Shown: positions 1 through 59,527 of the stretch, piece by piece
Numbering within the stretch: the first letter of the stretch is position 1
How the letters are laid out: every line of letters starts with the position of its first letter
Virus record (IMG/VR): IMGVR_UViG_3300025276_000036
Location: 1-59,527 of that record
Reading direction: 5' to 3' (one strand)
From: a virus
Length of the DNA stretch: 59,527 bases
Notes under the pieces: model-generated
Databases searched by the model: none
Seen by the model: the letters and a program-made list of their open reading frames with translations, nothing else
Told to the model about the DNA's origin: nothing
Program-made: the position numbers and the translations under genes

Positions 1-40
1 TATATGGGGTGTCTATATAAACGGGGGGAAGCAGAAATTA

Positions 41-231
41 CCTGCTACACACGTCTAAACCTGCTACACACGCGCCGTTGCTGACTCTTAGCCGCTACAC
101 AACCTGCTACACACCTGCTACACATTCGTAAAATGTGCTACACATTCGTAAAATGTGCTACACATTCCTGTTTTGAGGGCAAAAAGGGTGATTTGCCGAT
201 GACCACGGACCGTGGATCGTGAATGTGTAGC
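41..231. repeat. GCTACACA repeat array (iteron-like)
   Basis: Seven direct copies of GCTACACA start at 44, 63, 94, 106, 117, 137 and 157, most preceded by CCT. An inverted copy (TGTGTAGC) lies at 224-231. Copies at 117, 137 and 157 belong to a 20-bp tandem repeat present about 2.6 times. A short perfect hairpin (CCACGG-A-CCGTGG) lies at 203-215. There is no gene in 1-247. On a circular map this array would sit between the end of the left minus-strand operon and the promoter of the right one. Iterons, a partition site or protein-binding boxes are all possible; the function is inferred only from the layout. Confidence 0.7.
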
Positions 232-247
232 AGGTTTGCGGGGATAT

Positions 248-481
248 TTAGTCTTTATTCGGGGTAAATATAGCGGGTTTCGTGAGTCGTTCATCATAGA
301 TCGCGGTCTCCGATACACGTTTCTTTATATTTGCTTCTATTTGCTCGTTTAGCGCTGTATCCGCCGTTCGCTCGTAGGTATATTTCTTCGCTAGTTCCTG
401 GGCTACGCGTCGTGCTACGTCGCTACACGCTCCGTGGTCCGCGCAGCGGGCCTCGAACCATTCCACTGTATAGTTTTTCAT
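248..481 (-). CDS. Small hypothetical protein
   Basis: Codes for 77 residues, predicted soluble and mostly helical, with a charged centre. I do not recognise a family. It is the last gene of a minus-strand run of six small genes and overlaps the gene before it by ATGA (stop of the upstream gene inside its start), so translation is probably coupled. The purine-rich GAGAGAGA before the ATG is a usable ribosome binding site. It ends next to the GCTACACA repeat array. Confidence 0.6.
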   Translation of the reverse strand: MKNYTVEWFEARCADHGACSDVARRVAQELAKKYTYERTADTALNEQIEANIKKRVSETAIYDERLTKPAIFTPNKD

Positions 482-786
482 GGGTTCTCTCTCTGTTCGT
501 GAGTCGTGAAGAAGAATGAGCTAAGCTTGCGTCCTGAAATCGTGACGCGTGCTACGTTTAGTTCGCGGGCTATGTAGTCCTCGAACGCGCGCTCCGCTTG
601 TGGGCCGTGTGCTTCTAGCCACTTGTTCCATGAAGCGTTGAGCACGAGGTACGTACCACGTTTTACTTGCGTGTAGTTGAAGCCCGTGCGTGGAGCACGA
701 GCCGTTTGGCGGACAACCCGTAGCGGGAAGTCCTTTGGTACCAAGTGATTGGAGAAGACGTTTTGGATTCGCGTTGCTAAGTTCAT
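478..786 (-). CDS. Hypothetical protein
   Basis: Codes for 102 residues from an ATG at 786 that follows a GGGGAG ribosome binding site; a longer reading would run into the upstream gene. The protein is basic at its N-terminus and has no membrane segment. No family is recognised. It overlaps both neighbours by ATGA, so it belongs to the same small-gene operon. Confidence 0.6.
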   Translation of the reverse strand: MNLATRIQNVFSNHLVPKDFPLRVVRQTARAPRTGFNYTQVKRGTYLVLNASWNKWLEAHGPQAERAFEDYIARELNVARVTISGRKLSSFFFTTHEQRENP

Positions 787-995
787 GGTGTCTCCCCTCG
801 CTCTCGTGCGCGAGCGTCGCATTCATCTACAATGTCTTGTTGCCACGCCTCCATATGCTTGTCGAAGCGCCATTGCCACGCCCATGATATTGCGAAGGAG
901 ATAATCGCACCGGGTATGCCGTATGCGAGGGACATGGTTATCCAGAAGGCTATATCTAGTGCACCGTGGACTCTGAAGTATGGAAGGTTGTTCAT
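783..995 (-). CDS. Small membrane protein
   Basis: Codes for 70 residues. Residues 12-45 are hydrophobic and could form two closely spaced membrane helices; the C-terminal 25 residues are charged and probably cytoplasmic. It overlaps both neighbours by ATGA. The family is unknown; small membrane proteins in phage early regions often act in superinfection exclusion or host takeover, but nothing here shows that. Confidence 0.6.
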   Translation of the reverse strand: MNNLPYFRVHGALDIAFWITMSLAYGIPGAIISFAISWAWQWRFDKHMEAWQQDIVDECDARARERGETP

Positions 996-1231
996 GATAT
1001 GACTCCTTCTGCTTTAGCTGTCATAACGTCCACCGTGGCGGAGACGTGTGAGCTCTCCTCCAGATCATCGATGTCCCCGGCGATAGAGCCGACGAGGAAT
1101 AGTGATAGTAGGGACAGGACATCCGTTAAGCTAACTGTGCTAAATAGCATGAGGAACTTAGCTGTTTTGATGTGGCCCTTAACGTGAAGGTCAAAGGCTA
1201 TTGATGCGATGAGGTTAATATCGTTAGTCAT
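992..1231 (-). CDS. Small membrane protein
   Basis: Codes for 79 residues from the ATG at 1231, which has an AAGGA ribosome binding site. A hydrophobic stretch at about residues 26-52 is the likely membrane anchor. It is coupled by ATGA to the following gene. No family is recognised. Confidence 0.55.
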   Translation of the reverse strand: MTNDINLIASIAFDLHVKGHIKTAKFLMLFSTVSLTDVLSLLSLFLVGSIAGDIDDLEESSHVSATVDVMTAKAEGVIS

Positions 1232-1242
1232 GGTGAAGTTCC

Positions 1243-1473
1243 TTATAGGGTTGATTTGATGTTGTAAAGAGATCGAAGATGTTCTTTGTAAGCCGCTTGG
1301 CGGCGACCGCACTCGATGTCATGTAACAGGATTACAATGCCAAAGAAGACGGAACCAATGATTCCGAAGGTATTGAGCGTGCATATTGCGAACGCTATAA
1401 GTAACCATGGTCCGGCCATTTCATATGTCGGAGTCCAGTTGTGTTGATCGAGGATCGATTTGATCTTATTCAT
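1243..1473 (-). CDS. Small membrane protein
   Basis: Codes for 76 residues from the ATG at 1473 with an AAGGAG ribosome binding site. Residues 22-50 are hydrophobic and fit one long or two short membrane helices; the C-terminus is basic. With its neighbours it makes three consecutive membrane proteins in this operon. No family is recognised. Confidence 0.6.
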   Translation of the reverse strand: MNKIKSILDQHNWTPTYEMAGPWLLIAFAICTLNTFGIIGSVFFGIVILLHDIECGRRQAAYKEHLRSLYNIKSTL

Positions 1474-1633
1474 GCTCTGACTCCTTAGTAACTGCTGTGA
1501 TTGATTTAGGTGTTTCGTAAGGCGCATCGGCGTCGATACTAAAGATGCGGGGCTTACGTTCTAAGATAAAGTCGGCCTGGGATCGGAGCGGACGGTTGTG
1601 TCTGAGGTGGTCGAAGCCATCGTCGTGTTTCAT
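1466..1633 (-). CDS. Small hypothetical protein, first gene of the left minus-strand operon
   Basis: Codes for 55 residues from the ATG at 1633, preceded by AGGAG. It is charged, with no membrane segment and no recognised family. It overlaps the start of the next gene by eight bases. As the first gene of the run its promoter should lie in 1640-1740, where one ATTAG half-site (1733) but no complete operator palindrome is present. Confidence 0.55.
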   Translation of the reverse strand: MKHDDGFDHLRHNRPLRSQADFILERKPRIFSIDADAPYETPKSITAVTKESEHE

Positions 1634-1852
1634 GGTGTATCTCCTAGTTATGAGCGTCTTCATGATTGAAGAACACAAACACAACTGACCGTGTTTGACG
1701 TAAGGCAAAAACGATAGGGGTCCCCGAGCACTATTAGTAGAGAAGGTTCCAATAGTTCGAATCGGGGGATGGGGGGTTGTTATGCGCGAGGGGGGAGATA
1801 GTGCGTGAGAGATATAAACCAGGTATTTTCAAATCTTTTTTATTTGTAAACT

Positions 1853-1867
1853 ATTAGCATTGCTAAT
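1853..1867. promoter_or_regulatory. 15-bp palindromic operator before the late plus-strand genes
   Basis: The site is ATTAGCATTGCTAAT, a perfect dyad, one of 11 exact-arm copies in the window. It overlaps a weak -10 (TATTAA) and lies 22 bases before the HNH gene. The stretch 1634-1852 before it has no gene; it contains a GGGG-T-CCCC element near 1717 and three G-runs at 1765-1792. Confidence 0.75.
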
Positions 1868-1889
1868 ATTAACCGTGTATCATACATCG

Positions 1890-2345
1890 ATGACCGTGAA
1901 GATCTGTTCAAGCTGCAATACTGAAAAAGAAATACCCGGCAATCGCAGCGTCTGTGACCAATGCAAAACGCGCAGGCATCAACACGCGGCGTCCGCAAAT
2001 CCGACGGCGTATCTAAAAAATATTTTTTCAAAATCTAGAAGTAGCGTGCTTCGTGGTAAGCGCACCAGGGATATCGAGTGGAAGCTCGAATTAGACGACC
2101 TCTTAGAATTGTGGACGAAACAAAATGGACGGTGCGCGATCTCCGGTATATTCCTAACGCACCACAAAGACGGGAGTGGCACCAAAGATCACAACGCGTC
2201 CATAGACAGAATAACCAATGCTCGTGACTACACCCCAGACAACATACAACTGGTCTGCTACCGCGTCAACTTGATGAAACACACGCTAACAGAAGACATG
2301 TTTTATTGGTGGGTTAAGACAATTAAGGATTTTTCTTGCGATTAA
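1890..2345 (+). CDS. HNH homing-type endonuclease
   Basis: Codes for 151 residues. Two CxxC pairs (C6/C9 and C22/C25) form an N-terminal zinc knuckle. The HNH core spans residues 79-130: GRCAISG, then SIDRI with the catalytic acidic/His region, then DNIQLVC and a conserved Asn before LMK. HNH enzymes of this type nick or cut DNA; next to terminase genes they can be packaging co-factors or free-standing homing enzymes. The ATG at 1890 has no clear Shine-Dalgarno; a TTG at 1860 in the same frame is the alternative but lies inside the operator. Confidence 0.85.
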   Translation: MTVKICSSCNTEKEIPGNRSVCDQCKTRRHQHAASANPTAYLKNIFSKSRSSVLRGKRTRDIEWKLELDDLLELWTKQNGRCAISGIFLTHHKDGSGTKDHNASIDRITNARDYTPDNIQLVCYRVNLMKHTLTEDMFYWWVKTIKDFSCD

Positions 2346-2347
2346 TT

Positions 2348-2386
2348 ATTAGTAACGCTAATATACATACTATTAGTAGAACTAAT
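2348..2386 (+). promoter_or_regulatory. Two tandem 15-bp operators
   Basis: ATTAGTAACGCTAAT (2348-2362) and ATTAGTAGAACTAAT (2372-2386), spaced 24 bp centre to centre, fill most of the gap between the HNH gene and the packaging operon. Two helical turns between centres would suit cooperative binding of a repressor dimer pair. Confidence 0.75.
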
Positions 2387-2410
2387 TGCACGGCCTAAAG
2401 GAGATTAGCG

Positions 2411-2665
2411 TTGCCAGAGATAGAGTTAATAGCGGTTGAGGGTTTAAACGAAGCGATTATAGGCACCACGTTGCGTGATGACCGAGAAGTAATCGCCTAT
2501 GACTTTGGCAAAGCGGTCGAACTTGTTACGGCAAGCGGCCAAACGCACGAAGAGGCAACGCGGTTCATAGAGAACCTCTCACAAGATGTATTCGAAGGCT
2601 CACCGGCCTTCATATATATGGACAACGATCAATATGGTTTTACCAGAGAACGAGTTATCCACTGA
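2411..2665 (+). CDS. Small acidic hypothetical protein
   Basis: Codes for 84 residues from a TTG start at 2411, supported by a strong AAAGGAG 8 bases upstream. The protein is acidic and predicted alpha/beta; no family is recognised. Its 3' end overlaps the start of the small terminase gene by about 30 bases. As the first gene after two tandem operators it could be a packaging or late-regulation accessory. Confidence 0.6.
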   Translation: MPEIELIAVEGLNEAIIGTTLRDDREVIAYDFGKAVELVTASGQTHEEATRFIENLSQDVFEGSPAFIYMDNDQYGFTRERVIH

Positions 2666-3143
2666 GCTTGATGCAGAACGCGTCGATCTCCAAACGCGCC
2701 TCCCTTATATGGGCATGGTGCGTGGGGACCTGACCATGCAGCAAGAAAAGTTGGTGTTGTTAATGGTAAGTGGCATGTCAAAAGCCGCCGCAGGTCGCGG
2801 TGCGGGCTACGCGTCCCCCGAAACGGCCAGAGCAGCCGCAAATTTACCCCTAGTTCAGAAAGCATTGGCGTATTACCGCGAAGAAATGCGTGAAGAAGTG
2901 AAATTCACCATTAATAACGCCCACTCTATGTATATGGAAGCTTATTCAGCGTCTGACACAGCCACAGAAATGAAAAATACCACCGATTCCCTGGTCAAGC
3001 TCCACGGACTACACATCCCCGAAGAGAAAACCACGGTCAATATCCAGATCAACGGCACCAAGCAGTTAGAACGCATGACGGATGAAGACCTGCTAAAGAT
3101 CGCAGGTAAAGACGCGTCTTATTTAACCCCAACGAGTAATTAA
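2634..3143 (+). CDS. terS: Terminase small subunit
   Basis: About 169 residues from the ATG at 2634. The region around residues 30-80 has the TerS helix-turn-helix pattern: T-x-x-Q-x-x-x-V, a GMSKAAAGRGAGY turn, then P-x-V-x-x-AL. The C-terminal part resembles the oligomerisation and TerL-contact region of this family. It recognises the packaging start site and loads the large terminase. Its position just before terL agrees. The start is uncertain: no good ribosome binding site precedes 2634, and the upstream gene overlaps it. Confidence 0.75.
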   Translation: MVLPENELSTELDAERVDLQTRLPYMGMVRGDLTMQQEKLVLLMVSGMSKAAAGRGAGYASPETARAAANLPLVQKALAYYREEMREEVKFTINNAHSMYMEAYSASDTATEMKNTTDSLVKLHGLHIPEEKTTVNIQINGTKQLERMTDEDLLKIAGKDASYLTPTSN

Positions 3144-3145
3144 TC

Positions 3146-3304
3146 ATGGCTAAGACTCCTGTTAAGAAAAAACCACGCCCCGCGATCAGTGCACCGATGT
3201 CCGACAAGCGTGCTAAAGAGGCTATCGCTGCATTAAAGCTGCAAGCTAAATCTAAAGCGAAACCAACCAAGAAAGCAAAACCAACCAAGAAAAAGGCGTA
3301 CTGA
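3146..3304 (+). CDS. Lysine-rich 52-residue basic protein
   Basis: Codes for 52 residues starting three bases after terS. Over a quarter of residues are lysine; the C-terminus repeats a KPTKKA unit. There is no hydrophobic core, so it is probably disordered and nucleic acid binding, like a histone H1 tail. It overlaps the next gene by one base (TGATG). Its place between terS and terL suggests a DNA-packaging or capsid-interior role. Confidence 0.65.
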   Translation: MAKTPVKKKPRPAISAPMSDKRAKEAIAALKLQAKSKAKPTKKAKPTKKKAY

Positions 3305-3501
3305 TGGATTGTTGGACGTGCAAAACACCGCTTCTCTGGGGCGGTGACCACGACTTAGAAGAAGATGAGTGTGAGGAATTTTGCATGGTCTCCAATTTCT
3401 GTTGCCCGAACTGCGAAGCGCACGTTGAGTTTTATGTACCGCGAGACGGGCACACGGATTTCGACTCGTGCATCGACCCCCACCCACTCAATTTAGGTTG
3501 A
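3304..3501 (+). CDS. Small zinc-ribbon protein
   Basis: Codes for 65 residues with CxxC at residues 3-6 and a second CxxC (CPNC) near residue 33, fitting one zinc ribbon. The rest is acidic. It overlaps the lysine-rich gene by one base and stops four bases before terL, whose N-terminus has another CxxC pair. A packaging accessory role is inferred from position only. Confidence 0.65.
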   Translation: MDCWTCKTPLLWGGDHDLEEDECEEFCMVSNFCCPNCEAHVEFYVPRDGHTDFDSCIDPHPLNLG

Positions 3502-3504
3502 CAC

Positions 3505-5145
3505 TTGGAAAAAATAGAATGCATACGATGCAAAGCTAGCCACCCCGAGACATTGTACTCGGGCGATGACGGCATCTGTGTCTATTGCAAAGCGGACGCA
3601 ACAGAGGCTCATATAGAAGCTACTGTTAAAGCGCCAGAGGAAGCTGAAAAAGACCGCAGTGTCGAAGAGAAGGCGCGCGCGGAACTTGCTCTACGGTTCC
3701 TGACCCGCAAACGTTTGTTACCTTTTGTTGAGCGGTTTAACCCTGACTACCAAGCCGGGTGGGTCCATAAAGATATATGTCAGCGACTTGAGCAATTCTC
3801 CCAAGACGTAGCCGATAAGAAGTCACCTCGACTCATGCTCTTCATGCCACCGCGACACGGTAAGAGCACACTCGCCTCCATAGGCTTTCCGGCGTGGCAC
3901 TTGGGTAGACACCCAGAACATGAATTTATTAGTTGTAGTTACTCCGGCTCCCTAGCCATGGCGTTCTCAAGAAAGGTCCGTGGACTACTTCGTGAAGAGG
4001 GCTACAAGTCTGCCTTTAAAACGCGCCTTGATGCGAACAGCCAGTCAGCCGAAGCGTGGCTCACGACAGCCGGTGGTGGTTACGTGGCCGCAGGTGTTGG
4101 CGGCGGTATCACAGGTAAAGGCGCACACATATTAGTGATCGATGACCCTGTTAAAAACAGAGATGATGCAGAGTCCTCTAACGCCCGCGAGTCCACTAAA
4201 GATTGGTACACCTCCACAGCCTATACACGACTCGCGCCTGGTGGTGGCATCCTTATTATTCTTACCCGTTGGCACGATGATGATCTGGCCGGTTGGTTAT
4301 TGAAAGCAGCCTCCGACAAAGGAGAGCAGTGGGAAGTGGTCAACTACCCTGCGCGCGCGGAAGTTGACGAGCAGTTCAGAAAGCAGGGAGAGCCGCTCCA
4401 TAAAGAACGCTACAACGAGGACGCCCTAGCTCGTATTGAACGAGCGGTCGGCCCCAGAGACTGGTCAGCACTGTACCAACAGAATCCAGTAGCTGATGAC
4501 GGTGACTACTTCACCCGAGACATGATTAATTACTACCACCCCGATGACATTGACCACGACCGTATGAAGTTCTATTGCGCGTGGGATTTGGCCATTGGTA
4601 AGAACGACAGAAACGACTACACCGTCGGCATTGTTGTAGGCGTAGACCAAGACGATCAGTTGTACATTGTGGATCTAGTACGCGGTCGCTTTAACGGTTT
4701 CGAAATCGTAGAGCAGATACTTGATCTGTATGAGATGTGGAAGCCCCAGATGATCGGGATTGAGAAAGGCCACATTGAGATGGCCCTTGGACCGTTTCTT
4801 GAGAAACGTATCCGAGAGCGCGGTCTGTACGAAGCGTATATCAAGGACCTTAAAGCGGGAAGACGTGACAAAGAAGCACGCGCACGCGCCATTCAAGGCC
4901 GGATGCAACAAGGCATGGTCTTTGTCCCTAAAGACGAGGACTTCTCGGGTCCATTAGTCGCAGAACTATTACGCTTCCCCAACGGAGTCCATGACGACCA
5001 AGTCGATGCGCTCGCGTGGATCGGTTTAATGATGAGCGAATTCGCAGTACATATTGAGCAGTACGAACATATACCTACGTGGCGCGACCGCCTCCCAAGC
5101 CTTCTATCCAAGGGCAACAAACCTAAATCTGCAATGGGCGCATGA
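3505..5145 (+). CDS. terL: Terminase large subunit with N-terminal zinc ribbon
   Basis: Codes for 546 residues. The ATPase has Walker A PPRHGKST at residues 115-122 and Walker B ILVIDD near 207-213. The RNase H-like nuclease begins near AWDLAIG (about 358) and ends with HDDQVDALAW (about 495). It pumps DNA into the prohead and cuts it at the portal. A TTG start is preferred because it keeps two CxxC pairs (C6/C9 and C25/C28) that form a small zinc ribbon in front of the motor, unusual for TerL; AGG lies seven bases upstream. It overlaps the portal gene by ATGA. Confidence 0.95.
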   Translation: MEKIECIRCKASHPETLYSGDDGICVYCKADATEAHIEATVKAPEEAEKDRSVEEKARAELALRFLTRKRLLPFVERFNPDYQAGWVHKDICQRLEQFSQDVADKKSPRLMLFMPPRHGKSTLASIGFPAWHLGRHPEHEFISCSYSGSLAMAFSRKVRGLLREEGYKSAFKTRLDANSQSAEAWLTTAGGGYVAAGVGGGITGKGAHILVIDDPVKNRDDAESSNARESTKDWYTSTAYTRLAPGGGILIILTRWHDDDLAGWLLKAASDKGEQWEVVNYPARAEVDEQFRKQGEPLHKERYNEDALARIERAVGPRDWSALYQQNPVADDGDYFTRDMINYYHPDDIDHDRMKFYCAWDLAIGKNDRNDYTVGIVVGVDQDDQLYIVDLVRGRFNGFEIVEQILDLYEMWKPQMIGIEKGHIEMALGPFLEKRIRERGLYEAYIKDLKAGRRDKEARARAIQGRMQQGMVFVPKDEDFSGPLVAELLRFPNGVHDDQVDALAWIGLMMSEFAVHIEQYEHIPTWRDRLPSLLSKGNKPKSAMGA

Positions 5146-7316
5146 CAATGATTAAACAAGCAAAGCTATCACCTGCAAAAGAAGAAGAGATAACGCGCAC
5201 CCAATGGGAGCGGTATACACGCGCACGCGACCATGGCCATTTAGAATATGTTGAGATGGCGAAAACGTGTGACGCATATTATCAGGGCGATCAATGGGAT
5301 GCTGCGACAGCGGCAGAGCTAGAGGCAGAAGGCCGCCCCGCCCTAACGATTAATACTATATTGCCCACGGTCAACACTATTATGGGCGAGCAGTCTCAAC
5401 GCCGTGCAGATATCCAATTCAAACCGCGTCGAGCAGGGTCAGAGGAAGTCGCACACACTCTGACAAAACTGTACTTGCAGATTGCTGATAACAACAAATT
5501 AGACTGGGTTGAGCAGCAAGTGTTCTCGGACGGTTTAATAATGGACGGTAGGGGCTATTTTGACGTGCGTATGGACTTTACTGACCACGTTGAAGGCGAA
5601 GTAAGGATAACGTCCAAAGACCCGTTAGACATCATTATAGACCCAGATGCGAAAGAAGCTGATCCGAAGACGTGGGACGAAGTGTTTGAATCGAAATGGA
5701 TGACACTCGGATCAATCGAAGAAACCTACGGAAAAGACAAAGCGGATCGACTATTAGAGATTGCTGAGAACGGCATGTGCTACGGCGCTGATTCTGTTGA
5801 ATATGAAGAGACACGCTTTGGTGACGATGATGCTATGCAGATGGGCACGTTCGAAACGGTAATGGGTGACGACGAATATCGACAAGTCAAATGTCTCCGC
5901 GTTATAGAACGACAACACAAAAAGATAGCAAGAGCGATGTTCTTCGTAGACCCCGATACAGGCGATCAGAGACAGTCACCTGACGAGTGGAATGAAGCGA
6001 AGTCCAGAAAGTTTGCCAAGAAGTGGAACCTTACCCTAGTCAAGAAGGTCATTAAAAAAGTCCGATGGACAGTAACGTGTGACCAAGTCGTGCTCCACGA
6101 TGCGTGGTCTCCTTATAACGATTTTACTATCGTACCCTTCTTCTGTTATTTCCGACGAGGGAACCCCTTCGGCATTATCCGTAACTTGTTATCGCCACAA
6201 GAACAGCTTAATAAGATCGCGTCTCAAGAACTCCACATTGTCAACAGTACAGCTAACAGTGGATGGATCGTAGAAACTGGCGCGCTCGTTGGGATGACAG
6301 CAGATGACTTATCCGAGCACGGTGCAGAAACAGGACTAGTCCTAGAGCATGCTCGTGGAACTAAAGAACCAACGAAGATCCAACCGAATCAGATCCCTAC
6401 TGGGTTAGATAGAATCGCGCAGAAAGCCGCACAGAATATCAAGACGATATCAGGTATTAATGACTCTATGCTTGGTACAGATAGCGCAGAAGTATCGGGT
6501 ATCGCGATCCAAGCAAAGCAGAACCGTGGTGCGATCATGATCCAAGTACCTTTGGATAACCTGCGTAAGTCTCGACAGTACCTTGCAGAGAAAATTCTTA
6601 ACCTTGTACAGACGTTTTATACAGAAGAGCGCGTCATAAAAGTCACTAACGAGGAAGACCCACTAGAGCCTCGTGAAGACATGATCGTTAATGAAACGAC
6701 AGCGGCGGGAGAGGTCATAAACAACCTTACCCTTGGTGAGTATGACGTGATTGTCGGTACAGCTCCCGCGCGCGATAGCTTCGATGAGATCCAATTTGCC
6801 GAGGCAGTCAACCTTCGCACAGCCGGAGTAGCTATACCTGACGATGCCATTGTCGGTTATAGCCACCTTGCTAAAAAGGCAGAGCTAGCGAAACGCCTAA
6901 GAGTCCGTAATGGAGAAGAGCCACCGACGCCAGAGCAACAAGAAGCTATGGCACAGCAACAGCAGGTGCAAATGCGAATGCTTGAGCTTGAGATCGAGAA
7001 GCTAGAAGCGGAAAACAGAAAGATCCAATCAGAAGCCGCCTTAAATATCGCCAAAGTACAAGACTTGGTTGAGGTAGCACCCGCGATTCGTGAACAAGAG
7101 ATGGCGACTAAGAAGCAGATAAGCGACGACTCGTTAGACCTGCGCCGCGAACTGGGCGACAAGTCTAGTCAGAGCAAGACCGAGGCTCTACAGACAAACT
7201 CGGCAACGAAGCTCGCTACCACTGCGTTCTCAGCTACAAAGCAACAGGATCACCAAACACACAATCAACACACTAAACCGCACGATAACCCCAGGAACGA
7301 TAGGAGTTCTAAATGA
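5142..7316 (+). CDS. Portal protein, P22 type
   Basis: Codes for 724 residues, the length of the P22 portal family. The N-terminal half has the family pattern of a YYxGDQW segment followed by RPALTINxxxPxxNxxxGxQ and the RxDIQFxPR strand. Residues after about 590 form a long, Gln/Glu-rich helix, as in the portal barrel. The protein makes the dodecameric DNA gate at the capsid vertex, docks terminase during packaging and later the tail connector. It is coupled by ATGA to both terL and the scaffold gene. Confidence 0.9.
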   Translation: MTMIKQAKLSPAKEEEITRTQWERYTRARDHGHLEYVEMAKTCDAYYQGDQWDAATAAELEAEGRPALTINTILPTVNTIMGEQSQRRADIQFKPRRAGSEEVAHTLTKLYLQIADNNKLDWVEQQVFSDGLIMDGRGYFDVRMDFTDHVEGEVRITSKDPLDIIIDPDAKEADPKTWDEVFESKWMTLGSIEETYGKDKADRLLEIAENGMCYGADSVEYEETRFGDDDAMQMGTFETVMGDDEYRQVKCLRVIERQHKKIARAMFFVDPDTGDQRQSPDEWNEAKSRKFAKKWNLTLVKKVIKKVRWTVTCDQVVLHDAWSPYNDFTIVPFFCYFRRGNPFGIIRNLLSPQEQLNKIASQELHIVNSTANSGWIVETGALVGMTADDLSEHGAETGLVLEHARGTKEPTKIQPNQIPTGLDRIAQKAAQNIKTISGINDSMLGTDSAEVSGIAIQAKQNRGAIMIQVPLDNLRKSRQYLAEKILNLVQTFYTEERVIKVTNEEDPLEPREDMIVNETTAAGEVINNLTLGEYDVIVGTAPARDSFDEIQFAEAVNLRTAGVAIPDDAIVGYSHLAKKAELAKRLRVRNGEEPPTPEQQEAMAQQQQVQMRMLELEIEKLEAENRKIQSEAALNIAKVQDLVEVAPAIREQEMATKKQISDDSLDLRRELGDKSSQSKTEALQTNSATKLATTAFSATKQQDHQTHNQHTKPHDNPRNDRSSK

Positions 7317-8308
7317 GTAATGAAGATATGCAATTCGATGTAATGCCCGGCGCTGACCAACGCGAAGATGACCAGGATACATTAGACCTTAGTTTTGACG
7401 AAATCATGGCAGCTAGTACTGAGGAGCAAACAGAGGAAGTAGAGGAAGTAGAAGTACTGGCGGCAAAAGAAGACGAGGACACAAGCGATGAAACTGACAG
7501 CGATACAGACACACCAGAAGCAACAGAAGAAAGTACTGAGGACACAGATGATGAGCAAGATGTGGTTGCGGAAGAGCCTGTTCCCGAGCGAAAACAAAAT
7601 AAAAGCCCGATGGTCCCGAAGGCTCGACTCGATGAAGTCTTGGCTAAACAAAAAGCCTTACAAAAACAACTCGACGACGTAACAGCATCTAACGTTAAGT
7701 CAGAAGAAGCTCCTGATGCCTATGATTTTGACTCAAAGGAAGTCGAATATCAGAACATGGTATTAGATGGCGAGACTGATAAAGCCGTCGCCCTACGCCG
7801 AGAAATCCGTAAAGCAGAACGTGCGGAACTAGAGTTTGAGATGCGACAAGAGATGTCACAAACAGTAAATGAAAACCATGCGATGACTGCTTTGCAAGAA
7901 GCGGCAACCGCGATGGAAGAAGCTTATCCTGTATTTGACAACACGTCCGAGCAGTTTAACGAAGAGTACACCGGCGAGGTTGTAGAGCTTCGAGACGCGT
8001 TTATCATGAAAGGTTACGGCGCAGTCGATGCCCTATCAAAGGCTGTTAAGTATGTCGTAAAAGATCGCGAGCTTGATGGAGTCGCTGAGACGGAAACGTC
8101 AAGTCTTTTAAAGACCGATGAGCTATTAAAAAAGAGAGCCACGGTTAGCGCAAAGCTTAAGGCAGCAGAGTCTCAACCCCCCGAACTTCCTGGCGAAAGC
8201 GCGGCACGGGCCGGAGAGCATGGCCAAAAAGTCTCGGATATGACAGAAGATGAATTCAACGCGCTTCCGCAAAAAACACTCGCACGACTAAGAGGAGATA
8301 TACTCTAA
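7313..8308 (+). CDS. Scaffolding protein (probable)
   Basis: Codes for 331 residues. The first 100 residues are extremely acidic (runs of E/D with T and S). The centre is a long charged helical region and the C-terminus is helical with basic residues. This composition and the place between portal and capsid genes are typical of scaffolding proteins, which template prohead assembly and then leave. No sequence motif proves it. It starts within the portal stop (ATGA) and ends in TAATG with the next gene. Confidence 0.7.
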   Translation: MSNEDMQFDVMPGADQREDDQDTLDLSFDEIMAASTEEQTEEVEEVEVLAAKEDEDTSDETDSDTDTPEATEESTEDTDDEQDVVAEEPVPERKQNKSPMVPKARLDEVLAKQKALQKQLDDVTASNVKSEEAPDAYDFDSKEVEYQNMVLDGETDKAVALRREIRKAERAELEFEMRQEMSQTVNENHAMTALQEAATAMEEAYPVFDNTSEQFNEEYTGEVVELRDAFIMKGYGAVDALSKAVKYVVKDRELDGVAETETSSLLKTDELLKKRATVSAKLKAAESQPPELPGESAARAGEHGQKVSDMTEDEFNALPQKTLARLRGDIL

Positions 8309-8592
8309 TGGCCAAAGATCCACGACTAACCCGAGCAGGAGTTTCGGGTTTTAACAAGCCGAAAGGAACGCCTAGCCACGCCACGAAGTCCCACATTGTC
8401 GTGGCGAAAGAAGGCGAGAAGGTCAAGACGATCCGTTTTGGTGAGAAAGGCGCATCCACTGCGGGCAAACCTAAAGCGGGCGAGTCAGACAAAATGAAGG
8501 CGAAGCGTAAGAGTTTTAAAGCGCGACACGGTGCGAATATAAAGAAAGGAAAGATGTCTGCGGCATACTGGGCAGACAAAGTGAAATGGTAA
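8308..8592 (+). CDS. DUF6321-like small basic protein
   Basis: Codes for 94 residues, rich in Lys and Gly. The pattern ATKSHIVVAKEGEKVKTIRFG followed by KARKKSF-like and GKMSAAYWADKVKW elements matches a family seen beside phage capsid genes (DUF6321 as I recall it). The function is not known to me; a minor capsid or internal DNA-binding role fits its charge and place between scaffold and capsid. It is the last gene before the capsid leader. Confidence 0.65.
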   Translation: MAKDPRLTRAGVSGFNKPKGTPSHATKSHIVVAKEGEKVKTIRFGEKGASTAGKPKAGESDKMKAKRKSFKARHGANIKKGKMSAAYWADKVKW

Positions 8593-8604
8593 AGAAATTA
8601 GGAT

Positions 8605-8638
8605 ATTAGTGTTGCTATATTATATTAGTGATGCTAAT
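8605..8638 (+). promoter_or_regulatory. Two operator copies before the capsid leader
   Basis: A copy with a two-base deviation in its right arm (ATTAGTGTTGCTATA, 8605-8619) is followed by an exact-arm copy (ATTAGTGATGCTAAT, 8624-8638). The latter overlaps a -10-like TATTCT at 8638-8643. This is the likely start of a separate capsid transcript. Confidence 0.65.
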
Positions 8639-8652
8639 ATTCTAAATACGTT

Positions 8653-8806
8653 ACCTCTGCGATAAGAGGTCGGCCCGTAGCCGTTAAAACCGTACCCTCG
8701 CCTGTATAGGCGTTAAACCTGCCGAGGTCGACCCTCGTTAATCAACGCTAAGCGTTCTTCTACACGATAGTAGAAAAACGGATTAGCCGCCCCGTAAAGA
8801 CGGCTA
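8653..8806 (+). ncRNA. Hairpin-rich 5' leader of the capsid gene
   Basis: Within 155 non-coding bases there are successive perfect stems: ACCTCT/AGAGGT (8653-8670), CGGC/GCCG (8671-8682), CCTCG/CGAGG (8696-8727) enclosing CGCCT/AGGCG (8699-8712), AACGC/GCGTT (8744-8756), TTCTAC/GTAGAA (8758-8775) and TAGCCG/CGGCTA (8784-8806). No open frame or tRNA fits. The position between operator sites and the most highly expressed gene suggests an mRNA-stabilising or regulatory leader. No known RNA family is recognised. Confidence 0.6.
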
Positions 8807-8811
8807 CTTAT

Positions 8812-8826
8812 ATTAGTAACACTAAT
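8812..8826 (+). promoter_or_regulatory. 15-bp operator just before the capsid gene
   Basis: ATTAGTAACACTAAT, exact arms, 38 bases before the capsid ATG. A partial further half-site follows (GCTAGTTAAT). With the copies at 8605-8638 it brackets the hairpin leader. Confidence 0.7.
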
Positions 8827-8864
8827 GTTGCTAGTTAATTATCCACTTCATAAGGGTTTATAAA

Positions 8865-9986
8865 ATGGCTTTAACTAATTTTGGTATGCTTACAGGCGAC
8901 CAACTTCAAGCATGGTCTCGCGACTTCTGGAAAGTAGCGCGTAACCAATCTTTCATCAATCAGTTCGCAGGATCTGGCTCAAACGCCATGGTTCAACGTG
9001 TTACTGAGTTAACTAAATCTCAAAAAGGCACCAAAGCTAACATCACTTTGCTAGCTGACATGACTGGCGACGGTATCACCGGAGACAGCACGTTAGAAGG
9101 TAATGAAGAAGCCTTGCGCGCATTTGATATGTCAATCGAAATCGACCAACTACGATTCGCTAACAGAATCGCAGGTCGAATGGCTGACCAGAAGACTGTT
9201 GTAAACTTCCGCGAACAATCTCGTGACACACTGGCATACGCCATTGCTGATCGATGCGACCAGTTAGCATTCTTGACGTTGTCAGGCGTTGACTACACGG
9301 TTAAGAACAACGGTAAGGCGAGAGATGTACTAGCTACTGGGCAAAACTTAGGTGATTTGGAATATGCCGGATCGGTAACAGCTCCTTCATCTGATCGTCA
9401 CATTCGATGGAATTCAGGCTCAAGCGCAATCGCCCAGGGCGATACTTCCGCAATCACAGCGGCTGACAAAATCGGATACAAAGCTATCGTCGAGTTGAAG
9501 GCTTACGCTAAAGATAACTACATCCGTGGCATTCGTGGTGCAGGTAACCAAGAAACTTTCCACATGTTTGTAACTCCACAGCAAATGGCAGCTCTGAAAC
9601 TCGATCCTGACTTCCTATCTAACGTCCGTAATGCCGGTGTACGCGGTAAGGACAACAGCTTGTTCTCAGGCTCTGCTTCCTTGATGGTTGACGGCGTAAT
9701 GATCCATGAGTTCCGCCACGTCTATAACACTTCTGGAGCCGACGCCGGTTCTAAGTGGGGAGCGGGAGCTGACATCAACGGGGCACGCGCATTGTTCTGT
9801 GGCGCTCAAGCTCTAGCACTTGCTGACATTGGTTTACCTGAAATGGTTGAAGATGAGTTCGACTACGGTAACCAAGCAGGTATCTCTATCGGTAAGATTT
9901 TCGGACTTCGAAAGCCTACGTTCTACAGCGACGTCAGCGGAAGTGTCCAGGACTTCGGCGTAATCTGCCTCGATACAGCGTACTAA
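8865..9986 (+). CDS. Major capsid protein, N4 gp56 family
   Basis: Codes for 373 residues. The N-terminal third has the pattern of the N4 gp56-type HK97-fold capsid proteins: ANITLLADMTGDGITGDSTLEGNEEAL in two parts, then a SIEIDQLRFANRIAGRM strand and a FREQSRDTLAYAIADR helix. It forms the icosahedral shell. It has its own leader, operators and terminator, as expected for the most abundant late protein. The codon choice is smoother than in the neighbours. Combination with a P22-type portal is a mosaic seen in several podoviruses. Confidence 0.9.
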   Translation: MALTNFGMLTGDQLQAWSRDFWKVARNQSFINQFAGSGSNAMVQRVTELTKSQKGTKANITLLADMTGDGITGDSTLEGNEEALRAFDMSIEIDQLRFANRIAGRMADQKTVVNFREQSRDTLAYAIADRCDQLAFLTLSGVDYTVKNNGKARDVLATGQNLGDLEYAGSVTAPSSDRHIRWNSGSSAIAQGDTSAITAADKIGYKAIVELKAYAKDNYIRGIRGAGNQETFHMFVTPQQMAALKLDPDFLSNVRNAGVRGKDNSLFSGSASLMVDGVMIHEFRHVYNTSGADAGSKWGAGADINGARALFCGAQALALADIGLPEMVEDEFDYGNQAGISIGKIFGLRKPTFYSDVSGSVQDFGVICLDTAY

Positions 9987-9995
9987 GCTACTACC

Positions 9996-10027
9996 CCCCT
10001 CTTCTCTTCGGAGTTGAGGGGTTTTTT
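9996..10027 (+). terminator. Intrinsic terminator after the capsid gene
   Basis: CCCCTC and CTC stems pair with GAG and GAGGGG around a TTCG tetraloop, followed by six T residues. It starts ten bases after the capsid stop codon and should cap the capsid message while allowing some read-through to the connector genes. Confidence 0.9.
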
Positions 10028-10050
10028 ATACCCCCACATAGGAATGAAAC

Positions 10051-10440
10051 ATGCACATTATTAGCGAAATTGAGTTGAGAGTTGCCACAAAAACCGGCCA
10101 CATTGTTCGATTTTATGAAGGTCAGTCAAAGCACTGCTCCGATGAAATAGGCTTACTCGCTCTGCAACTAGGCGCTACACAATATACCGACAGCTACGTA
10201 CCCCCAGTGGTAGCAGTTGTTGAAGAGGTTGAAGAAGGTACACCACCATTCCTTGACTGTGGCACCGAAGGTCCTAGTGACCTAATACGTGAAGTAATGA
10301 TCCAGTTAATAAAAAAAGGATCACCTCAAGATTTTAAGAAAGACGGCACTCCAAAAGGGAATGTTGTAAACAAAATGACGGGCCGCATGACGACCTTAGA
10401 AGAACGAGACATCGCTTGGGAGCAAGCCCTAAACAGCTAA
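10051..10440 (+). CDS. Hypothetical virion-region protein
   Basis: Codes for 129 residues. The N-terminus is a beta-rich segment; the C-terminal 50 residues (LIREVMIQLIKKGSPQDF...GNVVNKMTGRMTTLEERDIAW) look like a helix-extended-helix element seen in small proteins next to N4-type capsid genes. No catalytic motif. It lies between the capsid gene and the connector adaptor gene, so a head-completion role is likely but not shown. Confidence 0.6.
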   Translation: MHIISEIELRVATKTGHIVRFYEGQSKHCSDEIGLLALQLGATQYTDSYVPPVVAVVEEVEEGTPPFLDCGTEGPSDLIREVMIQLIKKGSPQDFKKDGTPKGNVVNKMTGRMTTLEERDIAWEQALNS

Positions 10441-10457
10441 TATAAGAGGCGAATCAA

Positions 10458-11165
10458 ATGGCTACAACAGTACAAAGTATCATCGATAGAGTCCAAACTA
10501 CTCTCCAAGACACTACGGGAATAAGATGGCCCGTTGAGAATGAGTTAGTGCTCTGGGTGAACGATGCACAGCGCGAAGTCGCTTTGTTGAAGCCTGATGC
10601 GTCCGCCCAAAACGAAACAGTGACTTTGGTAGCCGGAACAAAACAGTCTATCCCGAATTCGGGAAATAGATTACTACGAGTCGTGCGAAACATGAGCGCG
10701 GCAACCGGCGGAAACGGTCTGCGCGCTATCCGTATCGTGGACCGTGAAGTGCTAGATTCAATGTCTCCAGATTGGCACGACCCGTCTGTTACATATGATG
10801 CGGCACACGGTACTTCTGTTAAGCACTACATTTACGATGACCAGAATCCCCGAAACTTTTATGTCTACCCTGGCATTGTTGGCAGTAACGCGCACGTCGA
10901 GATTATTTACTCTGCGAACCCCACAGGTGTTACTAAAACAGACGTAATCTCTATTCCTGACATTTACGCAAACTGCTTAATGAACTACGTCCTTTACATG
11001 TGCTACATGAAAGACAGCGAACACGCAGGTTCTCAACAGCGAGCACAGTCACACTTTAACCTCTTCCAGACCTCTGTCACGGGCAAAGGAGCGGTCGACA
11101 CTATTACTACGCCAAACGGCAAGATGGAACGTGGCGCAGACGCGCAATATCCAGGGCCTCGATAA
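10458..11165 (+). CDS. Head-tail adaptor (DUF6682-like)
   Basis: Codes for 235 residues. It matches the adaptor family by its start (IIDRVQTTLQDTTGIRWP...LVLWVNDAQREVALLKPDA), a central HYIYDDQNPRNFYVYP strand pair and a C-terminal YANCLMNYVLYMCYMKDSEHAG helix. Such proteins bind under the portal and link it to the tail nozzle. Position after the capsid gene agrees. A second, related domain seems to occur at the C-terminus of the gene at 15923. Confidence 0.75.
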   Translation: MATTVQSIIDRVQTTLQDTTGIRWPVENELVLWVNDAQREVALLKPDASAQNETVTLVAGTKQSIPNSGNRLLRVVRNMSAATGGNGLRAIRIVDREVLDSMSPDWHDPSVTYDAAHGTSVKHYIYDDQNPRNFYVYPGIVGSNAHVEIIYSANPTGVTKTDVISIPDIYANCLMNYVLYMCYMKDSEHAGSQQRAQSHFNLFQTSVTGKGAVDTITTPNGKMERGADAQYPGPR

Positions 11166-11200
11166 ACGCCAGTAGATAGTAATTTAGCGGAGAAGTTTTA

Positions 11201-14200
11201 ATGGCTATTAATGATATTACCCTTATAGACGGCGTGTTTTCGGATCTCCCTACTACGGGGTCTGAAAAGACTATCGGTTGGGGCGCAAGCATCGCTGTAG
11301 CCCGTGGCGGAGACATGATTACCTCATGGGAGGGTATTCACCCAGGCACCACTGGCAAGCTCATTACTAAGACTCACAGTCCCGGCTCCGGCGGGTTTTA
11401 TGCTGATAACGGCGAAATCGACACTACGGGTTGGTTAGCAGTAAATACCGATAAGTATGTTGTAAAGCACGACGAGGCAGGCACCCGTCTTTTTGTACTA
11501 ATACAGCCTATGGAAATAGCCGCTTTCTACCCAGGGGTAGGCGTTTGGCCTACACATAATGAGGAGACCGCCAATAGCACCGCGCAGGGTCGGATACGAG
11601 AGTACTCTCGAAACGCTAACGATGACGGTTGGGATTATGTAGGCAACTTCAACGCGATTTTAGGCGCCGGCGCTGTCATTCTTAATGATATAGATGTGAG
11701 CAACGACGGCAACGTTCTCGCAGTGGCCAATCTCAATTATTACATTAATAGCAGCCCGTTGAAAGTCTGCGAGGTAAAACTCATAGTACTTGAGCGTGCC
11801 TCATCTTCGGCACCGTGGACTACGACATTGACCGCCTCTCAGGGTAGGGGAACAGACGTAAACCTTGTGGACACGCACCACGCATCGAATGTCGCGATGT
11901 CGGGCGACGGCAATACTTTTTACATGACGCTTCCAAGGGTGAGCGTTTACGAAGCAGGCCAGTTTGATCTTTCTGATATGCCACCCGATCCGTTCGAAGG
12001 CTTCTCTACCGGAACTGCGGAAGTTTGGGCACGTCCTTCACGCGCAGGCACTATTACTCTACAACCAATCCAAGACCTTAACGGTGGCAATTCGCGCCAC
12101 TACCTCGGAACTATTGCCACGAACTATACGGGCGATCAAGCCCTAGTGGGAACTCAGCACCCCAGTTTTGTAAACGCGGGCGACTACTACCAAGCCCTGC
12201 CCGCTGACCCTCTTTTTTGGGAGCATAACTCGACCAACGCGTTATCCCAAATAAGGTTTAACGACGATTATTTTCCCTTACTCGAAGGCGAGGACATTAC
12301 GGACGCCACAGACGGTGTAACCTACCCTGGCAAACAGGCGTACAGTCAGCTATCCAATAAACTGGGCAGAAGCGGCGCTAATAATGGTCAAGCCGTAGCG
12401 ATGTCGGACGACGGCAAAATTATGGCGCTGTACCAGTCCGACTCCGACGGAAGCGTACTTAATCAGAGAGCTAGGTCATTAATTAACATCTTCGAATGGA
12501 CTAGTGCGCAGACGATGGACTATCTCGGTAACTACGTCATCAGCGATGTAAACGGTCTACCGAACGCCTCTAACTGCAACCCTACTAATTATAATCCTTC
12601 TGGTAGTGGCTATGTAAACTACGAAGACAATGGACTTGTGACGAGTAACGTAGCCTCGGTCATTATTTCGAAAAAACCTACGGAAAATATTTATCGTATC
12701 GCGGTTGGTGAGAGCAACAACCCGTATGGAGCCACTCTTAACACGCAACATCTTTGGGATAACGCGAAAATTACCGTGTTGGAATTAGATAAAGTCTCGG
12801 CGGCGGATACCCTACCTCCAGATATCACGCTTTTAGGCTATACCCCCATAACAACCTATCAAGGGTTTCCTTACACCGATGCCGGTGTAACAGCGTCCGA
12901 TGTCCAAGACGGCGACCTATCGGGTAGTGTAATCACAGTAGACCCTGTCGACCTAAGCACTGCGGGTAGCTACACAATTACTTATAACGTGAGTGATGCG
13001 GCAGGTAACGCGGCTACTGAGGTTACTAGAACTGTTAATGTTGTAACCGCACCCGCCCCAGTTATAACGGTTGCCGGTGTTAACCCAATGTCACTGTCTG
13101 TTGGCATATATGACAGTGCGTATGAATATCAAAAAGGCCGAGTTACTGCGACTGACGCGCTAGGCACTAGTCTCAACGACGACATCGTCACGAATGATCC
13201 TGTCGACATAACCACCATTGGTAGCTACACAATCACCTACAGCGTGATTGATGCGGCAGGTAATACGGGTGAGGCTACTAGAACGGTAAATGTCTACGAT
13301 GTTGACTCCGACGGCGACGGCATTCTGGACGAGGACGATGACTTTAGAAACCGATTCCTAGTTGAAAGCTCCTCCGATACCGATTATTTTGCTCAACAAG
13401 CAAATGGGTTGGTTGGCGCGGCTAAACTGGACAATGGCAACTATGTAGTTACGAACGGTGTTACTTCGCAGGGTAGAATAAACGTTCGCGTATATTCACC
13501 TGAAAATGAGTTGCTTAGCCAAACTGCGGCTAATGAGATCGGGCCACAACAAGGTGTTTGGGAGTGGCAAGGCCCAACCATCGACAGCATTATTGCTCCT
13601 ACGGTATCGCGCGTAAGTTATGACGGCTTGACAATGGTTACGGCAGATAATGATGTCCCGCGTGGTTACGATGGCATAAGTGATGATACTCCGCGCGATA
13701 TTATTAAAGTTAGGGTTTACACACGAGTAAGCAAAACTGATTTATGGGTAGCACAGCCTAATTCTTATTATCCGAACGGGCTTGGCTATATTGAGAAACG
13801 TCCGCCCCAAGGCTTCGACAGTAACTCAGGCGTTCGTGACCCAAGACAAGGTGTTACTGACGCGTTTATATCTGATGACGGCCTCACCTTCGGCCTCTAT
13901 GAAGACAACGTGGCGACGTCCGGAAAAGGAAGCACGGGTCCGTTAGCACCTCTCGCAGAAGTTTACGAATTTAATGGCGCAACGTGGTCCCAGAAAGGCC
14001 CTGCTTTAACCTTGGCAGTTGGCAGCGATTCAATAGGTGACAAACGATACAACGCTAGAAGGATGTCAGCCTCTGCGGATGCATTGCGCATAGTTACCTA
14101 TAACGCGTATACGCTTGGGAATGGTGCGGATATTGCGATACAAGTACATAACTGGGATAGCGTATCGAACGCCTATGTCAGCATTCTAAGCGACTTATTC

Positions 14201-15919
14201 CCAGTCGCATCAGCAGTGGAACCGACAGGCGTCGCATTGTCAGCAGACGGGCTAACTATTGTTATAGCCAATAGTTCTGCATATGACATAAACGGTAATT
14301 CAGCCGGTGCGGCGTGGGTCTATCGATACGATGGCGCTGCTTGGAACCTACTTGGCACACCCCAAAGTGATTACGACAATCGCGGGTACAGCGTCGTTGG
14401 TGACGTGAGCCTGTCTGCGAATGACATGCGGATGGGGTACAGCGTAGCCATCAGCGGTGACGGTAACCGGATCGTGTTAGGCGCTACCTATTTTGACGCT
14501 CCCGGAACTAGCGACGTTAATGCCGGCTCTTTTATTGCTTATGACTGGGACGGGGCGCAGTGGGTAGTGACCCCCATTTACAATTTAGCGAATATAACCT
14601 CGGAACAGGTTAACGGATCAAGCGTAGCAGTTAGTCGTGACGGTACTCATGTAGCAGTTACACAACAAAACTACAATGGCGAACTCTTTCTATTCTATTG
14701 GGATGGAAGCCAATGGGTGCACGACGAGAGTATTAGCCCTATTATTGCGCCAGGATACCAACACGGCTACTCAACTTATGGTGCGTTCTTTAACTTTGAC
14801 TTTTCTGGCGATGGCAATACGTTTGTTTATTCCCATGAAAATGAAGCCGGTGATGCTACAGATACGGTTTTGCGCGGTCGCGTCGAGGTCTTCGACTTTG
14901 ACCCGCTAGGCGTCACCTATGCACCGGCATCTTATAGTTGGAAACAAGGCGACATCGGCGTTAGACCTAAAAACATTATTACTGAGCTAACAGGCGCCGG
15001 TTTTGCGTGCATATCAACCGCAGGTTTTACGTCTAATGTTACGTCTAACCCAGCACAGGAATCTATAGACGAAGGCCCGCAGGTATCTACGTTCGATGAC
15101 ACCGGCAACAATACTGGGTATTTAAGATTAAGTGACGGCAACCCATTGTTCTCGGGCGTTACAGTAGTACCGAACAGATTTGGGCGCGATTACGCAATAG
15201 TCAAACTTTCAGATGGCGGGTTTGCGGTCGTGCTAAATGCGATTGCTGTGTCTGCGCGCACGAACCACGAAGGTCTTAACGAAGAGGTGTATTGGTGGGT
15301 TAGGCGCTTTGATAGCGTAAGTACTCCAGTAGGCGATTGGCATAAGATATGTCCGATGTCCTCACCCGAGCCTACAGCTACAGATAATATCGTGGGCTAC
15401 CTACCCTCTGAACAGAATAACGGCATACTCATCTACCCAGTGAGAAATGGGCAGCCAACTGGCATCGATATAGCGATCGACGTAAATGACGCCGACGAAA
15501 TAGCGATGGTCTGGAACTGCGGCGGTGAAAATTCATCTATTGGATGCGACCACAAGGTTTGGTCAACGATTATCAGCGTTGATGTAGCCGCTAATACTAT
15601 CTCAAATTCAACACCTATAGAAATAGCCCCTGACGATGACTCTTACGGCCACCAATGTTTTGACATCGCATGGCTAAAAGACAACGCCACTTATGTGATT
15701 TCTTGGCGCAACCCTAGTAGTTGGTATAACACACCCGCCGCACCTCGCTTTCAAGCCTATGAGAGTACTGTTTTTGTGATGGTCAATGGCGGCAATGTGA
15801 GCGAGATGAAATCAGCAATGACAGCGGCAACGCATACGACAGCGCAAGAAACGTCGATCGTTGCACTAGATGACGGTGGTTTTATTATTCTTATAAACGA
15901 CGCAGATTACGTGGATTAA
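11201..15919 (+). CDS. Giant virion surface protein: beta-propeller and Ig-like (DUF5011) domains
   Basis: Codes for 1572 residues. An N-terminal region has repeated S-x-D-G-N blades typical of beta-propellers (for example VAMSGDGNTFYM). Two DUF5011 Ig-like domains follow at about residues 540-617 and 620-700, each ending SYTITY-V-DAAGN. A calcium-binding thrombospondin-3-like DSDGDGILDEDDD lies near 703. A second propeller-like region fills about 750-1240 and a third beta-rich region ends the protein. There is no signal peptide. It is probably exposed on the head or connector for attachment to host polysaccharide or protein. In this gene order, such a protein between adaptor genes is unusual. 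Confidence 0.7.
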   Translation: MAINDITLIDGVFSDLPTTGSEKTIGWGASIAVARGGDMITSWEGIHPGTTGKLITKTHSPGSGGFYADNGEIDTTGWLAVNTDKYVVKHDEAGTRLFVLIQPMEIAAFYPGVGVWPTHNEETANSTAQGRIREYSRNANDDGWDYVGNFNAILGAGAVILNDIDVSNDGNVLAVANLNYYINSSPLKVCEVKLIVLERASSSAPWTTTLTASQGRGTDVNLVDTHHASNVAMSGDGNTFYMTLPRVSVYEAGQFDLSDMPPDPFEGFSTGTAEVWARPSRAGTITLQPIQDLNGGNSRHYLGTIATNYTGDQALVGTQHPSFVNAGDYYQALPADPLFWEHNSTNALSQIRFNDDYFPLLEGEDITDATDGVTYPGKQAYSQLSNKLGRSGANNGQAVAMSDDGKIMALYQSDSDGSVLNQRARSLINIFEWTSAQTMDYLGNYVISDVNGLPNASNCNPTNYNPSGSGYVNYEDNGLVTSNVASVIISKKPTENIYRIAVGESNNPYGATLNTQHLWDNAKITVLELDKVSAADTLPPDITLLGYTPITTYQGFPYTDAGVTASDVQDGDLSGSVITVDPVDLSTAGSYTITYNVSDAAGNAATEVTRTVNVVTAPAPVITVAGVNPMSLSVGIYDSAYEYQKGRVTATDALGTSLNDDIVTNDPVDITTIGSYTITYSVIDAAGNTGEATRTVNVYDVDSDGDGILDEDDDFRNRFLVESSSDTDYFAQQANGLVGAAKLDNGNYVVTNGVTSQGRINVRVYSPENELLSQTAANEIGPQQGVWEWQGPTIDSIIAPTVSRVSYDGLTMVTADNDVPRGYDGISDDTPRDIIKVRVYTRVSKTDLWVAQPNSYYPNGLGYIEKRPPQGFDSNSGVRDPRQGVTDAFISDDGLTFGLYEDNVATSGKGSTGPLAPLAEVYEFNGATWSQKGPALTLAVGSDSIGDKRYNARRMSASADALRIVTYNAYTLGNGADIAIQVHNWDSVSNAYVSILSDLFPVASAVEPTGVALSADGLTIVIANSSAYDINGNSAGAAWVYRYDGAAWNLLGTPQSDYDNRGYSVVGDVSLSANDMRMGYSVAISGDGNRIVLGATYFDAPGTSDVNAGSFIAYDWDGAQWVVTPIYNLANITSEQVNGSSVAVSRDGTHVAVTQQNYNGELFLFYWDGSQWVHDESISPIIAPGYQHGYSTYGAFFNFDFSGDGNTFVYSHENEAGDATDTVLRGRVEVFDFDPLGVTYAPASYSWKQGDIGVRPKNIITELTGAGFACISTAGFTSNVTSNPAQESIDEGPQVSTFDDTGNNTGYLRLSDGNPLFSGVTVVPNRFGRDYAIVKLSDGGFAVVLNAIAVSARTNHEGLNEEVYWWVRRFDSVSTPVGDWHKICPMSSPEPTATDNIVGYLPSEQNNGILIYPVRNGQPTGIDIAIDVNDADEIAMVWNCGGENSSIGCDHKVWSTIISVDVAANTISNSTPIEIAPDDDSYGHQCFDIAWLKDNATYVISWRNPSSWYNTPAAPRFQAYESTVFVMVNGGNVSEMKSAMTAATHTTAQETSIVALDDGGFIILINDADYVD

Positions 15920-15922
15920 AAA

Positions 15923-17524
15923 ATGGCTGACATACTAACAGGTCAACGATTCAATGCGCAGGGTGTAAGAGTAGGCCCCTCTTTTATTGTTGATTCCCCA
16001 TCATCTGAGTTGCAAGAAACATATACGGAAATTGTCAGCCACCAAGCGGTTTTGCTCGACGACGGTTCTTTGCGAGTCGTGTTTGCAACCAAACCTTCAT
16101 ACCAAGAGAAAGCAGTATGGATCGATACGATAGAACTTGCGTCTGGTGGCGCACCTGTTGAAGATCCAATTTACACCCTTACTGTGCTTGGATCTTCACC
16201 AGTTACGCACGAGATTAATACCTTCTACATTGACGCAGGTGCTACTGCGGTAGACCAGTTTGGCACTCCCATAAGCGTGCGAACAGATAACCTGCCTAAC
16301 ATCACTGCTGTCGGAGCTTACGGCGTTTTATACAGCGTTGGCGATGGCGCTAATGAGGTTACGGACACTCGTACAGTAAACGTCGTAAACAGTTTTGTGC
16401 CAAGTTTGGACATGACACTTATAGGCGCAACAACTGTTACAACTGAAATTAACACGGCTTATTCAGATGCAGGGGCTACAGCAGTCGACCAAGACGGTAA
16501 CGCTGTAGCGGTTGTTACAACTGACTTACCCGACATTACACAAGTTGGGTCTTACACTGTGACTTACACAGCGACCACTCCATTTTTAACTGACACGCTT
16601 ACTCGTACAGTAAACGTCGCGAATACTTCAGTACCGACGATAGAGTTGGTAGGCATGCCCGCCATTACCTTAGAACAAAACGAGCCTTACCCAGAGTCTG
16701 GTGCCGCAGCAACAGATACGGTTGATGGTGTAATAACGGATACAGTGGTTATTATCGGCGCTGTAGATGTAAGTACTCCCGGTACATACCCGATCGAATA
16801 TCAGACTACTAACACCGCCGGAAACACCGCCTCAGTCCAAAGAAGCGTTACTGTTCTTGCCGATAATACTTCGTCATGGGACGGGTGTGTCGTCGACTTA
16901 ATACCCTTTGTTCCTGGATGCCCCGACGGTCTTATTCTTAATGAGGTTCGAAGCGCGGCTATTGAGCTTTGTAAACTGACAGATGTTTACCAAGAAACGC
17001 TTGCCCCTATACAGATGGTAGAAGGACAAAGTACCTACTTGTTAGACCTCCCAATAGGCACTGTGCTAGAAAAAATACTTACAGTAACGTCAGGTGGCCG
17101 CGAGCTTGAACCTACTAGTTTTAGCCTTGTAGCGAGCCGCATGCCTAATCGCGGACTTTCGCAACCGACTCACTATTTAAAAGATGACGGCAATAGAATA
17201 TCGCTATTCCCCTCCCCTGATGATTCCAGTGAATTCACTATTCGTGCAGTGCTACGACCTGCGACCACCTCTAACGGGATTAAATCAACAGTATTAGATG
17301 ACTATAAAGAAGCTATTTTATATGGCGCTTTGTACCGTTTGCTAAGACATCCTGCTAAAGAATGGGGCGATCCAAACGCCGCACGCGAGTACAGCGCTTT
17401 GTTCTCTGTCGCAATAGCTGACGCGACACTTAAATCACGACAGGCGGACACAGGCATCGTACGAAAGACTGGATACGGAGGCGTTGCCACTAAGACTGCG
17501 AGGCGCAAATATGGGAGACGGTAA
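15923..17524 (+). CDS. Connector protein with three N-terminal Ig-like domains
   Basis: Codes for 533 residues. Residues 85-325 hold three DUF5011/Ig-like repeats, each with a YxDAGATAVD or similar block and a closing TRTVNV strand. Residues 327-533 look like a T7 gp11-type tail adaptor: DGLILNEVRSAAIELC, a QPTHYLKDDGNRISLFP strand pair and DDYKEAILYGALYRLLRHP helix. I infer an adaptor to which surface Ig domains were added at the N-terminus. The gene starts three bases after the previous stop, consistent with co-translation. Confidence 0.7.
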   Translation: MADILTGQRFNAQGVRVGPSFIVDSPSSELQETYTEIVSHQAVLLDDGSLRVVFATKPSYQEKAVWIDTIELASGGAPVEDPIYTLTVLGSSPVTHEINTFYIDAGATAVDQFGTPISVRTDNLPNITAVGAYGVLYSVGDGANEVTDTRTVNVVNSFVPSLDMTLIGATTVTTEINTAYSDAGATAVDQDGNAVAVVTTDLPDITQVGSYTVTYTATTPFLTDTLTRTVNVANTSVPTIELVGMPAITLEQNEPYPESGAAATDTVDGVITDTVVIIGAVDVSTPGTYPIEYQTTNTAGNTASVQRSVTVLADNTSSWDGCVVDLIPFVPGCPDGLILNEVRSAAIELCKLTDVYQETLAPIQMVEGQSTYLLDLPIGTVLEKILTVTSGGRELEPTSFSLVASRMPNRGLSQPTHYLKDDGNRISLFPSPDDSSEFTIRAVLRPATTSNGIKSTVLDDYKEAILYGALYRLLRHPAKEWGDPNAAREYSALFSVAIADATLKSRQADTGIVRKTGYGGVATKTARRKYGRR

Positions 17525-17927
17525 CCCTATCTGCGTTGACATACGCGAACAATGGGACTGGGTTCGTGAAGGCGTAGAAGAGATTCTGGCCGAACAACCG
17601 CAGTTAACGTACCGAGCCGAAGACGTCTACGCCGCTTGTGTTAACCAAAAAGCATTGTTGTGGGTCACAGAACAATTCGATGGGTTCGTGGTAGCTACCC
17701 CAGAGACTGACAGCCACACAGGCGACAGAACCTTCCTAGTGTGGATAGCGTGGACCAAGGTACGTGGACAGAATTGCGTGATTAAACACTACGACTTCTT
17801 TGCCGATATCGCCAGAGAGAACGGACATAAGCACATAGAAGTACGAACCCCGATTACTGCGATGGAGCCATACCTCCTATCACAGGGTTGGTCTAAAGAA
17901 ACTGTAATTTACACGAGGTCGTTGTAA
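17511..17927 (+). CDS. GNAT-like acyltransferase-fold virion protein
   Basis: Codes for 138 residues from the ATG at 17511, which overlaps the connector gene; nine more residues are possible upstream but would lie deeper in that gene. The pattern resembles T7 gp13-region GNAT-fold proteins: a strand FDGFVVATPETDSHTGDRTFLVWIAW, a helix FADIARENGHKHIEVRT and a closing YLLSQGWSKETVIYTRSL. The acetyl-CoA loop is not convincing, so it may be a structural relic. It ends in TAATG with the next gene. Confidence 0.55.
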   Translation: MGDGNPICVDIREQWDWVREGVEEILAEQPQLTYRAEDVYAACVNQKALLWVTEQFDGFVVATPETDSHTGDRTFLVWIAWTKVRGQNCVIKHYDFFADIARENGHKHIEVRTPITAMEPYLLSQGWSKETVIYTRSL

Positions 17928-18526
17928 TGGGTAGTGGGCCAAAACAATCCGAGTTTCAAGAATCGGAAGCAAACATTCAACAGACAAGAGTGGCGAAAGC
18001 AGACTGGGACAAGTTTCAGAACCTGTATAACCCTGCCCTTCTTGATCTAAAAAAACAGGCGGAGTCCGATGACACTGCAACCATGCTACGTGGTCGAGGC
18101 AACGCGAACGCTATGCAGGCGCTAACAAAGAACCTTAGTTACTCCGATGTGACGAACGAAGACGCCGCAGGCATGGGCGCAAATGCGCTCGGAAGTACGC
18201 TTGGTGACGCTACTGCAAAAGGCTTGAAGGCGCGAAACGATCTATCAGCCGGAGTACTTGCAACGCGTAACAAGCAGGCCGGTGTAGGGAATCAAGGTCT
18301 GTCAGCATTAGCCAGTATGGAGACTAACAACACGCTTAAAGACGCTGAGAATAACAGGCTAGTAAAGGGCGCTAGAACGCAGGCAATGCTTAAAATAGGT
18401 ACGTCCGCCGTAATGAAAGCAGGTTCAGCAGGACTGTTTGGTGCCGGTGGAGACGCCGACGGCAAAGACGGCTTCTTTACAAAGATGGCAACTAGCTTGA
18501 ATTCACAAGGGGGAAGTAATGGTTAG
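17927..18526 (+). CDS. Internal virion (ejection) protein, small
   Basis: Codes for 199 residues, Ala/Gly/Gln/Asn-rich, with a W-x-x-F-x-x-x-Y-N-P-A-L-x-D-L element near residues 26-41, RGRGNANAMQAL near 60 and a Gly-rich hydrophobic stretch at about 165-178. Low-complexity helical proteins at this position in podoviruses form the internal core and enter the cell with the DNA. It may be a distant paralogue of the next gene, which shares the Y/F-x-x-F...L...A...D pattern and length. Confidence 0.6.
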   Translation: MGSGPKQSEFQESEANIQQTRVAKADWDKFQNLYNPALLDLKKQAESDDTATMLRGRGNANAMQALTKNLSYSDVTNEDAAGMGANALGSTLGDATAKGLKARNDLSAGVLATRNKQAGVGNQGLSALASMETNNTLKDAENNRLVKGARTQAMLKIGTSAVMKAGSAGLFGAGGDADGKDGFFTKMATSLNSQGGSNG

Positions 18527-19103
18527 AAACCAAATGGGTATAGATCGTGGAGGGCAGAGACTGGGCACCGCCGGCAGTTATTCAAGCACGAACTCCCGTG
18601 ACCCAGACGCCCTACTCGCGCAAATGACGCGGGAGGATTATTCGTCGTACCAAAAAGACTATGGCCAGTTTGAAAGAGACTTAGTTGAGCGCGCACGAAC
18701 TGATACATCCCTCATAGATCAGGCGCGAGTTGACTCTAAAGAGTCTAGCGCACTCATGTCCGGTGTAGCTGAAAGAAACAGAGAGCGTTATGGCAGCTCC
18801 CTAACTGGCGCTCAGAAGCAACAACAAGACAGAGGGCTAGAGCTATCCTCCACCCTTGGTTCTGCGCAAGCAGTTAACAGCGCGCGACTCGTGCAGAAAG
18901 ATACGAATACAGCGCTTCTTGGCGGTGTGATAGATGTGGGCCAAGGCGTATACCAACGTTCCATGCAAGGGCTAAGTAACTCGGCACAGAATAAGAACCA
19001 GTTAGACAACGCCTATAAATCTGCAAAAGCACAGCATAAGGCACAAACCTATTCATCGCTCGGATCGCTTGGTGCGGCGGCGATCATGGCAATGACATTT
19101 TAA
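18519..19103 (+). CDS. Internal virion (ejection) protein, small
   Basis: Codes for 194 residues, Ser/Gln/Ala-rich and mostly helical, ending in a hydrophobic LGSLGAAAIMAMTF tail that may insert in membrane. It overlaps the previous gene by eight bases. The shared size, composition and layout with that gene suggest an old duplication. Role in DNA ejection is inferred from position. Confidence 0.6.
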   Translation: MVRNQMGIDRGGQRLGTAGSYSSTNSRDPDALLAQMTREDYSSYQKDYGQFERDLVERARTDTSLIDQARVDSKESSALMSGVAERNRERYGSSLTGAQKQQQDRGLELSSTLGSAQAVNSARLVQKDTNTALLGGVIDVGQGVYQRSMQGLSNSAQNKNQLDNAYKSAKAQHKAQTYSSLGSLGAAAIMAMTF

Positions 19104-19115
19104 GGAGCAACACTG

Positions 19116-21437
19116 ATGGCTCAATATAATAACGGTGACGCAATCTTAGGAGTAATTCGAGGTTACGGTGCTATGGCAAATAGTCAAGCGGTGCGGGATC
19201 AGAACGCGGCGGACGAGAAGCGTCGTGTTGCCCGAGAGGAGCGAGCGGCTGAGCAGTCTGAGTACGACATAAGTCAGCGGAAAATAACCGAAGATTCCAA
19301 GCAGCAAACCTTAAAAAACGCTAAGCAAGCGTATGACCAAAGCGAGGAAACTTATGCCTATAACAAATTACAGCGGGAGAGCGCCCGGAAGTTAGCGGAT
19401 TCGCAGATTGAACTTTCGGAAGCAAACGTAACCGGAAAAGTTCAGCAGAATGCAGATGCCCTCTATGCTTCAAATAAGGTTAAAACGACAGACTCCAACA
19501 TCCGCATGACGGACTTGATAGCCGGGACGAACCAGTTCGATCCCTATAACCCAACTAAATTAACAGACCCCGTAGCCTTTATGCAGGAAAACTCAGAGCT
19601 TGCGGCGTCTATGTTTAGCAGACAGGCCGCGTACCAGTTCACTATGATCGATGGCGAAAAAGTAGACATCGATGTGGTAGGTTTTGATGTTACCGATACA
19701 AGTGTGGTCCCCCAACTTGTGATTGCAAGTGGCCCCAGAGCCGGTGAGCGCGTACCGCCTACCACGGGTGCAACAAACGATCCGAGTGACGACAAGATCG
19801 ACGCCATGACCCATGCAACGGCGGCAAAGCTCATGCAAAATTCGATGACGTCAGTAATCAGCAACGGCGGCTCCACGTCTAAAGCATTTCAGGCCAAGAT
19901 AAATGTTAACGCGGCCATGGCGGCAGAGACAGCCGGTGAGATAAGAGTGCAAGGGTTGCGTGACGCAGTGGAGCGACAAGTCTCATTACAGCAGATGAAC
20001 GATCCGGCACTTGCTCGTCAATTTATTAGCGAAGTCGCTATGACAGATGACTATGACGAATTATTAGAGTTGTATAAGACGGTCGGCGGCGACCCCGCAG
20101 AGCTTGAAGCAGAGGAAGCAGCGCGTAACGCAGGAACGAGCGAGTCATCACAAACTCCATTTGGGCGCGCACTTAATCCTCCGGGCGAGCAATACGTAGG
20201 CCGAGGAATTGGGATAACCTCGTCTGAATCGTGGGGAGCCATAGGCGATAAAATGGGTCGGTCCGGCCTCGAAACTGAGGGCCAACGGGCCTCCTATGAC
20301 TGGCTAGAAAATGAGATATCCTCAAGCGACATCGGATCGAAAGGCGGCAAGTCAGGCTATCTGTTCTCAAAGCAGTCAGATGAAGATTATGAGCTAAATA
20401 CTGCCGCAGAAAAATTCTTTGACCAAGGCGAGAACAAGGCGCACATAGCGCGTGTGATCGAGTCAAACCCGAACGCTAAGAAGAAGTTTGCTGAGATGGG
20501 TCCGGCGAAGTTCTTGGCTACCTATGGGACAGATACCGAAGGCAACCCTGTCGATGCCAAAGACATTGGGGGGGACATTACGCCACCGCCATTCAAGCTC
20601 GACATCGACACTATAAAAGCGGCCATCGCAGACAAGTCAAAAGAAGCGACTCCCCAACAAAAGGAGCAGATGGTTGAGTTTCTAACAGGCCAAGATATTC
20701 TCTCGCAAGAGGATTTCGATGCCAAAGTAGCAGAGGGCAAGCTAACCGAACTACAAGCTATTCGGGCGGTATGGGTCGCGCACTCGTGGTCAGAAGCATC
20801 TGACAGAACCGCCATTGCTAATAACCAGATAGATGAGATTGAAAGGAATGGGCGAACCGAAGCCCAAGTAGATGCGAACGCAAACAATGCTCTTAAGGCG
20901 CGAGCATTGCGCGAAGACAAAGCTAAAGTGGCGAAAGCTAAAGTAGTAGCTAAAGAAGTAGAGACTGCGGGCACCGTCTCAGACACGCACACAAAGCGAT
21001 TTTTGGAAATAACGACTGACGAAGAAGACGGAGGGCGCCTCCCTCCTAGTCAGGCATTGAATAAAAAGCTTAGTACTTCCTTGCGCGGCATGTTCGCTAG
21101 ACTAAAAAGCGCGCAGTCCCAAGAGGCAAAGCAAGCTTATGTCGACGGCATAAACCCTACTGTAAGTTATATTCTTCAAGGTGAAGCGGCGAAAAACCCC
21201 TCTCTTTTAGGGTGGCTTGGTGAAGTGCTAACCCCAGGCGAGCAAGAAGTTGGAGCGGGACAGGTAGGCGACTTTAACCTCAACTATGTCCGTAACTCTG
21301 ATGATGGAGACTTAGTCTATGTCGGGCCAAACGGGGTTGCCGGTGAGTCCATATCAAGGAAAGACTTAGAAGCGATGGACATCAACATTTACAAAATGCT
21401 TAAACTCGCTGCCGACTTAAATGGTCAAGAGGGATAA
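19116..21437 (+). CDS. Internal virion (ejection) protein
   Basis: Codes for 773 residues after a good AAGGAG site. The first 110 residues are a long charged coiled coil; the middle is helical with many Asp/Glu and the C-terminal quarter has further Ala-rich coiled coils. No enzyme motif is visible; I see no transglycosylase or peptidase signature. It sits between the two small ejection proteins and the 2062-residue protein, as the second-largest T7 core protein does. Confidence 0.65.
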   Translation: MAQYNNGDAILGVIRGYGAMANSQAVRDQNAADEKRRVAREERAAEQSEYDISQRKITEDSKQQTLKNAKQAYDQSEETYAYNKLQRESARKLADSQIELSEANVTGKVQQNADALYASNKVKTTDSNIRMTDLIAGTNQFDPYNPTKLTDPVAFMQENSELAASMFSRQAAYQFTMIDGEKVDIDVVGFDVTDTSVVPQLVIASGPRAGERVPPTTGATNDPSDDKIDAMTHATAAKLMQNSMTSVISNGGSTSKAFQAKINVNAAMAAETAGEIRVQGLRDAVERQVSLQQMNDPALARQFISEVAMTDDYDELLELYKTVGGDPAELEAEEAARNAGTSESSQTPFGRALNPPGEQYVGRGIGITSSESWGAIGDKMGRSGLETEGQRASYDWLENEISSSDIGSKGGKSGYLFSKQSDEDYELNTAAEKFFDQGENKAHIARVIESNPNAKKKFAEMGPAKFLATYGTDTEGNPVDAKDIGGDITPPPFKLDIDTIKAAIADKSKEATPQQKEQMVEFLTGQDILSQEDFDAKVAEGKLTELQAIRAVWVAHSWSEASDRTAIANNQIDEIERNGRTEAQVDANANNALKARALREDKAKVAKAKVVAKEVETAGTVSDTHTKRFLEITTDEEDGGRLPPSQALNKKLSTSLRGMFARLKSAQSQEAKQAYVDGINPTVSYILQGEAAKNPSLLGWLGEVLTPGEQEVGAGQVGDFNLNYVRNSDDGDLVYVGPNGVAGESISRKDLEAMDINIYKMLKLAADLNGQEG

Positions 21438-21440
21438 ATA

Positions 21441-24400
21441 ATGGCTCAAGACCCGTTCCAGACACTTCTTTTTGGAGAAGAGAAACCGGCTGAGTTAATG
21501 GCTGATAGGCTCGATGCTCCGAGTGAGGCCCCTGACCGCAGTGCGTTCGAGGTCTTCGGCGCAAACGCACAGGCGGGTATAAAAGGCATATCCTCTGATC
21601 TTGAGTACTTTAAAGCTGCCGGTCAAACACTTATTGGCGATAAGAAAGGTGCCGCAGAAAGCATAAGAGATGCACGCTCCTTAGAAGCATTAGCCGGTAT
21701 AGACACGGATGGGATTGAGACCTTCTCAGATTTTTTAGAAGAACCGACGATCGAAGGGTTCTTCACACAAGTCTTGGCAGGTACAGGTCAGATACTGCCC
21801 AGTGCGATCATGTCTATCGGGTCAGCGGGTGTAGGTGCCATTACCGCAAAGGTCGCCACGAAACAGGGATCAAAACACTTAACAAAAAAACTAATACAAG
21901 AAGCCGCTCAAGCGACGGCTGATGGTACAGCGAACGCCACGCAAAAACGAATCGCGCAAGGTAGCTACGAAGCTCTGCGGGAACTTGCTCAGTTAAAGAA
22001 CATGCAGAAAGGCGGCATCATTGGCGCGGGCTTAGCTGAATACGCACCTCTTACAGGCGGGAATGTATCAGAAGCACTTGAAGCAGGCAAAGAACTAGAC
22101 CGAGGTCAGGCACTTCGCGCAGGTACAGTAGCTATCCCGCAAGCGGCGATTGGTGTGCTAGGTGAAATCGGCTTGGCAAAAATGATTGGAAAGATGGCGA
22201 GTAAAAAAGCCACTACCGAAACCTCTATATGGAACAAGGTCGCCGAAGACTTTCTAAAGGGTGGCGTCACAGAAGGCGGCGCTGAACTTGTCCAAGAGGG
22301 TATATCGGTAGCAAACCGCGTGGACTTAGAACCCACGTATGCGGAAGCAGATCAGAACTTACGTCTATCGCAAGCATTGTTCACAGGTTTCTTTGGTGGT
22401 GGTGCACTTGCCGGTGGTGGTTCTGCCGTATCAAGTACCGCACAAAGTATCGTGAAACAGTCATCAGAGATGACGGAAAAGATTAAAGCTTATGCGACTG
22501 AAAAAGCCGCAGCAGATGAGATAACAGGAGGTGTAGAAGTTGGGCAAACGACACAGGAATCCGAACGTGACATAAACGGTCAGATTTCTGCAATGCTTGA
22601 TTCCACCAGTAGCAAAGAGGCTGTATGGATTAGTGGTACGGAGCCTGATGAACGCATAAAAGGGTCACGCCCTAACAAAGTACGCAAGATGAAAGTCTCC
22701 TCAGAAGGCGGAGAAGAGACTGCTTACGGCGCATTTATACCAGGGAGAGGCACCATTATATCCACTGATAGCGAGGTAGTATCCGAGGTTATTAAAGGAG
22801 CCGCATCAGACGCTACTCTCTCTGCCGCCCTTGGATACAGTAGGGTAAAAGAACCTGGCGATGATCTTATCGTAAGGGTTTATAACGAGGCGGGTGATGT
22901 AGTTTCTGAACAAACTACTAACGCTGAAGGTATAGCAGATGCAGAACAAGCCGCACTTCGCCTCACACCTAAAGGCGGTCGCCAAGAAACATTAGGCGTT
23001 GAAGAAGCGATGGTCGACCGCGCAAAACGCACGGGTCCAAAAGTTTCGATGATGCAGGATGAAGACGGCGATGTTGACTCCGATCAGCAACTGGATGAGC
23101 AAGAATTACTAGAGCGATCTCAGAACGATAGTGAATTTGATGCAAACTCCACCACCATTGAACCTACGACACATAGACATACTTTTATAAAGGATGGTCA
23201 GGAGGTCGATTCTTATAAGGCCGCTACTGGCGAGAACGCCTATGAGGGTGTTGGCGGAGCGCGAGCTAATTGGGAGAATGTCTCTAACCAACAGTACGAC
23301 TGGTCACAGCCCTATTTCCAAGCTATGCCTAAGAGCATGCTAGAGACTGCGGCGAAGATACAAGAAAGCTCTCCGAATGAAACGGTCATGATTAAGCAGA
23401 ACGAAGATGGCGCGTATGCCATTGAAGTTGAAACATCGCCGGACTCAGAGTTAATTCGATGGGTGCCAAGTGCCAAGCAAAAACAAAAAGGCGCGCCCGA
23501 CGAGATGGTTCCAAAGAGCGTATTTGTACAGCGAGCCATAACGCAAGCGAGCCAATCAAAGCCAGAGTTCCGTACCTTCGATGTTACCGCCCCAGGCGCG
23601 ACCAAGTCGGTCGCGGTAAACCCTGCTGACCTTATGAATTCGGGTCGCCGAATAGAAGAGTCCTTAACGGGGCAGTTCTCCGGCGGTATAGATTCAATGC
23701 GTAATGGTTTATTAGGTATGTTGGCTGAGTTAACCATACAGGGATACGACGTAGAAGTTGGTGGCACACATATTGATGACATACTTAAAAATTTCGCTAC
23801 TAAGTCAAAGTTCAAAGAGTTTGGTGGAGTCCCCCCGTCCATCGCAAACGTCGAAGTAGGACGTGACAGCGGTAACCAACCTGTAAAACTACACCAAGTT
23901 TTAAGGCCGAAAGCGACCACTAGGGAAACACTTGATGACGCGAAAGACGGCGTAACAGTAGCCACCTCGCCTGAGCGCACTCAAGAACAGGTAGTAACTT
24001 ACGACGATGAGGGTAACGAGCTTAATCGACGTGTTGGTAGTACCGATGATGGTTTTGTTGGTACTGGCGGCGTGGACGCGACCGTTAGAGATAGGGGGTC
24101 GGTCATTGACGGCTCCGCAGTCGAACCCATGCTTAGAGACGATGCCGCAGAAGCTCGACAGAATCAAGATACAGGTAATACGAACACGAGTGAGATGTCC
24201 GAAGACTCTTCTCGCAGTCGGGGCGATATACTAACGACCTTAAACCTTCAAGACGCGCTCAACCGTGACTCTACGCAAAACGTACCCATAGGTAGCGCGC
24301 CTTCAACGTCATCTACGAGCCGTGGCCAAAGGCGCAAATTATATAAGAAGTCAGGCATTAGCTATCCGTTTGGTTCTATGGGCGCAGAAGTTGCGACCCT

Positions 24401-27400
24401 GATGAAGCGGCTCGGCCATGCGATAAAACTCAAATCCCCCGTATCAGTTGTCAGTCTACAAGGCTTTAACGACGCAACGCGCCTACAGCTAGATGGATAC
24501 ATCGGCAAAAGAAGTTCCGACGCCGCTCGTACCGCTAGAACAATTCTTAACGGTGGCAATATCTCTGCTCGGAAAGCCACTGAAACACAAAAAGCTCGAA
24601 GAGCCTCGTCACGTAAACCATTAGATTTGTCCGATAAAGAATCAGTAGGCAAGTACTTCTTAAAGCTGTCTCAGGCCGGACTACTTAATGACAAGTTAAG
24701 CACGGCAATAGATGAGCTTGGCGATCCTACAAAGGTAGGCGATGAGATTGTCAGGCACGCCGCTCAAAGCGTATTAACACCAATGACATCCTCCCCTTCT
24801 GTCGCGAAGCACTTGTCGCAGTTACTTGTACACAACTTCGCCGCAAAACGTATGAGGGGTTTCCATATACCCTACGACGGCGCTACGTTGATTATGGTTA
24901 ACGACCTCCATAATACAAATGAAGTAGGACTTGCTTTGACAGCGGCCCATGAAATGGGACATGCCTTATTTAAAGAAGAGATTAACAGTACGCTTACTAA
25001 TCCTGCGGTCTACAAGAGGCTAGTAACAGCGTTCGAAACAGAGCGCAACGCTGCACGAGAGTCAGGCAAGCCGGTTACTCAGTGGGAAGAAGATGGCTTT
25101 GAAGAGTGGTACGCCGACAAGGTAGCGGCTTGGGCTAAAGAAGACATGCTTGGCGATAAGCGCGCAGCGAAGTCCGCAGTTGACAGTCACTTCAAACGGG
25201 TCGCCGCTAGGTTTAGAGCCTTGTGGAAAGCGCTAACCAACCATTCTATTTTCCGCCGTACTGAGACCGTGCCTCCAAGATTCAGATCCTACATGAACGG
25301 CGTAAAGGTGACTCGACATGCGACTAAAGAGACAATCATAACCCCGATTTATAATCCAGAGGGCGCGGTTGTCGGTTATGGAACCGCGCTACGTGGTGCA
25401 CGGTTCGGCGGCACAGATCAAAGTGCGCCTAAGAACATCTTTGAAGAAGTCGCCGCGAGGAACGCTAAATCTAAAGTTAAACCCGCCCAACAAGAAACTG
25501 CTCAGCCTGAAATGGCAAAAGGCACCGGCCCTGTTCCGACTGACATACCTTATGAGCAGAAGATGTTCGTACAGGGTATGCGCGAAGAGATCGCAAAAGC
25601 AGGTGGTGTTACGGGACTCGCTAAGGCGTGGTTTATTAAGCAAGGTGAGTGGGGCTTAGAACTAGCTCGAAAGAATAGCTCTGCAATAAAGACGATGGGG
25701 TTACTGGCTTCCGCAGATAATGTTTTGCGGACAACTGTTGGTGACGAAATAGCTGACCTGTTCTACGTCAAAGCCAACTCAAGAACTAGCACAAACCCAG
25801 GTTCTCAAGGCTTTATCAAAGCGCGCGGCCTCGCACGAGATAGGCTTCGCGGAGAGCTATTCAAAATACTTGGTACGAACTGGGATAACGACGCGACAAA
25901 AGCAGCTCTTGCCGCCGCCGCAAGCGGGACTCCTACAGCAGCGCTTAAAAATGCGAAAGCAAAAGAGATTCGTAAGTTCTTAGAGGGCGTACACAAAAAT
26001 TATATAGCGCCCTCCAACACAGACATAGCATTTAGACCTGACTATTTTCCTGTTCTATTAAGCCTAGAGGCGATCGCAGGAGACACGCGAAAGTTCGAGG
26101 CATTCATATTACGCGAAGACCCTGATGCCGACCCGAAGAAGGTAAAAAAAGCTGTTGCTCGCATACTTAAATACCAGAGAGTGGCGGCAACTGATGACAC
26201 ATCTATGGACCTTAATGAGGTCGACTACATGGAGCCAGGTGAAACCGCAGAAGCTAGTATCAGTCTGACAGCTAACATAGACCCGACACGTCTAAAAGAG
26301 AATGGTTTTCTGCAAGGCCCCGAAGTTGCGTTACTAAGTTACCTTGAACAGGTCACAAAACGCGTCGAGTGGAACAAAGCCATAAAAGATAAGAATGGTA
26401 CTAACAGGCTAGAAGCGTTGCTTGCGGATATCTCGCCAGAGCGTAGGGAAATAGCCGAGTCCGTTATCCATACATATCTAGGCAATATAACGCCACTCTC
26501 CCCTTTCTGGAGACAGGCTAGCAGTTACATGCAGATGCTGAACCTTGTCACCATGCTCCCCTTCGCCGTCTTTGCGTCGATTCCCGATTTCGCGGGTTCT
26601 GTCGCGCGCACGCGTGAGTTTAATGGTCTGGTTATGGCCATGAAAGAAGGTGTGAGTATGTACAACGATAAGGCGGCGGCCCTCCGCTTTGCTAACGATA
26701 TTGGAGTTGTACTTCCCGAAGCAACAGCCAACGCCTTTATGTCGCAGGCAGATAGCAATCAGCTTGATCCAAAGGTTCGTGCGGCTACTGATAAGTTTTT
26801 CAAGTGGACAGGGTTGCAAGGCATCACCACGCTCTCACGAGAGTTCGCGTCAGGCATGGGTAAGCGGTTCTTGATAGAGCATGCCAATAATCCTAACAAG
26901 AGGTCTGCTCGTTATTTATCCGACTTGAACGTCACGCCGGAAGACGTCAAGGCTTGGCAGGACAACAACTTTAGTTTCACTGGCCCAGAAGGTGCGGCAG
27001 TAAGACAGGCGCTCGCTGTGTTTGTCGAAGAGTCCGTACTACGGCCCAACCCTGCGGAACGTCCGATATGGGCTTCCGATCCACGGTTCGCGCTTATCTG
27101 GCAGCTAAAGTCATTTCTGTACTCGTTTAATAACGTAATCATAGGCGGTATGGGAAGAGAATTTGTTAAGCGAATCAATGAAGGTGAAGGCGTTATTCCT
27201 GCAATGGGGCCACTGCTATTAATAACAGCGGCGGCATTTATGCCACTAGCCGCATTAGGTCTGGAGTTAAGAGAGTACGCAAAGGTTGGACTGTCTTACA
27301 CATTCACTGACGGTGACGGCCTTAAATATCTTAGAACCGACAAGATGGATTACGGAACGTACTTCGCGGAACTCTGGGGACGATCCGGTCTTGACGGCCC

Positions 27401-27629
27401 GCTAGGTATGCTTTCAATGGCGCAACGAAGTAGTGATTGGGGTGGTTCTGCAATAGCCTCATTACTTGGCCCCACCGCTGAACTTGCAGAAAAAATACTG
27501 TCTGATGGCCCGGTTGACGCGGCTTACAGCAGAATCAACTCGCCTCCCGAAGCAGTCGGCGCAGTATTAGGCGCAGGGTTAATAACTCCTTGGGAGAAAA
27601 TAGGTCGAGTGGCTAGGGTCGCTCTTTAA
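21441..27629 (+). CDS. 2062-residue ejected virion protein with zincin metallopeptidase motif
   Basis: This is the largest gene in the window. Two Gly/Ala-rich hydrophobic stretches lie at about residues 110-140 and 315-335; two more near 1695-1720 and 1920-1945 could span membrane. The zinc-peptidase motif HEMGH is at 1170-1174 in an AAHEMGHAL helix, followed by EEWYAD at 1221-1226, which may give the third ligand. The C-terminal third is helical. The layout fits a huge ejected protein that builds the trans-envelope channel and may cut host wall or protein targets, similar in concept to polyvalent phage proteins. No lytic transglycosylase motif is visible. Confidence 0.75.
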   Translation: MAQDPFQTLLFGEEKPAELMADRLDAPSEAPDRSAFEVFGANAQAGIKGISSDLEYFKAAGQTLIGDKKGAAESIRDARSLEALAGIDTDGIETFSDFLEEPTIEGFFTQVLAGTGQILPSAIMSIGSAGVGAITAKVATKQGSKHLTKKLIQEAAQATADGTANATQKRIAQGSYEALRELAQLKNMQKGGIIGAGLAEYAPLTGGNVSEALEAGKELDRGQALRAGTVAIPQAAIGVLGEIGLAKMIGKMASKKATTETSIWNKVAEDFLKGGVTEGGAELVQEGISVANRVDLEPTYAEADQNLRLSQALFTGFFGGGALAGGGSAVSSTAQSIVKQSSEMTEKIKAYATEKAAADEITGGVEVGQTTQESERDINGQISAMLDSTSSKEAVWISGTEPDERIKGSRPNKVRKMKVSSEGGEETAYGAFIPGRGTIISTDSEVVSEVIKGAASDATLSAALGYSRVKEPGDDLIVRVYNEAGDVVSEQTTNAEGIADAEQAALRLTPKGGRQETLGVEEAMVDRAKRTGPKVSMMQDEDGDVDSDQQLDEQELLERSQNDSEFDANSTTIEPTTHRHTFIKDGQEVDSYKAATGENAYEGVGGARANWENVSNQQYDWSQPYFQAMPKSMLETAAKIQESSPNETVMIKQNEDGAYAIEVETSPDSELIRWVPSAKQKQKGAPDEMVPKSVFVQRAITQASQSKPEFRTFDVTAPGATKSVAVNPADLMNSGRRIEESLTGQFSGGIDSMRNGLLGMLAELTIQGYDVEVGGTHIDDILKNFATKSKFKEFGGVPPSIANVEVGRDSGNQPVKLHQVLRPKATTRETLDDAKDGVTVATSPERTQEQVVTYDDEGNELNRRVGSTDDGFVGTGGVDATVRDRGSVIDGSAVEPMLRDDAAEARQNQDTGNTNTSEMSEDSSRSRGDILTTLNLQDALNRDSTQNVPIGSAPSTSSTSRGQRRKLYKKSGISYPFGSMGAEVATLMKRLGHAIKLKSPVSVVSLQGFNDATRLQLDGYIGKRSSDAARTARTILNGGNISARKATETQKARRASSRKPLDLSDKESVGKYFLKLSQAGLLNDKLSTAIDELGDPTKVGDEIVRHAAQSVLTPMTSSPSVAKHLSQLLVHNFAAKRMRGFHIPYDGATLIMVNDLHNTNEVGLALTAAHEMGHALFKEEINSTLTNPAVYKRLVTAFETERNAARESGKPVTQWEEDGFEEWYADKVAAWAKEDMLGDKRAAKSAVDSHFKRVAARFRALWKALTNHSIFRRTETVPPRFRSYMNGVKVTRHATKETIITPIYNPEGAVVGYGTALRGARFGGTDQSAPKNIFEEVAARNAKSKVKPAQQETAQPEMAKGTGPVPTDIPYEQKMFVQGMREEIAKAGGVTGLAKAWFIKQGEWGLELARKNSSAIKTMGLLASADNVLRTTVGDEIADLFYVKANSRTSTNPGSQGFIKARGLARDRLRGELFKILGTNWDNDATKAALAAAASGTPTAALKNAKAKEIRKFLEGVHKNYIAPSNTDIAFRPDYFPVLLSLEAIAGDTRKFEAFILREDPDADPKKVKKAVARILKYQRVAATDDTSMDLNEVDYMEPGETAEASISLTANIDPTRLKENGFLQGPEVALLSYLEQVTKRVEWNKAIKDKNGTNRLEALLADISPERREIAESVIHTYLGNITPLSPFWRQASSYMQMLNLVTMLPFAVFASIPDFAGSVARTREFNGLVMAMKEGVSMYNDKAAALRFANDIGVVLPEATANAFMSQADSNQLDPKVRAATDKFFKWTGLQGITTLSREFASGMGKRFLIEHANNPNKRSARYLSDLNVTPEDVKAWQDNNFSFTGPEGAAVRQALAVFVEESVLRPNPAERPIWASDPRFALIWQLKSFLYSFNNVIIGGMGREFVKRINEGEGVIPAMGPLLLITAAAFMPLAALGLELREYAKVGLSYTFTDGDGLKYLRTDKMDYGTYFAELWGRSGLDGPLGMLSMAQRSSDWGGSAIASLLGPTAELAEKILSDGPVDAAYSRINSPPEAVGAVLGAGLITPWEKIGRVARVAL

Positions 27630-27642
27630 ATTGGGTATAGAA

Positions 27643-27924
27643 ATGGAAACATCTAAAGTAGATCAACGCTTTGATCGCCTTGAGAACAAAATAGACAAAC
27701 TGACTGAGGTTTTGGCGAGCGTCGCACGCGTAGAGGAAAAACTGCTAGCGAGCAATGGTCGCACAGATAGGCATGAGTTTCGTCTAGATGAACAAGAAAA
27801 AAAGCTTGAAGAGACCGTGACTCATACATCGCGGAACAGCACCGTTGCGAAAATAGGTGTTTGGCTAGCCGGATCTATCTGGATGGCCGGACTTAGTTGT
27901 GTAATTTTTATAATTAGGAGTTAG
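27643..27924 (+). CDS. XhlA-like membrane protein (lysis cassette)
   Basis: Codes for 93 residues from the ATG at 27643; an in-frame TTG at 27631 is an alternative. Residues 1-65 are a charged coiled coil with regular Leu spacing, and residues 70-90 are one C-terminal membrane helix. This matches the layout of XhlA and related phage lysis helpers. It directly precedes the holin and the DUF5675 gene. Confidence 0.65.
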   Translation: METSKVDQRFDRLENKIDKLTEVLASVARVEEKLLASNGRTDRHEFRLDEQEKKLEETVTHTSRNSTVAKIGVWLAGSIWMAGLSCVIFIIRS

Positions 27925-27928
27925 GTAA

Positions 27929-28288
27929 ATGGGCATTCTTAGCAATATTCTAGGCAGTGGTGACGTTATTAGCAAAGGTATTGAGCTTATTGACTCCATG
28001 CATACCTCCAAAACTGAAGAGATAGAAGCTAAAACTAAGGCCAAGACAGATTTATTAACGGCTTACTCTCCATTTAAAGTTGCTCAAAGATACCTTGCTC
28101 TTATATTTTCCTTTACCTTTGTTGGCTCATACATAATGGTACTGCTCTTATTTTTTAAGACGGGAGAGGTTACGGAAGTCGAAGAGATCATTAGTGCATT
28201 TAAAATAGATTGGATAATGCTAACCATTGTAGGATTTTACTTTGGAGGTGGTGCGTTTGAAGGTATTTTAGGGCAAAAAAAGAAGTGA
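27929..28288 (+). CDS. Holin, three-helix GTA type
   Basis: Codes for 119 residues after a strong TAGGAG site. An amphipathic N-terminus with a charged KTEEIEAKTKAKTDLLTAYSPFK segment precedes hydrophobic helices near residues 54-76 and 90-110. This fits the 3TM holin family of gene transfer agents and marine phages. It would time lysis by permeabilising the inner membrane. Its stop overlaps the GTG start of the next gene (GTGA). Confidence 0.75.
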   Translation: MGILSNILGSGDVISKGIELIDSMHTSKTEEIEAKTKAKTDLLTAYSPFKVAQRYLALIFSFTFVGSYIMVLLLFFKTGEVTEVEEIISAFKIDWIMLTIVGFYFGGGAFEGILGQKKK

Positions 28289-28680
28289 AAGAGTTAATAC
28301 TTAAAAGGGAGTACAGACCCTACATAACACTGGGGTCCCTACTATTACCCAACGGGGATAGCTTAAAGACGCTTGAGCGTGCCTGGATAAATAACGAACC
28401 AAACATCTCTTGTATCCCCGAGGGTGAGTATATATGTAAGTGGATGGAAGCATCTGCCTCGGGCAAATATAAGAGGGTCTGGCACCTTCAAGATGTAGAG
28501 GGCCGCTCCGCCATTTTGATACATGCGGGAAACTTAGTACGCCATACAAAAGGCTGTATTTTAGTAGGCAAGCACCACGGTCAAATAAAAGGCCAAGACG
28601 CGGTCCTTAGTTCAAAGCCCGCACTAAATAAACTTAGACGGGCCTTTGAAGGCAGCGATTTTAAGTTAAGAATTGGGTAG
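28285..28680 (+). CDS. DUF5675-like protein, candidate endolysin
   Basis: Codes for 131 residues from a GTG that overlaps the holin stop. It matches DUF5675: an N-terminal strand, LERAW, IPEGEYICKW and IHAGNxxxxTKGCILVG near residues 90-105. The last block has His, Asn and Cys spaced as in L,D-transpeptidase active sites. It is the only enzyme-like gene in the lysis cassette and no other lysozyme, amidase or peptidase is visible nearby, so it may be the wall-degrading endolysin. This is inference. Confidence 0.65.
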   Translation: MKELILKREYRPYITLGSLLLPNGDSLKTLERAWINNEPNISCIPEGEYICKWMEASASGKYKRVWHLQDVEGRSAILIHAGNLVRHTKGCILVGKHHGQIKGQDAVLSSKPALNKLRRAFEGSDFKLRIG

Positions 28681-28686
28681 CATTAT

Positions 28687-28706
28687 ATTAGCGATACTAA
28701 TATAAT
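28687..28706 (+). promoter_or_regulatory. Operator overlapping a perfect -10 box
   Basis: ATTAGCGATACTAAT (28687-28701) runs directly into TATAAT (28701-28706). No good -35 hexamer is found 16-18 bases upstream (the region reads TAGCAT). It should drive the tail gene cluster from 28731. Confidence 0.75.
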
Positions 28707-28730
28707 AGAGAGACTTTTATTGGGGATTTT

Positions 28731-30971
28731 ATGGCTTACTTCAAGCAAACAAGTTTTGGCGGATTAGCCCCGATAGTGACGCCGCGACTATTGGCTGACA
28801 CCTACGCCCAAGTAGCTAACAACGTAGAAATAGAAAGCGGTCGTCTGTCTGCGGAGAAGCTAAGTAAAGCAGAAGTGCGGCTCGCCGACTTGACCCACAA
28901 CCATATCTATCTTTACGAGGATGTGAACTGGTTGTCGTGGTTATACAAAGTATCTGTAGCAAACGGCCCTATTCCCGACGATCAAAACGGACGCCTCTAT
29001 TGGACGGGGGAAGCGTATCCCCGACTCAGCGACCGCGCTCTTATTTTAAATGGCAGTGGCCCCTACCCTGCGGCTAGCTATAGGCTTGGTATCCCTGCCC
29101 CTTCGGTTGCACCTTTGGCAGTAGCGGAGTCCGGTTCGGGTCTAGGAGATACACCTCAAGATTCAGCGTACGTTTATACGTACGTCAGCGTTTACGGGGA
29201 AGAAGGGCCGCCGTCTCCACCCTCAGATTCATTAGAATTAGTTGATTCAGGCGCGGTATTGTTAACGTTCCCGACACTTACTGGCACTAACGGTGTCTAC
29301 CCAGGTGATTACAATTTTGCATATAACCCTCTAATCGCGGACAGTTCAAAAATCCGAATCTATCGTGCTAACACAGGTTCTAACAGCACTGATTTTCAGT
29401 TCTTAGATGAGATTCAGATGAACGCGACTTCTTATCTGGATACAAAAAGCTCCACCCAACTTGGCGAAGTTCTTCCAAGTCTTACTTGGATTGGACCGCC
29501 GGATGACAATGCCTCGCTATACCCGAACGGCCCGTTGCAAGGCTTGATCGCTATTGCCAATGGCGTGTTTGCAGGGTTTTCCGGTAAGCGGTTTTGTCTA
29601 AGTGAACCATTCCTACCGCACGCGTGGCCCGTCCAATACCGTATTACTACAGAAGAAGACATAGTCGCGATTTCCGGTACGTCAAACGGCGTCATAGCTT
29701 TAACAGACGGCACTCCATATTTTATTACAGGCACTGACCCTAGTTCGATGACCGCGATCCGTGTAGACCTTGCACAAGCTTGTATCAACGTCGACTCAGT
29801 AGTAGACATGGGCGAGTACGTTTTGTATTGCGGTCCTGATGGTTTGGTCTCAGTCCAAGGCACACAAGGAGGCGTGATTACCCGCGATCTTGTGAGTTAC
29901 GATGATTGGAATGACGATTTCTATCCCGAGATCGTGAAGTGCTTTAAGCACGAAGGGACGTACGTCGCTTTTTGGGAGAAGAACGGTGTGTGTGGCGGTT
30001 GGCGATGGGACCCCCGTTCGCAACAGGCAACCTTAACGACGACTGGCTCACTAGAAACCCCGCCGCTTTTCAACCCTGACGGCGTCGGCCCTATTATCAC
30101 GCTGTCCGGCCCAAGTACTGTGACATTACAAGTTGGCGATCCTTACATCGATGCAGGTGCGCAAGCGATCGACGACGTGGATGGTGTGATTAGCTCGCTT
30201 ATTACAGTTTATAACCCCGTTGATACTAATGTAGCGGGTTCTTATATCGTTACTTATAACGTGAGCGATGAAGCAGGAAATCCGGCTCTCCAAGTAGAGC
30301 GCACGGTAGCAGTATCCGCTATCGGAGCACCCGTAATTACATTACTCGGCGATGCGTCGGTACAAATTACAGCGGGTCAAACCTATTCAGACGCAGGTGC
30401 GACAGCGACAGACGCAGAAGATGGCGACCTGACAGGCTCCATAACTAACATTAGCACTGTTGATACTAATGTTGTAGGTAACTACACGGTGACGTATTTT
30501 GTTACCGACTCAAATGGTAATAACGCGCTTACAGTAATACGCTCTGTTGAAGTACTTAGCAGCTTAGTGGCTAATACCTCTAACAGTTATGCCGTTAACC
30601 CAACTGTGACTTTGAACCTACCTACATCAGGCACCGTCGACGTAAGCTTTAATATGTTTGCTTCGTGGACTTTCGCAATGAACACAAGCACATCTCCAGA
30701 GATTTCAGATTTTGTACTGTTCGCAAATGGAATTGAGCTGACCAGAGCTACCCAAATAGTTCAGGATGTGTCGGGCGGAGAACCAAGCGTACCGCGCTTC
30801 TTTACTTCTACTATATCCGAGAATCCGTGGGTTACCGAAGCTATTTCTGGCGCGGGCGGCACAACTGTTTATGAAATAAAACGCTGTTATCCGGGCACTA
30901 CGCTTGAGCGGGATGGTTTCTCACCTAATTCAGTAGCGCTCACTTGGTCAATTACAGCGGAGATTAACTGA
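28731..30971 (+). CDS. Tail protein, N-terminal part plus Ig-like domains
   Basis: Codes for 746 residues. Residues 1-435 match the N-terminal part of a podoviral tail protein (FKQTSFGGLAPIVTPRLL..., later IRIYRANTGSNSTDFQFLDEI and a VLYCGPDGLVSVQG strand). Two DUF5011 Ig-like domains follow at about 453-610 and a beta-rich tail at 615-746. The expected C-terminal domain of this tail protein appears instead at the end of the next gene, so the ancestral gene seems to have been split by added surface domains. Stop and next start overlap as TGATG. Confidence 0.7.
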   Translation: MAYFKQTSFGGLAPIVTPRLLADTYAQVANNVEIESGRLSAEKLSKAEVRLADLTHNHIYLYEDVNWLSWLYKVSVANGPIPDDQNGRLYWTGEAYPRLSDRALILNGSGPYPAASYRLGIPAPSVAPLAVAESGSGLGDTPQDSAYVYTYVSVYGEEGPPSPPSDSLELVDSGAVLLTFPTLTGTNGVYPGDYNFAYNPLIADSSKIRIYRANTGSNSTDFQFLDEIQMNATSYLDTKSSTQLGEVLPSLTWIGPPDDNASLYPNGPLQGLIAIANGVFAGFSGKRFCLSEPFLPHAWPVQYRITTEEDIVAISGTSNGVIALTDGTPYFITGTDPSSMTAIRVDLAQACINVDSVVDMGEYVLYCGPDGLVSVQGTQGGVITRDLVSYDDWNDDFYPEIVKCFKHEGTYVAFWEKNGVCGGWRWDPRSQQATLTTTGSLETPPLFNPDGVGPIITLSGPSTVTLQVGDPYIDAGAQAIDDVDGVISSLITVYNPVDTNVAGSYIVTYNVSDEAGNPALQVERTVAVSAIGAPVITLLGDASVQITAGQTYSDAGATATDAEDGDLTGSITNISTVDTNVVGNYTVTYFVTDSNGNNALTVIRSVEVLSSLVANTSNSYAVNPTVTLNLPTSGTVDVSFNMFASWTFAMNTSTSPEISDFVLFANGIELTRATQIVQDVSGGEPSVPRFFTSTISENPWVTEAISGAGGTTVYEIKRCYPGTTLERDGFSPNSVALTWSITAEIN

Positions 30972-32797
30972 TGGCTTTTATTTGGGATCAACTAGGCGCG
31001 GATATTGATGGCGTTAATGAATTTGATTATGACGGGTGGCGTATTTGTTTGTCCGATTCAGGTACTACGCTTGCAATAAGTTCTACGCAAAACACCGACG
31101 GCCTGACTAACGGCATTGCCGGAGGTCGCGTACGTATTTTTGATGAACTAGGTGGCGTCTGGGTTCAACGGGGTGCCTCGCTATACGGCGCAACAAATTA
31201 CGCGCGTTTTGGTGGCGCTTTATCTCTTAGCAGCGACGGTAATTTTGTTGCTGTTACACAGTGGAATCTCGGCGCGGCAAATCCTGGCGCAACCTCTGTC
31301 TACGAGTGGACGGGCAGTGCTTGGGCGATGATCGGTAATCTTATTAACCACACGACGCAAACTGGTCAAGGGCCAATTAAACTTGCTCAGATACCTGCTA
31401 GTGGCTCAAATAACAAAGGGTTGAGGCTCTGTATTTCAAAGCCTGTTTTCGCTACGTCTTATATCATCTACGATTGGGACTCAGCGACCTCGGATTGGGC
31501 GGTTTTTGCAGAAGCGCCATATGATTACAATGACAAACCAGTACTGCTTGATATGAGTGCGGACGGCACCAGGGTTATTGAGCATGTGCGCGTCACTCGC
31601 AGTATACGATGGACAACTTTTACTAACTATACCGATGCCAACTCCGCAGTGACTATTACTAAAAGCGATAATCTTTTTGGGTACGCTAGTTACAACAACA
31701 TGATCGACGGTGTGAGCGGAGCGTTAAGCGCGGACGGCGAAAAGTTCGTTATTGGCGATCCCTATAATAGTGATAATTATTATAACGGCGGTCGCGCCTG
31801 CATGTATAACATTACTAATACTACTTGGCAGCTCCTCGGAACTATAGAGGAAGGAGTCGAAGCTTTCTCGTACGCCGGTTACAACGTCGCGATTTCTGCG
31901 GACGGCACGACCGTTACCGTTAACAATTACATTAGACCGCGTAACGATGTAGCACAGCCTCGCGCCGGACAGAATCGCACTTATTTAGTGTATGGCAGTA
32001 CCATTGCACAGAAAGGCGCGACCATAGAGGGCGAAGCGCGGTACGACAACAGCGGTGAAGATGGTCTTGCATTAAATGCAGACGGGTCACGAGTCGCGAT
32101 CTCCGCTCCGCTAAACGATGCCGGTGGGCTAGAAGCATTACCTGATCCAGAGGGCGATAACGAAGGGTGGGATGGTTCCGCCTACGGCCACACCCGTATT
32201 TTTCAATACCAAGCAGAAGTAATACCGAACCCTAATGACGCAGATGGAGATGGTTATGACGACGCAATCGATGCATTCCCGAATGACCCGACCGAATGGG
32301 CGGACTCCGACGGTGATGGAATTGGGGATAACGCTGACCCGTTCCCGAACGGCGAAGAGACAAAAGGCTCAGAAATCTGCGTCGATGGCGGCTACTCACA
32401 TAAGAAAGATGGGTCGTTGTATCTTGTGGATAATGGTTTTATTTATAAGTTTCAAGCCGACACTGCTAGCAATGTATTGACTTGGCGCTCTAAGGAATAC
32501 CGGACTCCAAAACCAGTGAGTATGGCGTGGTTTAGTATTTCTGCCGAAGCCTATCCTGTCTCGATAAAAATATTTGCAGATAAGGCGCTAGTACTTCAAT
32601 GCGAGATCGACAAAGTCGGTGCGGGGTACACCCTACAGACTACTATCCCAGAGAATATTTCAGGTGGTTTATTAAGCGAACCGCTAATACGTACGCCCGC
32701 TGTTTACGCGCAAAGTTGGGAAGTCGAAGTCTCATCTGAGTTTGCTATTAATGAATTTTGTTTGGCGGAATCTATCGAAGAGGTTCGTGGGACGTGA
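30971..32797 (+). CDS. Tail protein: beta-propeller, Ca-binding repeats and displaced C-terminal domain
   Basis: Codes for 608 residues. Residues 1-410 carry propeller-type blades with S-x-D-G or N-A-D-G turns (LSSDGNFVAV, LSADGEKFVIG, LNADGSRVAISAP). Thrombospondin-3-like DADGDGYDDAIDAFPND and DSDGDGIGDNADPFPNG lie at about 420-457. Residues 465-608 (KDGSLYLVDNG, TWRSKEYRTPKPVSMAWFSI) look like the missing C-terminus of the preceding tail protein. It begins on the stop codon of that gene, so reinitiation could keep the two in equal amounts. Confidence 0.65.
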   Translation: MAFIWDQLGADIDGVNEFDYDGWRICLSDSGTTLAISSTQNTDGLTNGIAGGRVRIFDELGGVWVQRGASLYGATNYARFGGALSLSSDGNFVAVTQWNLGAANPGATSVYEWTGSAWAMIGNLINHTTQTGQGPIKLAQIPASGSNNKGLRLCISKPVFATSYIIYDWDSATSDWAVFAEAPYDYNDKPVLLDMSADGTRVIEHVRVTRSIRWTTFTNYTDANSAVTITKSDNLFGYASYNNMIDGVSGALSADGEKFVIGDPYNSDNYYNGGRACMYNITNTTWQLLGTIEEGVEAFSYAGYNVAISADGTTVTVNNYIRPRNDVAQPRAGQNRTYLVYGSTIAQKGATIEGEARYDNSGEDGLALNADGSRVAISAPLNDAGGLEALPDPEGDNEGWDGSAYGHTRIFQYQAEVIPNPNDADGDGYDDAIDAFPNDPTEWADSDGDGIGDNADPFPNGEETKGSEICVDGGYSHKKDGSLYLVDNGFIYKFQADTASNVLTWRSKEYRTPKPVSMAWFSISAEAYPVSIKIFADKALVLQCEIDKVGAGYTLQTTIPENISGGLLSEPLIRTPAVYAQSWEVEVSSEFAINEFCLAESIEEVRGT

Positions 32798-33324
32798 GTC
32801 GCAGGACAAAAATCCCAGGTATACCGAACCCGCCCGTAGGTACAAGCGCACCGCTTCGTAATACGTTAACGCAGATCAAAGAAGCGTTAGAAGTATTGCT
32901 TGGTAGGCGTGGCGCGAAGCTTGATCGGGCAGTCACGTTTCGTGATTTAACGGACGATGTTGAGTTTAGGGAAACAGTTTTTGTAGGGGCAGGAGGTAGT
33001 GGTACTCAAGGCCCCACTGGTCCACAAGGGCCACAAGGGTCGCAAGGCATGACAGGAATTCCTGGCACCACTGGCCCACAAGGGTCACAAGGCGTTACAG
33101 GAAATCCGGGCGCGGACGCAGTAAACAACTTTATAGAACCCTCATTTACTTATACAGCGGGGCAGATTACTCGGGTTGATTACAGCACAGGTTTTTACAA
33201 ATTACTGACGTATGCCGGCGATCAATTACAGGCAATTCAAATCTTTGACGACTTAGGAAGCAGCATCACTAAGACGTTTACTTATGACACTAACGGCAAT
33301 CTTATAGGAGTTGTCGAAACTTAA
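32794..33324 (+). CDS. Short tail protein with collagen-like repeats
   Basis: Codes for 176 residues from a GTG at 32794 that overlaps the previous stop (GTGA); this start puts the conserved IPNPPVGTSAPLRNTLTQIKEALEVLLGRRG segment at the N-terminus. Residues 70-108 hold about 12 G-x-y triplets (GPTGPQGPQGS...), a collagen-like trimer stalk, and the C-terminal 70 residues are a beta-rich head. It is likely a trimeric tail fibre or spike adaptor. Confidence 0.7.
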   Translation: MSRRTKIPGIPNPPVGTSAPLRNTLTQIKEALEVLLGRRGAKLDRAVTFRDLTDDVEFRETVFVGAGGSGTQGPTGPQGPQGSQGMTGIPGTTGPQGSQGVTGNPGADAVNNFIEPSFTYTAGQITRVDYSTGFYKLLTYAGDQLQAIQIFDDLGSSITKTFTYDTNGNLIGVVET

Positions 33325-33360
33325 AATACCTTCAGGAGGAAGCCATATTGGAGATAATTT

Positions 33361-34677
33361 ATGGCTTTAATTACAGACCCAGATGACCTAAATCAATCTA
33401 CAGAAGTAGGTATTGATGTAGCTGCTAAAACAATAACACTGAATATTGCGGGGGTTTTGTCAAACGACGGCGTGAGTGGACAGGCCTTGTACTCATTCTT
33501 TAAAGAAGAGTGGAAGTCGGATGCCGCATTAATCCCGTACCCATTCCCTATGGTGTCAATTACTCCTGAGCAGTTTGAATTTATCAACGGGTGGACACCC
33601 GCTAATGACACAACACGAAACTTAGTCAGGTCGGCTGGATGGCGTGAAATCAGCTCATCTAGCGCAATCGAGCGTGAATACATGGGCGTTATCTCGCTTG
33701 GTAACATTGATTCAGCAGATACACCGTACTATGCTTTTAGCTCTGACACTTCCAAGACAGACTTTGACTTCACAGGTGCTATAAATCAGGCCATACAGAC
33801 ATTCGGTGATTCTTCTAATGGTAACTTTGACAAGAGATCAGACACCTTAACGACTTATATACGATCACAGGGTAAGACCTATGACAGCTCTACGTCTACC
33901 AGTATCGGTCTTAACGCACTAAACTACATTGCCAACCGTTTTCCTCTAGCCGAGGCGGCTGACTCTAAAGTCAGTGCTTCTGACACCGATATTGCTAATA
34001 ACGCACCGTATACAGGAATGTCTATTGAGTATGGCGCGGTAACACGGAGCATTGGTGGTGTCACACGTAACTTTGACATAGTTATCGATGGTAACAGTGG
34101 CTCAGCCGAAGAGATCTATGAGTTTGTACAATATAGCTTACGTCAATCAGGTGACATTGATACATCCGCAGGTACACAAGTAGGCCTCCTAGCTAACGAT
34201 CTAATGTCATTTGCAGGTGATACGCTAACGACTACGACTGGCGTTTTTATTGATAACTTCAACACCAACGACACTAACCGCCTCGAGTTTACAGACACAG
34301 GTGGTACTGTACGTACATTCCCATTCGTAGCCGCAGGTACACTTAGCTTTAACTCTAATCTTGTTAATGATGCTGATGCAACATACAGAATGTTCTTCAC
34401 GTCTGGCTATGGAACAGGCTCAGCTATCTTAGTTGACGATAATGACGGTGTAGATATATTAGGTAATACCGCAGGCAACTCGACTATTAACTGGTCATTC
34501 GACTACGACAATAATGTGCAGGGTGGGCGTACCGCAGGTACAGATGCATCTATCACAGTAGTAGCGATTGGACTAGACACAGCACAGTACGTCTCGGCCA
34601 CAGCTACTATCGGTAGGGCAACTGGGCAAAACATAGCATTGGTAGCTCCACTTGAGCGTAACTACAGTAATGCGTAA
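33361..34677 (+). CDS. Tail or fibre protein
   Basis: Codes for 438 residues, Ser/Thr/Asn/Asp-rich and almost all beta, typical of phage tail fibres. Two ribosome binding sites (AGGAGG and GGAG) precede the start. No enzymatic motif. The C-terminal 20 residues (ending LERNYSN) resemble those of the following gene (RFDRNYSN), suggesting a shared docking tail or chaperone site. Receptor binding is inferred. Confidence 0.6.
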   Translation: MALITDPDDLNQSTEVGIDVAAKTITLNIAGVLSNDGVSGQALYSFFKEEWKSDAALIPYPFPMVSITPEQFEFINGWTPANDTTRNLVRSAGWREISSSSAIEREYMGVISLGNIDSADTPYYAFSSDTSKTDFDFTGAINQAIQTFGDSSNGNFDKRSDTLTTYIRSQGKTYDSSTSTSIGLNALNYIANRFPLAEAADSKVSASDTDIANNAPYTGMSIEYGAVTRSIGGVTRNFDIVIDGNSGSAEEIYEFVQYSLRQSGDIDTSAGTQVGLLANDLMSFAGDTLTTTTGVFIDNFNTNDTNRLEFTDTGGTVRTFPFVAAGTLSFNSNLVNDADATYRMFFTSGYGTGSAILVDDNDGVDILGNTAGNSTINWSFDYDNNVQGGRTAGTDASITVVAIGLDTAQYVSATATIGRATGQNIALVAPLERNYSNA

Positions 34678-34687
34678 GGGGGCTTAA

Positions 34688-36013
34688 ATGGCAATTATAT
34701 CATACCTACAAGGACTAGGCGCAACGCACTTATTTACTCTTGACAATGTGGGCACATCTACGTCCGACGACTTAGGAAACAGTAGCGAACCAACAAATAT
34801 ATATAATGGAAATTATTCGTTTCAAACCAGCCCTGTTTGTTACGGAGCCAGCCATTCTGTCCGAACGACAGCCAGCACTAACACCTCCCAGAGAGGCGCA
34901 GTATTTAGCAACACCACCGATATCAATGGTTCTAGCCCACCCTACAGATCAGGCACACGAACCGTATTCCTTTGGGCTAGGCAAGACGCTATACAAAACG
35001 TAACGTGTATATACGAGCAGGGTGGTGGAACAAACAACTTCGCCTTTATGGGAGGTGCTCAGACCACATTCCAAGCCGCTGATGGTGGGCAACCATTTTT
35101 AATTGCGGCTACAAAAGATAAGGTAATAGCGAACAGGGCGTATTTTCTTGCGGGTGTTTGGGAGTACCACACCCAACATTCAGGATCAGGAAACAGAGTT
35201 CTTTTGTATGCCAACGGCGTATTGCAAGAAACAGCAGAAGAAAATGGAACAGCTACGTTCCCAGCCCATGCTGGTGACATAGCCCTTGGCAACTCTAAGG
35301 AAGACCTGAAATCATTCGCTGAGACAACTGTCAAAAGTCAAACGACAGCCAAGAATACCAACTATCTGGGAATGTATAACAATACTTCCTTAACGGAAGC
35401 GCAGTGCAGAAACATCTTTGAGCGAATGGTTATTCCCGAAGTGGTGATCGATGAGGATACGGTGGCTAATCAACAGGCCGCGTTAAATGCGTTAAGCGGC
35501 ACGACTTACCAAAATGTGAATTGTGCTATTGAGATAAGACAAGCCACTGATGCAACTGATTACACGTTGACACTAAATAACATTACTTTTGTGCAAAACG
35601 ACAACCTTAGAGATATTGCTGTCCAGTATGTTGGGGCTAACACTCTAACCTTAATCAACTCAAGCTCTAATGCTGTAGAGGTCAGTACACCCGCTGAAAA
35701 AGATTTAGATGGGGGCACTACGATACTTACGGGTGGAGGCACGATAAACATTGCCAACCCTTCGATATTAACTCTTACAGGTCTACAGCCGAACTCAGAA
35801 GTACGGGTGTATCAGGCTGGTACAACTACAGAGCTTGCAGGGATAGAGGACTCAGGCACTACGTTCACAACTACTGTTGCAGTAGCTAGTGTTGATATTG
35901 TTATTCACTCTATAGGTTATGAGTATCTGAGAATATCTGGGGCAGACACAAGCTCTAATCTGACACTACCTATACAGCAACGGTTTGACCGGAACTACAG
36001 TAATCCTACATAA
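34688..36013 (+). CDS. LamG-like tail protein
   Basis: Codes for 441 residues. Residues 1-235 have a concanavalin/LamG-like pattern: an ATHLFTLDN start, RSGTRTVFLWARQDA, then FLAGVWEYHTQ...GNRVLLYANGVLQE, which in such domains binds sugars or calcium. Residues 250-430 form beta-solenoid-like repeats. The last residues match those of the previous gene. It is probably a receptor-binding fibre. Confidence 0.65.
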   Translation: MAIISYLQGLGATHLFTLDNVGTSTSDDLGNSSEPTNIYNGNYSFQTSPVCYGASHSVRTTASTNTSQRGAVFSNTTDINGSSPPYRSGTRTVFLWARQDAIQNVTCIYEQGGGTNNFAFMGGAQTTFQAADGGQPFLIAATKDKVIANRAYFLAGVWEYHTQHSGSGNRVLLYANGVLQETAEENGTATFPAHAGDIALGNSKEDLKSFAETTVKSQTTAKNTNYLGMYNNTSLTEAQCRNIFERMVIPEVVIDEDTVANQQAALNALSGTTYQNVNCAIEIRQATDATDYTLTLNNITFVQNDNLRDIAVQYVGANTLTLINSSSNAVEVSTPAEKDLDGGTTILTGGGTINIANPSILTLTGLQPNSEVRVYQAGTTTELAGIEDSGTTFTTTVAVASVDIVIHSIGYEYLRISGADTSSNLTLPIQQRFDRNYSNPT

Positions 36014-36040
36014 CAACTAACTAAGCTACCGGAGGTAGAC

Positions 36041-36496
36041 ATGTCTGATGCAATATTTGATGGTGACAATCTTTATGTCACCCTACCTTCACTAGGTACA
36101 TTCTCTGTAGAAGAGAATTTATATGGTGCTTGGAAAGAGTGGGTGGTAGCTAGTGATAATGCTAAGTACCCGCCTGCTTTTGATACAACGGGCGGTGATG
36201 CAGTCGGGGGTGGTCAAGAGATCGCCCCTTACTTTTTCTGTAGAAATGACCTAGGGTGGCGGATAAAAATGCCTGAAGACAATGGGGAGATCATAGTAAC
36301 TGGAAACTTATTTCCTAGATCTCCTAGTATCACTTTGTTCGAACAAACCGCAGGCTTCGATGCATTTTTAAGGCTCGAAGTATCTACAAGAGCGGTTGTC
36401 ATACCCGTAAATACTGGCAGTGGGCTAACAGACGCGCAAGACGCGTTGCTGTCTAAAATTGGAGCGGTGACGTCGGGAATTCCTGCGCTGCTATGA
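36041..36496 (+). CDS. Small tail-region protein
   Basis: Codes for 151 residues after a GGAGG site. The start (FDGDNLYVTLPSLGTFSVEENLYGAWKEWVVASDN) is a pattern seen in small proteins next to marine phage tail fibres. The remainder is beta-rich with no enzyme motif. The stop overlaps the start of the SET-domain gene (ATGA), so the two are translationally coupled. Confidence 0.6.
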   Translation: MSDAIFDGDNLYVTLPSLGTFSVEENLYGAWKEWVVASDNAKYPPAFDTTGGDAVGGGQEIAPYFFCRNDLGWRIKMPEDNGEIIVTGNLFPRSPSITLFEQTAGFDAFLRLEVSTRAVVIPVNTGSGLTDAQDALLSKIGAVTSGIPALL

Positions 36497-36915
36497 TTCA
36501 TATTAAATCGAAGTATTCTGAGGCAGCCATTGAGTGCACGATTCGGGATTTAGAAGACGGGAGAGGACGCGGTATTTACGCAGAGCAAGACATTTACGCA
36601 GAGCAAGTAGTAGAAACTAGCCCGATTATTAGTATGGAGGGGAGCTACCGGCAATTGCCGCAAGTACTACGGAATGTTGTTTTTGGATGCGGTGTTAGCA
36701 CTGTAGTAGCACTAGGCGTCGGTAGCTTATTTAATCACGCTGACGACGCGTCTCTGAGATATGAAGTCAAGGGGGAAGAAGGTTTGTTGTTTTTTATTGC
36801 GAGACAGGCGATTAAAAAAGGCGAAGAGTTGACGATTAACTACAACGATACGGCGGGAAGCTCGTGTGAAGACACATGGTTCCGTGCAGAAGACCGAGGT
36901 TTTAATAAGATTTGA
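36493..36915 (+). CDS. SET-domain protein, probable lysine methyltransferase
   Basis: Codes for 140 residues, the size of a minimal SET domain. The AdoMet-binding GRG lies at 25-27 in a GRGIYA strand, the SET knot NH at 81-82 (GSLFNHADDASLRY) and the second knot motif at 110-119 (GEELTINYND) with the expected catalytic Tyr117. No pre-SET or post-SET zinc cluster is present, as in other small stand-alone SET proteins. It would methylate lysines on a protein. Co-translation with a tail gene suggests a late substrate. A 16-base direct repeat inside the gene duplicates the peptide IYAEQ. Confidence 0.8.
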   Translation: MIHIKSKYSEAAIECTIRDLEDGRGRGIYAEQDIYAEQVVETSPIISMEGSYRQLPQVLRNVVFGCGVSTVVALGVGSLFNHADDASLRYEVKGEEGLLFFIARQAIKKGEELTINYNDTAGSSCEDTWFRAEDRGFNKI

Positions 36916-36917
36916 AG

Positions 36918-37076
36918 ATGCCAAAAGGGTATACAGCGTATGCTCTTTTATCATTAGCTCTACTAATAATGTACCACTATAATAGCACCTCTTCAAACAG
37001 CTTTGATAGGGGCTATTACTATGATGTTCATGCTTGGTTACAGTTTGGTGATGCTTACGCTGATCGCCAAAGATAG
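36918..37076 (+). CDS. Small membrane peptide (tentative)
   Basis: An open frame of 52 residues starts two bases after the SET stop. Residues 6-20 (TAYALLSLALLIMYH) could be a signal anchor; the rest is polar and Tyr/Asp-rich. It contains an exact-arm operator at 36953 and a TATAAT at 36978, so the stretch may instead be a promoter region with a chance reading frame. Confidence 0.35.
   Translation: MPKGYTAYALLSLALLIMYHYNSTSSNSFDRGYYYDVHAWLQFGDAYADRQR
36953..36967. promoter_or_regulatory. 15-bp operator upstream of the integrase region
   Basis: ATTAGCTCTACTAAT, exact arms. A TATAAT at 36978-36983 lies ten bases downstream on the plus strand. It is the only exact-arm copy located inside a possible reading frame, and it lies between late genes and the attP region. 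Confidence 0.6.
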
Positions 37077-37078
37077 TT

Positions 37079-37095
37079 TGTCACAATTTGTCACA
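37079..37095. repeat. TGTCACA direct repeat pair, left of attP (arm-type site candidate)
   Basis: TGTCACA occurs at 37079-37085 and 37089-37095, ten bases apart. A matching pair (37295-37301 and 37306-37312) lies on the other side of the attP core. Tyrosine integrases bind such arm-type repeats flanking their core site; the assignment is inferred from placement. Confidence 0.5.
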
Positions 37096-37137
37096 CTGAG
37101 AAATAAAGAGAAATAAAATAACGATAGAAATCAATAA

Positions 37138-37166
37138 CTTACAGGCTTCCTGGAAAAAGGTATAAT
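37138..37166 (+). promoter_or_regulatory. int: Sigma70-like promoter for the integrase
   Basis: A perfect -10 TATAAT at 37161-37166 has CTTACA (four of six matches to TTGACA) 17 bases upstream at 37138-37143. It has no operator palindrome, unlike the other promoters here. It lies on the far side of the attP core from int, so integration would separate promoter and gene. Confidence 0.6.
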
Positions 37167-37222
37167 AGGGGTAAAAGTAACATAAGCTATTGATATATAT
37201 AGGTATTCATTTAGAACTGGCT

Positions 37223-37244
37223 ACAAGTCCCGTCCGGTCCGCCA
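37223..37244. other. Probable attP core (3' end of a tRNA, tRNA-Asp-like)
   Basis: The segment ends CCCGTCCGGTCCGCCA, which reads as the T-stem 3' strand (CCCGT), acceptor 3' strand (CCGGTCC), discriminator G and CCA of a bacterial tRNA; it closely resembles the end of tRNA-Asp. No complete tRNA precedes it. Integrases of this family commonly use tRNA 3' ends as attB, and the phage copy restores the tRNA after integration. It lies 92 bases before int. Confidence 0.75.
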
Positions 37245-37294
37245 TAAGCATAAGAGGTTGTTTTTAAAGGCTTTTTTCCTTAAAATATCCTAGC

Positions 37295-37318
37295 TGTCAC
37301 AATTCTGTCACAGCTAGG
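37295..37318. repeat. TGTCACA direct repeat pair and hairpin, right of attP
   Basis: TGTCACA at 37295-37301 and 37306-37312 mirrors the pair left of attP. The pair is embedded in a nine-base perfect inverted repeat (CCTAGCTGT at 37289-37297 with ACAGCTAGG at 37310-37318). It may be the second integrase arm site, an excisionase site, or a hairpin in the int leader. Confidence 0.5.
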
Positions 37319-37335
37319 TTTAAAAAGGAGTTAAA

Positions 37336-38355
37336 ATGGCCACTATAAGGAAGCGTGGAAAGGCAAGTTGGCAAGCACAAATTCGCCACATCGGATTTCC
37401 CAATCAGTCAAAAACATTCAAAACAAGATTAGCCGCTCAACGATGGATTAATTCGACGACGTCGGATATGGAAGCCGGAGCGTGGAACGATCTTCGTTTA
37501 CAACGATCCATCTTTGTTAGCGACCTTCTTCGTCGTTGGCGAGACTCGCTACACCCAAACACAAAAGTATTCTGCGACAGCAAATTACACACCGTTGAAT
37601 TTCTAGCGCGAGAACTAGAGGGCGTCTCTCTGGCGGCTTTTGATAATGAGTTCATTATGGAGTATGCAAAGCGCAGGTCTGAAACTGTTCGCCGCAGCAC
37701 ACTCGGCACAGAGCTAAGTTATTTGTCCCAGTGCATAGACTTTTGTCGGACTATCTTTAAGACACCCCTGCCCTTTAATCCAGTCCACGAGGTTCGTGGG
37801 GTGTTGGGCCAACTTAATATGGTAGGTGGATCGCGGTGCGTAGAGCGTAGACTGAGAGACGGTGAGTACGAATTATTGCAGGACATAGACATGACGCCTT
37901 GGCTAGGCCCTGTAATGGACATTGCAGTGAACTCTGCGATGAGGCAGGGGGAGATTTTTAGGATGAAGTGGTCGGATTTAGATTTTAAGAAAGGCACTAT
38001 CTTTATCAAGGATCGAAAAGACCCTAAAGAGAAAGAAGGTAATGACCAGATAATACCTATGTTTCCGCCCGTGAGAGAGGCGCTCCTACGTGCACGAGAG
38101 TTTACTGGGGACGATGGTAGGGTTCTTCATGTAACATCAACAAAGAGTATCGGCGATGCTTTTAGACGAGTACGTATTAAGGCAGGGATTTACGATTTAC
38201 GCTTCCATGATTTAAGGCATGAGGGTGTAAGTAGGTTGTTCGAGAAAGGTTGGAGCATCCCCCAAGTGGCCGCTGTATCTGGCCACAAGGATTGGACGCA
38301 ACTTAAACGGTATACGCAACTTAAGCCAGGGGACTTGCTCACTGCGTATGGGTAG
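37336..38355 (+). CDS. int: Tyrosine site-specific integrase
   Basis: Codes for 339 residues. An AP2-like arm-binding N-terminus (IRKRGKASWQAQIRHIG), a SAM-like core-binding domain at about 65-170 and a catalytic domain follow. Catalytic residues are R203 (in MRQGE), H291 and R294 (HDLRH), H317 (GHKDW) and nucleophile Y326 (RYTQL). It inserts the phage into the host at attB. The ribosome binding site AAGGAG is strong. The attP region lies just upstream, and a convergent regulator gene follows. Confidence 0.95.
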   Translation: MATIRKRGKASWQAQIRHIGFPNQSKTFKTRLAAQRWINSTTSDMEAGAWNDLRLQRSIFVSDLLRRWRDSLHPNTKVFCDSKLHTVEFLARELEGVSLAAFDNEFIMEYAKRRSETVRRSTLGTELSYLSQCIDFCRTIFKTPLPFNPVHEVRGVLGQLNMVGGSRCVERRLRDGEYELLQDIDMTPWLGPVMDIAVNSAMRQGEIFRMKWSDLDFKKGTIFIKDRKDPKEKEGNDQIIPMFPPVREALLRAREFTGDDGRVLHVTSTKSIGDAFRRVRIKAGIYDLRFHDLRHEGVSRLFEKGWSIPQVAAVSGHKDWTQLKRYTQLKPGDLLTAYG

Positions 38356-38440
38356 GTCATCTAAATCTCCTAGCCTTCCATAGCTCCTTGACAGGGGTGT
38401 CCATCGGATGTCTGTTTGTTTTAGGGCGCGGCTTGGGTGG

Positions 38441-38485
38441 GAACTGTCTTAGTAATAGCTCATCGAATATAATGAAAGACAGTTC
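38441..38485. terminator. Inverted repeat between convergent int and HTH genes
   Basis: GAACTGTCTT (38441-38450) pairs perfectly with AAGACAGTTC (38476-38485) across a 25-base loop, followed by GGTTTT. It lies between the ends of two convergent genes and may act as a bidirectional terminator; the loop is long, so a protein-binding inverted repeat is also possible. No gene is seen in 38356-38534. Confidence 0.5.
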
Positions 38486-38534
38486 GGTTTTACCGCATCT
38501 CCTGCTTGGTGCTACACTTTGTTTCAGTCTCATC

Positions 38535-38741
38535 TTAACTTACGTACCGCGCTTCGAGATACGCCGCTGTCTCAAGCGTGGGGAATAAGTATTTCTTACC
38601 CCGTTTGACGTGGGGTATATCAAGCGTGCCATTATATATCTGCTGATAAAGCGATTGTTTTTTCAGCCTTAATACTTCGGCTAGTTCTTGCATATTTAAA
38701 AAAGGTCCGTACTTGTCCATCAAAAGGTCTGTCAGTGTCAT
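38535..38741 (-). CDS. Helix-turn-helix regulator, possible excisionase
   Basis: Codes for 68 residues. The segment LNMQELAEVLRLKKQSLYQQIYNGTLDIPHVKRGKKYLF (in two parts) is a MerR/AlpA-type winged HTH like those in excisionases and PrtN-like activators. It is convergent with int and close to it, as excisionases often are. Whether it bends attP DNA or activates transcription cannot be told. The ribosome binding site (GAGG) is rather distant. Confidence 0.7.
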   Translation of the reverse strand: MTLTDLLMDKYGPFLNMQELAEVLRLKKQSLYQQIYNGTLDIPHVKRGKKYLFPTLETAAYLEARYVS

Positions 38742-38817
38742 GTGTTTGATATCGCCTCATGGTTATGAAAGGTACTTCGAAATAGCGTTTTAACCCTGTA
38801 GTCTGGGTTATTACACT

Positions 38818-38839
38818 TACTAATATTAGTAATTATAAT
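38818..38839. promoter_or_regulatory. Palindromic and degenerate operator between HTH and repressor genes
   Basis: TTACTAATATTAGTAA (38818-38833) is a perfect 16-bp palindrome made of the same half-site in the opposite orientation. A one-mismatch operator (ATTAGTAATTATAAT, 38825-38839) overlaps it. It lies upstream of the HTH gene and could control it. Confidence 0.55.
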
Positions 38840-38956
38840 ATTATATGCGAATTGTAATAGCAACTAAGATAGGTAAATAGAATGTGAACTACGTCACAAT
38901 CTAGTTAACTGTATACTTTAGTATTAGACGCGGCTGTTCAGTGGGAGATCAAATAT

Positions 38957-38984
38957 AAAAAAACCCACTGTTAAGTGGGCTTTT
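38957..38984 (-). terminator. Intrinsic terminator after the repressor gene
   Basis: CCCACT-GTTA-AGTGGG flanked by seven A on the left (seven T in the minus-strand transcript) and four T on the right. It lies 20 bases past the repressor stop and may work in both directions. Confidence 0.9.
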
Positions 38985-39003
38985 GGATTATAACTTGTTG
39001 TTT

Positions 39004-39561
39004 TTAACTGACTTGTATGGTGAGCATTGTGTACTGTTCAATAACTTTAAACTTTTCAATTACGCTCTTATTTCCGATAACAAAAGATTTTCTATCTTCT
39101 ACTTTGGCCACATAAAGTAAGCTATTTTTAGAGCATCGGTGGGCGGCACTGGTATCTTTTGTAACTTCTATTAACGCTCCGATTGGTATTCGTAAGTCGT
39201 TTTCTTCATCAACTCTAATGTAAAACGAGTCTAGTTGCGCTTGGTCATATAAGAGCGGGGGGCTTTTGAGTTTTGTTGTAGCGTCACTTGTGGAATACAG
39301 CTCAGCCATACGTATGTTGTCTGGTAGAAGCGCGGCTATGTTAGGGTCGATATCTCTGGGGTCTACTCCAAGGAAGTTAGACAACTTAATGATTGTTTGC
39401 GGCGACATTGCTGTTAAGCCATTGACGTACTGCGCAAATGCTCCTTGAGACCATCCTAATTTACCGGCGGCTTCGGTTTGAGTCACTTCCATCTCTATTT
39501 TTTTAGAGTCCCAAATTCTTCTTAGATTTGCGACCGGGTCATTTGATACGTTACGATTCAT
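39004..39561 (-). CDS. XRE-family repressor with degenerate S24 C-terminus
   Basis: Codes for 185 residues from the ATG at 39561 (site GGTGAG). The HTH spans about residues 26-66 (TQTEAAGKLGWSQGAFAQYVNG). The C-terminal half resembles the CI/LexA S24 fold (FYIRVDEENDLRIPIGALIEV), but where the family has the catalytic Ser (GDSM) this protein has ENDL, so self-cleavage looks lost. It is the best candidate to bind the ATTAGYNNNRCTAAT sites and hold lysogeny. It starts five bases after the nuclease gene ends and is likely co-transcribed with it. Confidence 0.8.
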   Translation of the reverse strand: MNRNVSNDPVANLRRIWDSKKIEMEVTQTEAAGKLGWSQGAFAQYVNGLTAMSPQTIIKLSNFLGVDPRDIDPNIAALLPDNIRMAELYSTSDATTKLKSPPLLYDQAQLDSFYIRVDEENDLRIPIGALIEVTKDTSAAHRCSKNSLLYVAKVEDRKSFVIGNKSVIEKFKVIEQYTMLTIQVS

Positions 39562-39566
39562 AATAC

Positions 39567-39962
39567 TCACCCTTCCATAGTTGAACATATAATAAAATCT
39601 TTAATCAAGCTTCTATTTACTTTATGTTCTATATAATACTCCTTTGTTATATTAGCTGTCCAGTCATTTACTAATAATATTAGGGCTGTATCCTCGATTC
39701 CTACGATAAGTGCAGCTTTTTGTCCGCAGTTATGGAGTTTATTAAGCCATTGTAGTTGGAGTGGTTTTAGCGTGGTTTTAATTAACGTAGAGTCACGTTT
39801 TGGGAGTGCAGGAACGTATTTATACTCTACCCATAGGGTTCCCGCCGGTCCGGCATACATAGCATCAGGGACACCACCCACGTAACTGTCGTGTATTTTC
39901 CATACTAAAAGGTCGGATGGCAGCGTACGGTGTATTGATTTTATAAAACTATGTTCGTTCAT
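39567..39962 (-). CDS. VRR-NUC-like PD-(D/E)XK nuclease
   Basis: Codes for 131 residues. The core is GGVPDAMYAGPAGTLWVEYKYV: PD at 32-33 and E46-x-K48, the catalytic triad of the PD-(D/E)XK fold in its VRR-NUC form. A later KPLQLQWLNKLHNCGQKAALIVG element fits the second half of the fold. Such phage enzymes act as Holliday-junction or flap nucleases. It is unusual to find one directly ahead of the repressor. No ribosome binding site is obvious; a structured leader lies upstream. Confidence 0.75.
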   Translation of the reverse strand: MNEHSFIKSIHRTLPSDLLVWKIHDSYVGGVPDAMYAGPAGTLWVEYKYVPALPKRDSTLIKTTLKPLQLQWLNKLHNCGQKAALIVGIEDTALILLVNDWTANITKEYYIEHKVNRSLIKDFIICSTMEG

Positions 39963-39992
39963 TTAGTCACATTTATTAGTTGGGGTAATAAA

Positions 39993-40144
39993 TCTAGTGA
40001 TGCGTTTCGGCTTACAGTGCATCAAGCTGTAGTTGGCACAGTTATTTTTGTGTTGGAGATACACTCAAAAATAACCTGTAGCCTTTACCGGTTCGCGGTG
40101 GTAATTTAGTGATCCGTTTCCGACTCCTAGTGGATCAAGCTAGG
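39993..40144 (-). ncRNA. Tandem H-type pseudoknot motif (two covarying copies)
   Basis: Copy 1: TACAG (40013) pairs CTGTA (40027) with a nine-base loop TGCATCAAG whose GCATCA pairs TGATGC at 39998. Copy 2: CCTAG (40126) pairs CTAGG (40140) with loop TGGATCAAG whose GGATCA pairs TGATCC at 40110. The stems differ at four base pairs, all compensated, while the TGSATCAAG loop and GTTTCSG linker stay fixed. Between them is a ten-pair perfect hairpin (40041-40050 with 40066-40075). Minus-strand transcription is assumed from the neighbours. No known riboswitch is recognised. Confidence 0.65.
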
Positions 40145-40146
40145 CC

Positions 40147-40178
40147 AAAAAGGGCGCAACGTATCGAGCGTTGCGTCC
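40147..40178 (-). terminator. Intrinsic terminator of the replication operon
   Basis: In the minus-strand sense GGACGCAACG pairs with CGTTGCGCCC (one mismatch) around a seven-base loop, followed by five T. It lies 24 bases after the last replication gene and immediately before the pseudoknot element. Confidence 0.85.
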
Positions 40179-40201
40179 TTAGTCGCGGAGGCAACTTGTT
40201 A

Positions 40202-40894
40202 TTAGCTGTGTTGCTCGTATAGAGCCTCTGCTGATTTGTAGTCGTCTTCCATAGCCCAACCTACCCAAGAAACATCGACATTCATAAACACTTTGCCGCT
40301 TTTGTTCTCAGTGGCAACCCCGCCTACTTTCCAAAGACCTGCGAACCGATCACCGCCGAACATACCGATCTGGGAGTTCCAAGCCTTAGACACGCGTAGC
40401 TTAGACGATGCGAAGTCCATGATGCACGGGCTACGGTCAAGCTCGCCTGTCTCAGGGTTCTTAAGTAACACGATGTGCGCATGGGTCTCGTTGATTTCGT
40501 ACTCAGAAGGCGCGTCTTGAGTATTGACGTACTCTTGTGCACTCTCTTTAGATGTGTACGCACCATGGTAACCACCGCCTGCTTCAAGACTTTTCCACAC
40601 AACATACTCGATCTTGAACGTCAAGCTAAGTGCGTATATCTCTTCGCCATAATTCTCATTAGTAAGTGTGTTAACGAAATGGCCAACTTCACAGCCAGGG
40701 ATGAATTTAGCGTGATGCTTGTCTACTTCGTTAGACATTTTTTGGAGCATCTTTATACGAGGTATGGCTACGTTAGCGCCAACGTTCTCGTTACCACGGC
40801 CAATGCCGTTGACAACTTGTAAGTGGGCCGGTAGCGAGTCGTTAGAGGCTACCATGGAGGGTGCTGCTGATACTGCTTTTGATGCTGAAGGCAT
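40202..40894 (-). CDS. Replication-region protein, possible ssDNA-binding protein
   Basis: Codes for 230 residues. The pattern IPRIKMLQKMSNEVD...GHFVNTLTNENYGEEIYALSL...FKIEYVVWK and the later SSKLRVSKAWNSQIG...DRFAGLWKV is shared by a family of podoviral replication-region proteins; its small size, acidic C-terminus (EDDYKSAEALYEQ) and aromatic beta segments fit an OB-fold ssDNA-binding protein, but I cannot confirm this. The leader TAGGAAATACATTATG is nearly the same as that of the Ubl gene. Confidence 0.55.
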   Translation of the reverse strand: MPSASKAVSAAPSMVASNDSLPAHLQVVNGIGRGNENVGANVAIPRIKMLQKMSNEVDKHHAKFIPGCEVGHFVNTLTNENYGEEIYALSLTFKIEYVVWKSLEAGGGYHGAYTSKESAQEYVNTQDAPSEYEINETHAHIVLLKNPETGELDRSPCIMDFASSKLRVSKAWNSQIGMFGGDRFAGLWKVGGVATENKSGKVFMNVDVSWVGWAMEDDYKSAEALYEQHS

Positions 40895-40928
40895 AATGTA
40901 TTTCCTATGATTGATTCATGATTGGGGT

Positions 40929-41294
40929 TTAAAGGTTTCTAAAGTTAATTCGACGTATTTCACGGGGCTGTAAACCAGGCACTTCCTCTCCAAGTTTCAG
41001 GAGTTCCTTGTACGCGGTGGATGATGCACGTCGTTGTAAGAGACTGAAATCGTCAGTAGATTTGATGTGGGCGTAAAATAAATCCCAATCAACTACATCT
41101 GGCACAGTGTCTTGGTTTATGGACACACTGGCTCTGTCATTAGCGGTACGTGACAGACCCTGCTCGTCCAATGCGGTGAGAAGCTGATAATCTAATTCAG
41201 ACTCTCGTTTGTTTACATCTTTCAAACTAGCGTTGAGAAAAGCTTTTTGATCTTTTACCTCGGCTCGTAACTCAATAAGTTCATTTATATTCAT
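40929..41294 (-). CDS. Coiled-coil replication-region protein
   Basis: Codes for 121 residues with a heptad-rich N-terminal half (LIELRAEVKDQKAFLNASLKDVNKRE...) and a globular C-terminal half containing DWDLFYAHIKSTDDFSLLQRR. Similar small proteins stand beside phage replication genes. Function unknown. It follows the SNF2 helicase gene by nine bases. Confidence 0.6.
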   Translation of the reverse strand: MNINELIELRAEVKDQKAFLNASLKDVNKRESELDYQLLTALDEQGLSRTANDRASVSINQDTVPDVVDWDLFYAHIKSTDDFSLLQRRASSTAYKELLKLGEEVPGLQPREIRRINFRNL

Positions 41295-41303
41295 GCGTAC
41301 TCC

Positions 41304-42641
41304 TTATGCGGCTGCTTTTAGTTGGTTGAGTATTGATAGCAAGTCTTCCATTCGGACTAGCTTGCTTTGTAGCTTTTCGTACACGTCTGTTTCCCACGTA
41401 CCGCGAGCGGCGATATGGACAACTTCGGTGCGTTCTGTTTGCCCCGCACGGTATATTCGGCGGTTAAACTGGTGGTAGTGCTCTGCGTTGTAGGTAGGTG
41501 ATGCCCAGATAACACTGGTTGCTTTGGTCATGGTGAGACCATGCCCTGCTGACTGTGGGTGACAAAACACGACCTGTAGGTGCCCTGCTTGCATGCGGTC
41601 TACAATTTCTTTGCGCTTATGTGCAGGACAATCGCCATCGATCGTTGCGTACTTGATGCCTAACTTCTCAGCGAGCGCGGTCATGTGTACTTTTTCGTGC
41701 TTCCAGTTGAACGCTACAAGACTGTGCTTGCGCTCTTGAACAAGTTGCATTACTAATTCATAGCGCTCGGGATGTACGCTTTGGACGTTGCCGTCTTCGT
41801 CGTACACTGCGCCAGTACATAACTGCAATAACTTTTTGACCTTTGCACCTGCATGGACAGCAGTGATAACTGTGTCATTTGTAGTCAGGATGTTGTCGTT
41901 ACTGAGTTGGTAATACTGTTGCATTATCTTTTTAGGAAGGCTTACAAGACGCTCGCTAATAGTTTGCGGCGGCATGGTTAGACATTCTTCTAACGTGTAT
42001 CGGATATTAATATCGCTAAGCGCTTGGGCTACGGTTGTTTCTGCATCTTCTTTTTGAATCCATTCGTTAGCGAAACCGTTGAAGCGCGCTGTACACACTA
42101 CGTTGCGGAAGGTATAGAACCGGTGGCCAAGGCGTTCACCGTCGTCAATGATGAGCGTTGGGTGCCAGATGTCTAAGATGGTGTTGCTGTTAGGCGTACC
42201 TGACATTGCAATACGGTACTTAAAGAGACTGGCTATTTTAAGAATGGCTTTACTACGCTGAGAGCTTGGGTTCTTAAACGCGGTAAACTCATCAATTACA
42301 AGTGTGTCGAAATCAGCTAATAATGATTTGTGTTGGATGAGCCATTTAGCGGCGTCATGGTTGGTGATAACAGCGTCTGTATCTTCTTGAAACGCTTTCT
42401 CACGGTTCTTAGCGTAAGCAACTGAATACGTGAGCTGCGGAGTAAACTTCTCTATGTCATCGCCCCACGAGGCTTCTAAGATAGACAGCGGAGCAAGGAT
42501 CAAGGTTCGTGAACTACGCTTCGCAATCGCGTCTAGTACTGAGCGCGTTTTGCCTGTGCCTGGATCAGATGTAATAAGCACACGATCGTTAGCTAAAATG
42601 TGGTTAGTCGTTACTGTTTGGTGCTTGAAAGGCTTAAACAT
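41304..42641 (-). CDS. SNF2-type superfamily 2 helicase
   Basis: Codes for 445 residues. Motif I is DPGTGKT at 26-32, motif II DEFT near 115, motif III SGTP near 147, and motifs V/VI SAGHGLTM and QFNRRIYRAGQTE near 370-400. The spacing is that of small phage SNF2/DEAD-like translocases, which remodel protein-DNA complexes or replication forks using ATP. It has its own operator-controlled promoter and begins the distal part of the replication operon. Confidence 0.9.
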   Translation of the reverse strand: MFKPFKHQTVTTNHILANDRVLITSDPGTGKTRSVLDAIAKRSSRTLILAPLSILEASWGDDIEKFTPQLTYSVAYAKNREKAFQEDTDAVITNHDAAKWLIQHKSLLADFDTLVIDEFTAFKNPSSQRSKAILKIASLFKYRIAMSGTPNSNTILDIWHPTLIIDDGERLGHRFYTFRNVVCTARFNGFANEWIQKEDAETTVAQALSDINIRYTLEECLTMPPQTISERLVSLPKKIMQQYYQLSNDNILTTNDTVITAVHAGAKVKKLLQLCTGAVYDEDGNVQSVHPERYELVMQLVQERKHSLVAFNWKHEKVHMTALAEKLGIKYATIDGDCPAHKRKEIVDRMQAGHLQVVFCHPQSAGHGLTMTKATSVIWASPTYNAEHYHQFNRRIYRAGQTERTEVVHIAARGTWETDVYEKLQSKLVRMEDLLSILNQLKAAA

Positions 42642-42681
42642 TTTGATTACCTTTTTGGTTTAGTATCAATAGCTTATGTGT

Positions 42682-42701
42682 ATTATATTAGCATTACTAA
42701 T
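42682..42701 (-). promoter_or_regulatory. Operator overlapping a perfect minus-strand -10
   Basis: On the minus strand ATTAGTAATGCTAAT (42701-42687) runs into TATAAT (42687-42682). The layout is the same as at 28687. It should start transcription of the SNF2 helicase gene and those after it. Confidence 0.75.
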
Positions 42702-42713
42702 ACTATAAATCCA

Positions 42714-42908
42714 TTAAAGTTCTGTTGAGATAATGTCGTCAAATATCTCTTGTTTTATAGACGCTGCGAGTGAACGATCCATCTTCTGCGTCAGTTTTAT
42801 ATTTGATTTCTTTAGACGGTACGTTGACCAGTACATAGCCTCTGGGGGGTCTGTAAGTAGACGGTACTCTAGAACTTCTTGCGGGTTGAGAATGTAATAT
42901 TGCTTCAT
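42714..42908 (-). CDS. Small hypothetical protein
   Basis: Codes for 64 residues from the ATG at 42908 with GAGGCG upstream. It is basic, without membrane segments; no family recognised. A second frame from 42957 (72 residues, AAGGAC site) overlaps it, but its sequence after the first 22 residues looks out of frame, so I prefer this one. Confidence 0.5.
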   Translation of the reverse strand: MKQYYILNPQEVLEYRLLTDPPEAMYWSTYRLKKSNIKLTQKMDRSLAASIKQEIFDDIISTEL

Positions 42909-42960
42909 GTAATTGCGCCTCAATATGACCGAATAAAACGTGCTTTATATCTTCCATGGT

Positions 42961-43257
42961 CTAGTCCTTGGGGTTAATGTCTACCCACATAAAACGTCGG
43001 TAAGGGAATTTTTTGGTTTTAACAATGCTTAGTACTTCGCGCGTCATGGTCTGCTTCATAACGAACAACGTTATGGAAATAATTAAACCGGCGACCATGG
43101 CGGTCAACATGCCGCTGAAAGTGCCTGCAAAGATAAACATTAGAAAGCCTGTTGATACTATGTCGATAGGTATGTCGAACGCGATAACACGACGGACGCC
43201 GAACTTAAAGACTAGGAATAGAATGCCTGCGGCTGATAGCGTTCCTGCTATTAACAT
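42961..43257 (-). CDS. Membrane protein
   Basis: Codes for 98 residues from the ATG at 43257 with a GGAG site. Three hydrophobic segments lie at about residues 2-20, 29-48 and 50-72; the C-terminal 28 residues are basic and cytoplasmic. No family recognised. It stands between the Cas4-like nuclease and the helicase genes, an odd place for a membrane protein, beside another one. Confidence 0.6.
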   Translation of the reverse strand: MLIAGTLSAAGILFLVFKFGVRRVIAFDIPIDIVSTGFLMFIFAGTFSGMLTAMVAGLIISITLFVMKQTMTREVLSIVKTKKFPYRRFMWVDINPKD

Positions 43258-43259
43258 AG

Positions 43260-43418
43260 TTATCTCCGATAGAACAAGTAATTGAGAGCTACGCCTATCG
43301 CGGCTATGAGCAAACAAGCAAGCACGATAGTAATGAGGTCTACAAGAATGGAAAAGAATAGGACTACGCAGACAATTAAGGCTGCGTAGAACAGTATTTG
43401 GTACAGTATATTTTTCAT
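43260..43418 (-). CDS. Small double-pass membrane protein
   Basis: Codes for 52 residues from an ATG at 43418; a longer frame upstream is in the 3' end of the nuclease gene. Nearly all of residues 4-48 are hydrophobic, giving two helices. It ends two bases before the next membrane protein starts. Function unknown. Confidence 0.55.
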   Translation of the reverse strand: MKNILYQILFYAALIVCVVLFFSILVDLITIVLACLLIAAIGVALNYLFYRR

Positions 43419-43479
43419 TGGGATACTCTCGTCTGGTTCGTGGGGACTCTTTTGATTCCTGTCGGGAATTGGTTTTAAA

Positions 43480-44241
43480 CTACTCAACGCCCCAGTGACA
43501 TTCAGGGTCCATGCCTTCGGGTGCTTTTCTAAATGAACACCATCTACACGCATTTTTACTAGGCGTTGGTGCGAAGTCTGTTTCAGTCGTCATCTTGACT
43601 GCGCGTTTGTGGTAAGCCGGTGCAAAGACCATGGCTTGCTCACGGGTGTATTGTTTTTTAGTTGTTTTGGCATGGTCGAGATACCAAAATTCGGTCTGAA
43701 CAAACTGTATTAGTGGGAATCTAAAGAACGTTGCAATGGCGTATAACAGCCCTTGCTGACCGTGTGCTATTTCGTTGCCGAAGTGTTTACCAGTTTTGTA
43801 ATCGATAACTCTGGCTGATGTTTCGTCTTCGTGTACAAGTGCGTCTAGTTTGATGCGCGCCCATGTGTCTGGACTCATCCAACCTGTAACGTCCCACTCG
43901 GTTGTAAAGCCCCAGTCACCTTCTAATTCGACTTTTGCATCGGCATACAATGCACGTAACTCGTTGAAATCTGCTTCGAACTTAGACAGTTCAGTTGGCA
44001 GCTCACTAATCTTGCCGTCAACGAAGTCTTCTGCGTATTCATGTATCATTGTTCCGCGATCCATGGCAGGCGAACCTGGTTCTTTAACGCCTTTTACACG
44101 GCTGATATAAGTTCTGTAGGGGCAGTCTTCGAAGACTTTTAGTGCTGAGTAGGACCAGGCTCTTACATCGCCTAATGCTGTTGGAACTTCGAAGTCTACG
44201 TTGCCGCGTGTTGCGTCTTTATCACCTGTCAATTTAATCAT
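43480..44241 (-). CDS. Cas4/AddB-like PD-(D/E)XK exonuclease with Fe-S cluster
   Basis: Codes for 253 residues. The catalytic core includes the MIHEYAE helix, RIKLDALV (the PD part) and VIDYKTG (the D/ExK part). One Cys in FEDCPYRT and three near the C-terminus (ACRWC, PEC) fit the four-cysteine iron-sulphur cluster of Cas4/AddB nucleases. A recombination or end-processing 5'-3' exonuclease role is likely. It follows the primase-helicase gene by eight bases. Confidence 0.8.
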   Translation of the reverse strand: MIKLTGDKDATRGNVDFEVPTALGDVRAWSYSALKVFEDCPYRTYISRVKGVKEPGSPAMDRGTMIHEYAEDFVDGKISELPTELSKFEADFNELRALYADAKVELEGDWGFTTEWDVTGWMSPDTWARIKLDALVHEDETSARVIDYKTGKHFGNEIAHGQQGLLYAIATFFRFPLIQFVQTEFWYLDHAKTTKKQYTREQAMVFAPAYHKRAVKMTTETDFAPTPSKNACRWCSFRKAPEGMDPECHWGVE

Positions 44242-44249
44242 TTTTTATC

Positions 44250-46748
44250 CTAAGCAGTTGCTAACAGTTTTTTGTCATTATCGTTAAAGTACGTAAGGAT
44301 GACCTCGGTTCGTAAGTCTTCTTCGAGTGTCCAAGTTACTACAACACCTCGTAATGCAGTTGCTGTTCTTGGCGCACCAACTGGTCGTTTTTGTGCGGCC
44401 ATAACGCGCGATCGATTAGCTACTTTTTTAAATGCATGTGGGGACATACGCTCTTCGGTTAGCACTTGATAAACTAGTCGCAAATGTTCCATAGGTATAA
44501 TTGAGTAGTGCTCGTTTTCTGCATCGGCTACCCACGTTTTTACCATTCGTTGAGCAGTATTAATGTCTTGGCCTGCTAGTACGTTGTTTAGCTGTATATC
44601 TAGAATCTCTAAGAAGTGCTTTAAGTGCCCTTTTTTAACAGCGGCAAAGAACTCTTCAACAACTGACATAGTGACTTCTGCCATTGCTATCTTTGCAATA
44701 TTTGTTATTGGTGTATGAGCAAAGCGTTCTTCGACTTTGAAGTGTCGCAACACAGCGGCAAAAGTCATAAGCTCACTTTGAATGGAGTCAATGTTGTCAA
44801 TAACTTCAGGGTGTGCGTCTTTAAGTGCAATCTCTTGTCTTGGCGCGATGTTGTAGCGCCGATCGCCCTCTTCAATGTTTACAGCATCGGGACGGTTTGT
44901 TAAGAATATAAAGTTAACGTAGCTAGGCATTTCAACTTGGTTTGATCGCATGCCACGAATAGTCATTGTGGTTTCAGTAATAGCATTTTTAAGTTTGTCT
45001 GCAATCTTGATAGTGCCTGCATTGGCTGACGCCATATGAAACTCGTCAACCACAAGGAACAGCGCTTGGCGCATGTAGCTGTTGAATTGCTCTTCGATAT
45101 TCTGTAGCGCGCGCATAGGTACATGCTCTTGGCCAAATAAAGGCCGCAATACTTTGGTATAGAAGATGCCTTTGCCAGTCCCAGGCACGCCTTGTAGGAC
45201 CCACGCTGTACCGGCTTTTTGTTTGGTTTGAAAGATGTAAGCTAGCCAGTTAATAAAGTATTCAAACTCTAACTTCCCACCGCCAAGTATGTGCATGATA
45301 AGTTTGTAAACTAAAGGGCAAGCGTCCATAAGTTGAGTAGCTTCGCCCATTTCTAATTCTGTATGTTTTTTAGCTGACAGCATGTAATCAGTCTGCCTAA
45401 ACATATTAATGGTGTAGGGTATTTTGGTTAAGTTAACTGCCGGTGCTGTAGAGCATGGGTCAAACACGACTGACGCATCAGGGATAAACTCAGGCTTAGA
45501 GCGACCGTGTGAGCGCATAAAACCTTCTATACTTGAAGCCGCGCAAGGTACTAACGGAAAGGTCGACGTAAACTGGTTTAGGTTTGGGTCAAAGACGCCG
45601 TTGTAGTATGTGTCAGTACTGAAATCACGCAGTGCTATAGGGTGGTTAGCGCGCCCTTGTATAGACAGTTCTTTTTCATAGTGGTCAAAAATCCCTTTAT
45701 AAAAATCAGGGTCTGCGGTTTCAATAGACCAGATAGGTTCGCCTTTAAAGTTATACATGTAGGTTGGATCTTTAAGGTTGAACCAGTAAGCACCGCTGTC
45801 GCCGCCATTAACATTACACATAATGTAAGGCGAATAATCTTCGTTGCTTATGTTGATGGACATACGGTCTGGGTTTTGAAGAATCTCTTCGTTACGATCG
45901 CCGACATTAGAAATAGTAATGCGCTCTTTCTTGGCGCTAAAGCCCTTCTTAACGCGAAGTATATTCTTGCGCTCTGTCGCGTTTGTATGGACTTTTTCAG
46001 GGCTAACGTCGCTCATTAACGCGGCTAAATCAAGCAGACTGTTGTGTTTAGTAACGCGTACGACCCGTTCTTTATAACTACGGAACGGGTCGCAAGCGTC
46101 GTCTTCAAAGGTAGGAGGCGCTATGAAGATTAGTTTTGAATTGTCAGCGACACTAATGTCTATGGGGTATCGTAATGAGTGTCCATTGGCTGATAACTCT
46201 AATTGCTCTAGAAATAAAGGTGATTCGAAGTTGGTGTTCTGCATCCATAGCTTAACAGTCTTAGGTGGCATTGGATGTTTCAGCAGCATGAAGATGTGTA
46301 AGGAGACTTTGTCACCCTTTAATCCCATGCTTGAGCTTGCTTGTGCAATGTAACTGGTGTCTTTTAAAGCAGCGGGTAGTTCGCCTAGTACAGACTCAGC
46401 TAACGCGCGTACATCATCTTGGCAGTATTTTTGCGTACCATGTGCCCCTAGCGTAATGCCGTCGATATCGAGCACTAACAAGCTAGTGTATGCAATCCTG
46501 TCGCCTGCACCTCGACGAGACTCGTTGACTACTGGGCGCTTTAGGTCGCCTTTTAATAAGCACCAACCGACAGCGCCTTTTTCTAATATAAGTTGCTCTA
46601 GAACACCTAAGCCGTCTTCGTCTTTGGTGATGTCAAATATGTGTGATGATACTTTACTAACGTTGGGGTAAGGGGTGAAGCCTTTCTCGGCACAATAGCG
46701 CTTACTAAGGCGGGTTCCACTGGCCGCCTCTAAAAAAGTTACATGCAT
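44250..46748 (-). CDS. Primase-helicase, D5-like SF3
   Basis: Codes for 832 residues. The C-terminal half holds the SF3/AAA+ helicase: Walker A GVPGTGKG near 520, Walker B LFLVVDEFH near 564, sensor NFIFLTNRPD near 620 and an RRYNIAPR arginine element. The N-terminal half has an LLVLDIDG block and further beta-rich segments that fit an archaeo-eukaryotic primase fold, though I cannot place all catalytic residues. It should unwind and prime at the phage origin. AGGAGGAG precedes the start. Confidence 0.85.
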   Translation of the reverse strand: MHVTFLEAASGTRLSKRYCAEKGFTPYPNVSKVSSHIFDITKDEDGLGVLEQLILEKGAVGWCLLKGDLKRPVVNESRRGAGDRIAYTSLLVLDIDGITLGAHGTQKYCQDDVRALAESVLGELPAALKDTSYIAQASSSMGLKGDKVSLHIFMLLKHPMPPKTVKLWMQNTNFESPLFLEQLELSANGHSLRYPIDISVADNSKLIFIAPPTFEDDACDPFRSYKERVVRVTKHNSLLDLAALMSDVSPEKVHTNATERKNILRVKKGFSAKKERITISNVGDRNEEILQNPDRMSINISNEDYSPYIMCNVNGGDSGAYWFNLKDPTYMYNFKGEPIWSIETADPDFYKGIFDHYEKELSIQGRANHPIALRDFSTDTYYNGVFDPNLNQFTSTFPLVPCAASSIEGFMRSHGRSKPEFIPDASVVFDPCSTAPAVNLTKIPYTINMFRQTDYMLSAKKHTELEMGEATQLMDACPLVYKLIMHILGGGKLEFEYFINWLAYIFQTKQKAGTAWVLQGVPGTGKGIFYTKVLRPLFGQEHVPMRALQNIEEQFNSYMRQALFLVVDEFHMASANAGTIKIADKLKNAITETTMTIRGMRSNQVEMPSYVNFIFLTNRPDAVNIEEGDRRYNIAPRQEIALKDAHPEVIDNIDSIQSELMTFAAVLRHFKVEERFAHTPITNIAKIAMAEVTMSVVEEFFAAVKKGHLKHFLEILDIQLNNVLAGQDINTAQRMVKTWVADAENEHYSIIPMEHLRLVYQVLTEERMSPHAFKKVANRSRVMAAQKRPVGAPRTATALRGVVVTWTLEEDLRTEVILTYFNDNDKKLLATA

Positions 46749-46756
46749 GTCTCCTC

Positions 46757-46942
46757 CTACGAAGATGGTTTATCTTTGTTGTATATTTCTTCTCGATCTA
46801 TTTTGACTGTTTCGTCTGCTTCGAATGCTAAGCGAACTTGATTCCTGTCGACACGAGTCACTTTGACTGTGGCTAAAATGCCATTTTTATCGTGAATGAT
46901 GACGCGCTCGTCGATCTTTCTGCTAAGAATTAATCTGGACAT
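46757..46942 (-). CDS. csrA: CsrA/RsmA-family mRNA-binding regulator
   Basis: Codes for 61 residues from the ATG at 46942 (MSRLILSRK). The whole CsrA pattern is present: LILSRK at the start of strand 1, NQVRLAFEA in the middle and VKIDREEIY near residues 46-54, with the RNA-binding Arg in DREEIY kept. The second Arg of LTRR is Lys here, and a short insertion (HDKNG) replaces the usual GDE turn. CsrA dimers bind GGA in mRNA leaders. An ATG at 46966 with a better AAGG site would add eight residues. It sits between polymerase and primase-helicase genes. Confidence 0.9.
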   Translation of the reverse strand: MSRLILSRKIDERVIIHDKNGILATVKVTRVDRNQVRLAFEADETVKIDREEIYNKDKPSS

Positions 46943-46943
46943 T

Positions 46944-48779
46944 TTATTTTGAGTACCTAAAGTCATAGCCACCTTCTGCCGCTAAAGGAAGTCCTTTAGC
47001 CCAAGCTTTTGGTGCGCACAAGTGGTTGTTGAGTAAATTCAAAGTGTTATCGGAGTTGGCGCGTGAGCCGGTATACAACAGTTCGTCGTGCACCTGTAGT
47101 ACTAACTTGCCAGGTAGATCTTTGTCTTTGTCGATTGCGAGCATCGCATCAGTAAGCACGATACGCGCTAAGGCTTGAGCGATGTTCTCAAGGATCGGGC
47201 CGCCCCATAGCCTAACTTTTTTGTTCTTGCCATCGTAAACAAGCTGCCCTTCCTCGAACCGAAGGTTGTTGTATTTAAGGGCCATGCCATTGGGCAATAT
47301 AATGGAGCTATTTTTGAACGTGAGGCAACGCCATGTTTCTTCGAAAGCAGGGTTTAGTGTGTTGGCTAACTTAACTTCTAAACGCTTCCAAAGGGTTGGG
47401 ATGTTGGGGTATGTGTTACGCCATAAGTAAACAGCTTGTTTAACTTCGTGCATTGGCATGATAACAACAGGTCCTGTTGAACCGGACTCTAGGGTGGCTG
47501 AGAATTTATCAGGCCCCATGCCGAAACCAAGACCTAACTGTGCGGTTTTGCCGACGTGCCGCTCAACAGGGTTATCTTTTTTAGTTATTTTCTTTGAATA
47601 TAGGCGGCCTGCGAAGTCCGAGTATACGCAGATGCCGTTTTTAAACTGCATAAGTAGCGTCGTCTCATCAGCAAGCCACGCTGTGATGCGTGCTTCAATA
47701 GCCGATAGATCCGTTACATAAATGAACTCATCTTTTGGGGCACACAAGCTAAGACGTAAGTCAGATTGGCGCGGCAAATTCTGCATGTTAAGTTTTTCTG
47801 TGCCGCCGAAACGCCCCGTGTGCGCGGCGTAGTAACGAAGCGGGCCTGGTATTGTTCCGTTGGGGCCTACTGAGTTTAGGAACCGTTGTGAACGGGTCGA
47901 TTTTAATGTGGACTTAACCGACTTTCGCGCACGCCAGAGTGTGGCGTACTCAGGATGTTTCGCTTGGAAATTAATATACGGTATGTCGCTTTGCCCAAGA
48001 CATGGCGTTACTTTGCCTTTTGCGTTAATCTTTGTTGGGGGGCTTAGGCCAATGTCTTGCATGTAGGCAAAGAACTTTGGGTTACTTGATAGCACTGCAC
48101 GCTCTGCGCCACACGCTTCGATGTCTTGCTTTATTTGCAGTTGCTCTTTGTCACGCATTTCGGTGAGAAGCTGAGTGTCGGCGACCATTGTTGGCTCACA
48201 CATCATGCGTGTTGTGAGATCAATCAGGTCGAGTTCTTTCTGAGGAAAGAAAGGTAATAAGTAGTCGAAGATAGCCCTGCATAAAAATACATCGTTATCA
48301 CAGTAGTCACTGAGTATTTTGTTCTCATCATATGTCAGCTCGCGCTTACCTTTTGAGATAGCAAGCTCATCACCTTTACGCATAGTCTCATCGTCTGGCC
48401 AGATACGCAGGGCTACGTCTTTAAGGCTTGCGCTTTGGCCAGGCCAGTGCGCTGTAGCCATAGCCATTGTGTCACAGTAATACGCCGGTACATGGCCGTA
48501 CCGCTGTGTTAGAACAAAGCCGTCGAACATAGTGTTTTGTGCGAGCACTGCGCTGTTAGACCAGTCTATTTCTTCAAGCGCGACGGTTATGGCGTCTTCG
48601 CCCCAGTAGACCTCACGGCTTTCGTCGTTAATTTGTATGCCTACTTGGTGGCAAAGGAAGCGCTCGTCTTGCACATATTCAATAGTATTTAGCTTTTTAA
48701 AACCAAAGTCTGATGCGTAATAAGATTCATAATCGATTGTGACTATATCAAGCGTTTCTAACGGACTGACGTTTGTCAT
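46944..48779 (-). CDS. Family A DNA polymerase with 3'-5' exonuclease
   Basis: Codes for 611 residues. The exonuclease motifs are DYESY (residues 16-20), NTMFD near 83 and YCDNDV near 160. Polymerase motifs are DLSAIEAR (motif A) near 350, KTAQLGLGFG (motif B) near 410 and LQVHDEL (motif C) near 565. The lack of a 5' nuclease domain is normal for phage enzymes. It copies the phage genome and works with the primase-helicase two genes downstream. AGGAGG precedes the start. Confidence 0.95.
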   Translation of the reverse strand: MTNVSPLETLDIVTIDYESYYASDFGFKKLNTIEYVQDERFLCHQVGIQINDESREVYWGEDAITVALEEIDWSNSAVLAQNTMFDGFVLTQRYGHVPAYYCDTMAMATAHWPGQSASLKDVALRIWPDDETMRKGDELAISKGKRELTYDENKILSDYCDNDVFLCRAIFDYLLPFFPQKELDLIDLTTRMMCEPTMVADTQLLTEMRDKEQLQIKQDIEACGAERAVLSSNPKFFAYMQDIGLSPPTKINAKGKVTPCLGQSDIPYINFQAKHPEYATLWRARKSVKSTLKSTRSQRFLNSVGPNGTIPGPLRYYAAHTGRFGGTEKLNMQNLPRQSDLRLSLCAPKDEFIYVTDLSAIEARITAWLADETTLLMQFKNGICVYSDFAGRLYSKKITKKDNPVERHVGKTAQLGLGFGMGPDKFSATLESGSTGPVVIMPMHEVKQAVYLWRNTYPNIPTLWKRLEVKLANTLNPAFEETWRCLTFKNSSIILPNGMALKYNNLRFEEGQLVYDGKNKKVRLWGGPILENIAQALARIVLTDAMLAIDKDKDLPGKLVLQVHDELLYTGSRANSDNTLNLLNNHLCAPKAWAKGLPLAAEGGYDFRYSK

Positions 48780-48978
48780 AGAACCTCCTGATAATATAGC
48801 CGCGAGCGATGCTTACTACGGTGAATATAGTTGTTAGCTGTAGGTTTTCAGTGAAACTCATATTGACGTCAAAGATGTTTGTCCAGAGCACTGCATACCA
48901 GGTTAATAAACTTACAAACCATCCTATGGCTGTCTGTGTGCAGGTTTCTATAAATGATTGCCGCTTTGTTTGGTGCAT
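48748..48978 (-). CDS. Small membrane protein (DUF7220-like)
   Basis: Codes for 76 residues with two hydrophobic segments (about 17-35 and 46-62) and a basic end IARGYIIRRFYDKRQS. This pattern is shared by short phage membrane proteins I recall as DUF7220. It overlaps the polymerase start by about 30 bases. Function unknown. Confidence 0.65.
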   Translation of the reverse strand: MHQTKRQSFIETCTQTAIGWFVSLLTWYAVLWTNIFDVNMSFTENLQLTTIFTVVSIARGYIIRRFYDKRQSVRNA

Positions 48979-48991
48979 CCTATTAAATCCT

Positions 48992-49414
48992 TTAGTTTTT
49001 TATTCCTAGTTGCTGTTCTATTGTCCATTCAGTAACACTGCCTTTTATCGGCACGGTACTTCCAGGGGGGTATTCGGGATTCGGTTCATTTAAGCCCCAA
49101 CAGTCAGCTTCATATTTATAGGGTTGCGATGCAGCCTCAATCTGTTCTTTTTCGATTTGTTTTTCGAGGTTTGATAATGCTCTCCAAGCTACTTGTGCCC
49201 AGTCGCCGTCAAGCAGATGGCGACTTAATGCGTCAAGCTCGTCGCCTGATTTACTGCGATCCCAATGAAGAGTTTCTGCGGTCTGGCCGTGTTGAATGCC
49301 TCCGGCTAGAGAGACTCTAGCAACAGCGGCGATTGCTTTTGGAAAGTAAGCTAAGAATCCAGAGTAAACTGGTGTCGCTTTTCGTTCGGCGGCGTTGGTG
49401 ATTCCTATACTCAT
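48992..49414 (-). CDS. dATP/dGTP diphosphohydrolase N-terminal-like protein (DUF5664)
   Basis: Codes for 140 residues. The ARKATPVYSGFLAYFPKAIAAVARVS-type start and HGQTAETLHWDRSKSGDELDALSRHLL block match the DUF5664/dGTP-diphosphohydrolase N-terminal family, an all-helical nucleotide pyrophosphatase group. In some phages these adjust the dNTP pool or help exclude a normal base. I see no partner purine-synthesis gene here, so a dNTP-sanitising role is more likely. It is the first gene after tandem operators. Confidence 0.7.
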   Translation of the reverse strand: MSIGITNAAERKATPVYSGFLAYFPKAIAAVARVSLAGGIQHGQTAETLHWDRSKSGDELDALSRHLLDGDWAQVAWRALSNLEKQIEKEQIEAASQPYKYEADCWGLNEPNPEYPPGSTVPIKGSVTEWTIEQQLGIKN

Positions 49415-49437
49415 TCTTGATAGTCCTATATCGAATA

Positions 49438-49467
49438 ATTAGTAATGCTAATATTAGCAATGCTAAT
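49438..49467 (-). promoter_or_regulatory. Two directly abutting 15-bp operators
   Basis: ATTAGTAATGCTAAT (49438-49452) and ATTAGCAATGCTAAT (49453-49467) touch end to end, upstream of the DUF5664-polymerase-primase block and just past the end of the minigene train. Confidence 0.75.
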
Positions 49468-49475
49468 TAAATAAA

Positions 49476-49658
49476 TCAAGTTAAATCAATGACTTGTTGA
49501 CGATCAAATTCTATATCACGTAAATCATCGGCATTATCTTCGGGCTTTGACGCGTACACGCCCTCTCCTTCGACATAATCGGAATAATCGTAATAGGGGT
49601 CGTCTCTCACGCGGCACGGTTCACGGTTCACAGTACATTCCCCCTCGTGTGTATCCAT
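49476..49658 (-). CDS. Small acidic hypothetical protein
   Basis: Codes for 60 residues, strongly acidic and Tyr/Asp-rich, probably disordered. No family recognised and the ribosome binding site is weak. It overlaps the preceding gene by about 30 bases and is the last of the minigene train. DNA-mimic proteins share this composition, which is only suggestive. Confidence 0.45.
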   Translation of the reverse strand: MDTHEGECTVNREPCRVRDDPYYDYSDYVEGEGVYASKPEDNADDLRDIEFDRQQVIDLT

Positions 49659-49879
49659 CGTCGCTTTTTAAATTCTCCGTATTCTTCTTCGTAATCAGCG
49701 AGTTCCCAAGGGCCGTCGTCGTTGCATACCTGAATTGAATCATCGCAGTCACCGTCATAAGTTTTGTAATGACTAGATTCGCCATCGTGGAATTGTTTTA
49801 AGGCTTCTTTTTCGTTGTTAGCCATTACGTGGTGCACTTCTGTTGACGAATAAGACCTAAGTACTTCGTAAATTTTCAT
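49628..49879 (-). CDS. Small acidic hypothetical protein
   Basis: Codes for 83 residues from the ATG at 49879 with AAGGAAG upstream. It opens with a strand-helix-strand pattern (MKIYEVLRSY...VMANNEKEALKQF) seen in short phage early proteins and has many Asp/Glu after residue 32. Family unknown. Confidence 0.6.
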   Translation of the reverse strand: MKIYEVLRSYSSTEVHHVMANNEKEALKQFHDGESSHYKTYDGDCDDSIQVCNDDGPWELADYEEEYGEFKKRRWIHTRGNVL

Positions 49880-49889
49880 GATGCTTCCT

Positions 49890-50207
49890 TTATCGAGGGT
49901 CATATCGGTAGTTTTTCCACGAAGTAGGCACGTATCCTTTTGGATAGCCAAACACGTCGCCTTCAATCGTCGGTAAAAACCCTAGTGCTTTAACTTGTTT
50001 TGCTTTTTGTAAGTAGAACGTAAATGTTTTTTTGGCTTCGGTGTAGCTTGCTTCTCCATCTTGGAATATAGCTTCCTCGCACATATATCCGTCAAGGTCT
50101 TGATAGATAGCGTCAGCTTCGGCTTGATTGCGCGGAGCAATTACGCGTTCTCTTATTCGATACATTCCGTCAGAACACTGACCAGTGTTATAGATTGTGT
50201 CACTCAT
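49890..50207 (-). CDS. Small hypothetical protein
   Basis: Codes for 105 residues from the ATG at 50207, site GAGGA. Mixed alpha/beta with many aromatic residues near the C-terminus (GYVPTSWKNYRYD). No family recognised. It overlaps the previous gene by ATGA. Confidence 0.6.
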   Translation of the reverse strand: MSDTIYNTGQCSDGMYRIRERVIAPRNQAEADAIYQDLDGYMCEEAIFQDGEASYTEAKKTFTFYLQKAKQVKALGFLPTIEGDVFGYPKGYVPTSWKNYRYDPR

Positions 50208-50359
50208 GATTTGTCCTCTAAGTAAACGGTTTGTTGTTTGTCTGCATTGCCGCAGTACAGGCATTTTTCGATTATGGTGAATTGGTCAATATTTTCGGTG
50301 AATACTCCGTCGCAGATTAAACAATGAACAGTTTGGAACAGTTCTAATTGGTAGCTCAT
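50204..50359 (-). CDS. 51-residue zinc-ribbon protein
   Basis: Two CxxC knuckles, CLIC at 13-16 and CLYC at 33-36, 20 residues apart, form a zinc ribbon. ATGA overlaps at both ends show that it is a real member of the minigene train despite its size. Confidence 0.6.
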   Translation of the reverse strand: MSYQLELFQTVHCLICDGVFTENIDQFTIIEKCLYCGNADKQQTVYLEDKS

Positions 50360-50652
50360 GATTCTTCCTCGTCTTTAGCTCGTTGCTCGCACCAACAACA
50401 AAGGTCGCCTTCATTGTAATTAAGGATGGTGTCGCAACCTTCGCAGTAAGCGCGTTCGTCGAGGGTTTCCACGTTAATAGCAAGTGATCGCGGCTCAGAT
50501 ACGGCTGACGCGTCTACTGAAATATTCCAGTAAGTGTCTACTATTATTTCACCTTCCTCACACAACATATCTATTTGCACTGGCGTTTCTGGGTCGTAAT
50601 GGTGAACAGTGATTGCGTTTTGTAATGCATTGATAAGCTCTTGGATGCTCAT
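50356..50652 (-). CDS. Small hypothetical protein with C-terminal zinc ribbon
   Basis: Codes for 98 residues. The first 70 residues form a beta-rich domain (VQIDMLCEEGEIIVDTYWNISV); a CEGC and CCWC pair at the C-terminus form a probable zinc ribbon. Good GAGGA site and ATGA overlaps. No family recognised. Confidence 0.6.
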   Translation of the reverse strand: MSIQELINALQNAITVHHYDPETPVQIDMLCEEGEIIVDTYWNISVDASAVSEPRSLAINVETLDERAYCEGCDTILNYNEGDLCCWCEQRAKDEEES

Positions 50653-50816
50653 GATTCGTCCTCTACGATTTTTACAATGCTGAAATCTTCGTCGTATTTT
50701 TCAGAGGGGTACACGTTGTTATCGCAACATGCGTCCCACGCTTCTTCTTTGGAACTAGCTGTTACTCTGTAGTCAACGCAATATGTTTCGCAGACTTTTA
50801 TGATAAAAGTTTTCAT
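50649..50816 (-). CDS. 55-residue hypothetical protein
   Basis: The frame of 55 residues opens MKTFIIKVCETYCVDYRVTASSKEEAW, the same strand-helix plan as the gene at 49628. It overlaps its neighbours by ATGA on both sides, which supports it as a true gene. Confidence 0.55.
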   Translation of the reverse strand: MKTFIIKVCETYCVDYRVTASSKEEAWDACCDNNVYPSEKYDEDFSIVKIVEDES

Positions 50817-51142
50817 GATTCGATTTCTTTTTTAGCGTGGGCTATTAGAAGAGAAATAAGGTAATTGCCTGACTCTACTGGTAAAGAACACTGAACCCTA
50901 TCTTGGTGACCGCCAGAACAACCCCGAGCTTTAGGTTCGAGAGTTCCAATGCTAATGCCAATGCTGCCGCTCAACTCTTTTGGGCCATTGCTACCGCCAA
51001 TTTTAAGGCGGCGTTCTAGCTCTACTAGTTTTGAATAGCATAGGTTATATTTGCTTTGTATAAGGCGTTTTTGCTCAATTTTTTTAGCGAGGATGAGTAT
51101 TCTTTCTTCCTCAGTTTTATTGTATTTTTTCATTTCGCTCAT
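50813..51142 (-). CDS. Hypothetical protein with N-terminal coiled coil
   Basis: Codes for 109 residues. Residues 1-45 form a charged coiled coil; a Gly-rich segment and a short amphipathic C-terminal helix (YLISLLIAHAKKEIE) follow. ATGA-coupled on both sides. Family unknown. Confidence 0.55.
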   Translation of the reverse strand: MSEMKKYNKTEEERILILAKKIEQKRLIQSKYNLCYSKLVELERRLKIGGSNGPKELSGSIGISIGTLEPKARGCSGGHQDRVQCSLPVESGNYLISLLIAHAKKEIES

Positions 51143-51276
51143 TCGCTTTCTTCCTCTAGCAATATTTTGATAAGTTCAGGGACTGTTAATCCGGTTTCGC
51201 ATGACATATCTAACCACGTCATGTTTCCGTTGCGATCGCAGAAATTACGTATTTCTGCGGGGGTCATTTCGTTCAT
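51139..51276 (-). CDS. 45-residue hypothetical protein
   Basis: Codes for 45 residues from the ATG at 51276; a longer frame upstream would cover the preceding gene. The sequence NGNMTWLDMSCETGLTVPELIKILLEEE looks like a short helix-turn-helix. ATGA-coupled on both sides. Confidence 0.5.
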   Translation of the reverse strand: MNEMTPAEIRNFCDRNGNMTWLDMSCETGLTVPELIKILLEEESE

Positions 51277-51461
51277 GATTTGTCTTCTTTTAAACGTTCT
51301 GTTAATTTGCGTTCGACTAAATTCATGGCGTTGCCTATTTCCACGTATTCTGGTTCGTGCCCTTCGTACCCCAAACAATCTTTTCTGTAGTGATCTAATG
51401 AATCCCAAACAATTTGAAGCGCCTCTTCTATATCCGCTGCATATTTCGGTGTTAAATACAT
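51273..51461 (-). CDS. 62-residue hypothetical protein
   Basis: Predicted all-helical (IEEALQIVWDSLDHYRKDCLGYEG...AMNLVERKLTERLKED). One of the minigenes, with ATGA to the next gene and a one-base overlap with the previous one. Family unknown. Confidence 0.55.
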   Translation of the reverse strand: MYLTPKYAADIEEALQIVWDSLDHYRKDCLGYEGHEPEYVEIGNAMNLVERKLTERLKEDKS

Positions 51462-51715
51462 TAGGATTCGTCCCCTTCTTCGTGGTAATAAGTTTCGTTG
51501 TCGTGGGGTTCTTTAGTGGCAATAAAACCTAAGACGTTGACATAATGATGGCTTGGCCCATATGTCCATGTGTTAGAGTCGTCGCATGTGACTACAGACC
51601 ATATTTGAGTTTTTAGCCAACCTGCGCTTAAGGCTTCTTGGACACTCATATAGAGGTCTCCGTCTGGCTCTGCGCGATGCTCTTCAAATGGAAATTCGCA
51701 GTAGTGGTCACTCAT
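51461..51715 (-). CDS. 84-residue acidic hypothetical protein
   Basis: His/Glu/Asp-rich with a central WSVVTCDDSNTWTYGPSHHYVNVLGFIATKE beta segment, a pattern seen in small phage early proteins. No family recognised. It overlaps the next gene by one base. Confidence 0.55.
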   Translation of the reverse strand: MSDHYCEFPFEEHRAEPDGDLYMSVQEALSAGWLKTQIWSVVTCDDSNTWTYGPSHHYVNVLGFIATKEPHDNETYYHEEGDES

Positions 51716-51727
51716 GATTTACGTTCC

Positions 51728-51943
51728 TTATACTCGTTTAAATTTATAGCGCGGCTTTGTTAAGCCTTGTTTTTCGACGGTTTCTGCTCGCAGCGCTGTC
51801 ATTTGTTTTAATGACATGACTTTGGAATACTCGGGCCGTGAAGAAAATAAAAATCGGCATTGGAATGAGTCTCCTTTTAACTGCCAGTAGTGCACAGTTG
51901 CCTGGTCGTCAGGCACAAGAGTTGCGTCTGTTGCTATATTCAT
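51728..51943 (-). CDS. 71-residue hypothetical protein
   Basis: Starts at the ATG at 51943 with GGAG upstream, immediately after the previous gene stops. Mixed beta/alpha with a basic end. No family recognised. Confidence 0.5.
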   Translation of the reverse strand: MNIATDATLVPDDQATVHYWQLKGDSFQCRFLFSSRPEYSKVMSLKQMTALRAETVEKQGLTKPRYKFKRV

Positions 51944-51945
51944 GC

Positions 51946-52311
51946 TCAGTACTCCGAGGGGAGCATGTGTGTGTAGCTGCCCCATTGATTTTTAACAGAC
52001 CATATTTTGATTTTTGTTAATGGAAAAGTGGTGTAGGTGAGCAGTTGATTAGCAATGATATTATTGTCCATGTCATCAAGCTCTAATGTAGCCGTGCTGT
52101 CTTCTTGTACTGTTAGAGTTGATTGCACGTAGTCTTCGCTATGCTGATCTAAGTGGCTTTGAATGGCGTCAAACAGCCAGTAACACTGCCCTTTATCGGC
52201 AAGGTATTTCGTACCGTCGGTTAACATGCTTTTTGAGAGTACGCTGTATCGCGTGAAGGTTTCTGACCCGCTAAAATGCGCTAAGTTTGTTTCAAGTTCT
52301 GAAGGTGTCAT
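51946..52311 (-). CDS. DUF6876-like protein
   Basis: Codes for 121 residues from the ATG at 52311. The run TDGTKYLADKGQCYWLFDAIQSH followed by FPLTKIKIWSV and the closing HMLPSEY matches DUF6876, common on phages and mobile elements and of unknown function. It overlaps the zinc-ribbon gene by ATGA and lies just downstream of the ubiquitin-like operon. Confidence 0.7.
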   Translation of the reverse strand: MTPSELETNLAHFSGSETFTRYSVLSKSMLTDGTKYLADKGQCYWLFDAIQSHLDQHSEDYVQSTLTVQEDSTATLELDDMDNNIIANQLLTYTTFPLTKIKIWSVKNQWGSYTHMLPSEY

Positions 52312-52511
52312 GTGATTATTTCCCATTCGTTAGAGGTTGGTTCTGTTTGCATTTCGTATCTGCCACATGTCCGGCAATCGACAGAGAACTCTTCTTCTAA
52401 GTTGGGTCTGTCTACTACAAATCGTTGGTTTTTATAGTCCCATACAGCATTTAGATCGTTGAAAACGATATCAATGCTTTGGCAATTAGGACATACGAAG
52501 TTTCTTTTCAT
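52308..52511 (-). CDS. 67-residue zinc-ribbon protein next to the Ubl operon
   Basis: Two CxxC pairs, CPNC at 8-11 and CRTC near 46-49, form a rubredoxin-like zinc ribbon. It starts 12 bases after the JAMM gene ends, so it is probably co-transcribed. A substrate adaptor for the conjugation system is possible but only inferred from position; it is not a RING finger. Confidence 0.6.
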   Translation of the reverse strand: MKRNFVCPNCQSIDIVFNDLNAVWDYKNQRFVVDRPNLEEEFSVDCRTCGRYEMQTEPTSNEWEIIT

Positions 52512-52523
52512 ACTAGTGGCTCC

Positions 52524-53408
52524 TTAATAGCTATAGTCGTCAGGGTTAATGCGGTTCATTCCGTAAGGTATGTCGCCTAGATCGTCGTCGTTCCATAGCA
52601 GGTCGTTGCCGCTGTAAGCGGTTGCGCTGTACGGAGACATCGTCTTGTCATAGTTACTGATGCCGCTTGCTAAAGGCGATACAAAGTTAGGCCGTTTGTT
52701 TTTATAATTTGGTACTGAGTACGCTTGTCGTTTGACTTTCTCACTGATCTGCTTGTTAAGATCGGCGATAACATCAAGCGATATCGGGGGGTAATAGGTT
52801 CGTACTTCAACGCAGTTGTAGGCGATGCCTTCATCGCGCAAGTAAAGGTCAACTTTGATCTCGCCGCGCTTGTTCATAATGCCGCGTATAAATACTGGGC
52901 ATGTCGTTAGGAACTCTTCGACTTGTTTCTCGTCTTGTCCACTGGGTCGGCAGTCCATGTTGACGTGGCTGTGGAACCAGGCATAAATTGTGCTCGGGCA
53001 TATGTCTGCTGACATGGCTTCTGAGAACGCAGTGGCAAGAGCTGATGCTGAGATGTCAGTCTCAACGGCTGTTACTTCTTGCTCTGGCAAGAACACTTCT
53101 TTAAGCAGGTAGTCAGATTCTGATAGCTTTTCAACTGAACAGAACCAACCGACCTCTAACGCACATTTGTCAACGATGTGTTGCATTTTTTGGTATGTTT
53201 CTGGTAGCACAAACACGACGGGGTCGAGCTTTGGTGCAGGTGCTTCTGGTCCTTGGATAATGGTTGTAGTTTGGGCCATGCCGCCGGTGTCAACTGAGTA
53301 AGGGCTGACGGCTGCGGGTAGTAGTGCGATCCCTGCGGGTGGTGTTTTGGTTTTGATCTTGGTTGATGCAATGTGTTGCTTTGCTTGGAATGATTTTCGC
53401 TTAGTCAT
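52524..53408 (-). CDS. JAMM/MPN metalloprotease (deubiquitinase-like)
   Basis: Codes for 294 residues. The first 60 are Pro/Thr-rich and probably flexible. The JAMM zinc site is complete: E85 (EVGW) and H146-S-H148-x7-S156-x2-D159 (HSHVNMDCRPSGQD). The last 80 residues are Asn/Tyr-rich. JAMM enzymes remove ubiquitin-like proteins from targets or trim their C-termini. Its start overlaps the E1 stop (TAATG), tying it to the operon. It has no NlpC/P60 domain and is far from tail genes, so it is not a lambda K-type tail protein. Confidence 0.88.
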   Translation of the reverse strand: MTKRKSFQAKQHIASTKIKTKTPPAGIALLPAAVSPYSVDTGGMAQTTTIIQGPEAPAPKLDPVVFVLPETYQKMQHIVDKCALEVGWFCSVEKLSESDYLLKEVFLPEQEVTAVETDISASALATAFSEAMSADICPSTIYAWFHSHVNMDCRPSGQDEKQVEEFLTTCPVFIRGIMNKRGEIKVDLYLRDEGIAYNCVEVRTYYPPISLDVIADLNKQISEKVKRQAYSVPNYKNKRPNFVSPLASGISNYDKTMSPYSATAYSGNDLLWNDDDLGDIPYGMNRINPDDYSY

Positions 53409-54091
53409 TAGATAGATCCTTTTGAAACAATAAGGGGTTGCAGGAAAATGTTGACTTTGGGGTCAACTGCTATGGGATTGGTGCACTGCAATATGAACTG
53501 CCACACTGCAAGGTTCGCGATAATCGATGCGGTTGTACCGACACTGATACTGCTACCGCACGGTGATACTTCACCAGGCTCGTCGTCTGATACAAGCGTA
53601 TTGATCCACGCTTCACGCATATCTTTGTCATTAGGGTCAAACGTAAAGATATTGCCGTAGCTAGAGGCCATTCGCGTTTCGATCACACATTTTAATGAGT
53701 AGTTCTCAGCGCAATGCGAATCAAAAATCTCACGACGGCTTTGCATAGTGTCAGTGAGTAAGAACACTGTGCCGCTAAACATATCAATGGTATTTGAATC
53801 GACTTTCTCGTTTAAAAAACGCATTGATGGTGGAGGGGTTTCGCCTGTTTTATATCGATAATACGCTGCTAGTGCGGTTACTTTTGGCAGGCCAATATGA
53901 GTTTCTAAGTAGATTTGATTCGCAAGATTATGCGATTCGACTACGTCAAAGTCATAGACTGTAATGTTCTTGAGACCTAGCTCTACTAGTGCAAGCCACA
54001 AGCGTGAGCCTGTTGCGCCTGCACCAATAATAGTTATGCCATGATCGTTTTGCTGTGGATCAAATATAGATTGATGCCGTGTAATATTCAT
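53408..54091 (-). CDS. E1-like ThiF-family adenylating enzyme
   Basis: Codes for 227 residues. The ATP site is GAGATG at 23-28, with D47 and D49 in YDFDVVE, HNLANQ (N55, N58, Q59) and K70; LTDTMQSRR gives D114 and R119. The canonical Arg of NxxRQ is Ala here. C178 in SPCGSS before GTTASIIANLAVW is the best candidate thioester Cys, and CxxC zinc pairs are absent. The enzyme would adenylate the C-terminus of the 71-residue Ubl at 56036 and pass it to the E2-like protein. ATGA overlap with the E2-like gene. Confidence 0.9.
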   Translation of the reverse strand: MNITRHQSIFDPQQNDHGITIIGAGATGSRLWLALVELGLKNITVYDFDVVESHNLANQIYLETHIGLPKVTALAAYYRYKTGETPPPSMRFLNEKVDSNTIDMFSGTVFLLTDTMQSRREIFDSHCAENYSLKCVIETRMASSYGNIFTFDPNDKDMREAWINTLVSDDEPGEVSPCGSSISVGTTASIIANLAVWQFILQCTNPIAVDPKVNIFLQPLIVSKGSI

Positions 54092-55935
54092 TCGTTTTCT
54101 CCAGTGAGTGCTTCTAGAAAGTTGATGGTCCGTTCGCTAACGTTTTCTCCAAGCTCGGGAACAAGTGCGTCTAGGAACGCGTTTAGTGACGCTTGCTCTG
54201 GATCTTCGGTTATGTTCAGGGCTACATCTTGAAACGCTTTTTGTCGCTGTAAAGGTAGGAGGTTATAAGCGCTCATGTTGTCGTGTTTAATATACTTGCC
54301 GTCACATACCAGGCGGTAGGTTACAACTAGCCAATTAGCGAACGCCTGCCATCCTTCAAGAAAACCTGTAGGGGCGGACCCATGCATATCTTTGTAAAAC
54401 TCGCGGTACTGTCGTTGTAATCCGGGACTGGCTTTTAGGTCCTCTATGGCGAGAAAATAAGCTTCTTTTATCTGCTCTTGGTTTATATTGATGGCCTCGA
54501 CGGGGGTCGTGAAGTTGCGTTCCAAAGCTTCTATATGGTCGGCATAGAAGTTCCACCGTTCTAAGAGATAGTTTTGTAATTTACTGGAAGTAAATGGCTC
54601 AAGCTCTACGGTCACGCCGTCATTGCTCCATTTACCGTCTACAAAGATCATGCGCTCATTGTGGGTGTAGTACCTGCGGTCGTATGTAAGAGCTTCTTGG
54701 TGTGCAATAGGTGTTGGCAGATTGTTCAGGCTATACCTAGCACGCGTGTTGAGGCACTTTTGTTTTTCTTCTTCAACGCTTCTAAGAGACGCCAGATGGT
54801 GTCTAACAAGATAGTTTCTCGCCCACGGTGCTGCGGCTTCGGCAATAGTGTGGCAAATTTTCCTCTCAATGGAGGGTGCTTCGGGATCTAAGATTAGACC
54901 GGCTTGGTTCTCTAGAAACATGAGTGCGAGCGCGTGTGGCACGATGGTTCGGTTATTTTGGTGTACATAAATTTGGCTTATTTGACGGGTTAGCCAGAGT
55001 ATGTCTTCAAAGTCAGGGTGTCCTTCGTTGTATTCTGGTTGCGTCTCTAACACTTCGGGCGGTAAATGATAGGCAAGGCTATCGTGTGCGCTTTGGAAGT
55101 CTGCGGCGTTGTATAGCCCTGATATCCAGTCGGAGTAGTGGAAGGCGGGGTCGCAGCCAAACTCGAAGTGTGGGGTGTTGGGGATGCAAGCCCTGCTATA
55201 AATACAGTTTCTGAGTGCTCCATGCGTTCCATCGCTTATACTTTCGCAGTGCAATTTGACAAGTTCTTTCTCTGGTGCCCAACGATAGAACTTGCGTCCG
55301 GCGCAGTCATCGGTATTGTATTGGCGGAGGTACATAAGCAGTAATATTACTTGCAATGGTATGTCCATCGCGGCACGCGCTTCGGTGATAGGGGGTCCAA
55401 AGTCACCTAAGCAAGGATCATTTGCGCTGATCCAATGCGGGTGCATTAATTCAGAACCGTCGAAGCCTTGGTAATAGACGCCAACATCTTTTTTGGGGGT
55501 AAGTCCGCACCTAAAGCTCGGGGCACCCGATTGAAGGTCTTCGGACCATTTGATATGCAATACTAGCCCAGGGATTGCTATTGATGTGTTTGGTTCGCGG
55601 CCTGCGTCCTCAAGTATGGCTATCGCGTGTTCTTCTTGGCTCTCATCAGCGGGCTTCATAATAATGGTTTCAAGCGTTAATGAGATATGCTTCTTGCGCA
55701 TGATTACGCTAGAGACGCCGTCCATTAGCAATAGCTTGGAGCGTAATTCTTCTTTTTCGTAGCTTACTTTTACGTGCGCGTTATCTAAGATGTCCCGTAA
55801 GCTGTCAAGGATGACCGCTGTACTCTCGTAATGCATACGTCCTAATATGCCGCGCGTAAAAGTGTTTAACCGCCCATGTATTTGAGGGTTGAGCGATTTA
55901 AACGTAATTAATTTGTCTAAAGTATCGGAACTCAT
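54088..55935 (-). CDS. Large E2-like (RWD/UBC-fold) conjugating protein
   Basis: Codes for 615 residues from the ATG at 55935 with AAGGAG. Residues about 40-220 look like an E2 fold: strands, then HPHW at 165-168 and ANDPCLGDFG with a candidate catalytic C175 ten residues after H165, then a helix and YLRQYN...FYRW, equivalent to the E2 HPN...G-x-C-L signature. Residues 230-615 are helical, with several Cys/His and a KxLNTRARYSL region, and match nothing I know. E2 enzymes carry the Ubl as a thioester to the target. It lies between Ubl and E1 genes. Confidence 0.72.
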   Translation of the reverse strand: MSSDTLDKLITFKSLNPQIHGRLNTFTRGILGRMHYESTAVILDSLRDILDNAHVKVSYEKEELRSKLLLMDGVSSVIMRKKHISLTLETIIMKPADESQEEHAIAILEDAGREPNTSIAIPGLVLHIKWSEDLQSGAPSFRCGLTPKKDVGVYYQGFDGSELMHPHWISANDPCLGDFGPPITEARAAMDIPLQVILLLMYLRQYNTDDCAGRKFYRWAPEKELVKLHCESISDGTHGALRNCIYSRACIPNTPHFEFGCDPAFHYSDWISGLYNAADFQSAHDSLAYHLPPEVLETQPEYNEGHPDFEDILWLTRQISQIYVHQNNRTIVPHALALMFLENQAGLILDPEAPSIERKICHTIAEAAAPWARNYLVRHHLASLRSVEEEKQKCLNTRARYSLNNLPTPIAHQEALTYDRRYYTHNERMIFVDGKWSNDGVTVELEPFTSSKLQNYLLERWNFYADHIEALERNFTTPVEAININQEQIKEAYFLAIEDLKASPGLQRQYREFYKDMHGSAPTGFLEGWQAFANWLVVTYRLVCDGKYIKHDNMSAYNLLPLQRQKAFQDVALNITEDPEQASLNAFLDALVPELGENVSERTINFLEALTGENE

Positions 55936-55983
55936 GACACGACTCCTTCGTGGCTGATTGAAATAGGTATTACAATGTATATT

Positions 55984-56024
55984 CCCCAACTAATAGCGCA
56001 CCCAGATGTGGGCTATTAGCGGGG
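55984..56024 (-). promoter_or_regulatory. Strong hairpin between Ubl and E2-like genes
   Basis: CTAATAGC (55990-55997) pairs with GCTATTAG (56012-56019), extended by outer CCCC/GGGG and an inner CAC/GTG. It begins 12 bases after the Ubl stop. There is no U-tract, so it is more likely a processing or stability element or a partial attenuator that would raise Ubl above E2/E1/JAMM. Confidence 0.6.
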
Positions 56025-56035
56025 AGGTACTACAG

Positions 56036-56251
56036 TTAGCTGTTACCTTTAGCGCTCTTGGCGATGACGATGTTCTGTCTGTCAGATAACTCAGTGCTAA
56101 AGTCGTCGGTTTGGTTTCCGTCGAGCGTTAGGATGTTTCCAGACTCTACGGTCAGACCTGACGTAATCAGTGCGTCGTTGATAGTAGCTCCGTCATTAAG
56201 AACGACTTCGCGTACGGCACCTGGAGCTTGTACAACTTTAATATTCAACAT
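56036..56251 (-). CDS. Ubiquitin-like beta-grasp protein (ThiS/MoaD type)
   Basis: Codes for 71 residues with a ThiS/MoaD-like plan: strand LNIKVVQ, strand VREVVL, helix TINDALITSGL, strand NILTLDG and a final IVIAKSAKG strand. The C-terminus is KGNS rather than GG; trimming of two residues would expose a Gly. Genes for E2-like, E1 and JAMM proteins follow on the same strand, so it is the probable modifier. Its leader contains an operator site and a TAGGAAATACCATTATG start region. Confidence 0.78.
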   Translation of the reverse strand: MLNIKVVQAPGAVREVVLNDGATINDALITSGLTVESGNILTLDGNQTDDFSTELSDRQNIVIAKSAKGNS

Positions 56252-56364
56252 AATGGTATTTCCTATAGTTAGCGTTTCCCGTGATTGGGAGCTGCATTTT
56301 GGGTTTCGCGCGTTGGTTTACGTAGGGCGAGGCGCGACTCACGCTCTACGATTCGACTACAGTC

Positions 56365-56379
56365 ATTAGTGTTACTAAT
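56365..56379 (-). promoter_or_regulatory. 15-bp operator before the ubiquitin-like operon
   Basis: ATTAGTGTTACTAAT, exact arms, 114 bases before the Ubl start and 17 bases after the end of the preceding minus-strand gene. No strong -10 overlaps it (next bases read TGACTG). 56252-56364 holds no gene; this makes the Ubl operon a separately controlled unit. Confidence 0.7.
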
Positions 56380-56395
56380 AGTCTGAATTAAATGT

Positions 56396-56599
56396 TTACT
56401 TCACTGCGCGTAGTACTTCGCTTTTGCGTGTGTTGTTAACCTGGTAGTGCAAGTTACGAACATTGTTATGTAACAATTCTACTTGCGTGTGTAGCCTGCT
56501 TACTTGATTGCACACGTTGATATAACTGTGCCAACACGCAACTGAAACAGCGGTTAACAGTAGTATTACGTAGACGAATTCTTCGGGGCTAAGAGTCAT
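56396..56599 (-). CDS. Small membrane protein with coiled coil
   Basis: Codes for 67 residues with an N-terminal membrane helix (residues 8-25) and a periplasmic or cytoplasmic coiled coil with regular Leu/Val (VSRLHTQVELLHNNVRNLHYQV). Good GAAGGAG site. It overlaps the previous gene by 11 bases. Function unknown. Confidence 0.6.
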   Translation of the reverse strand: MTLSPEEFVYVILLLTAVSVACWHSYINVCNQVSRLHTQVELLHNNVRNLHYQVNNTRKSEVLRAVK

Positions 56600-56855
56600 T
56601 ACCTTCTCCTTCTATCCAGAACCAAATGCGTACGCCGCCGTCTATTTGGGTCTGTGTTTGTGGCCGGATGTGGCGGCGCGTGCTGTCTGTTTTTCTATGG
56701 TTGTTTCGTGCACGGACGGTGTTGACAATACTGTTTGCAGCGGAGCGATCGTCGACCAAGAAAGAATCGCCGTTTTCTATATCTTTAATCCACCCATACT
56801 TAGTGTTGTTTTGGCGGCTATTGGGTTGGGGTAAATACCCTTTTTCTAGTTGCAT
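56589..56855 (-). CDS. Small basic hypothetical protein
   Basis: Codes for 88 residues. KYGWIKDIENGDSFLVDDRSAANSIVNTVRARN and the closing GGVRIWFWIEGE match short phage proteins with a GDSFxV start and R-rich middle, often annotated as DNA-binding; I cannot name a family. AAGGAG precedes it and it overlaps both neighbours. Confidence 0.55.
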   Translation of the reverse strand: MQLEKGYLPQPNSRQNNTKYGWIKDIENGDSFLVDDRSAANSIVNTVRARNNHRKTDSTRRHIRPQTQTQIDGGVRIWFWIEGEGNDS

Positions 56856-57022
56856 TGGTTTCTCCTTGGGGGTTGGGGTGGGGTTAAAAGTTCTTTTACA
56901 TTTGTTTGATACTCACGCTTCCATTCTTTAAAGCTAAGTGGGATCTCGTTAGCAGTGCAGTTATCCACATAGAAGTCGTAGTGGTCCCATAAGTCAACGT
57001 CGGTGATTTTCATTTTCATCAT
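56846..57022 (-). CDS. 58-residue hypothetical protein
   Basis: The frame of 58 residues opens MMKMKITDVDLWDHYDFYVDN and has a Pro-rich end; three Met codons are possible starts. It overlaps the following gene by ten bases. The 159 bases upstream (57023-57181) contain no gene I can support. Confidence 0.45.
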   Translation of the reverse strand: MMKMKITDVDLWDHYDFYVDNCTANEIPLSFKEWKREYQTNVKELLTPPQPPRRNQCN

Positions 57023-57181
57023 GTTTACTCGTGGTAAGTTAAAAATTTAGTGGAACGATTACTAGCGGCTTCAGCCATTCATAATCGTGTGACGCTTTAC
57101 CATAACGGCTAGTCTATTGATAGCTCGTCTCCTACGAGTAATTATCTCGCTTCTCATCATGTGGAGCACACTAGAGATCAA

Positions 57182-57526
57182 TTACATCTCTCGTTCTTTC
57201 CAACTTATGTCTGGGCGAATATGGCCCTGACCATTCCAGTGAATCTTACAGCCACACTCCTCAATAATAGGAATGATTGCTTTTAAATTTTCTACGCCTT
57301 CTTTGCTACCATTGAAGCAGAATGTACTACGGTCTTGTTGCTCAGGCGCGTACGTTTCCATTGAGTCGCTACAATCTTGGTGGTGATTGAATAACGCTTT
57401 TGTAAGGTCTATGTCGTGGTGTCTCTGGAGATTATCCCAAGCACATGTCTGACAACATAGTTCAGCCCAACCAACATACCAACCTTCAACAGTTAGACGC
57501 TCTTGTAACTTTCTAAATCCGTTCAT
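57182..57526 (-). CDS. DUF6891-like hypothetical protein
   Basis: Codes for 114 residues. The pattern LTVEGWYVGWAELCCQTCAWDN followed by ALFNHHQDC and a closing GHIRPDISWK resembles a small Cys-rich family (DUF6891 as I recall it) of unknown function. Six Cys and several His could bind metal. ATGA-coupled to the gene before it. Confidence 0.55.
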   Translation of the reverse strand: MNGFRKLQERLTVEGWYVGWAELCCQTCAWDNLQRHHDIDLTKALFNHHQDCSDSMETYAPEQQDRSTFCFNGSKEGVENLKAIIPIIEECGCKIHWNGQGHIRPDISWKEREM

Positions 57527-57777
57527 TTCAATCCTCCTTTATTGTATTTTTTAATCCAGTCTTCCATTGTCTCTGTCGCATAATTAACATAAAACGCAGG
57601 GTTAGCGGCATTAACAGCGGCACGAGCAACGTGGCATGCATCTAATAGTTCTACTGACACGCAATTATCAGAAAGACAAGCGTCTGTTGCACTTCTAGCG
57701 TTATCTTGTATTTCTTTTAAGCTAACCGATGTCGGGTCAGCCAAATATTTTTTTACTAGCGCAACATGCTTATTCAT
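57523..57777 (-). CDS. Small helical hypothetical protein
   Basis: Codes for 84 residues, predicted helical throughout (SLKEIQDNARSATDACL...ELLDACHVARAAVNAA). ATGA-coupled to the next gene and overlaps the previous one by one base. Family unknown. Confidence 0.55.
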   Translation of the reverse strand: MNKHVALVKKYLADPTSVSLKEIQDNARSATDACLSDNCVSVELLDACHVARAAVNAANPAFYVNYATETMEDWIKKYNKGGLK

Positions 57778-58067
57778 TAGAAAGCCTCTCTATCGCCGTT
57801 TTTATGGAGGTGGCTGTATTTTAATCTTTCTCTTATGCGATTTATTTCTTGATGCGATACGCGGTGGCTGTCTTTTAATTTTTGTTTCAGCGTATTTACT
57901 TTTTCTTTAAGCGACGCAATAGTTTGTTTAGCTTCAAGCTCGTCTAGTTTTGACACTAGGACTAACAACTCTTCTATCCTGTTAGCCGCTTGTGCGCTTG
58001 GGCGATAAATACCGCTAGAATTATCGCGTAACCATTTGCAAAGTTCTGCATCATCTTTCATCATCAT
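57777..58067 (-). CDS. Coiled-coil hypothetical protein
   Basis: Codes for 96 residues. The start DDAELCKWLRDNSSGIYRPSAQAANRIEEL is a pattern common in phage early proteins; residues 35-75 form a coiled coil. Function unknown. It follows an AGGAG site. Confidence 0.6.
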   Translation of the reverse strand: MMMKDDAELCKWLRDNSSGIYRPSAQAANRIEELLVLVSKLDELEAKQTIASLKEKVNTLKQKLKDSHRVSHQEINRIRERLKYSHLHKNGDREAF

Positions 58068-58101
58068 GACTCTCCTGGTTCAGTTATTAATCCTTAATAG
58101 C

Positions 58102-58359
58102 TCACTGGCTTAGCGCGCCATTGATTGCTGTGCTTAACTGCTCTAGCTGGCGCCGGTTTTTAAAATAGGTTGTGTCAGTAACAGTGTTCGTGCGCTTACG
58201 CGTTTTGCCTGTGTGGCTCGTTTCAGTTTTGCTTGTGTGGCTTGTTTCAGTTGTCACTGATATGGCGCCTTCACTTTCTTCGGCCACGGTTACACGTCGG
58301 TTCCCGTCAACAATCGTGTGTTTGAAGTACGGTTTTATGTTTAGGTCCTTCACCTTCAC
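58102..58359 (-). CDS. Hypothetical protein with ETSHT-K-T repeats
   Basis: Codes for 85 residues. Residues 38-54 hold two copies of an ETSHTxKT unit, encoded by a 22-base imperfect direct repeat, next to a basic KRTNTVTDTTYF segment. Family unknown. It overlaps the previous gene by ATGA. Confidence 0.55.
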   Translation of the reverse strand: MKVKDLNIKPYFKHTIVDGNRRVTVAEESEGAISVTTETSHTSKTETSHTGKTRKRTNTVTDTTYFKNRRQLEQLSTAINGALSQ

Positions 58360-58682
58360 TCTCCCTTTTTAACAGGTTGCCAGATCTCATCAGGCGAGAT
58401 TGGTCGGGCGCAGTTCCAAGGGTACCCTCTCATCGCCATGTAACCCTTTTCGGTTATTTCAAATACATAATCAGTCCCTCTGTTAAAAGGCTCACCGCCC
58501 GATTCAGGGATAGGTTCATTAGAAACCCAACACAAGACAGGGTTGTCTTTGCTGACATCAGCTTCCCAACTAGGCTCGGGTTTGCAGATTGATTCTATAT
58601 ATTCCGCTACATCCTTCTGCGAAGAATCCCATCCGGTTATGATTTGGTCAGCAGTCATACTGTCAATTATTCTTTTAGTCAT
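58356..58682 (-). CDS. Hypothetical protein
   Basis: Codes for 108 residues from the ATG at 58682 with AGGAG. The C-terminus EITEKGYMAMRGYPWNCARPISPDEIWQPV is a compact alpha/beta segment. Family unknown. Confidence 0.55.
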   Translation of the reverse strand: MTKRIIDSMTADQIITGWDSSQKDVAEYIESICKPEPSWEADVSKDNPVLCWVSNEPIPESGGEPFNRGTDYVFEITEKGYMAMRGYPWNCARPISPDEIWQPVKKGE

Positions 58683-58902
58683 TTTGTATCTCCTGCTGTA
58701 TTTCTGCATTTAGCCTTATGCCGTTGGGCGCGAATAAGAGGATTAGGTCTTTTACGCTCAGTGCTAGCATAGACTCTAGATCCCCATTTCCACCTTTTTT
58801 AAATGAAGCACTTTGGATGCTCAGCAGGCTTTCGTAGTAGTTGGCTGTTGTGGGGGAATCACCATTATTCGAGGTAGCGCCTGGTCCTGAAAAACCCATC
58901 AT
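58675..58902 (-). CDS. Small hypothetical protein
   Basis: Codes for 75 residues: a Gly/Ser/Asn-rich N-terminal 35 residues and a helical C-terminal half (LESMLALSVKDLILLFAPNGI). ATGA-coupled to the previous gene. Family unknown. Confidence 0.5.
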   Translation of the reverse strand: MMGFSGPGATSNNGDSPTTANYYESLLSIQSASFKKGGNGDLESMLALSVKDLILLFAPNGIRLNAEIQQEIQND

Positions 58903-59165
58903 GCTTCTCCTTCCGCTTCTCGCGCTTTGTTAGCCACGCTTCGTGCTGCGCGTCTTTGTGCGGTAACGATAACTCCTCCAAGTTCAGCCGCGCTTCGTGC
59001 TTCATGCTCCGCGCGTATGTGAGGCGCACACATCTCCCAGTACTCTGACTTAGAGATGTACTTTTCTATAACGGGCTTTAGTGCGAGGACTTGTTGCTCG
59101 GTTAACCGATTTACATTGCGCGGGCTTGAGGGTCCGCCTGTTTTTTGAAATAGAACGCATTTCAT
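58899..59165 (-). CDS. Hypothetical protein, paralogue of the next gene
   Basis: Codes for 88 residues. Residues 33-55 contain YISKSEYWEMCAPHIRAEHEAR, nearly repeated in the gene at 59162. At DNA level about 30 bases are almost identical. ATGA-coupled to that gene, so a recent local duplication is likely. Function unknown. Confidence 0.55.
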   Translation of the reverse strand: MKCVLFQKTGGPSSPRNVNRLTEQQVLALKPVIEKYISKSEYWEMCAPHIRAEHEARSAAELGGVIVTAQRRAARSVANKAREAEGEA

Positions 59166-59437
59166 TTGCTTGTCTCCGTTTCTCGCGCTTCATAATGCGC
59201 GCGTATGTAATGACCCCCAAGTATGTGAGGCGCACACTCTTCCCAGTACTCTGACTTAGAGATGTACTCTACTTTCTTTAACGCGGCACGTTTGGTTTGG
59301 TACAGCCATTCGGCTTTGTGGTCTTCGACGCGGCATACGTAGCTTATGGCGCCCGTCGGGAGCGTGCCAAAAAGGTGCATCTCATTTCTTGGGCCACTGC
59401 CAGATGGGCTACGGGTTGTGATTCGAAGGCACTTCAT
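59162..59437 (-). CDS. Hypothetical protein, first gene of the right minus-strand operon
   Basis: Codes for 91 residues. A beta-rich N-terminal part (LRITTRSPSGSGPRNEMHLFGTLP) is joined to YISKSEYWEECAPHI and an insertion before RAHYEAR, paralogous to the previous gene. The leader (AAGGAA) follows two degenerate operators. Family unknown. Confidence 0.55.
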   Translation of the reverse strand: MKCLRITTRSPSGSGPRNEMHLFGTLPTGAISYVCRVEDHKAEWLYQTKRAALKKVEYISKSEYWEECAPHILGGHYIRAHYEARETETSK

Positions 59438-59450
59438 AAAATATTCCTTA

Positions 59451-59488
59451 TTTATATTAAGTTTACTAATAATATTATGATTACTAAT
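59451..59488 (-). promoter_or_regulatory. Promoter with two degenerate operators
   Basis: Each site has one mismatch in an arm: ATTAAGTTTACTAAT (59456-59470) and ATTATGATTACTAAT (59474-59488). On the minus strand a TATAAA (59456-59451) directly follows the first, repeating the operator/-10 overlap seen at 28687 and 42687. It would start the right-hand early genes. The remaining bases to 59527 contain no gene. Confidence 0.6.
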
Positions 59489-59527
59489 AATTTACAAGCT
59501 TATTTATATGTTTTTTACTAATTAGGC

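Follow-up and report, generated by a model that had tools for sequence, protein, structure and literature searches.

A family of H-type RNA pseudoknots at gene boundaries of phage genomes, often next to genes for candidate single-stranded DNA-binding proteins

Introduction

The closest described counterpart of the element reported here is the pseudoknot of bacteriophage T4 gene 32. According to the literature on it, gp32 binds a pseudoknot of ∼28 nt, spreads over the unstructured, A+U-rich start region and thereby shuts off its own translation when single-stranded DNA (ssDNA) is scarce (PMC535899, PMC3014915), and a 2010 review considers this possibly the only viral pseudoknot in translational autoregulation (PMC3014915). 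The family described here resembles the gene 32 pseudoknots of T4, RB69 and T2 in being an H-type fold of about 28–36 nt carried by phage mRNA and, in many contexts, adjacent to a gene for a putative ssDNA-binding protein; its 3′ flank tends toward A+U and weak folding, as does the unstructured start region in T4, and at our locus structural modeling gives the upstream product a moderate resemblance to gp32. The likeness seen is one of form and not of sequence, and whereas the T4 pseudoknot precedes gene 32 and overlies the start of that gene, the present one follows the gp34-like or SSB-type gene and precedes another cistron, so that the autogenous position upstream of the start of the SSB gene itself was not found.

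A second counterpart is STAXI (RF01728; Weinberg 2010) of the Enterobacteriales, described as simple pseudoknots with UUCG loops, repeated at least twice and located near genes for single-stranded DNA-binding proteins and integrases (PMC2864571). Simple pseudoknots, a similar neighborhood (SSB and integrase genes) and repeats are also found here, but the present family is usually single-copy, has no tetraloop and has no Rfam match. Neither STAXI nor any other family of Rfam 15 matched in the whole window at the gathering threshold or, judged by E-value, in positions 39950–40210 and in 11 related loci; the Rfam matches obtained were one microRNA-like and one terminator-like, both due to chance, and a tmRNA in one related contig (L244).

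More distant parallels are the repZ pseudoknot, which lies close to the ribosome-binding site and controls translation, and that of rpsO (S15), which is reported to do so near the ribosome-binding site; both differ in their folds and belong to cellular or plasmid genes. The start-associated sequences of cluster K mycobacteriophages are conserved, intergenic, located just upstream of start codons and partly equipped with inverted repeats, but they are many short sites per genome, as opposed to one or two structured RNA elements here. In the accessible parts of the open-licence literature on phage pseudoknots, SSB and structured-RNA motifs we encountered gp32 and STAXI and nothing describing this family, and a description elsewhere is possible because this search was confined to open-licence texts. 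The family is absent from Rfam 15 and apparently unlisted. Neither the region around the two copies in the window nor any of three further contexts of the element matched the DNA of a named phage; Pseudomonas phage CRPAP1904, which has a relative of the nuclease discussed below (31% identity) preceded by a terminator-like hairpin (read by eye), does not have the pseudoknot.

Results

Layout of the locus and fold of the two copies

The window, i.e., the whole stretch of DNA that was analyzed, is a virus record of 59,527 bases; as it encodes an integrase and a repressor of the HTH type, the phage is probably temperate. The genes of its right-hand part run in minus-strand direction, and 239 bases separate the gene of a Pam3 gp34-like protein from that of a nuclease (Table 1). 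Along the minus strand the order is gp34-like gene, terminator-like hairpin, pseudoknot copy 2, hairpin, pseudoknot copy 1, A+T-rich hairpin, nuclease and repressor. The nuclease carries a GGVPD...EYK motif that is invariant in 30 aligned proteins and which we take to be of the PD-(D/E)xK / VRR-NUC type, while Pfam and NCBIfam gave no match for the protein. In one related locus (L048) the nuclease reading frame contains an in-frame stop, and the repressor gene of the window shows a weak similarity to HigA antitoxins that lies below the cut-off (19.2 vs 47.7 bits).

Table 1. Features of the window between and around the two pseudoknots; all lie on the minus strand.
Feature	Position	Strand	Basis or description
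Pseudoknot copy 1	39998..40031	-	Sequence; covariance-model match 49.6 bits, E 1.5e-12 (copy is one of the 53 source sequences of the model)
Copy 1 stem 1, TACAG	40031-40027	-	
Copy 1 loop 1, CT		-	
Copy 1 stem 2, TGATGC	40024-40019	-	
Copy 1 loop 2, A	40018	-	
Copy 1 stem 1′, CTGTA	40017-40013	-	
Copy 1 loop 3, AGCCGAAAC	40012-40004	-	
Copy 1 stem 2′, GCATCA	40003-39998	-	
Pseudoknot copy 2	40110..40144	-	Sequence; covariance-model match 42.9 bits, E 1.3e-10 (copy is one of the 53 source sequences of the model)
Copy 2 stem 1, CCTAG	40144-40140	-	
Copy 2 loop 1, CT		-	
Copy 2 stem 2, TGATCC	40137-40132	-	
Copy 2 loop 2, A	40131	-	
Copy 2 stem 1′, CTAGG	40130-40126	-	
Copy 2 loop 3, AGTCGGAAAC	40125-40116	-	
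Copy 2 stem 2′, GGATCA	40115-40110	-	
Inter-pseudoknot hairpin	40041..40075	-	13-nt arms, 92% complementary, 9 nt between; present in predicted minimum-energy fold
Intrinsic-terminator-like hairpin, then CCCTTTTT	40155..40175	-	Stem of 7 pairs, 5 of them G-C
A+T-rich hairpin, ATTTATTA / TAATAAAT	39971..39993	-	Predicted fold and sequence; between copy 1 and nuclease start
Nuclease, 131 aa, downstream cistron	39567..39962	-	PHROG 2165 and 93; invariant motif
HTH repressor-type gene, overlaps nuclease gene	39004..39588	-	PF01381, 2.5e-7
Pam3 gp34-like protein gene, upstream cistron	40202..40894	-	PF23977, 1.1e-50

Both copies form, on the minus strand, H-type pseudoknots with a stem 1 of five pairs, a loop 1 of 2 nt, a stem 2 of six pairs, a loop 2 consisting of a single A and a loop 3 of 9–10 nt that ends in AAC. 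An earlier, sequence-only reading had proposed two copies 112 bases apart, each with a five-pair stem and a six-pair pseudoknot helix, and the arms and loop that it named are all found in the sequence, the distance from start to start being 112 in plus-strand coordinates and 113 when counted on the minus strand. As it had noted, four pairs vary between the copies with pairing kept, three of them in the stem (T-A/C-G, A-T/C-G and C-G/T-A) and one in the pseudoknot helix (G-C/C-G). The linker that it took to be fixed differs in length, with 9 nt in copy 1 and 10 nt in copy 2, and the strand has to be corrected, the RNA corresponding to the minus strand, which is the coding strand of the neighboring genes. 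Read on the minus strand, a 2-nt loop 1 crosses the six-pair stem, loop 2 has 1 nt and a loop 3 of 9–10 nt crosses the five-pair stem, which is standard H-type geometry. A plus-strand RNA would have to span the six-pair helix with a misplaced loop of no more than 2 nt, and the RNA strand is therefore the minus strand. The outermost pair of stem 1 had been left out of the selection of elements and could therefore be used as a test of strand: among 70 distinct elements, 28 have G-U at this place, 30 a Watson-Crick pair, one A-C and 11 some other combination, and the 28 G-U as against a single A-C argue for a single strand of minus sense.

Pairing rules alone are of little discriminating power in a window of this length; they found two further matches on the minus strand and none on the plus strand, and block shuffles gave about one match per strand under the same rules. 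As such matches arise about once by chance, the evidence against chance is the shared sequence and the existence of homologues.

The hairpin that had been read as a replication terminator does exist, but it resembles an intrinsic terminator on the minus strand and stands just after the gp34-like gene, between this gene and copy 2 and ahead of both copies. Copy 1 ends 35 nt before the nuclease ATG, vs the 8 nt that are usual in the family. With the A+T-rich hairpin folded, the distance between the last helix and the ATG would be 8 nt, and this hairpin may thus restore the usual spacing of ∼8 nt.

Pairing and covariation in related loci

The best 80 of 93 relatives of the nuclease were taken as loci. 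A covariance model for which 53 distinct elements served as source detected the pseudoknot close to the nuclease in 40 of these 80, twice in six of them. As the 53-element set and a later one of 69 elements were picked with pairing in mind, the weight is carried by two scans that were freer of this bias. The first used the anchor CAC[CT]-N8-10-AAC, for which no pairing is required. In the 120 nt that precede the start of the nuclease gene, at least 10 of the 11 pairs were formed in 23 of 26 distinct anchor matches, vs 1 of 281 elsewhere in the same loci. The second scan left stem-1 pairs 1–4 free of any pairing requirement, and in newly fetched viral loci 35 of 37 matches had at least four of the five stem-1 pairs together with all six of stem 2; one of 17 matches did so in a collection of bacterial and archaeal genomes (L208). 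In both selected sets, 8 of the 11 pairs are changed on both sides, and 98.0–98.5% of the cells are paired (98.0% in the 69-element set), as compared to 23–48% in slid controls. The covariation score of the 69 elements was 0.541 vs 0.177 in shuffles.

Altogether we count 108 distinct contexts of the pseudoknot, a number that excludes loci L171–L217 and includes both window copies under one locus (L081); alignment A2 was made without L208 and without one weak copy (L022, 2551). The sequence-only reading had made its case dependent on further homologues with compensated changes, and these were searched for and found, in a family of more than 100 contexts, so that the RNA structure it proposed is held by covariation. 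An H-type RNA pseudoknot is defined by helices that interleave and whose pairs covary within a single strand, as is the case here, and the family is real in its fold, strand, conservation and position at gene boundaries. Its occurrence is nearly exclusive to viral contigs. No element was found in 394 genomes of one order, a weak negative with 17 candidates scored per genome.

The tandem pair, from which the element was first recognized, is not the unit of the family, because most records hold one copy. Partners 65–66 nt apart occur in six loci (L003, L045, L221, L233, L237 and L250), and a tandem scan of a 128 kb control gave no match.

Sequence limits and divergent members

Stem 2 occurs in a limited number of variants (TGATCC, TGATGC, TGACCC, TGGCCC, TAGCCC, TAGTCC and TGGTCC), each with a matching partner, and for TGACCC at least four stem-1 pairs were present in 28 of 29 newly listed matches. 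Relaxing the other conserved positions yields next to nothing: at most one (L276) of 24 matches with a loop 2 other than A had four stem-1 pairs and a full stem 2, and none of three matches with A-U at stem-2 pair 5 had four stem-1 pairs. Loop 1 is variable (CT, CC, AT, AC, GC and others). Since stem 2, loop 2 and stem-2 pair 5 are limited in sequence, what is kept is a specific fold or partner and not merely two stems.

A divergent subfamily (L282, L285, L295, L307, L244 and L164) has a loop 3 of CAACA[GT] or similar and often a mismatch at stem-1 pair 2. Its member in L307 lies just after a gene that reads by eye as a major capsid protein. The viral contig L244, with a variant pseudoknot of mismatched stem 1, also has tmRNA matches (RF04321 and RF01850) at 2511–2770 on the minus strand, and it may represent DNA of the host or the end of a provirus.

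Genes on either side of the pseudoknot

The pseudoknot is intercistronic, and the preceding gene has the same direction in 79 of 90 contexts, 18 of the 108 having been dropped for their closeness to contig ends. Some of the neighbor assignments are noisy, as gene calls follow simple ORF rules. With this limit, the gene just before the element in the 108 contexts is gp34-like in 39, encodes a small membrane-type protein in 15, a helicase-like protein in 4 (from reading the sequence), an acidic-tip SSB-like protein in 5 and a DUF669 protein in 3, with others in the rest; in those of the small membrane-type contexts that were read, an SSB gene precedes the small gene. Downstream follow the nuclease, a protein of 87 or 103 aa, an integrase, a head protease (phrog_80), a ThiS-like protein or promoter-like sequence. 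The tie to the nuclease-repressor operon suggested by the window therefore does not extend to the family, in which the element is also found after SSB genes, before integrase or capsid-protease genes and elsewhere.

In front of the nuclease, the end of the pseudoknot lies 5–10 nt from the ATG in 37 contexts and exactly 8 nt in 20, and no Shine-Dalgarno sequence was seen in the nuclease start region; several contexts have the pseudoknot just before a ribosome-binding site. In two loci (L144, L164) it occupies a 3′ UTR position ahead of a terminator-like hairpin. One locus (L036) has a copy after the gp34 gene, an inserted gene block and a second copy before the nuclease, and in another (L222) the copy after gp34 is kept with the nuclease on the opposite strand. 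When mapped on a tree built from 61 gp34 proteins, its occurrence requires six changes, at least three of them forced by well-supported branches; the pseudoknot comes and goes among gp34 relatives. Start codons of the nuclease are TTG in three element-less loci (L012, L014, L016), two of which (L012, L016) lie inside an element-rich clade, and these are too few cases for a change of start codon after element loss to be upheld.

In the contexts listed, no U run follows the pseudoknot as it would an intrinsic terminator. A strictly defined terminator-like hairpin just upstream was found in 6 of 81 contexts (2.05 expected), and a terminator of this kind as a general feature of the family was rejected on this count. 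The first 10 nt of the 3′ flank contain 68% A+T vs 54% overall, while start regions of long ORFs also reach 63%; the 3′ flank is less folded than random sequence (p 0.025) and the 5′ flank more folded (p 0.007). Where the element follows an SSB gene and a small gene, a promoter-like sequence comes after the pseudoknot, which therefore need not be part of the downstream leader in this class.

A near-identical promoter-like leader is found ∼280–330 nt after the pseudoknot in 11 loci (L084, L090, L099, L108, L117, L126, L089, L109, L112, L121, L125), and the gene behind it differs in almost every relative, which reads as a fixed promoter in front of a slot with hypervariable gene content. In L240 (12885–13100 and 13529 onwards, minus-strand orientation), and also in L239 and L243, a small ThiS/MoaD-like protein (PF02597, E 7.1e-4, below the cut-off) follows the pseudoknot and is itself followed by a protein that reads like the ThiF/E1 type, possibly a phage ubiquitin-like pair.

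Link to ssDNA-binding proteins

In 21 of the 108 contexts, the element is preceded on its own strand, at a distance of up to 2.6 kb, by an ORF with an SSB-type acidic tip, against a background of 0.037 per 2.6 kb that includes the 21 cases themselves. One such protein is an SSB of PF00436 (1.1e-19) and phrog_44 (2e-35), and PHROG gave no match for three others (contexts of the L151, L227 and L300/L288 types). The genes of the L134 type encode a DUF669 protein (phrog_378), and in phage HK620 a DUF669 protein is reported as a proven SSB (PMC5928155).

An AF2 model of the gp34-like protein (pLDDT 81.6) aligned with the cores of RB69 and T4 gp32 in VIA-align at Z 6.4 and 6.1 (6.4, 6.1, 5.3 and 5.1 over 137–145 residues), values below 8 that, according to the warning of the tool, can reflect a common arrangement. 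Because Foldseek found nothing for this model at E ≤ 0.001, the likeness is a lead and not a proof, and the gp34-like protein of the window is possibly a ssDNA-binding protein of gp32 type. The best structural row of the model was a chain of a phiC31 integrase-RDF fusion (9teh, Z 8.5), which raises the thought that the gp34-like protein might also act as directionality factor for the integrase of the window (37336–38355).

The association has its limits. No ssDNA-binding gene is in view in the head-protease contexts, the ThiS-like context and the context read as major capsid, and in L106 a Gp2.5-like gene lies ∼1.7 kb downstream of the pseudoknot. Beside most relatives of the L283-type acidic-tip gene there is no pseudoknot, and SSB as an obligatory partner was rejected for this reason. 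The model of the L283-type protein (pLDDT 41.6) was too poor for use, so that its assignment as SSB depends on the acidic tip. In L351, L357, L358, L369, L380 and L382, which have no pseudoknot, another conserved structured stretch lies just 3′ of the L283-type gene, a G+C-rich hairpin followed by AGGAG...GGGGAA...CCC; on sequence grounds this suggests that the 3′ flank of the gene is a hotspot of RNA structure.

Discussion

The interpretation we favor, at a probability of about 0.4, is that of a cis-acting pseudoknot at cistron boundaries that makes the expression of the neighboring genes unequal, with the ssDNA-binding protein of the phage as its likeliest regulator. The pseudoknot would fold independently and act in cis on both sides. 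Downstream, a last helix ∼8 nt before the nuclease AUG, as in most relatives, would keep the start mostly closed, as the ribosome would need open RNA there. Upstream, hairpin and pseudoknot together would shield the 3′ end of the message for the ssDNA-binding protein, which would be useful since this product is needed in large amounts. When free ssDNA runs out, the ssDNA-binding protein would land on the pseudoknot and spread over the start site, as gp32 of T4 does; it is the likeliest regulator because putative proteins of this kind, from several families, are the commonest upstream products and because the RNA 3′ of the element tends to be rich in A+U and weakly folded.

Not all observations fit equally well. 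In the window the mechanism is weakened by the 35 nt between copy 1 and the ATG and by the terminator-like hairpin ahead of both copies. The step that involves the SSB is weakened by the conserved core (stem 2, the A of loop 2 and the AAC of loop 3), which is common to contexts of unrelated SSB families, as a family-specific protein contact would not predict such sharing; a fold that acts passively, or a host factor of common occurrence, fits this better. In a bolder version, which we consider doubtful, phage SSBs that belong to several unrelated families (gp32-like gp34, PF00436 SSB, DUF669 SSB and the acidic-tip proteins) would all be controlled through one and the same conserved pseudoknot, with free SSB feeding back on the neighboring replication and recombination cistrons. 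If true, the case of T4 gene 32 would be a common principle and no longer an exception, and the RNA module would move between unrelated phages independently of the protein that is sensed.

Of the functions suggested by the sequence-only reading, a protein-binding leader and a nuclease-resistant RNA are both possible. The latter corresponds to a passive boundary, a serious though somewhat unlikely alternative, in which a stable fold blocks 3′-to-5′ exonucleases and/or entry of the 30S subunit with no specific ligand, and the conserved core is a requirement of the fold itself. It suits all contexts, including the 3′ UTR positions before terminator-like hairpins (L144, L164) and those before promoters, and it explains a single RNA core beside unrelated proteins as well as the strict A of loop 2 and G-C/C-G at stem-2 pair 5, where relaxed matches look real in at most 1 of 24 and in 0 of 3, respectively. 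However, a plain hairpin would usually suffice for this, the sequence of stem 2 is more strongly conserved than a barrier seems to need, and the distance of 8 nt from the nuclease AUG hints at a role at the start site.

Alternatively, the element might be a translational operator for a common RNA-binding protein of host or phage other than SSB, such as a ribosomal protein, an RNase or a regulator. One core with many unrelated neighbors would point to one partner, and S15 and gp32 are precedents of pseudoknot operators, but no candidate partner gene was found and we regard this as unlikely. Other small pseudoknot riboswitches resemble the element in size and topology, and its position just before ribosome-binding sites in several contexts would suit a compact riboswitch for a small molecule, as had also been suggested from the sequence. 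This is improbable, given that loop 1 is variable, both helices are complete with no evident ligand pocket, no metabolic gene theme emerges and Rfam has no match; there is no positive sign of a ligand.

It is slightly more improbable still that the conserved entity is a single-stranded DNA element, i.e., a site of replication or recombination, and not RNA. Its frequent vicinity to replication and recombination genes would speak for this, as argued for STAXI (PMC2864571), and so would the direct repeats of the element that flank the inserted gene block in L036. Yet the 28 G-U vs one A-C at the outer pair fix one strand, in 79 of 90 contexts the element points in the direction in which the upstream gene is transcribed, and the spacing to the start codon is nearly fixed. 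An RNA antitoxin or decoy akin to type III toxin-antitoxin systems, the antitoxins of which are pseudoknot repeats, is highly improbable: unit length, occasional tandems and a location upstream of a nuclease gene are similar, but the copies are usually single or else 65–113 nt apart and not contiguous, the nuclease has a PD-(D/E)xK motif, many contexts have no nuclease and Rfam gave no match to ToxI and its kin. Chance or an alignment artefact, which the structure-only scans of the window with their approximately one match per strand might suggest, can practically be dismissed in view of the homologues, the unbiased pairing tests and the near-exclusive occurrence on viral contigs.

Few conserved structured RNAs are known from dsDNA phages, and here a family supported by covariation is found in more than 100 phage contexts. 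The RNA is short and easily made, and together with the candidate proteins it lends itself to direct binding and reporter tests. Its link to putative ssDNA-binding proteins, as read from sequence, is striking, and the family may be a common means by which phages balance the expression of neighboring genes.

Follow-up and report, generated by a model that had tools for sequence, protein, structure and literature searches.

The window, which comprises the whole 59,527 nucleotides of the virus record analysed here, contains a tightly packed cassette of four genes on the minus strand (56251-52524) that encode a ubiquitin-like modifier (Ubl), an E2-domain protein, an E1 made of one domain and a JAMM protease, and this cassette very likely is a phage-encoded, self-contained system for both conjugation and deconjugation of the Ubl. 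At present, Ubl conjugation in bacteria is regarded above all as a means of host defence (Bil, CBASS, Bub). A full cascade that is encoded by viruses and conserved in dozens of divergent phages, some of them cultured, would reverse this picture.

Four adjacent minus-strand genes with overlaps between the last three had been described in the first-pass annotation, and this was confirmed from the open reading frames: in the order Ubl-E2-E1-JAMM, an ATGA overlap joins E2 and E1, a TAATG overlap joins E1 and JAMM, and a gap of 100 nt separates the Ubl from E2. The unit had further been taken for a full conjugation/deconjugation set and, indeed, all four proteins are present, and the enzymes keep their catalytic residues. 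Its assignment to a temperate phage holds as well, with a tyrosine integrase (37336-38355) and a repressor (39588-39004) found in the window. A zinc-ribbon gene (52308-52511) was considered as a possible E3 and ruled out, being absent from the nearest relatives.

The four proteins and their catalytic residues

The Ubl (56036..56251, minus strand) has 71 residues. The beta-grasp fold that had been supposed for it was predicted with confidence by AF2 (pLDDT 91.5, EEHEE), and the model matched the folds of MoaD, Urm1, SUMO2 and SAMP1 in the PDB. In Pfam, members of the Ubl family matched ThiS (14 of 32), SAMP2 (6 of 32) and also Ub-Mut7C. The Ubl profile reached SAMP2 in the PDB (6.3e-6), in the very entry (5lda) that also holds the JAMM1 matched by the JAMM profile. 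The C-terminus reads ...AKSAKGNS, in which Gly69 is the candidate conjugated residue and K68-G69-N70 (56042..56050, minus strand) the presumed recognition site of JAMM and E1. The AKGN tail is kept in the Ubls of most marine relatives, and long-tailed or fused tandem Ubls carry KG-N at the tail or at the junction, the latter being the case inside the fused Ubls of L192, L193 and L200. In one jumbo phage the Ubl already ends in GG, and the genome lacks a JAMM altogether. Since the Ubls of some clades end in K-x-(D/N/E)-N-A or AKSA and thus without a glycine, linkage via glycine could not apply throughout.

The E1/ThiF-type activating enzyme (53408..54091, minus strand; 227 aa) consists of one adenylation domain and matched ThiF in Pfam (1.4e-19) and Uba1 in the PDB (2.5e-9). 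GAGATG (residues 23-28), D47, D49 and N55 were kept in 83 of 83 distinct relatives, and the presumed thioester cysteine C178 (53558..53560, minus strand) in all 79 that have a letter at this position. By its sequence, the protein has the nucleotide-binding residues and the presumed catalytic cysteine that Ubl conjugation systems require in general. The arginine of the NxxRQ motif, known from MoeB and PRTRC E1s, is absent from all 83 phage E1s and, therefore, ATP binding is presumably handled somewhat differently. E1-like genes of Methylococcales, which came up in a genome scan, look like ordinary MoeB without partners and were set aside.

The JAMM/MPN+ isopeptidase (52524..53408, minus strand; 294 aa) contains E85, the zinc motif H146-S-H148 (52965..52973, minus strand), S156 and D159, and so has the E, HxH, S and D expected of the protease of such a system. 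Among about 87 readable members, H146, H148, S156 and D159 were each missing from one at most, and E85 was kept in 74. Members of the family matched Prok-JAB in 16 of 30 cases, and the profile matched Rpn11/PSMD14 (2.6e-7), archaeal JAMM1 (6e-5) and CSN5 in the PDB.

The second gene (54088..55935, minus strand) encodes 615 residues from an ATG with AAGGAG upstream; a TTG further upstream, at 55989, is a less likely start. Of the "giant E2-like protein" proposed before, the E2 part stood and the giant did not: a UBC-type domain of normal size is predicted at residues 61-225 (55261..55755, minus strand), and the rest is a variable extension that is helical, poorly predicted and not common to most relatives, in which the protein often has only 270-340 residues. 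Most of the 615-residue model is of low confidence, and pLDDT is ~81-95 over most of residues 61-225. In a Foldseek search of the PDB with the E2 model, E2s made up 13 of the top 14 matches with weak E-values of 0.04-0.4, which is consistent with an E2 fold bearing a catalytic cysteine. The putative active site is H165-P-H167 ... C175 (HPH-x7-C; 55411..55443, minus strand). P166, H167, C175 and G177 were invariant in 24 aligned homologues, and HPH..C of the window aligned on HPN..C of a genuine UQ_con E2. The strict motif, HPHx3-16CxG, was present in 40 of 70 family members and, on average, in none after shuffling; a looser form was found in 60 of 70 as compared to 5.8 after shuffling. These shuffled sequences exclude a chance origin of the motif, and 10 of the 70 members lack even the loose form. 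Sequence profiles alone did not reach eukaryotic E2s with significance, the profile matched coiled coils in the PDB as long as it contained the helical extension and gave nothing useful after trimming, and BFVD, searched for similar folds with the model of the E2, returned no informative match. Because the PDB profile searches were uninformative, the assignment as E2 is based on model, motif and context. The motifs that the first-pass annotation had listed for E1, JAMM and E2 are at the positions given there and are conserved in relatives.

Spread and genomic surroundings of the module

Megablast of the window revealed no near phage, and single-protein scans with its E1 and E2 gave no match in viral contigs; the E2s taken together were too diverse for their alignment to serve as a query. 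Relatives were reached via the primase first and then via alignments. A scan seeded with JAMM only yielded 66 viral loci, with E1 present at 63 and all four genes at 45; at the three without E1, the locus or the contig breaks off at that point. E1-seeded and JAMM-seeded scans reached the same four-gene module, and E1 and JAMM without these partners, a finding that would have spoken against the original proposal, were almost never seen. The gene order differs between loci. Carriers are very divergent phages, among them Flavobacterium phages in culture and crAss-like phages of Bacteroides; FpV4 and PhiCrAssBcn, the latter on Bacteroides intestinalis, are cultured phages that have it. Hence the module, introduced as that of a temperate phage, does not appear to be confined to such phages.

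The module is located in the replication block. Genes for a family-A polymerase, a primase, a RecE-like exonuclease and a UDG recur within 7 kb and also in crAss-like phages, and genes of nucleotide metabolism are also found near the module in phage genomes. Of the 30 nearest primase relatives with 6 kb or more upstream, no more than 3 have the module, which is thus accessory in the phage group of the window; this status would also fit a role in defence or anti-defence. The E1 of Flavobacterium and crAss-like phages is annotated as "thiamine biosynthesis", and the module gives new annotations to proteins of this kind and to "hypothetical" ones in genomes of Flavobacterium, Xanthomonas and crAss-like phages. 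It is widespread yet overlooked in phages, including abundant ones of the human gut, which makes the purpose of protein tagging by phages testable.

Proposed mechanism and alternative roles

From the genes, the two predicted folds, the catalytic residues, the near-obligate co-occurrence and the location we infer a conjugation mechanism, which we consider highly probable. The JAMM would cut the Ubl after ...AKG, and the exposed C-terminal glycine would be adenylated by E1 and then loaded on C178. From there the Ubl would be handed to C175 in the E2 domain, where H165 and H167 would stand in for the classical HPN, and the E2, without an E3, would join it to a target, lysine most likely. Finally, the JAMM would take the Ubl off its target again. 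Target choice would most likely reside in the variable helical part of the 615-residue protein. As the cassette is constantly found in the replication/recombination block, it probably acts on proteins, of the phage or the host, that work on phage DNA at an early stage of infection; the linking glycine, like this class of targets, is a prediction from the data above. Three uses had been suggested in the first-pass annotation, namely modification of host targets, action against other phages and counter-defence. The genomic setting speaks more for a role at replicating DNA or in host takeover than for defence, and such a role is proposed here tentatively.

Sulfur-carrier pathways, with ThiS/MoaD and the trio QbsE/QbsD/QbsC as precedents, offer a different chemistry in which E1 would thiocarboxylate the Ubl and the JAMM would be a maturase, serving the thiolation of nucleotides or tRNA. 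The ThiS and Ub-Mut7C matches of the Ubls, the membership of E1 in the ThiF superfamily and the nearby nucleotide-metabolism genes agree with it, but an E2-type domain with a conserved HPH..C is the constant fourth partner and the neighbours include no recognisable sulfur-transfer gene that recurs; we regard this pathway as quite improbable. Still less credit is given to the large protein being a scaffold with a UBC/RWD-like domain instead of a catalytic E2: its sequence signal is weak and many members are divergent, ten of 70 lacking even the loose motif, but the invariance of C175 and the alignment of HPH with HPN argue for catalysis.

The same conjugation chemistry could also protect a lysogen if, in the way that Bil acts on tail tips, the prophage tagged structural proteins of its competitors. 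In favour are the temperate nature of the window phage, the accessory status of the module in close relatives and the known defence function of Bil, which has the same four activities (PMC11354881, PMC12135933). However, the module lies inside the replication block and not at a site of prophage-expressed cargo, it also occurs in crAss-like and Flavobacterium phages, which may not form lysogens, and PADLOC gave no defence match for the E2, the JAMM or the Ubl; lysogen protection is rather unlikely. Counter-defence against host Bil, Bub or type II CBASS, for example by a JAMM that strips host tags or by competition of E1/E2, is more doubtful still. Ubl-type defence systems do exist in bacterial hosts (PMC10097602, PMC13373217) and the JAMM is intact, but a cassette that is complete, consistent in itself and equipped with a Ubl of its own exceeds the needs of a counter-enzyme, E1 and JAMM nearly always occur together, and Ubl, E2 and JAMM matched no host defence family.

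Relation to known systems

The PRTRC plasmid cassette (operon type 6d of Iyer et al. 2006; TIGR03736/TIGR03737) has the same four activities as the phage cassette. Both share the C-x-G motif at the E2 cysteine and a short Ubl with an (x)KG tail, both reside on mobile replicons next to replication or partition genes, and the order Ubl-(helical+)E2-JAMM-E1 of many phage relatives equals PRTRC C-F-B-A-ThiF. Nevertheless, the window does not belong to PRTRC, to which the first-pass annotation had compared it. Its E1 scored 25.3 bits against PRTRC_ThiF (TIGR03736; cut-off 144.75) and lacks the NxxRQ arginine that PRTRC E1s have; in the E1 tree it falls into a phage clade of 26 rows (98/98), whereas ten PRTRC E1s group together in a clade (100/98). 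The window gave no match to PRTRC_B (TIGR03737) at E<=10, and 31 members of the E2 family gave none. PRTRC E2s have a histidine after the cysteine and none before it (PMC1779556), and likewise the PRTRC_B alignment has no histidine before the cysteine, where the window has HPH (H165/H167) before C175. The order in plasmid regions is ParB-E-C-F-B-A-ThiF as opposed to Ubl-E2-E1-JAMM, and no ParB, E or F gene was seen beside the cassette (for ParB, among those neighbours that were scanned). The Ubl reached a probability of 0.1-0.2% against PRTRC_C in hhalign, with only the C-terminal xKG in common; by hhalign only E1 and, moderately, JAMM are related.

Like the cassette, Bil (bacterial ISG15-like; BilABCD) combines Ubl, E2, E1 and JAMM in one operon without an E3 gene. 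Membership in Bil, the other comparison made at first, is contradicted by all three proteins compared, and no Bil model matched. BilA has two tandem Ubl domains and the Ubl of the window one (71 aa); BilD is composed of an inactive and an active adenylation domain and a cysteine domain (PMC11354881), unlike the single-domain E1 of 227 residues; and the CEHH motif of BilB (Cys, +6 Glu, +8 His, +13 His) is absent from the window (C175-LGDFGPPITEARA), which has HPH..C instead. Type II CBASS and operon types 6a-6b (Cap2, E2-E1 fusions) as well as Bub have the E1/E2/JAB logic in common with the cassette, and the nucleotide-binding part of the E1 weakly matched the E1-E2 models of PADLOC; in type II CBASS and 6a-6b, however, E2 is fused to E1, whereas the window has separate genes and a dedicated Ubl.

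In the literature on phage-encoded E1/E2/Ubl modules, whose coverage was incomplete, only lambda gpI/gpK and host systems came up and no description of the cassette was found. In lambda tail assembly (gpI/gpK; TAPI/TAPK) a phage Ubl is likewise cut by a phage JAB peptidase, but there is neither E1 nor E2 and the genes belong to the tail module, not to a replication block. By profile and fold, archaeal SAMP2-JAMM1 and the ubiquitin-Rpn11 pair of Caldiarchaeum subterraneum are among the nearest solved relatives of Ubl and JAMM; these are small complete cascades as well, although cellular and not viral, and for C. subterraneum a RING E3 is described (PMC5654768). In sum, the cassette is classified as a variant of the bacterial Ubl-conjugation operons, apart from PRTRC and Bil. 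In many unrelated tailed-phage lineages, including crAss-like phages of the human gut, it may possibly provide a dedicated Ubl cascade that acts at the replicating phage genome, a virus-borne equivalent in bacteria of SUMO or PCNA-type signalling that is distinct from all host Ubl defences.

The four-gene locus and its phage

The source record, an IMG/VR virus entry of 59,527 bases, contains four consecutive minus-strand genes encoding a ubiquitin-like protein (Ubl, 56251-56036, 71 aa), an E2-like protein (55935-54088, 615 aa), an E1 (54091-53408, 227 aa) and a JAMM protease (53408-52524, 294 aa). The last three genes overlap, by ATGA between the 615-aa and E1 genes and by TAATG between the E1 and JAMM genes; re-derived ORFs agreed with the gene coordinates and motifs that the first-pass annotation had reported for this operon. 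In the direction of transcription, the operon is located upstream of genes for a family-A DNA polymerase, a DUF5906/VapE-type primase, a PD-(D/E)XK exonuclease and a helicase. The phage encodes terminase, portal and major head protein and, since a tyrosine integrase (37336-38355) and a repressor (39588-39004) are also present, it is probably temperate, as had been proposed. A 67-aa zinc-ribbon protein (52308-52511, minus strand) is encoded directly after the JAMM gene and is missing in the nearest relatives. The adjoining DUF6876 gene (51946-52326, minus strand) was ruled out as a module component because module-free relatives have it too.

Folds and conserved residues of the module proteins

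Only the E1 was recognised by the libraries from its single sequence (Pfam ThiF, 1.4e-19); the identity of the Ubl, the JAMM and the 615-aa protein became clear once relatives were included. The E1 profile matched Uba1, MoeB, Cap2 and UBA5 in the PDB. In 83 distinct E1s GxG, D47, D49 and N55 (window E1 numbering) were invariant and Q59, K70, D114 and R140 nearly so, and the presumed thioester cysteine C178 was kept in 79 of the 79 sequences having a letter at that position. The Arg of the MoeB/PRTRC NxxRQ motif was absent from all 83 phage E1s (N in 65, G in 12); judged from the alignment, loss of this ATP-binding-motif residue is a change specific to the phage E1 family. Prok-JAB was matched by 16 of 30 JAMM family members, the JAMM profile found Rpn11/PSMD14 (2.6e-7), CSN5 and JAMM1 in the PDB, and each of the residues H, H, S and D was missing from at most one of about 87 readable members.

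Among 32 Ubl family members, Pfam matches were to ThiS (14), Ub-Mut7C (14) and SAMP2 (6), and SAMP2 was also the top PDB match of the family profile (6.3e-6). The window Ubl was predicted from its own sequence to have the beta-grasp fold assigned to it before (mean pLDDT 91.5), the closest solved folds being MoaD, Urm1, SUMO2, SAMP1 and C. subterraneum ubiquitin.

The model of the 615-aa protein is reliable for residues 61-225 only (block means mostly 81-95), which form an alpha-beta-meander-alpha arrangement; E2 enzymes accounted for 13 of the 14 closest solved folds, albeit with E-values of only 0.04-0.4. Sequence profiles of the family gave no significant match to known E2s, and UQ_con was touched by one of 31 members. 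In a profile comparison with a bacterial protein counted as genuine UQ_con by its Pfam match (3.7e-11), the active sites aligned exactly, HPHWISANDPCLG over HPNVFTAGTICLG, with an hhalign probability of only 8.6% (E 0.004). HPHx3-16CxG was found in 40 of 70 family members and a looser form in 60, compared to 0 and 5.8 in shuffled sequences. The E2-like assignment of the first-pass annotation thus stands for residues 61-225; the remaining, helical part is missing in most relatives.

The C-terminal sequence of many Ubls is AKGN(x). KG-N also occurs at the tail of long-tailed Ubls (L088, L110) and at the junction of head-to-tail double Ubls (L192, L193, L200), as would be expected if the JAMM cuts after KG. 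Exceptions are some gut-type phage Ubls (L004, L199, L215 and relatives), which end in K-x-(D/N/E)-N-A without a C-terminal glycine and are accompanied by intact E1 and JAMM motifs, and two Ubls ending in AKSAS and AKSAA (L106, 4470-4986), in which serine replaces the presumed acceptor glycine. Xanthomonas jumbo phage PhiXhv-12 (L002, 2712-7464) encodes a Ubl ending in GG, an 892-aa E2-like protein and an E1, with no JAMM in the whole 227,648-base genome. Another locus (L077, 2488-3492) has three Ubl genes in tandem, the first two of which lack the AKG tail and group as a subfamily of their own.

Conservation and genomic neighbourhood

A primase search of metagenomes gave 80 related phage loci, three with the operon; since only these 3 of the 30 relatives with at least 6 kb upstream carry it, the operon is accessory in this group. 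An E1-profile scan gave 44 viral and 17 genomic loci, and partner profiles built iteratively from all their ORFs found Ubl, E2 and JAMM beside E1 in nearly all phage loci. These models were trained on the viral loci of that scan, and the E-values obtained with them on the E1-seeded and JAMM-seeded loci relate to small ORF sets; a JAMM-seeded scan, a separate retrieval via a different gene, gave 66 viral loci with E1 in 63 and all four genes in 45, and in the three without E1 the sequence ends at that point. E1 and JAMM are therefore almost never without partners in relatives.

The order Ubl-E2-E1-JAMM was found in the window and two close relatives. Ubl-E1-JAMM-E2 was the order in the majority of the nearest further relatives, where the E2 often has a length of 270-340 aa, and many phages, among them human-gut MT835544, Flavobacterium FpV4 and Dulem virus 41, have Ubl-E2-JAMM-E1. 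Contig sizes extended from a few kb to 207 kb. In MT835544, a reverse transcriptase gene, identified by eye from a YADD motif, lies immediately downstream of the module (L004, 6888-8222).

Annotated phage records with the E1 came from Flavobacterium (29), Xanthomonas (3) and Erwinia (1); a more distant query added 29 Bacteroides records, including crAss-like PhiCrAssBcn isolates. The Ubl/E2-like/JAMM/E1 block lies between primase and uracil-DNA glycosylase in PhiCrAssBcn22 (L227, 2371-6726) and a crAss-like locus (L228, 2580-6711). PhiCrAssBcn22 and bajarodcaudo virus 1 have the order primase, Ubl-fusion, HSH..PCTG protein, JAMM, E1, X, uracil-DNA glycosylase, followed in PhiCrAssBcn22 by an exonuclease. 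Profile matches were 3.4e-62 (E1) and 1.5e-48 (JAMM) or better in both and 4e-14 (Ubl) in one. Motif and position suggest that the HSH..PCTG protein is the E2. In the crAss-like records the E1 carries the label 'thiamine biosynthesis protein' or 'E1 enzyme family protein', and the remaining module proteins are called 'hypothetical'. Across loci, genes that recur within 7 kb of E1 encode DNA polymerase, primase, RecE-like exonuclease and uracil-DNA glycosylase.

E1/Ubl/E2 clusters on contigs binned as an uncultured bacterium and Saccharibacteria (L132, 7968-10599, with JAMM; L133, 3504-5263) may represent a bacterial version, prophages or contaminating phage sequence. A bacterial cluster of E1, Ubl, HPN-type E2 and JAMM in a Lysobacterales MAG (L136, 7851-10641) is possibly a Bub-like system.

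Putative role and relation to known systems

As predicted from the module parts, the JAMM would trim the Ubl, which would be activated by E1, passed to C175 of E2 and conjugated to a target without an E3; the JAMM would also reverse conjugation. Because the position in the replication block is constant across unrelated phages, and PRTRC offers a parallel beside partition genes, we tentatively prefer a role in modifying either proteins at phage DNA under replication or targets of host takeover. Defence against competitors is a somewhat weaker candidate, and counter-defence appears improbable.

Phage Ubl/JAB pairs are known from lambda gpI/gpK (PMC1779556; PMC12908700). A literature search, with incomplete coverage of subscription papers including the main Bub/Bil structure papers, found no phage E1-E2-Ubl-JAMM module, nor was one mentioned in the crAss-phage papers examined; within that coverage the module is novel. 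A PRTRC-type operon is present on the record of Burkholderia phage BgVeeders33 (L157, 2474-6397) and, since its ThiF groups within the plasmid PRTRC clade, phages have probably gained Ubl modules on two or more occasions.

Iyer et al. 2006 (PMC1779556) described bacterial operon types 6a-6e, among which type 6d matches in gene content the cassettes now annotated as PRTRC on plasmids. Compared with ten PRTRC or PRTRC-like regions, the phage module is alike in gene content and, in many relatives, in gene order. However, PRTRC E1s form a clade of their own (100/98), hhalign related E1 strongly (99.5%) and JAMM moderately (79%) but neither E2 nor Ubl, PRTRC_B lacks a histidine preceding the cysteine, and no PRTRC model matched the window above cut-off; from Bil the module differs in Ubl, E1 and E2 architecture. 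In line with the resemblance in activities and the divergence from known systems noted at first pass, the module would work like PRTRC and Bil but, for these reasons, belongs to neither; it may share a deep ancestry with PRTRC.
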